Source: Acetobacteraceae bacterium
GTDB taxonomy: Bacteria; Pseudomonadota; Alphaproteobacteria; Acetobacterales; Acetobacteraceae
Direction of reading: 5' to 3'
Length of the DNA: 17,634 nt
Assembly: GCA_003164305.1 (NCBI GenBank)
Contig: PLSZ01000664.1
Span: forward strand, 174 to 17,807
Part shown: positions 1-17,634 of the stretch, one piece after another
Layout: each line of letters opens with the position of its first letter
How positions within the stretch are numbered: the first letter of the stretch is position 1
Notes under the pieces: generated by a model
Databases searched by the model: none
Seen by the model: the letters and a program-made list of their open reading frames with translations, nothing else
Told to the model about the DNA's origin: nothing
Translations under genes and position numbers: made by a program

Positions 1-3000
1 TTGCCGGTGTCGAGGTAACTTTCCGTCGGCAGTCCGTCCGCAAGCAGAACGTCATGCTGATCGAGTTCGACGTGATACCAGGTGACGAAGCGGCATTCGG
101 TATCCACCACGATCGAGGCGCCGTTCACCAACAACTTCGCCGGGATCAGCATGTCCTCGAAGAACACCGCGTGATCGGGCGACACCAGAAGGTCGCGATG
201 CGGGCGGTTTTCGGGGAAGGCTTCGGCGGCGATGCGGATCGGCCGCACGCGCGCCGGGTTGGGATGGCGGCCGATATCGACGCGCCGGTGACCGATCCAG
301 CGCACCACGCGCGGATCGCCCAGATGCGTCACCGCGACATCGCCGACCCGTAACGCTTCGACAGCGACTTCACCGCGTTCGGTCAGGATGCGCGTGCCCT
401 CGGCGAAACAGGGCGCTTCGAGCGTCAGCAGCGTATCGTTGCCGCTGTCGTCGGACTGATGGAACACCAGGCCGGTGTAACTGCCGCTCAATTGCTGCGT
501 GTAGGTGTTGGCGCCTTCCTTGACGACCAGCATGTCGCCGGAGCTGACCACCGCCGTGCCGCCGGCCACCAGCGGGATGGAGGTCAGATCGATCATGCCG
601 CCGCTGTTCACGGCGGTGCCGCTGACCGTGGTGACGCCGGCGGCGATCACCTCGGTGCCCCCGCTGAGCACGACCGTGCCGCTGACGATGCCGCCGGAGA
701 AGATCTTCTGCTGGCCGGCGAACCCCACGGTGATGAGGCGGGCGGTCGCGCCGCCTTCCACGAATTCGACGCCGCCCCCGGTCACGGTCGCCCCACTCAC
801 CATGCCGCCGGTGGACACGACCTGCAGGCCGCTGACGGTCGTCCCGCTGGCCAGCCCGCCGGTCGCCACGTACTGATCGCCGGTGCGGCCAAGGAAGCCG
901 GCGTCGTCGGTGCCGCCGGACGAGACGATCTCCATTGCGTCGCCGTCGATCGTCAGGCTGACGGCCGTGCCGCCTGACAGCAGCAGTTCGCCGTGGGTGC
1001 CGTTGACGATGGAGAAGCTGGCCGAGCCGCCGGAGAACACGACCTCGGTTCCGCTGACCGTGGTGAAGCTGGCGCTGCCGCCGCCGCTGACCGTCTGGCT
1101 GCCGCCGTTGCTGACGAACGCGGAGGTGGCGAGGCCACCGGAGGAAATGTACTGAAAGCCGCCGGAACCGATCGTGGTGAACAGGGCGACACCGCCGCTG
1201 TCGATGGCTTCCTGGCCGTGGCCCTCGATCGTCGTGCTGACGGCGCTGGCGCCCGCCGACACGTATTGAAAGCCGCCGGTGGTCAACGCGCTGCCGCTGA
1301 CGACGGACCCGCTGGCGGCGCCGCCGGAGCGGACGAACTCGTGGCCCATGTCGCCAACGAACGCGGCGCGGCCGGTACCGCCGGAGATGTCGTCTGAACT
1401 GAAGCCGGTCACCACCGCGCTGATGCTCAGGCCGCCGGTGGCGACCAGTTCGGCGCCGCCGTCGAGCACGGCCAGGCTGGCGCTGCCGCCGGAGTAAACG
1501 TTCAGCAAGCCGCCATCGGTCACGATGGACGCGCTGGCGGCGGCGCCGGAAAACACATTTTCCACGCCGCCGGACACCAGCGCGCTGACGGTGATCCCGC
1601 CGGACAGAATGTAGTCGGTCAGGCCGGCGGTGACCGACAACCCGGACACTGTCCCCGCCGGGATCGAGCTGACCGTCGGATCGCCCGACACCACCGCGAT
1701 CCCGGTACTGATCACCTGGGCGCCGCCGCTGGAGATCGTTCCGGAGACGTGACTGCCCGGCAACACCAACAAAACGCCGCCGCTGCTGACGGTGGTGAAC
1801 GTCGCGCTCGCGTGCGCGGAGACCACCATGAATCCGCCGGCATCGACGAAATCGCGGATCGCGGTGCCGCCACCGGAAACGTTCTCAAACCCGCCGCCGC
1901 TGACGACGGTGTTGCTGTCGATGCCGCCCGAGAACACGTTTTGCTGGCCGCCCAGCATCGTGCCGCTGGCTTCGCCGCCGAGAGCGATAGAGGCGTGACC
2001 GCCGGAATTGATCGTGGTGGCGGAGGCGACGCCGCCGTAAACGAGCTCGGACCCGTCGGTGTTGACGGTGGTGCTGGTGACGAAGCCAGCCAGGTCTTTC
2101 AGCGTGCCGGCCGCGTTCAGCACCGTGAATGACGCCGAACCGCCGCCGCCGATGACTTCCTGGCCCTCGAAATCGACCGTGGCGCTGACCGACAGGCCGC
2201 CGGTGACCTGCAACCCGCCTCCGGCGCTAACGGTGGTGAAGCTGGCCACGGCGCCCGCGTAGACGTATTCGGTGCCCCCCCGGCTGATCACGGCGAAGCT
2301 GTCGGAGCCGCCGGAGAATACCAGCGCATTGCCGCCGTTGCCCACCGTCGTCGCGATGGCGAGGCCACCGCTGTCCACGTTCTCGGTGCCGCTGATCAGC
2401 GCGTTGGTGGCGCTCCCGCCCGAGGAGATCGCCAGCGTGCCGCCGCCGTTCACCTGGGTTCCACTGGCCGCGCCGAGCCAGAGGACAGTTTCCGTCCCGC
2501 CCGCATCCACTGTGCTGCTGAGGGCCGTGCCGCCGGACAAAACGGTGTCGAACCCACTGTTGCCGATGACCGTGAAGACGGCCGTCCCGCTGGAGAGGAC
2601 CTGCGATCCCCCGGACGCCACGACGCTGGCGCTGACGGTACCACCGCTGACCGCCAGGGAGCCGCCGCTGATAACTGTCGTGCCGCTGGCGAGGCCACCG
2701 CTATACACGACCATGCTGGCGCCGCCGCCGCTGACGACGGCGCTGACGGCGACACCATTGTTGTAGACGTACTCGAAGCCAATTTCGACCTGAGTGCCGC
2801 TGGCGATCCCGCCCGCGGAGACCCGCTGGCTACCGCCGTCCACGACGGTGTCGCTGGTGACGCCGCCGTTGGTGATCGCCTCGAAGCCGCCGCTGACCAG
2901 TCCGCTGATCGCCAGCGCGCCGCCGCCGCCCACGTCCTGCTGGCCGCCGGCGCCGACCGTGGTGAAGTAGGCGGTGCCGGCTTCCTCCACGTAACTGGTG

Positions 3001-6000
3001 CCGGTGACGTCCGAGTAGTACTCCACCCCGCCCGACACCACGGCCACGACGCCGCCGGCGTTGACCGTGGTGCTGTCGAGAGTGCCGCCGGCGAACCCGC
3101 CAACCTGGCCCGCGTCGAGGCCGCCGACGTTGTTCACGATCACGCCGCTGGCTACGCCGCCGGAGAAGACGGTCATGTTGCCTTCGAAGTTCAGCGTCGT
3201 GCCGCTGGCCAGGCCGCCGGAGAATACCACCTCGCCGCCCGCGATGCCGACCGTCGCGTCATCGGAGATGCCGCCGGTGTAGACATACTCGGTGCCGCCC
3301 GAGGCGATTTGCGAACCGCTGGCGACGCCGTTCTTCAGGACGTAATCTGAGACGCCGCCGGAGATGTTCAGATCGACGGTTCGCGGTCCGTCGGACACCA
3401 GGACGCCGTCCGACAACACCACCACGCCGGTGGAAATGACGGTCCCGATCCCGGGATCGAGCACGTTCACGATGGCGCCCGGCAGCACGACCAGCGTGCC
3501 GCCGGCGCTGACCGTCGTGTCGGTCGCCGTGCCCTGGCTGTAAACGAAGCCCAGGCCGCCGCTGTCCACCTTCAGTCCGCTGACGACGCCGGAAGAGTAG
3601 ACGAATACGTCGGCGCCGCTGGATACGATCGTCGAATTGCCGGTGCCGCCGGAGCGCACGTTCTCGGTACTGGGACCGGTGCCCGGATCCTCGACCAGCG
3701 TGTTATCGGCGATCCCGCCGTCGCTGACATCCTGCACGCCGCCGCCATCGACGGTGGTGCCGCTGACGACGGAGAAGGCGGATACATCCTGCTCGCCGCC
3801 GATGACCGTCGTGAGGCGGGCGGACCCGGCGACCACTTGCTGCAACCCGTTGCCTTCGACCTGGGTGCCGATGGCCGTGCCACCCTCGACCTGCTCGGTG
3901 CCCAGTCCGAAAACGATGGTGCCGGTGGCGGTGCCGCCGGCATAGATTGCTTGCGCGGCGCCGGCATTGAGGGTCGTGAACTCGGCGACACCGCCGGACA
4001 GCACCAGCACGCCACCCAACGAGTTGACCGTCGCGTCCAGCGCGGTGCCCCCGGCGGACAGGTACAGGAAGCCGTCGCCATCGACGATTGTGTTCGCCGC
4101 CACGCCGCCGTGCAGCGCGTGCTGGCTGCCGCCGCCGCTGATGGTGGTGCCGCTGGCGACCGCGCCGGTGCCGTTGATCCACTGGTCGCCGCCGCTGAGC
4201 GTGGTGAAGCTGGCGATGGTGCCGGAGTAGACGTATTCGTTGCCGCCGCCGCTGATCACCGCGCTGAGGACGCCGCCGCCGGACAGCAGGTAGTCCGCCT
4301 CGTTGGCGCTGATCATCAGGCCGCTGACTTTGCCCGGATGGTCGGTCAGGACCACGCCGCCGGAGACGACGACGACCCCGCCGGACACCACCTGTCCGCC
4401 GGACACGATTGTCCCATCGACATGGCCGCCGGGCAGTTTGAACAGCACGCCGCCGCTGCTGACCACGGTGCCGCTGGCCAGACCTCCGGCCGAGACGAAC
4501 ACGAAACCATCGCTACCACTGCCGCCGCCCGCGGTTGTGTTGCTGGCGACGCCGCCGGAGGAGACGTAGAGGAAGCCACCGCCGATCACCGTGGAAGAAA
4601 GCGTGCTGGCGCCGGAGGAGACGTATTCGGAGCCGCCGCTGACCACGGTGAAGCTGGCGACCGCGCCGCTGGTGGCGCCACCCTCCGTCTCCACGTACAT
4701 GGTGCCGCCGGTGCCGACGGTGGTGTATCCGGCCGAGCCGCCGCCGAATACGCCGAGATTGCCGCCGGCGCTGATGATCGCGCTGATCACCAGGCCGCCA
4801 TCCTGCGCGTAGAGTTGCCCGTTGGTGACGGTCGTGCCGCTGGCGACGCCGCCCACCGATTCCGTGCCGCCGCCGCTGACCGTGGTGAAATACGTGATGC
4901 CGCCGCCGTTGACGTCCTGCTCGCCGCTGTTGCTGACGACGGTGTAGTCGGCTTCGCCGTCCACTGTCTGGTTGCCGCCGGACTCGACCGTGGTCGCGCT
5001 GGCGAGGCCGCTGGCGGAGACCACCTGATATGCGCCTGGGCCGCTGACGAGGGTGCCGGACGCGTAACCGCCGCCGGACACCGCCTCGATGCCGGCCGAT
5101 CCCACCGTCGTGAAGAACGCCGAGCCGCCCGCCAGAATCGTGTCCTGCGCCAGCCCGCCCGAGACGATGGCGCTGGTCAGCGTGCCGCCGCCGGAGACGA
5201 CGATGTTGCCGCCGGCGCTGACGATTTCGTAGGATCCGGAACCGCCGTTGGAGATGTATAAATAACCGCCGTTGCTGATTGTCGTGCCGCTGTCCGCGCC
5301 GCCACTGGAGACGTAGACGAAGCCACCGTTGCTGATCGTCGCGGAACTGTTCACGCCGCCGCTGGAAACCTGGATGGCGCCGCCGCCGCTGACGATGCCG
5401 CTGACCGCGGTGCCGCCGCTGAACACGACGATGCCGCCGTTGCTCAACACCGTGGTGTTGCTTCCGGTGGCGCCCCCATACACGAATTCGTTGCCGCCGC
5501 TGCTGAGGACGGTGAACTCGGTGTCGCCGCCATAGACGAACTGGATGCCGCCGCTCATGACGGCGCTGACGGCAAGGCCGCCGCTGTAGACGTTCTGGAA
5601 GGCGCTGTAGACGCCGATCGTGTCGCTCGCTACGCCGCCCGAGCTGATATACTGGCTGGCGCCGCTGCTGACGGTCGCGAACGTGGCGGTGCCGCCGCTG
5701 AAAATGGTCTGGTTGCCGCCGGTGCTTACGGTCGTGCTGATCGCCACGCCGCTGCTGTAGATGTACTCCTCGCCGCCGTTGCTGACGGTCGTGAAGCTGG
5801 CGGAACCGCCGGAACTGACGATCTCCTGACCGCCGTTGCTGATGGTGGTGAAGCTGGCGGAACCGCCCGAGGTGACGATGTCCTGACCGCCGCCGCTAAT
5901 CACGGCGCTGACGAGCGCGGCGCCGGTATCGACGAAAATGAACCCGCCTTCATCGACGGTGCCGAAGGCGGCGGTGCCTGACACGGTCTCGCCGCCGTCC

Positions 6001-6875
6001 CAGACGATTTGATAGGCGCCGGCGCTCAGGACCGTGCCGCTGGCCTGGCCGCCCTGCAGCACGTCCTGCGTGCCGCCGCTGCTGACGGTGGTGAAGAAAG
6101 CGACGCCGCCGCCCTGGATGCCGCCGATGTATTCGTTGCCGCCGCTGTTCACCATCGTGAACTCGGCGACGCCGCCGGATACCACGAGATTCTGGCCGCT
6201 GAAATTCACCACCGTGTCGCTCGCGACGCCGCCGGATGACTCGACCAACTGACCGCCGCTGAAGATCTGGGCGCCGCTGGCGAGACCGCCGGAAAACACG
6301 TTCTCGACGCCGCCGTTGCTCAGGATGGAGTAGCCGGCGGTGCCGCCGGACTCCACGCGGTCCTCGCCGCCGCTGCTGACCACCGTGCCGCTGGCGGTGC
6401 CGCCGGACGAGACGTACTGGTAGCCGCCGCTGCTGAGCACGGTGCCGGTCGCCAGGCCGCCGAAGTCGATCGTGGTGTCGCCGCCGCTGACCACCGTGTC
6501 GCTGGCGACGCCGCCAACGAAGACATACTGATGGCCCGCGAAGATCGTGGTCGAGATCGCCACGCCGCCGCTATCCACGACCTGCACGCCGCCGCTGATC
6601 GAGGTCGAGATGGCGGACCCGCCGGAATACACATCCTCGGTTCCGCCAGCGCTGACCACCGCGAAGCTGGCGGTGCCGCCGGTCAGCAACGATTCGTAAC
6701 CGCCGTTGCTGATCACCGTCGCGCTGGCGACGCCACCGGAGGAGACGACTTCCAGCCCGCCGTTGTTAACGGTGATCGCTTTGGCGGTGCCGCCGGAATC
6801 CACGATCAGGGTATCGCCCGCGTCGAGGGTCAGTCCGCTGGATGTGTGGCCGGAGGTCACGGACGTTATCGGCAT
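1..6875 (-). CDS. Giant AIDA-type strand-loop-strand repeat surface protein with C-terminal Hint domain (C-terminus cut by window edge)
   Basis: I read this frame codon by codon from the ATG at 6875-6873 to the window edge and found no stop, giving 2,291 complete codons. Residues about 1-27 form a short leader beginning MPITSVTSGHTSSG, with no hydrophobic signal peptide. Residues about 28-2120 are a Gly/Ser/Thr/Val array of roughly 19-residue units of the form GGxASxTxVSxGGxxxVxS, the strand-loop-strand repeat of AIDA-I-like autotransporter passengers, expected to fold as a beta-solenoid. From Cys2156 onward is a Hint domain. I saw no Cys codon in the repeat region. There is no autotransporter beta-barrel in the part visible, and given the Hint ending I expect only a few tens of residues to be missing. 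The likely role is a large exported adhesin or surface fibre, O-heptosylated by the enzyme encoded just upstream. The export route is unknown. The start is supported by AAGGAG seven bases upstream. Confidence 0.93.
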   Translation of the reverse strand, partial: MPITSVTSGHTSSGLTLDAGDTLIVDSGGTAKAITVNNGGLEVVSSGGVASATVISNGGYESLLTGGTASFAVVSAGGTEDVYSGGSAISTSISGGVQVVDSGGVAISTTIFAGHQYVFVGGVASDTVVSGGDTTIDFGGLATGTVLSSGGYQYVSSGGTASGTVVSSGGEDRVESGGTAGYSILSNGGVENVFSGGLASGAQIFSGGQLVESSGGVASDTVVNFSGQNLVVSGGVAEFTMVNSGGNEYIGGIQGGGVAFFTTVSSGGTQDVLQGGQASGTVLSAGAYQIVWDGGETVSGTAAFGTVDEGGFIFVDTGAALVSAVISGGGQDIVTSGGSASFTTISNGGQEIVSSGGSASFTTVSNGGEEYIYSSGVAISTTVSTGGNQTIFSGGTATFATVSSGASQYISSGGVASDTIGVYSAFQNVYSGGLAVSAVMSGGIQFVYGGDTEFTVLSSGGNEFVYGGATGSNTTVLSNGGIVVFSGGTAVSGIVSGGGAIQVSSGGVNSSATISNGGFVYVSSGGADSGTTISNGGYLYISNGGSGSYEIVSAGGNIVVSGGGTLTSAIVSGGLAQDTILAGGSAFFTTVGSAGIEAVSGGGYASGTLVSGPGAYQVVSASGLASATTVESGGNQTVDGEADYTVVSNSGEQDVNGGGITYFTTVSGGGTESVGGVASGTTVTNGQLYAQDGGLVISAIISAGGNLGVFGGGSAGYTTVGTGGTMYVETEGGATSGAVASFTVVSGGSEYVSSGASTLSSTVIGGGFLYVSSGGVASNTTAGGGSGSDGFVFVSAGGLASGTVVSSGGVLFKLPGGHVDGTIVSGGQVVSGGVVVVSGGVVLTDHPGKVSGLMISANEADYLLSGGGVLSAVISGGGNEYVYSGTIASFTTLSGGDQWINGTGAVASGTTISGGGSQHALHGGVAANTIVDGDGFLYLSAGGTALDATVNSLGGVLVLSGGVAEFTTLNAGAAQAIYAGGTATGTIVFGLGTEQVEGGTAIGTQVEGNGLQQVVAGSARLTTVIGGEQDVSAFSVVSGTTVDGGGVQDVSDGGIADNTLVEDPGTGPSTENVRSGGTGNSTIVSSGADVFVYSSGVVSGLKVDSGGLGFVYSQGTATDTTVSAGGTLVVLPGAIVNVLDPGIGTVISTGVVVLSDGVLVSDGPRTVDLNISGGVSDYVLKNGVASGSQIASGGTEYVYTGGISDDATVGIAGGEVVFSGGLASGTTLNFEGNMTVFSGGVASGVIVNNVGGLDAGQVGGFAGGTLDSTTVNAGGVVAVVSGGVEYYSDVTGTSYVEEAGTAYFTTVGAGGQQDVGGGGALAISGLVSGGFEAITNGGVTSDTVVDGGSQRVSAGGIASGTQVEIGFEYVYNNGVAVSAVVSGGGASMVVYSGGLASGTTVISGGSLAVSGGTVSASVVASGGSQVLSSGTAVFTVIGNSGFDTVLSGGTALSSTVDAGGTETVLWLGAASGTQVNGGGTLAISSGGSATNALISGTENVDSGGLAIATTVGNGGNALVFSGGSDSFAVISRGGTEYVYAGAVASFTTVSAGGGLQVTGGLSVSATVDFEGQEVIGGGGSASFTVLNAAGTLKDLAGFVTSTTVNTDGSELVYGGVASATTINSGGHASIALGGEASGTMLGGQQNVFSGGIDSNTVVSGGGFENVSGGGTAIRDFVDAGGFMVVSAHASATFTTVSSGGVLLVLPGSHVSGTISSGGAQVISTGIAVVSGDPTVSSIPAGTVSGLSVTAGLTDYILSGGITVSALVSGGVENVFSGAAASASIVTDGGLLNVYSGGSASLAVLDGGAELVATGGLSISAVVTGFSSDDISGGTGRAAFVGDMGHEFVRSGGAASGSVVSGSALTTGGFQYVSAGASAVSTTIEGHGQEAIDSGGVALFTTIGSGGFQYISSGGLATSAFVSNGGSQTVSGGGSASFTTVSGTEVVFSGGSASFSIVNGTHGELLLSGGTAVSLTIDGDAMEIVSSGGTDDAGFLGRTGDQYVATGGLASGTTVSGLQVVSTGGMVSGATVTGGGVEFVEGGATARLITVGFAGQQKIFSGGIVSGTVVLSGGTEVIAAGVTTVSGTAVNSGGMIDLTSIPLVAGGTAVVSSGDMLVVKEGANTYTQQLSGSYTGLVFHQSDDSGNDTLLTLEAPCFAEGTRILTERGEVAVEALRVGDVAVTHLGDPRVVRWIGHRRVDIGRHPNPARVRPIRIAAEAFPENRPHRDLLVSPDHAVFFEDMLIPAKLLVNGASIVVDTECRFVTWYHVELDQHDVLLADGLPTESYLDTG
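3..410 (-). other. Hint (hedgehog/intein) domain of the giant surface protein
   Basis: The domain starts at Cys2156 (TGC-type codon at 408-410) in the motif CFAEGTRILTERGEVAVEAL, a classic Hint opening with the nucleophilic Cys and the G-T-x-I-x-T strand. It continues with RVGDVAVTHLGDPRVVRWIG, then LLVSPDHAVFFEDMLIPAK, which carries the conserved SPDH block, and ends near YHVELDQHDVLLADG. This fits the bacterial C-terminal Hint family (Hint_2 type). Such domains can self-cleave or be transferred to a nucleophile, but whether this one is active cannot be told from sequence alone. The last few residues lie outside the window. Confidence 0.9.
1596..1781 (-). repeat. Punctuating module, copy C, inside the repeat array
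   Basis: This stretch begins VLLVLPGSHVSG, passes through VISTGIAVVSGD and ends VTAGLTDYILSGG. It is closest in layout to copy A. A few extra residues (PTVSSIPAG) sit in the middle. Confidence 0.73.
3327..3500 (-). repeat. Punctuating module, copy B, inside the repeat array
   Basis: This stretch begins TLVVLPGAIVNV, passes through ISTGVVVLSDGV and ends ISGGVSDYVLKNG. It follows the plan of copy A with much residue substitution, so it is an old duplication. It carries a charged segment (SDGPRTVDL) that is rare elsewhere in the array. Confidence 0.72.
4275..4448 (-). repeat. Punctuating module, copy A, inside the repeat array
   Basis: A stretch of about 58 residues departs from the 19-residue period. 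It begins VLFKLPGGHVDG, continues through a run of valines and SGG, and ends ISANEADYLLSGGG. The same layout (L-P-G-x-x-V, a Val-rich strand, then D-Y-x-L-x-x-G) recurs at 3327-3500 and 1596-1781. Confidence 0.75.
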
Positions 6876-6882
6876 GCGTCTA

Positions 6883-6888
6883 CTCCTT
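6883..6888 (-). promoter_or_regulatory. Ribosome binding site of the giant surface protein
   Basis: The minus strand reads AAGGAG followed by a seven-base spacer and ATG. This is a near-ideal Shine-Dalgarno and fixes the start at 6875. Confidence 0.8.
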
Positions 6889-6913
6889 CGATGCGGCTGA
6901 AACACCGCGCCGC

Positions 6914-6943
6914 GGGCCCCGTGAAGGAACCCCATTCCGGCCC
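6914..6943 (-). other. Possible hairpin in the leader of the giant surface protein
   Basis: In the 146-base gap between the two genes, GGGCC at 6914-6918 pairs with GGCCC at 6939-6943, and GGAA at 6926-6929 pairs with TTCC at 6935-6938. This makes an interrupted stem. No T-run follows, so it is not a convincing terminator, and transcription could continue from the heptosyltransferase gene into the surface-protein gene. Confidence 0.3.
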
Positions 6944-7021
6944 ATGCCAAATGGCTGGGACCTTAATCTTCTTCGGCTTCCCCACCGATGCGGCGTTTGT
7001 TGGTCCTGTTCGGACGGTTGC

Positions 7022-8440
7022 TTAAGCGGCCGGGACCTTTGTTCTGGCGGCGCGTCTTGTTGGCTCCGGGGCCCTGGACTCTGGAGCCGGGGGCTCCGCT
7101 ATCGGGGGGCGAGCCGGTGCGTGGACGCCAAATCCTGGCATGGTCTCGATCACCTGTTTGACCTGCGTGGCGGTAATCAGCCGTGTGCACTCGAAATGCC
7201 TCGGCGTGCCCTGATGGCGTGGGCACCAAAGAAAATCCTTGTGATCGAAGCGGTGCCGCGGGTCGTTCCAGCAGGAGTTGCAGGCGTGCCAGTTGATCAC
7301 CCGATACGGCGTCGCGAATTCATTGGTCGGATGGGTAAAGCCGCTGATCATCACGACCGGGCACCCGGCGGCCCAGGCGAGCCAGGCGAGGCCGGAGGAA
7401 AGGCCGACGAACATGGAGGCGTGGCGCAGCAGACGGGCCCGATCGACCAGGGGTTTGTCGCCGGTCTCGTCCTCCACCCCGTGCGGGATCTGGGTCCACA
7501 TCAGGCCGAAGCCGTGCACCGGCTTCTGGTCGATGCAGATCACGCGGTAGCCGTTTTCCTTCAGGAAGGCGACGGTTTCGCGCCAGCCGTTCGGATTGGT
7601 CCAGTACTTGCAGCCGCTGCTGCTTTGCACCGCGATGACCACGTAGGGCTCGGCGATCGGGCGAGTTTCGTCGGGCAGCTCGATTTTCGGCGGTTCCTCG
7701 GTCGGATCGACGCCCAGAATGTAACCGGCGGTGCGGTGCAGCCCGACGAGGCGGAAGTCGGTGGGCTGCCAATCGTTCGACTCGTCGCCGAAAAAGACGC
7801 CGAGCGAATAGGTCGCGTACATCGTGTCGGCCAGCTTGTACTCGACGGCTTCCTCGTGCGTCACGAGGCGCAGATGCGGGTAAGCGTCGCGCAGCAGCGG
7901 GATGATCAGGCCCGACATCGCGCAGGTCACGCGGCATTGGGCGAACTTGTCGGCGAAGCGGGCGGCGTAGGGAAACCAGGCGAGGATATCGCCCAAAGTC
8001 CCGACCGGGAACTGGATCAGCACGTCCTGGTGCAGCGGGTCGTAGTCGTGGGTCATGACCGGCCGCGGTTCGGCGCCCGGTTCCTCGGCGATGTCCCAGA
8101 TCTCGACCCGGAAGCGGACGTACCAGCGTTTGGCGGAATTGACGAAAGCGCCTTTGTTTTCCGACTCGAAGAGGATGTTGCCGGTGTCGAGGTCGCGCAG
8201 CCGGACGCGCCATTTGCCGGAGGTTCGCGCCGGCAGCAAAACGCGGCAGCCGAGGTTGAAGTCGAAGCGGATGCCTTCCGGGCCGATCAGGACCGGGGTG
8301 GCGGCGGCCGGCGGGTAAGGCGATTTCGCTTCGGCGGCGGGTTGGGCGGTCTGGCTGGCCTGGCTGGGGGCGGATTGGATGCTTGACAAGGCGGGGTCGG
8401 CGGCACTGGCCGCGGACTCGGTTCCCGGCGGACTGGTCAT
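7022..8440 (-). CDS. Autotransporter strand-loop-strand O-heptosyltransferase (Aah/TibC type)
   Basis: The 472-residue product resembles the bacterial autotransporter heptosyltransferases, which move heptose from an ADP-heptose donor to Ser/Thr of strand-loop-strand repeats in the cytoplasm before export. Residues 55-145 form the N-terminal beta-rich region. PVGTLGDILAWFPYAARF (146-163) carries Asp151, which sits where TibC has its catalytic Asp (from memory of the family). A Rossmann-like half follows, with GLSSGLAWLAWAAGCPVVMI at 346-365. The iron finger is complete: Cys387-x2-Cys390-x15-Cys406-x11-Cys418. Extra to the family are an Ala/Ser/Pro/Gln-rich N-terminus (1-50) and a Pro/Ala tail (440-472). 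I chose the ATG at 8440 because GGAG lies five bases upstream; a GTG at 8458 lacks a good site. It is encoded 146 bases upstream of its presumed substrate on the same strand. Confidence 0.93.
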   Translation of the reverse strand: MTSPPGTESAASAADPALSSIQSAPSQASQTAQPAAEAKSPYPPAAATPVLIGPEGIRFDFNLGCRVLLPARTSGKWRVRLRDLDTGNILFESENKGAFVNSAKRWYVRFRVEIWDIAEEPGAEPRPVMTHDYDPLHQDVLIQFPVGTLGDILAWFPYAARFADKFAQCRVTCAMSGLIIPLLRDAYPHLRLVTHEEAVEYKLADTMYATYSLGVFFGDESNDWQPTDFRLVGLHRTAGYILGVDPTEEPPKIELPDETRPIAEPYVVIAVQSSSGCKYWTNPNGWRETVAFLKENGYRVICIDQKPVHGFGLMWTQIPHGVEDETGDKPLVDRARLLRHASMFVGLSSGLAWLAWAAGCPVVMISGFTHPTNEFATPYRVINWHACNSCWNDPRHRFDHKDFLWCPRHQGTPRHFECTRLITATQVKQVIETMPGFGVHAPARPPIAEPPAPESRAPEPTRRAARTKVPAA

Positions 8441-8527
8441 CGGAACTCCGTTCAGCACGCCACGCGATGGGCATTGGCCTTGAAGGCGTTCGGCGGGAAC
8501 GTGAAGGCCTTCGGGAAATGGAATTTT

Positions 8528-8556
8528 AAATTAGAAGCAATCCAGAATTTCGTAAA
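8528..8556 (-). promoter_or_regulatory. Candidate promoter for the heptosyltransferase/surface-protein pair
   Basis: On the minus strand TTTACG (8556-8551) is followed after 17 bases by TAATTT (8533-8528). Each is only a partial match to the sigma-70 boxes. The placement in the AT-rich core upstream of the gene is the main support. Confidence 0.25.
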
Positions 8557-8726
8557 GCGTTAACATTGGCTGAAAAACTCAGCATTTCCATCACATCGGC
8601 CGCGCACGCGACGTTTTACACACCCACGCGTGCCGCTGGCGACGTCCGGAGGGCGGGATCGTTGGCCGCGTTCCGGCCGCGGCGGTTTGAAAGCGCGCTC
8701 GTCACGCCCAGAAAATGAATTCCGTC

Positions 8727-8756
8727 TTGCCTACTGATAACCTTCGCGGTCATATT
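8727..8756 (+). promoter_or_regulatory. Candidate promoter for the 67-residue protein
   Basis: TTGCCT (8727-8732) and CATATT (8751-8756) are separated by 18 bases, each matching four of six consensus positions. The implied leader is about 24 bases and contains the strong ribosome site of the gene. Confidence 0.32.
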
Positions 8757-8786
8757 GTGCGGCGCAACATTTTTCAGGAGGGCAAG

Positions 8787-8990
8787 ATGAGCGACCGGGC
8801 GATGGGATTCGAGCGGCCACCAGTCGTTTATTGCGATTCAATCCACGCCGCCGGATTGCACAATGGCAACATGCGTATGTTGCTCACGCGATTGGACGTG
8901 GATGGCAAGCCGATGCCGGCGCTGGAACTGATCCTGCCGTTTGGCGAAGTGAAAACCATGATCGCCGCCTTGCAAAAGATCAGCAGGTGA
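8787..8990 (+). CDS. Small conserved-looking protein of unknown function (67 residues)
   Basis: The frame starts at ATG 8787 behind a very strong Shine-Dalgarno, AGGAGGG at 8776-8782, four bases away. An upstream in-frame ATG at 8715 has no such site, so I prefer the short form. The product starts MSDRAMGFERPPVVYCDS and continues HAAGLHNGNMRMLLTRLD, then LELILPFGEVKTMIAALQKI. The alternating hydrophobic pattern, the Pro before a final amphipathic helix and the lack of any membrane segment suggest a small cytoplasmic alpha/beta protein. The layout recalls short DUF3467-like proteins, but the match is only in style and I do not assign it. Codon use is normal for the window. Confidence 0.7.
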   Translation: MSDRAMGFERPPVVYCDSIHAAGLHNGNMRMLLTRLDVDGKPMPALELILPFGEVKTMIAALQKISR

Positions 8991-9029
8991 CCAGATGTTC
9001 GATCTGAAGATCAGAATTTCGACATCTCG

Positions 9030-9056
9030 CAGGCGCGTCTGGGCTGCACGCGCCTG
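9030..9056 (+). terminator. Hairpin downstream of the 67-residue gene, possible terminator without a T-run
   Basis: CAGGCGCGT (9030-9038) and ACGCGCCTG (9048-9056) are perfect 9-base complements with a 9-base loop. The hairpin lies 39 bases after the stop codon. No U-tract follows, so termination by this element alone is uncertain; it could also protect the transcript end. Confidence 0.4.
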
Positions 9057-9167
9057 TCCGAAACCGCCGCCGGTCCGGTGACGATCGGCACTGGTGAATT
9101 GACAAAAGTTCGTCAGCTCAGGTAGTCGACTTACGTTCGGTACAACAATCGTCCGGGTTCAAAACAC

Positions 9168-9392
9168 GTGCCAACGGAAAGCCGGTCCGAGCTCACCGTC
9201 CTTTTAGCGCGCTGTTTCCAACAATTGGAGACAACACGCCATGCGCAGTCGCGCGATGTGCTTCACTGCATGATTGAGCGTTTGGAAGGAAAATTGGACG
9301 CGCTCGAGGACCCGGCGGTGCCGGAGCGGCTCGCTGATTCTCCCCTCGCTGATGCTGCCCGGATCACCACCGCCCACCGATGGTGTACGTAA
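9168..9392 (+). CDS. Small helical protein of unknown function (74 residues), paralogue of the next gene
   Basis: The frame begins at GTG 9168 and has no clear Shine-Dalgarno, so the start is uncertain. The product reads MPTESRSELTVLLARCFQQL and then runs as a long amphipathic helix through IERLEGKLDALEDP. It shares the pattern S-R-x-E-L-x4-A-R and a following heptad-like helix with the protein encoded at 9461-9658, which suggests a tandem duplication followed by divergence. The stop overlaps an alternative start of the next gene, so the two are probably co-transcribed. No function is recognised. Confidence 0.5.
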   Translation: MPTESRSELTVLLARCFQQLETTRHAQSRDVLHCMIERLEGKLDALEDPAVPERLADSPLADAARITTAHRWCT

Positions 9393-9407
9393 ACGCACGT
9401 TACGAAC

Positions 9408-9464
9408 AACAGGAAGCAATGGACGACCAACAGGAAGCAACGGGCGAACAGGAGGAAGCAATGG
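9408..9464 (+). repeat. Threefold repeat of a ribosome-site plus start-codon unit
   Basis: AACAGGAAGCAATGG (9408-9422), AACAGGAAGCAACGG (9429-9443) and AACAGGAGGAAGCAATGG (9447-9464) are near-identical. The first two are spaced by 21 bases and the third has a 3-base insertion. Each unit is an AGGA-type ribosome site followed by ATG, ACG or ATG. All are in the same frame. Confidence 0.8.
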
Positions 9465-9658
9465 CCTCACAAAGTCGCGCCGAACTGAGCCAACAAATCG
9501 CCCGTCGTCTCGAAGCCGTACGGTCCGCCCAGAGCGGGCTGGCGCGTGAGACGGCACTGCATGTGCTGATGCGGGCGGAGGCGGAACTGGCGGATCTGGA
9601 TCGCGCCGCCGCGCGGCCGGAATTCGCCTACACCCTGGCCGCTGTCCCGGCGAACTGA
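9461..9658 (+). CDS. Small helical protein of unknown function (65 residues)
   Basis: I place the start at ATG 9461 because GGAGG lies five bases upstream. In-frame ATGs at 9419 and 9380 would add a repetitive Gln/Glu-rich leader (QEAMDDQ, QEATGEQ, EEAMASQ). The product starts MASQSRAELSQQIARRLEAV and continues HVLMRAEAELADLDRAA, an amphipathic helical protein rich in Ala and charged residues, without membrane segments. It resembles the preceding gene product and follows it directly. Its stop is only four bases from the stop of the convergent oxygenase gene. Function unknown. Confidence 0.62.
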   Translation: MASQSRAELSQQIARRLEAVRSAQSGLARETALHVLMRAEAELADLDRAAARPEFAYTLAAVPAN

Positions 9659-9662
9659 GGCG

Positions 9663-10496
9663 TCAGCCGGGAAAGAACACCAGGGTCCGCAGTTCGATAC
9701 TCTCTCGCGGATGCTTTACGGCCGGCGCGGTGGGATCGTCGAAGGATGTGTGCGGCATGAAGCGTGCCCGGCCGTCGCGCGCGGAATCGTAACACTTCAG
9801 CAGCAGAATTTCGTCGCGGATCATCATCGGGGCGTAGAACCAGCGATGCGCCTCGTTATAGAACAGCGCGTAGATTTCGCCGGTGCGATCGCGATAGATC
9901 AGGTCCTGCGCGACCAGATCGCCGTCGGCGATGGTGCCGGCGTGACACAGCGCGAGCGGGGCGTCGAGCAACGGGCCCTTGATCGGCCGCCATAAATTCA
10001 CGATCGCGAAACGGTGTTTCAGCAGGTCGTCGGCCTCATCGCCCATCAGGTCGCGGACCCGTTGTGGGCCGGACAGTTCGGTGTAGTCGCCGTGGATGCG
10101 GGCGACCGGCTGGCGCGGAATGCCGGGCGTGCGGTCCTCGACGCCCGGGGTGCGGCGGCGGATCGTGTGGTCGAACACCACGACGCGGTGACCTCCGGTG
10201 GCATCGCCGATCAACCGCTCGGCCTCGGGATAGTAAACGCGGCGGAGTTCTTCTTCGTCGTACAGGTCGGCGGCCTCGGTCGGGGCTTCGATCAGCTTGA
10301 ATCCTTCACGATCCAGCGACATCGCGTCGCCGAGCGGGCGCATGTCGTAAATCGGTAAGGTCCGGATGTCGGGGAGCATGTTGGTGCGCGGCTGGCCGGC
10401 GGGCAGGTCGTAGGCGTAGGTGTGCGGCTTCTCGGCCATCCTCGCGAGGTAGGTGAGTTCGCCGTTGACCTTGGGCAGGGTCTCGAAATCCGGCAT
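9663..10496 (-). CDS. CmcJ/NvfI-family oxidoreductase (putative Fe(II)/2-oxoglutarate-dependent oxygenase)
   Basis: The 277-residue product has the layout of the CmcJ/NvfI family, which includes fungal and bacterial enzymes annotated as hydroxylase, desaturase or methyltransferase partners. VVVFDHTIRRR (105-115) and ARIHGDYTEL (132-141) are typical, and His135-x-Asp137 with the distal His249 in RFMPHTSFDDP gives a candidate iron facial triad. Arg264 or Arg270 near the C-terminus could hold 2-oxoglutarate. RFAIVNLWRPI (162-172) is another family signature. GGAG lies eight bases before the ATG at 10496; a longer in-frame reading would overlap the upstream molybdoenzyme gene and is rejected. It lies 62 bases downstream of that gene and is likely the last cistron of the operon. 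The substrate is not predictable. Confidence 0.85.
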   Translation of the reverse strand: MPDFETLPKVNGELTYLARMAEKPHTYAYDLPAGQPRTNMLPDIRTLPIYDMRPLGDAMSLDREGFKLIEAPTEAADLYDEEELRRVYYPEAERLIGDATGGHRVVVFDHTIRRRTPGVEDRTPGIPRQPVARIHGDYTELSGPQRVRDLMGDEADDLLKHRFAIVNLWRPIKGPLLDAPLALCHAGTIADGDLVAQDLIYRDRTGEIYALFYNEAHRWFYAPMMIRDEILLLKCYDSARDGRARFMPHTSFDDPTAPAVKHPRESIELRTLVFFPG

Positions 10497-10558
10497 TGGC
10501 GTGGCTCCGCGTTCGACCACCGGTTTAGTTGGGGACGCACACCGGAGGAGACAACCGG

Positions 10559-12907
10559 TCAGGCGGTGGCGCGCTGAATCGCCTGCCAGACGCGCTCGGG
10601 GCTCGCCGGCATTTCCAGTTCCTTGACGCCGAGCGGAGCCAAGGCGTCCATGATCGCGATCATCACCGATGGCAGCGCACCGACCGTGCCCGCTTCGCCG
10701 CCGCCCTTGGCGCCGAGCGGGTTGGACGGCGTCGGCGACGGATTGCTGACGATCGAAATGTCGCACATGTTGTCGGCCCGCGGCATCGCGTAATCCATGA
10801 AGCTGGCGCTGAGAAGTTGCCCGGAGTCCGGATCGTAGGCGACCTTTTCCATCAGCACCTGACCGACGCCTTGCGCGACGCCGCCATGCACCTGACCGGC
10901 GAGCGTCATCGGATTGATCACGGTGCCGACATCGTCGATGACAAGATACGTCAGCAGATCGACTTTTCCGGTATCCGGATCGACCTCGACCTCACACACA
11001 TGGCAGCCATTGGGGTACGTCGCGCGTTCCGGCGCGTAGGTGGCGTGTTCGATGAAGCCGGGCTCCATGCCTTTCGGCAGGCGCGCGGGTTGGAAGGAGG
11101 CGATGGCGACCTGCTTCAGCGTGAGCTTCTTGTCGGTGCCGGCGACGGAGAACGCGTTGTTTTCGAACGTGATGTCGGCTTCGGCGGCTTCCAGCAGATG
11201 GGCCGCGAGTTTCTTGCCTTTGACGATCAGTTTCTCGGCCGCCATGGTCAGCGCGGTGCCGCCGGTGACCATCGAGCGGCTGCCGTTCGAACCCATGCCG
11301 AACGCGACACGATCGGTATCGCCGTCGATGAAACGAATTTCGTTGGCGGCGGTGCCCAGTTTTTCGTGGAGGATTTGTTTGTACATGGTTTCGTGGCCCT
11401 GGCCGTGGGTTTTGGTACCCATCAGCAACAAAGCCGATCCACTGGGCTGGAAGCGGACTTCGGCGTATTCGGGGACCGGGCCGGCGGCCTGTTCGATGGC
11501 GTTGACCAGGCCGATGCCGCGCAGTTTGCCTTTCGCGCGCGATTGTTCGCGGCGCGCGGCGAAACCGGCGAAGTCGGCGTGCCGCAACCCCAGTTCCATG
11601 TTCTCGGCGAAGGTGCCGCTGTCGTAGACCTGACCGAGCGGGGCTTTGTATGGCATCTGCTCCGGCTGGATGACGTTGCGTTTGCGTAATTCAATCCGGT
11701 CGATGCCGAGTTCGTCGGCGGCGGCCTCGATGAGGCGTTCCATCAGATAGATCGCCTCTGGCCGGCCGGCGCCGCGGTAGGGCGCGGTCGGGTTGGTGTT
11801 CGACAGCACGGCGTCGATCGTCACGTGGCAGGCGGGGACGTGATAGACGCCGGTCAATGTCAGGATCTGCCCGAACGGCGTCAGCAACTGCCGGTCGGAC
11901 GCGATGTAGGCGCCGATGCTGGCCAGCATGTTGAGGCGCACGCCGAGGAACTTGTAGTTCTCGTCCAGCGCCAGTTCGATTTCGCCGACGTTGTCGCGGC
12001 CGTGCTCGTCGGCCATGATGACCTCGGACCGCTCGCAGCGCCACTTCACCGGGCGATCGAGTTTCTTCGCGGCCCACAGCACCAGGCGGTGATCGACGTA
12101 CTGCCAGCCCTTGGTGCCGAAGCCGCCGCCGACGTCGTTGACGACGACGCGGACCTGGCTCTCCGGCACCTTGAACACGTTCTGCGCCAGCATGTTGCGT
12201 ACCCGGTGCGGATAGTTCACGTCGGCGTAGAGCGTGTAGCGGTCTTCGAACTTGTCGAACACGCCGAGCGAGCCGCGCGGCTCCATGAACTGCGCGTGCA
12301 CGCGGGTGATGACGTGGCGGCGGCGGACGATATGTTTCGCTTTCGCGAAGGCGGCGTCGGTGGCCGCTTTGTCGCCACGCTCGAAGGTGTGGGAGATGTT
12401 GTCGCCGTTCTCGTCCCAGACGACGGGCGCGCCGGGTTTCGCGGCCTCGGCGACATCGGTGACGGATGGCAACGGATCGTAGTCGACCATGACCAGTTCG
12501 GCGGCGTCCTTGGCCTCGGCCAGGGTTTCCGCGATCACCATGGCGACCGGATCGCCGACGTAACGGACCCGGTCGCCGATCAGCGCCGGACGTTGCGGGG
12601 CGAACATCGGGGAACCGTCGCGTTTCTTGCGCGGCATGTTGGCTTTCGGCATGGCGATGCCGTCGGCGACGTAATCGGCCGAGGTGTAAACGGCGACCAC
12701 GCCGGGCGAAGCCTTCGCCGCGTCGGTGTCGATGCTGTTGATGTTCGCATGGGCGTGCGGGGAGCGAACGAAGATACACCACGCCTGGCGCGGCAAAACG
12801 TTGTCGTCCTGATAATGGCCGCGGCCGGTCAGCAGCCGAACGTCTTCATAACGCCGGACGGGTTGACCGACGCCGAATTTTGTCGGTGTATCGAAATGAT
12901 CAGCCAT
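10559..12907 (-). CDS. Xanthine/CO dehydrogenase-family molybdopterin-binding large subunit (form II CoxL-like)
   Basis: The 782-residue product has the standard length and motif order of the aldehyde oxidase/xanthine dehydrogenase large subunit. Residues 11-150 are the N-terminal hammerhead domain (GQPVRRYEDVRLLTGRGHY). GGGFGTK lies at 260-266, PYRGAGR at 376-382, GQGHET at 502-507 and KGGGEAG at 734-740. Glu738 is the expected catalytic base. PYRGAGR corresponds to the AYRGAGR loop of form II proteins; the AYxCSFR loop of true CO dehydrogenase is absent, so CO oxidation is unlikely. The ATG at 12907 has AAGGA eight bases upstream. No FAD-binding or 2Fe-2S subunit gene is adjacent, which is unusual for this family. 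Likely role: hydroxylation or oxidation of an aldehyde or N-heteroaromatic compound, exact substrate unknown. Confidence 0.94.
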   Translation of the reverse strand: MADHFDTPTKFGVGQPVRRYEDVRLLTGRGHYQDDNVLPRQAWCIFVRSPHAHANINSIDTDAAKASPGVVAVYTSADYVADGIAMPKANMPRKKRDGSPMFAPQRPALIGDRVRYVGDPVAMVIAETLAEAKDAAELVMVDYDPLPSVTDVAEAAKPGAPVVWDENGDNISHTFERGDKAATDAAFAKAKHIVRRRHVITRVHAQFMEPRGSLGVFDKFEDRYTLYADVNYPHRVRNMLAQNVFKVPESQVRVVVNDVGGGFGTKGWQYVDHRLVLWAAKKLDRPVKWRCERSEVIMADEHGRDNVGEIELALDENYKFLGVRLNMLASIGAYIASDRQLLTPFGQILTLTGVYHVPACHVTIDAVLSNTNPTAPYRGAGRPEAIYLMERLIEAAADELGIDRIELRKRNVIQPEQMPYKAPLGQVYDSGTFAENMELGLRHADFAGFAARREQSRAKGKLRGIGLVNAIEQAAGPVPEYAEVRFQPSGSALLLMGTKTHGQGHETMYKQILHEKLGTAANEIRFIDGDTDRVAFGMGSNGSRSMVTGGTALTMAAEKLIVKGKKLAAHLLEAAEADITFENNAFSVAGTDKKLTLKQVAIASFQPARLPKGMEPGFIEHATYAPERATYPNGCHVCEVEVDPDTGKVDLLTYLVIDDVGTVINPMTLAGQVHGGVAQGVGQVLMEKVAYDPDSGQLLSASFMDYAMPRADNMCDISIVSNPSPTPSNPLGAKGGGEAGTVGALPSVMIAIMDALAPLGVKELEMPASPERVWQAIQRATA

Positions 12908-12972
12908 GGTGCTTATCCTTGGGTATCGTCGTGCTTCATGGTCCGGTTCGCTTCAACCGCACCAGCCCCTTT

Positions 12973-13044
12973 GCGTGATTCGCGTTCATTTCTGGATTTC
13001 GCGCGGACGGTGCGACCGGCCGGAACGGGAAACGCGAATCACGC
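12973..13044. repeat. Perfect 14-bp inverted repeat in the hpaH to molybdoenzyme gap
   Basis: GCGTGATTCGCGTT (12973-12986) is the exact reverse complement of AACGCGAATCACGC (13031-13044), with 44 bases between them. It lies in the 200-base gap between two genes of the same orientation, so the transcript would carry the stem. It could be a transcript-processing or attenuating hairpin, or the ends of a small dispersed intergenic repeat. Confidence 0.8.
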
Positions 13045-13070
13045 GAAGAAACGCAAATAACGCAAAAAGC
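13031..13070. repeat. Degenerate 9-base periodic repeat
   Basis: The plus strand reads as successive 9-base units of the form xGCRAAnnA: GCGAATCAC, GCGAAGAAA, CGCAAATAA, CGCAAAAAG. The first unit is part of the right arm of the inverted repeat. Similar GCGAA/GCAAA strings occur as dispersed intergenic repeats in many bacterial genomes (general impression, not searched). Confidence 0.55.
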
Positions 13071-13107
13071 TGTAATTCGGGGCGAGTGCACGCGGGTTGT
13101 CCGGACT

Positions 13108-13911
13108 TTAAACGAACCGCGCCGTGATCGTGCCGAGAGGACCGTAATCCACCAGGAACGTATCGCCCGCGTGCGCTTCGACGGTGGCGGTAAACGAGCC
13201 GCCCAAGACGAACTGACCCGGCTCCAACGCGATGTCGAAGGGGGCCAGTTTGTTCGCCAGCCACGCCACGCCGTTCGCCGGGTGGTTCAACACAGCGGCG
13301 GCGACGCCGGATTCCTCGATGACGTTGTTGCGATGGCACAAGACGCCAACCCAGCGCAGATCCATCTCCATCGGACGGATCGGCCGGCCGCCGACGATCA
13401 GCGCGGCGTTGCCGGCGTTGTCGGCGATGCTGTCCAGCACGCAACGCGGCTGGTTCGTCACGGGATCGACGCGATGGGTTCGCCCGTCCACGATCTCGGC
13501 GGCCGGAACGACATAATCGACCGCGTTCAACACGTCGAATATCGTGCAATTCGGTCCACGCAGGCGGCTGCCCATGACGAAGCCGAGTTCGCACTCCAGC
13601 CGCGGCTGAATGAACCGGCTCATGGGAATTTCCTCGCCGGTGTTGTAGAACATGTCCGCCATCAGGCAGCCGTAATCGGGCTCGTTGATCGCCGAGGCAC
13701 GCTGCATGGCGCGGGAGGTCAGGCCGATCTTATGGCCTTTGATAACGTTGCCCTCGGCCAGCTTGATCTTGATCCAGGCGCGTTGCACCGCGTAGGCGTC
13801 CTCGGTCGTGAACCCCGGATGCAGCACGCTCGGGGCGCGCGTGCGAACCCGTTCCTTCTCCGCGGCGTGATAAGCGCGGGCGAGGGCGTCGATGGTGGCG
13901 TTGTCGAGCAT
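13108..13911 (-). CDS. hpaH: 2-oxo-hept-4-ene-1,7-dioate hydratase (HpaH/MhpD family)
   Basis: The 267-residue product has the length of E. coli HpaH and its characteristic beginning, MLDNATIDALARAYHAAEKE, followed by RTRAPSVLHPGFTTEDAYAV. The divalent-metal site is complete: Glu106 and Glu108 in RLECELGF and Glu139 in PAAEIVDGR. GHKIGLTSRAMQ (59-70) is the substrate-side loop conserved in the family. The enzyme adds water to 2-oxohept-4-ene-1,7-dioate in homoprotocatechuate (4-hydroxyphenylacetate) breakdown, but no other hpa genes are in the window, so a related 2-oxo-alkenoate may be the true substrate. The ribosome site is weak. It is the first gene of the minus-strand group and is divergent from the MFS transporter. 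Confidence 0.9.
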   Translation of the reverse strand: MLDNATIDALARAYHAAEKERVRTRAPSVLHPGFTTEDAYAVQRAWIKIKLAEGNVIKGHKIGLTSRAMQRASAINEPDYGCLMADMFYNTGEEIPMSRFIQPRLECELGFVMGSRLRGPNCTIFDVLNAVDYVVPAAEIVDGRTHRVDPVTNQPRCVLDSIADNAGNAALIVGGRPIRPMEMDLRWVGVLCHRNNVIEESGVAAAVLNHPANGVAWLANKLAPFDIALEPGQFVLGGSFTATVEAHAGDTFLVDYGPLGTITARFV

Positions 13912-13947
13912 GGCGGCGTCTCGATCCCTGGACGTTGCGACCTCCCG

Positions 13948-13976
13948 GCTATGCGAGCCGCCTTGGCTTGTGTCAA
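13948..13976 (-). promoter_or_regulatory. Candidate promoter for hpaH
   Basis: A perfect TTGACA lies at 13976-13971 on the minus strand. It is followed after 17 bases by CATAGC (13953-13948), a poor -10 box matching three of six positions. The implied leader is about 30 bases. The 208-base divergent gap is the natural place for control of both hpaH and the exporter. Confidence 0.4.
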
Positions 13977-14119
13977 TCGCTGGGAGTCATGGGCGCCACG
14001 GTTGGCGCGCGCCGCGTTCCGCTGTTACAGCAGGGAGGCGACGAACGGGCGGGCCGCCAAGGGCCTTGTTCACGGTTTGCCGGCAGGGAGCGTTCAATCA
14101 CCCGAAACCGAGGCGACTG

Positions 14120-15319
14120 ATGCGCATCCTGGTGAAGCCTCCTCTCGGCACGCGCGAACGGGCGCCGTTCCTGCTGTTGGTGGCGTTGACGGCGTGCGGC
14201 ACGATGGGCATGCACGTGATTATCCCCGCGCTGCCCGCGACGGCGCGCGCGTTGAACATGTCGATCGGCACGACGCAATTGACGATCACGCTGTACCTGA
14301 TTGGGCTCGCGGTGGGGCAGTTGTTTTATGGGCCGGTGTCGGACCGGTTCGGGCGGCGGCCGGTGCTGCTGGCGGGCCTGACCTTGTTCACCGCGGCCAG
14401 TGTCGTGACCGCTTGCGCGCCCAACGCGGGGGTGTTGATCGGCTCCCGCATCCTGCAATCGATCGGCGGTTGCGCGGGCCTGGTGCTCGGGCGGGCGGCG
14501 GTGCGCGACGGCGCCACGCCGGACAAGGCGGCGGGCCAACTGGCGATGCTGACATTGGTGATGTCGGTGGTGCCCGCTTTGGCGCCCGCGGTGGGCGGGT
14601 ACTTAACGGCTTACGTGCACTGGCGCGCGAGTTACGTGCTGCTGGCGGCGATGGGCGGACTGACATTGTTGGTGACGTTGCTGATCCTGCCTGAAACCAA
14701 TCGCGAACGGATCGGCGGCGCCTCGGGCGGATCGTTGCTGACGGGCTATGCGATTCTGGCGCGGTCGCGGGCGTTTCTGGGGTACGCTGTGGGTGGGGCG
14801 TGCTCCACCACGTCGTTCTACGCTTTCATGTCGGCGTCGCCGTTCATTTTCGAGGACGTGCTGCACCGGCCGACGCAGGAGATCGGGCTTTATTATGTGC
14901 TGCTGATGGGCGGCGTCAGCACCGGCAGTTTCCTGGCCAACCGGCTGTCGCGCGTGGTGCCGTTACGCCGCGGCTTGCAACTGGCGAACGTGATGACCAT
15001 CGCGGGCGGCCTGTTGTTCGTGCTGTTCGACGCGTTCGATCTGTTGTCGGCGGCCTCGGTCGCGGGAGCGGTGACGGTCTACATGGTGGGGGCGGGCATG
15101 GCCAGTCCGTTCGCGCTCGCCGGATCGGTCAGCGTCAACCCGCGCACGATCGGCGCGGCGTCGGGGTTGTACGGTTTCTTTCAGATGGGCTATGGAATGT
15201 TGTGCACCGTCGCGGTCGAGGTGTGGCATCCCGGCGCGGTGTATCCGGTCGCGATCATCATGCTGGCTTCGGCTTTTGCCGGTCAGATCATCATCGGACT
15301 GGGCACGCGGGCGCGGTGA
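14120..15319 (+). CDS. MFS drug-resistance exporter, Bcr/CflA type
   Basis: The 399-residue product has the length and hydrophobic pattern of a 12-helix DHA1 major facilitator. The first helix is PFLLLVALTACGTMGMHVII (16-35). Motif A between helices 2 and 3 is GPVSDRFGRR (71-80), with the conserved Asp and Arg residues. The proline-rich first helix end (IIPALPATARALN) and LILPET at mid-protein are typical of the Bcr/CflA family, proton-driven exporters of drugs or metabolites in the inner membrane. The ATG at 14120 starts right at MRILVKPPLGTRERAPF with GAGG six bases upstream. A longer in-frame reading from 13892 would run into hpaH and is rejected. Being divergent from hpaH, it may export a substrate or by-product of that pathway (inference). 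Confidence 0.9.
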   Translation: MRILVKPPLGTRERAPFLLLVALTACGTMGMHVIIPALPATARALNMSIGTTQLTITLYLIGLAVGQLFYGPVSDRFGRRPVLLAGLTLFTAASVVTACAPNAGVLIGSRILQSIGGCAGLVLGRAAVRDGATPDKAAGQLAMLTLVMSVVPALAPAVGGYLTAYVHWRASYVLLAAMGGLTLLVTLLILPETNRERIGGASGGSLLTGYAILARSRAFLGYAVGGACSTTSFYAFMSASPFIFEDVLHRPTQEIGLYYVLLMGGVSTGSFLANRLSRVVPLRRGLQLANVMTIAGGLLFVLFDAFDLLSAASVAGAVTVYMVGAGMASPFALAGSVSVNPRTIGAASGLYGFFQMGYGMLCTVAVEVWHPGAVYPVAIIMLASAFAGQIIIGLGTRAR

Positions 15320-15323
15320 CGGT

Positions 15324-15659
15324 TTATTTCGCGGTGGACATCGCCATCGCCGGCCCGGCGCCTTTCGGACGCCAGACGATGCCCTGGCCGGCGACGCAGT
15401 CCGGCGGACATTTGCCCGTGCCAGCCTCGACATAGCCCATATCGCGCATGATCTGGGCTATCACGAAGCCGGCCCACCACGTGCCGTTATTGGCGCGCAC
15501 ATATTCGGACCCGAGTTCCTGACGCAGCAGCGGATCGACGCCCGCCAGCGCCGGTTGACCGTCGTTGGTGGCGCGCACCGCGCGTTTGATGCCGTCCGCG
15601 GAATTCACCACTTGTTCCATGACTTTGTAGATCGGCTGGGTCATCACACCATCGGGCAT
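15324..15659 (-). CDS. Small protein of unknown function (111 residues)
   Basis: The frame starts at ATG 15659 behind GGAGG, eight bases upstream. The product begins MPDGVMTQPIYKVMEQVVNS, has a middle rich in charged residues and a Trp pair (NNGTWWAGFVIAQIMRDMGY), then two cysteines in KCPPDCVAGQG (Cys-x3-Cys), and ends in a short basic/Ala tail. The Cys-x3-Cys with Gly and Pro could bind a metal or form a disulfide, but I recognise no family. There is no signal peptide or full membrane helix. Its stop is four bases from the stop of the convergent exporter. The gene for a molybdopterin oxidoreductase lies 82 bases upstream on the same strand, so the two may be co-transcribed. Confidence 0.75.
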   Translation of the reverse strand: MPDGVMTQPIYKVMEQVVNSADGIKRAVRATNDGQPALAGVDPLLRQELGSEYVRANNGTWWAGFVIAQIMRDMGYVEAGTGKCPPDCVAGQGIVWRPKGAGPAMAMSTAK

Positions 15660-15660
15660 C

Positions 15661-15690
15661 GTCGCGTCCTCCGGACTTTCGGACAGCGAC
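15661..15690 (-). promoter_or_regulatory. Hairpin overlapping the ribosome site of the 111-residue protein
   Basis: GTCGC (15661-15665) pairs with GCGAC (15686-15690), and GTCC (15666-15669) with GGAC (15681-15684), with one bulged base. This gives a 9-bp stem with an 11-base loop ending one base before the start codon. The Shine-Dalgarno (complement of 15668-15672) is half in the stem and half in the loop, so folding could hinder initiation. Confidence 0.42.
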
Positions 15691-15741
15691 CGTAACGCCG
15701 TGAATATTGCCGAATGGTATCCGGAAGCCGGGATTCGCCGA

Positions 15742-17634
15742 TCAGGTCAGCGCGCTGACCTCGAGCCAGGTGCTTTGGTAGGTCGCGCCCTCGCCCATGT
15801 CGGTGTAGCCGTCGGCGCACAGCATGTTGACGGTGCCGCCGGCGGTTTCCGTGTCGGGGCGCTGACCGGGAACCAGCACGACGCCGGGTTGAATTTCGTC
15901 GTGTATTCGCAACAACAGCCCGACCTCGCCGCGTTCGTTGCGCAGGCGGACGCGCTGGCCGTCCGTCAGGCCGCGGGCTTTCGCGTCGGTGGGATGCAGC
16001 ACGGCGTGCGGAACGCCCTCGCGTTGGCGCAGAAACGCGTTGCCGCTGAAGGCGGTGTGACTTTGGAAATAGCCCGGCGTGGTCAACAGGCGCAGCGGTC
16101 CGGAGCCGGTGTGCGCGGGATCGGGCCGCCAGTCCGGCAGCGGCGGCAAGCCTTGTTTCGCCAGCGCTTCGGAGTAGAATTCAAGTTTGCCGGAGGGCGT
16201 GCGAAAGATCTGGCCTTCCCGGGTCGCGACGGACACCGCTTTGCCGTCCAGCAACGTCGCCGGATCGAACGCGGTCACCGCGCCGGTCGCGTCGCGGAAC
16301 ATTTCTTTCATCAGTTCCGGCGGCGACATCTGGAACACTTTGTCGGTCATACCCAGACGCGTGGCCAGGGTTTGCGTCAGGCGATGGTTCGACCACGCCT
16401 CGCCCGCCGGTTCGACGACGCGATGACCATATTGCATGTAATACGTGCCGTAAGCGCGGTAGAAGTCTTCCGTCTCAAGATAGGTCGCGGCGGGCAGCAC
16501 GATATCGGCGAATTTCGCTGTCTCGGTCATGAACGGATCGTGCACGACGGTGAACAGGTCCTCACGCGACAGGCCGGCGCGGATGCCGGCGGTGTCGGGG
16601 TTGGTGACCGCTGGATTGTTGGCGGCGATGAACAAAGCGCGGATCGGCGGGTCGTTGAGATCGCGCAAGGCCTCGCCGAGTTTCAGGTGGTTGATGGTGC
16701 GCGTTTCGGCGGGACCGGACGGCTTGCGCAACGCGTTGTAGTTGAGTTCGAAGCCCGCGGTGGTGGCGACCAGAGCGCCGCCGCCGTAACGGCCATAGGC
16801 GCCGGTCACACCGGGCAACAGCGCGACGGTGCGCAGGTTCTGGCCGCCGTCGGTCAGGCGGGACAGACCGAAGCCGATACGGATGAACGAAGTCTTCGCC
16901 GCGCCATACCAACTCGCGAAAGTCTCGATATCCGCGATGGGGAGCCCGGTGATGTCGGCGGTGGCTGCGGGGGTGAAACGCGGCAGAACGTCGCGCTCGA
17001 CCTGATCGAAGCCGAGTGTGTGACTGGCGATGTAGTCGCGGTCGACGTTGCCGTCGCGCGCCAGGATGTGCATCACGCCGAGCGCCAGGGCGGAATCGGT
17101 GCCAATGCGTACCGGCAGCCACAGGTCGGCGACGCGGGCGGCGCGGGTGCGGCGCGGATCGATCACCACGAGTTTCACGCCGGTGGCGCGGCGTTTCTCG
17201 ATCAGGGGCCAGAGATGCACGTTGGTGGCGTGCAGGTCGGAACTCCAGGAGACGACGAGATCGGATGCCGCGACGGATTCCGGATCGGCGCCGCCGACGT
17301 CGCCGGCGGTGACGGACCACGCGGCGTCCGCGCAGGAATCGCAGACGGTGCCGCCGCGCAGCCGGCTGCAGCCAAGTGCGTGGAACAGGCCGTTGGTGAG
17401 GCCTCGGTTGATCTGGCCCTGATGCGCGCTGTAGGCGTAGCCGAGCAGCGCGAGTGGGCTGGATTCCGCCATGACCCGCTTCCAGGTGGAGACGATTTCG
17501 TCGAGCGCGGCGGCCCAGGTAATGGGTTCGAAGCGGCCTTCGCCTTTGGGGCCGACGCGGCGCAGAGGGGTGGTCAGGCGTTCGGGCGAGTGCACCAGAT
17601 CGGCGTCGCGGTTGACCTTGCCGCAGGCGAAACC
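15742..17634 (-). CDS. Molybdopterin-dependent oxidoreductase, DMSO reductase family (N-terminus cut by window edge)
   Basis: The last 630 residues are present. The visible beginning, GFACGKVNRDADLVHSPERL, contains the last Cys of the N-terminal 4Fe-4S motif, so only a short N-terminal stretch is missing. TPLRRVGPKGEGRFEPITW follows, the standard link into the molybdopterin domain. GGTVCDSCADAAW offers two Cys (codons at 17343-17341 and 17334-17332) where the family places the molybdenum ligand. VIDPRRTRAARVADLWLPVR and IVLPAATYLETEDFYRAYG are typical guanine-dinucleotide cofactor segments, and the C-terminal half ends in a dinucleotide-binding barrel (LHPTDAKARGLTDGQRVRL). It is a bis-MGD oxidoreductase of the formate dehydrogenase/thiosulfate-polysulfide reductase/nitrate reductase type; which substrate it uses cannot be decided here. 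No twin-arginine signal can be checked because the start is outside. Confidence 0.92.
   Translation of the reverse strand, partial: GFACGKVNRDADLVHSPERLTTPLRRVGPKGEGRFEPITWAAALDEIVSTWKRVMAESSPLALLGYAYSAHQGQINRGLTNGLFHALGCSRLRGGTVCDSCADAAWSVTAGDVGGADPESVAASDLVVSWSSDLHATNVHLWPLIEKRRATGVKLVVIDPRRTRAARVADLWLPVRIGTDSALALGVMHILARDGNVDRDYIASHTLGFDQVERDVLPRFTPAATADITGLPIADIETFASWYGAAKTSFIRIGFGLSRLTDGGQNLRTVALLPGVTGAYGRYGGGALVATTAGFELNYNALRKPSGPAETRTINHLKLGEALRDLNDPPIRALFIAANNPAVTNPDTAGIRAGLSREDLFTVVHDPFMTETAKFADIVLPAATYLETEDFYRAYGTYYMQYGHRVVEPAGEAWSNHRLTQTLATRLGMTDKVFQMSPPELMKEMFRDATGAVTAFDPATLLDGKAVSVATREGQIFRTPSGKLEFYSEALAKQGLPPLPDWRPDPAHTGSGPLRLLTTPGYFQSHTAFSGNAFLRQREGVPHAVLHPTDAKARGLTDGQRVRLRNERGEVGLLLRIHDEIQPGVVLVPGQRPDTETAGGTVNMLCADGYTDMGEGATYQSTWLEVSALT

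Follow-up and report, generated by a model that had tools for sequence, protein, structure and literature searches.

The window, by which we mean the whole stretch of 17,634 nucleotides analysed here, carries two adjoining genes on the minus strand, a predicted heptosyltransferase gene followed by a gene encoding a strand-loop-strand (SLS) repeat protein with a Hint_2 domain. The features of the locus are collected in Table 1. Scanning for promoters gave one match near the genes, versus 0.4 in shuffled sequences, and scanning for terminators gave one, versus 2.6. No tRNA or Rfam match was found in the window.

Table 1. Features of the heptosyltransferase/SLS-repeat locus (positions in the window)
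Feature	Position	Strand	Basis
SLS-repeat/Hint_2 protein, 2,291 codons or more, 3' end past the window	3..6875	-	ORF, TIGR04415, PF16168, PF13403
Hint_2 domain (Hedgehog/intein-type), residues 2180-2315, nucleophile Cys2181	6..410	-	PF13403 (155.4 bits), structure model
SLS repeats (residues about 33-2140), presumed target of O-heptosylation	531..6854	-	TIGR04415, PF16168, period, TibA chain
Intergenic gap, 146 bases	6876..7021	-	Coordinates of both genes, same strand
Predicted TibC/Aah-type O-heptosyltransferase, 472 aa from ATG	7022..8440	-	TIGR04414, PF21129, PF01075, TibC crystal chain 4rap
Iron-finger stretch C393-C424, C-x2-C-x15-C-x11-C	7187..7282	-	Alignment with TibC Cys-339/342/358/370
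Putative catalytic Asp157, counterpart of TibC Asp110	7988..7990	-	Alignment with TibC

Profile search of the enzyme against TIGR04414 gave 608.6 bits (cut-off, 200), its N-terminal TibC-type domain matched PF21129 (90.6 bits), PF01075 was also matched, and residues 53 to 439 aligned with the TibC crystal chain 4rap (415.6 bits). Identity as a lipopolysaccharide (LPS) heptosyltransferase was rejected, the LPS heptosyltransferase I model giving 22 bits for a cut-off of 185.3. Judged by these scores, the enzyme is predicted to belong with Aah and TibC, away from the LPS heptosyltransferases, in agreement with a previous sequence-only reading of this DNA. The complete iron finger described in that reading was recovered as C393, C396, C412, and C424, four cysteines that are invariant in 18 aligned homologues and that align with those of TibC (numbering taken from PMC4358343). 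Asp157 is likewise invariant in 18 homologues, and the D110A derivative of TibC is called catalytically inactive in PMC4358343. An alternative GTG start at position 8458 would extend the enzyme to 478 aa (7022 to 8458). The enzyme is thus a predicted O-heptosyltransferase, of a family that, like the repeat family, has already been named by NCBI; Lu et al. 2014 is said to be the founding paper of the heptosyltransferase family.

The second gene lies in an open frame spanning positions 3 to 6950, with the ATG at 6875 as the likely start. Frame and strand were as previously read, but the length of 2,291 codons is a lower bound, because no stop codon is seen before the end of the window. The AIDA-type repeats proposed for this protein were found with the O-heptosylation-target model TIGR04415 (33 stretches, 634.9 bits) and with PF16168 (14 stretches), and the repeat region matched the TibA chain 4q1q (E = 4.2e-43). 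The repeats have a period of 19 residues and contain 82 S-G-G motifs, against a mean of 14.8 and a maximum of 28 in 500 composition shuffles. A repeat frame arising by chance was rejected, based on the period and on a motif count far above the shuffles. No Sec signal peptide was recognised by hydropathy and inspection; the N-terminal M-P-I-T-S-V-T-S-G leads straight into the repeats, a direct start shared with most of the relatives listed. In the visible part of the protein, whose gene runs past the window, we found no PF03797 autotransporter barrel, as already read from the sequence, and no RTX repeat (PF00353, E up to 0.01). The SLS-Hint ORFs directly adjoining the enzyme in the best 80 of 350 enzyme loci range from 669 to 2,082 aa; giant size of the substrate is not essential.

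The Hint_2 assignment is based on a PF13403 match, a HINT fold, a nucleophile Cys, and a block-B His, all of which are present. The structure model of the domain (pLDDT 91) resembles Hedgehog, inteins, and a bacterial intein-like (BIL) domain, with Cys2181 superposed on intein residue 1 and Hedgehog residue 258. Searched by sequence, the pre-Hint-plus-Hint piece of the window had no counterpart among PDB chains (E up to 1). Self-cleavage is presumed to occur just before Cys2181. The previous statement that the protein ends in a Hint domain applies to its visible part only, relatives extending for a further 45 to 729 residues after the Hint match (52 3'-closed Hint ORFs). The conserved post-Hint tail of the relatives gave only stray Pfam matches in 16 sequences, none to a known secretion signal family, and a model of the tail from one relative (L028; pLDDT 76.9) found no similar chain in the PDB (E up to 0.001). 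Post hoc, a C-terminal Ala was noted in 35 of 53 Hint ORFs and in 103 of 706 other ORFs, the background consisting of six-frame ORFs. A tail motif, also picked post hoc, is shared by 11 SLS ORFs, nine of them from a single genome (G143).

Among 150 Acetobacteraceae genomes, 38 had both the enzyme and SLS proteins, 2 the enzyme only, 4 SLS proteins only, and 106 neither (Fisher P = 1.5e-28), the P values for co-occurrence being too small because the genomes are related by descent. Copy counts per genome are lower bounds wherever the number of candidates was limited (39 in one count and 24 in another for G001), and the SLS stretches examined were hand-picked among the matches listed. HldE domain II, for the donor, was matched in 147 of the 150 genomes, and G024, which has the enzyme, gave no HldE match. 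TIGR02193 (LPS heptosyltransferase I) exceeded its cut-off in 0 of the 150 genomes, with weaker matches in 149. The survey for enzyme genes beside Hint-type repeat proteins that the sequence-only reading had called for was run on the best 80 of 350 enzyme loci, which lean toward close relatives. An SLS or Hint gene directly adjoined the enzyme in 40 of these loci, and no such gene was found in 33, 3 of which have less than 1.5 kb of downstream sequence. The closest relative locus (L001) shares 85 to 87% DNA identity with the window across the enzyme, an oxidoreductase, and a molybdoenzyme, in the same gene order; it retains the enzyme, no match to the window's repeat protein was found in it, and its genome carries SLS genes on other contigs. 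The window yielded neither a donor-sugar gene nor a gene for export. The pair had been described as self-contained, a description that L001, the 33 loci, and the gene content of the window do not support.

Gene order, families, conserved catalytic residues, and co-occurrence are observed, and we infer each of the following steps of action. The pair may represent protein O-heptosylation of the BAHT kind acting on a substrate exported by type I secretion rather than as an autotransporter, a reading on which we are evenly divided. Going by its family, the enzyme would very probably act in the cytosol as a TibC-like ring, using ADP-heptose as the donor to heptosylate Ser residues of the SLS repeats. 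The substrate would then exit via type I machinery whose genes lie elsewhere in the genome, directed by a C-terminal signal encoded past the window edge; we lean slightly toward this route. After export, the Hint domain would probably cut before Cys2181 by an N-S acyl shift, and the heptosylated passenger would be freed from its C-terminal export module or handed to an acceptor. It is distinctly unlikely that, in a manner parallel to Hedgehog and following type I export, a thioester at Cys2181 would transfer the passenger to a surface acceptor (a lipid, for example a hopanoid, or an amine), producing a covalent O-heptosylated coat that requires neither barrel nor sortase. By analogy with AIDA-I and TibA, the role of the protein is likely to be adhesion or self-aggregation.

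An ordinary AIDA-type autotransporter, with a barrel encoded outside the window and a Hint domain inserted between passenger and barrel, appears very improbable. The 3' end of the gene does lie beyond the window, and barrel-bearing SLS proteins that adjoin such enzymes are known (L076, Trinickia). However, the L076 protein has a signal peptide, whereas the window protein has none by inspection; in 49 of 52 3'-closed Hint ORFs of relatives, the post-Hint tail does not exceed 212 residues, whereas the barrel model spans 255 positions; and the C-termini of ten SLS ORFs without Hint yielded a single barrel. PF03797 had no match in 21 of 40 enzyme genomes and was over cut-off in 18, and the SLS proteins often terminate in a Hint_2 domain or an RTX-type tail. 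Most SLS substrates in the surveyed genomes seem not to be autotransporters, and the different export route previously proposed is backed by these surveys of barrels and by those of HlyD described below. The enzyme could also serve other, or several, SLS proteins, the neighbour being one substrate among many or none. The 33 of 80 loci devoid of an SLS or Hint gene and the retention of the enzyme in L001 point in that direction, but the enzyme has such a gene as its immediate neighbour in 40 of the same 80 loci, and the protein next to the enzyme in the window scores strongly with TIGR04415. We consider this explanation unlikely.

HlyD was over cut-off in 4 of the best 80 of 350 enzyme loci, versus 0.39 expected (P = 7e-4; comparison with 22 hand-picked genomes). 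In L048, the genes for an SLS protein, the heptosyltransferase, HlyB, and HlyD follow in this order on one strand. In none of the four HlyD loci is a Hint domain visible in an SLS protein, and in one of them (L065) the profile called no SLS gene; for the Hint kind, the type I link is indirect. The HlyD subfamily occurs in all 40 enzyme genomes and in 67 of 110 others, and RTX repeats occur in some SLS relatives. Glycosylation might proceed as proposed and be followed by exit through lysis or some exporter other than type I, or the Hint domain might be an inactive structural cap. We regard this alternative as somewhat unlikely. It draws on the presence of a Hint ORF in just one of the 28 type I loci examined (L137; the enzyme is present in one, L141), on the 20 of 119 Hint genomes in which the HlyD subfamily is missing by the cut used, and on a post-Hint tail fitting no known secretion signal family. 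The type I genes beside the enzyme in four loci argue against it. So does the conservation of the Hint Cys and of three His in 94 to 96% of 54 sequences, related loci included, residues for which an idle cap would have no use.

Similar to TibC-TibA and Aah-AIDA-I of E. coli, the window combines an enzyme of the BAHT family, which has both the iron finger and the catalytic Asp, and a substrate gene that the enzyme gene precedes on one strand, and the repeats are related to those of TibA, Ag43, and AIDA-I. Unlike TibA and AIDA-I, the substrate has at least 2,291 codons and a Hint domain and lacks a visible signal peptide or barrel. A PF13403 match over cut-off, the HINT fold, and the position of Cys2181 are shared with Hint_2, BIL, and Hedgehog autoprocessing domains, from which the window protein differs by a passenger that is presumably a glycoprotein and, in its relatives, by a post-Hint tail matching no known fold. 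Type I RTX adhesins are also large repeat proteins without an N-terminal signal, and they resemble the SLS relatives containing RTX repeats and the enzyme loci containing HlyB and HlyD, but the visible part of the window protein has no RTX repeat.

PMC4358343 and PMC8151025 present TibC-like heptosyltransferases as enzymes that act on autotransporters. In the open-licence literature, we found no report of a type I substrate being O-heptosylated in the cytosol and no paper on a Hint/type I variant of the enzyme-SLS pair. Our analysis suggests that this sugar modification is compatible with more than one export machinery. In a large environmental branch, the enzyme and SLS proteins occur together, roughly half of the enzyme genomes gave no barrel match, and the presumed self-cleaving domain is common. 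If export by type I secretion is correct, cytosolic O-heptosylation would be linked to the repeat fold rather than to type V secretion, and the release and export of glycosylated passengers, raised as an open question in a review, could be addressed in a second export system, in harmless acetic acid bacteria. The enzyme family is also found on 218 plasmid records and on 4 distant phage records in plasmid and phage collections.

The contig is GC-rich, and its closest relatives in the genome collection were for the most part Acetobacteraceae. The O-heptosyltransferase gene and the frame encoding strand-loop-strand (SLS) repeats lie in this order on the minus strand, separated by a gap of 146 bases, and the remaining recognised genes of the window belong to metabolism and transport. 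The repeat frame is uninterrupted, as first described from the sequence only, but the length then assigned to it is only a lower bound. The enzyme-oxidoreductase spacing (window 8441-9662) is ~1.2 kb versus ~160 bases in L001, the closest syntenic locus, and contains small frames, such as 8715-8990 (+), which has no family match.

Recognised genes of the window
Feature	Position	Strand	Remarks
O-heptosyltransferase	7022..8440	-	472 codons from the ATG at 8440, in a frame of 478 codons; upstream gene of the pair
SLS-repeat frame with Hint_2 domain	3..6875	-	2,291 codons or more, with the start ATG at 6875; continues beyond the window
CmcJ/NvfI-type oxidoreductase			right of the enzyme
Xanthine-dehydrogenase-like molybdoenzyme			right of the enzyme
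HpaH hydratase			right of the enzyme
Bcr/CflA efflux transporter			right of the enzyme
Second molybdopterin enzyme			right of the enzyme

Profile searches confirmed that the enzyme belongs with Aah and TibC rather than with the lipopolysaccharide heptosyltransferases, since it scored 608.6 bits against TIGR04414 (cut-off, 200) versus 22 bits as lipopolysaccharide heptosyltransferase I (cut-off, 185.3). The TibC N-terminal domain (PF21129) was present, and TibC crystal chains aligned to residues 53-439 (415.6 bits). The TibC study gives Cys-339, 342, 358, and 370 as iron ligands and also names Asp110 (PMC4358343). These residues aligned with C393, C396, C412, C424, and D157 of the window enzyme, all invariant across 18 aligned homologues. 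TibC Pro300 aligned with Ser354; the Aah equivalent is Ser294, and the same study links serine at this position with enzymes using both forms of ADP-heptose (PMC4358343). Because the window enzyme has serine at this site, as does Aah, Aah-like donor use is predicted. The enzyme family is large and already named, with 3,952 relatives among 7,997 scored candidates in a protein search. A distant relative in Microcystis phage Mel-JY01 (PP395634.1, 7348-8424; 33.6% identity, 79% query coverage) carries the annotation FkbM methyltransferase. Two complete heptosyltransferase genes in tandem were observed in nine genomes among the survey matches listed (G056, G077, G079, G107, G129, G157, G159, G171, and G188).

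In a survey of 150 genomes from the family to which the closest relative belongs, enzyme matches were present in 57 (40 over the cut-off) and SLS repeats matched 42 (40 over the cut-off). Both were found in 38 genomes, the enzyme only in 2 (G079 and G158), SLS repeats only in 4 (G051, G066, G142, and G155, the last with an enzyme fragment under the cut-off), and neither in 106. The counts outweigh the Fisher P value (1.5e-28), since kinship makes such values too small. HldE domain II, which is needed for ADP-heptose, matched 147 genomes (137 over the cut-off); one of the three genomes without a match, G024, contains the enzyme. Hint_2 was detected in all 40 enzyme genomes and also in 79 of the 110 others (119 of 150 in total), and therefore looks like a general module of Acetobacteraceae large proteins, the SLS repeat being one passenger among several. 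G001, the genome of L001, and G008 each contain 39 Hint_2 domains, a large expansion.

The proposal that the enzyme and the repeat protein form a self-contained system was not supported. L001 retains the gene order of the window at the enzyme, with 85-87% DNA identity across the enzyme, oxidoreductase, and molybdoenzyme, but a cytochrome c gene comes after the enzyme, and no match to the window repeat protein was found in this locus. In G001, SLS genes are located on other contigs, three examined loci (L085, L087, and L088) having a Hint domain, and a second enzyme (L090) has an SLS gene beside it. Among the best 80 of 350 enzyme loci, an SLS/Hint gene adjoined the enzyme in 40, was further off in 7, and was lacking in 33, including 3 with <1.5 kb of downstream sequence. 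A Hint domain was seen in 21 of the 40 adjoining genes; in 6, the 3' end was visible and the frame had no Hint domain (in one, L010, an overlapping frame has one); in 13, the sequence ended before the 3' end.

BAHT heptosyltransferases are linked to type V autotransporters in two papers (PMC4358343, PMC8151025). Unlike the type V substrates of TibC/Aah systems, the window SLS protein contains a Hint domain and has no signal peptide that we could find, and for the latter reason we did not class it as an autotransporter. The autotransporter barrel (PF03797) was over the cut-off in 18 of the 40 enzyme genomes, weak in 1, and unmatched in 21; in these 21, the enzyme therefore cannot serve barrel autotransporters, so far as the assemblies are complete. 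Among distinct 3'-closed SLS open reading frames (ORFs) with at least 3 repeats in the loci examined, 31 had a Hint domain and 22 did not; a further 22 were cut at the 3' end. Ten Hint-free C-termini scanned with Pfam comprised RTX repeats in three (L081, L084, and L093), a barrel in one (L076, from Trinickia), FG-GAP in one (L119), and SLS alone in five. Among the N-termini listed, only that of L076 resembled a classical signal peptide. A terminal motif, chosen after viewing its ORFs, was common to 11 of the 22 Hint-free ORFs (9 from one genome); a slightly looser version occurred in none of the 31 Hint ORFs and none of 1,909 other ORFs.

Type I export of SLS proteins as a group is fairly well supported. 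HlyD (TIGR01843 over the cut-off) was encoded in 4 of the best 80 of 350 enzyme loci (L007, L044, L048, and L065) versus 0.39 expected from 29 HlyD genes in 22 enzyme genomes totalling 94 Mb (P = 7e-4). HlyB (TIGR01846 over the cut-off) accompanied it in L044, L048, and L065, and L048 has the single-strand order SLS, enzyme, HlyB, HlyD. For the Hint kind of SLS protein, as in the window, type I export is only indirectly supported, since no Hint domain was seen in the SLS neighbours of these four loci and, among 28 type I loci examined, a Hint ORF was present only in L137 (the enzyme only in L141). The HlyD subfamily, defined by matches to the query from locus L136 (E up to 1e-60), was found in all 40 enzyme genomes and in 67 of the remaining 110. 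Hint presence follows this subfamily across the surveyed genomes (both, 99; HlyD only, 10; Hint only, 20; neither, 21; P = 1e-7; two split cases added). In genome G136, HlyD and an SLS-Hint gene share a contig, with ~10 kb between them.

The enzyme and repeat families have already been described and named, and a search of the open-licence literature found no paper in which a TIGR04414-type enzyme was connected to proteins that carry a Hint domain or are exported by type I secretion.

A conserved tail of ~180-210 residues follows many Hint domains (L028, 8983-9588, and 15 other loci); Pfam gave only stray hits, and no fold was found in the PDB at E up to 0.001. Two SLS-Hint proteins (L034, 5563-9045; L039, 6651-11456) differ from the others in having 724-729 residues after the Hint match, and their end by eye resembles a glycosyltransferase. 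A C-terminal alanine was present in 35 of 53 3'-closed Hint ORFs versus 103 of 706 other ORFs in the loci examined, and is perhaps a C-terminal sorting signal.
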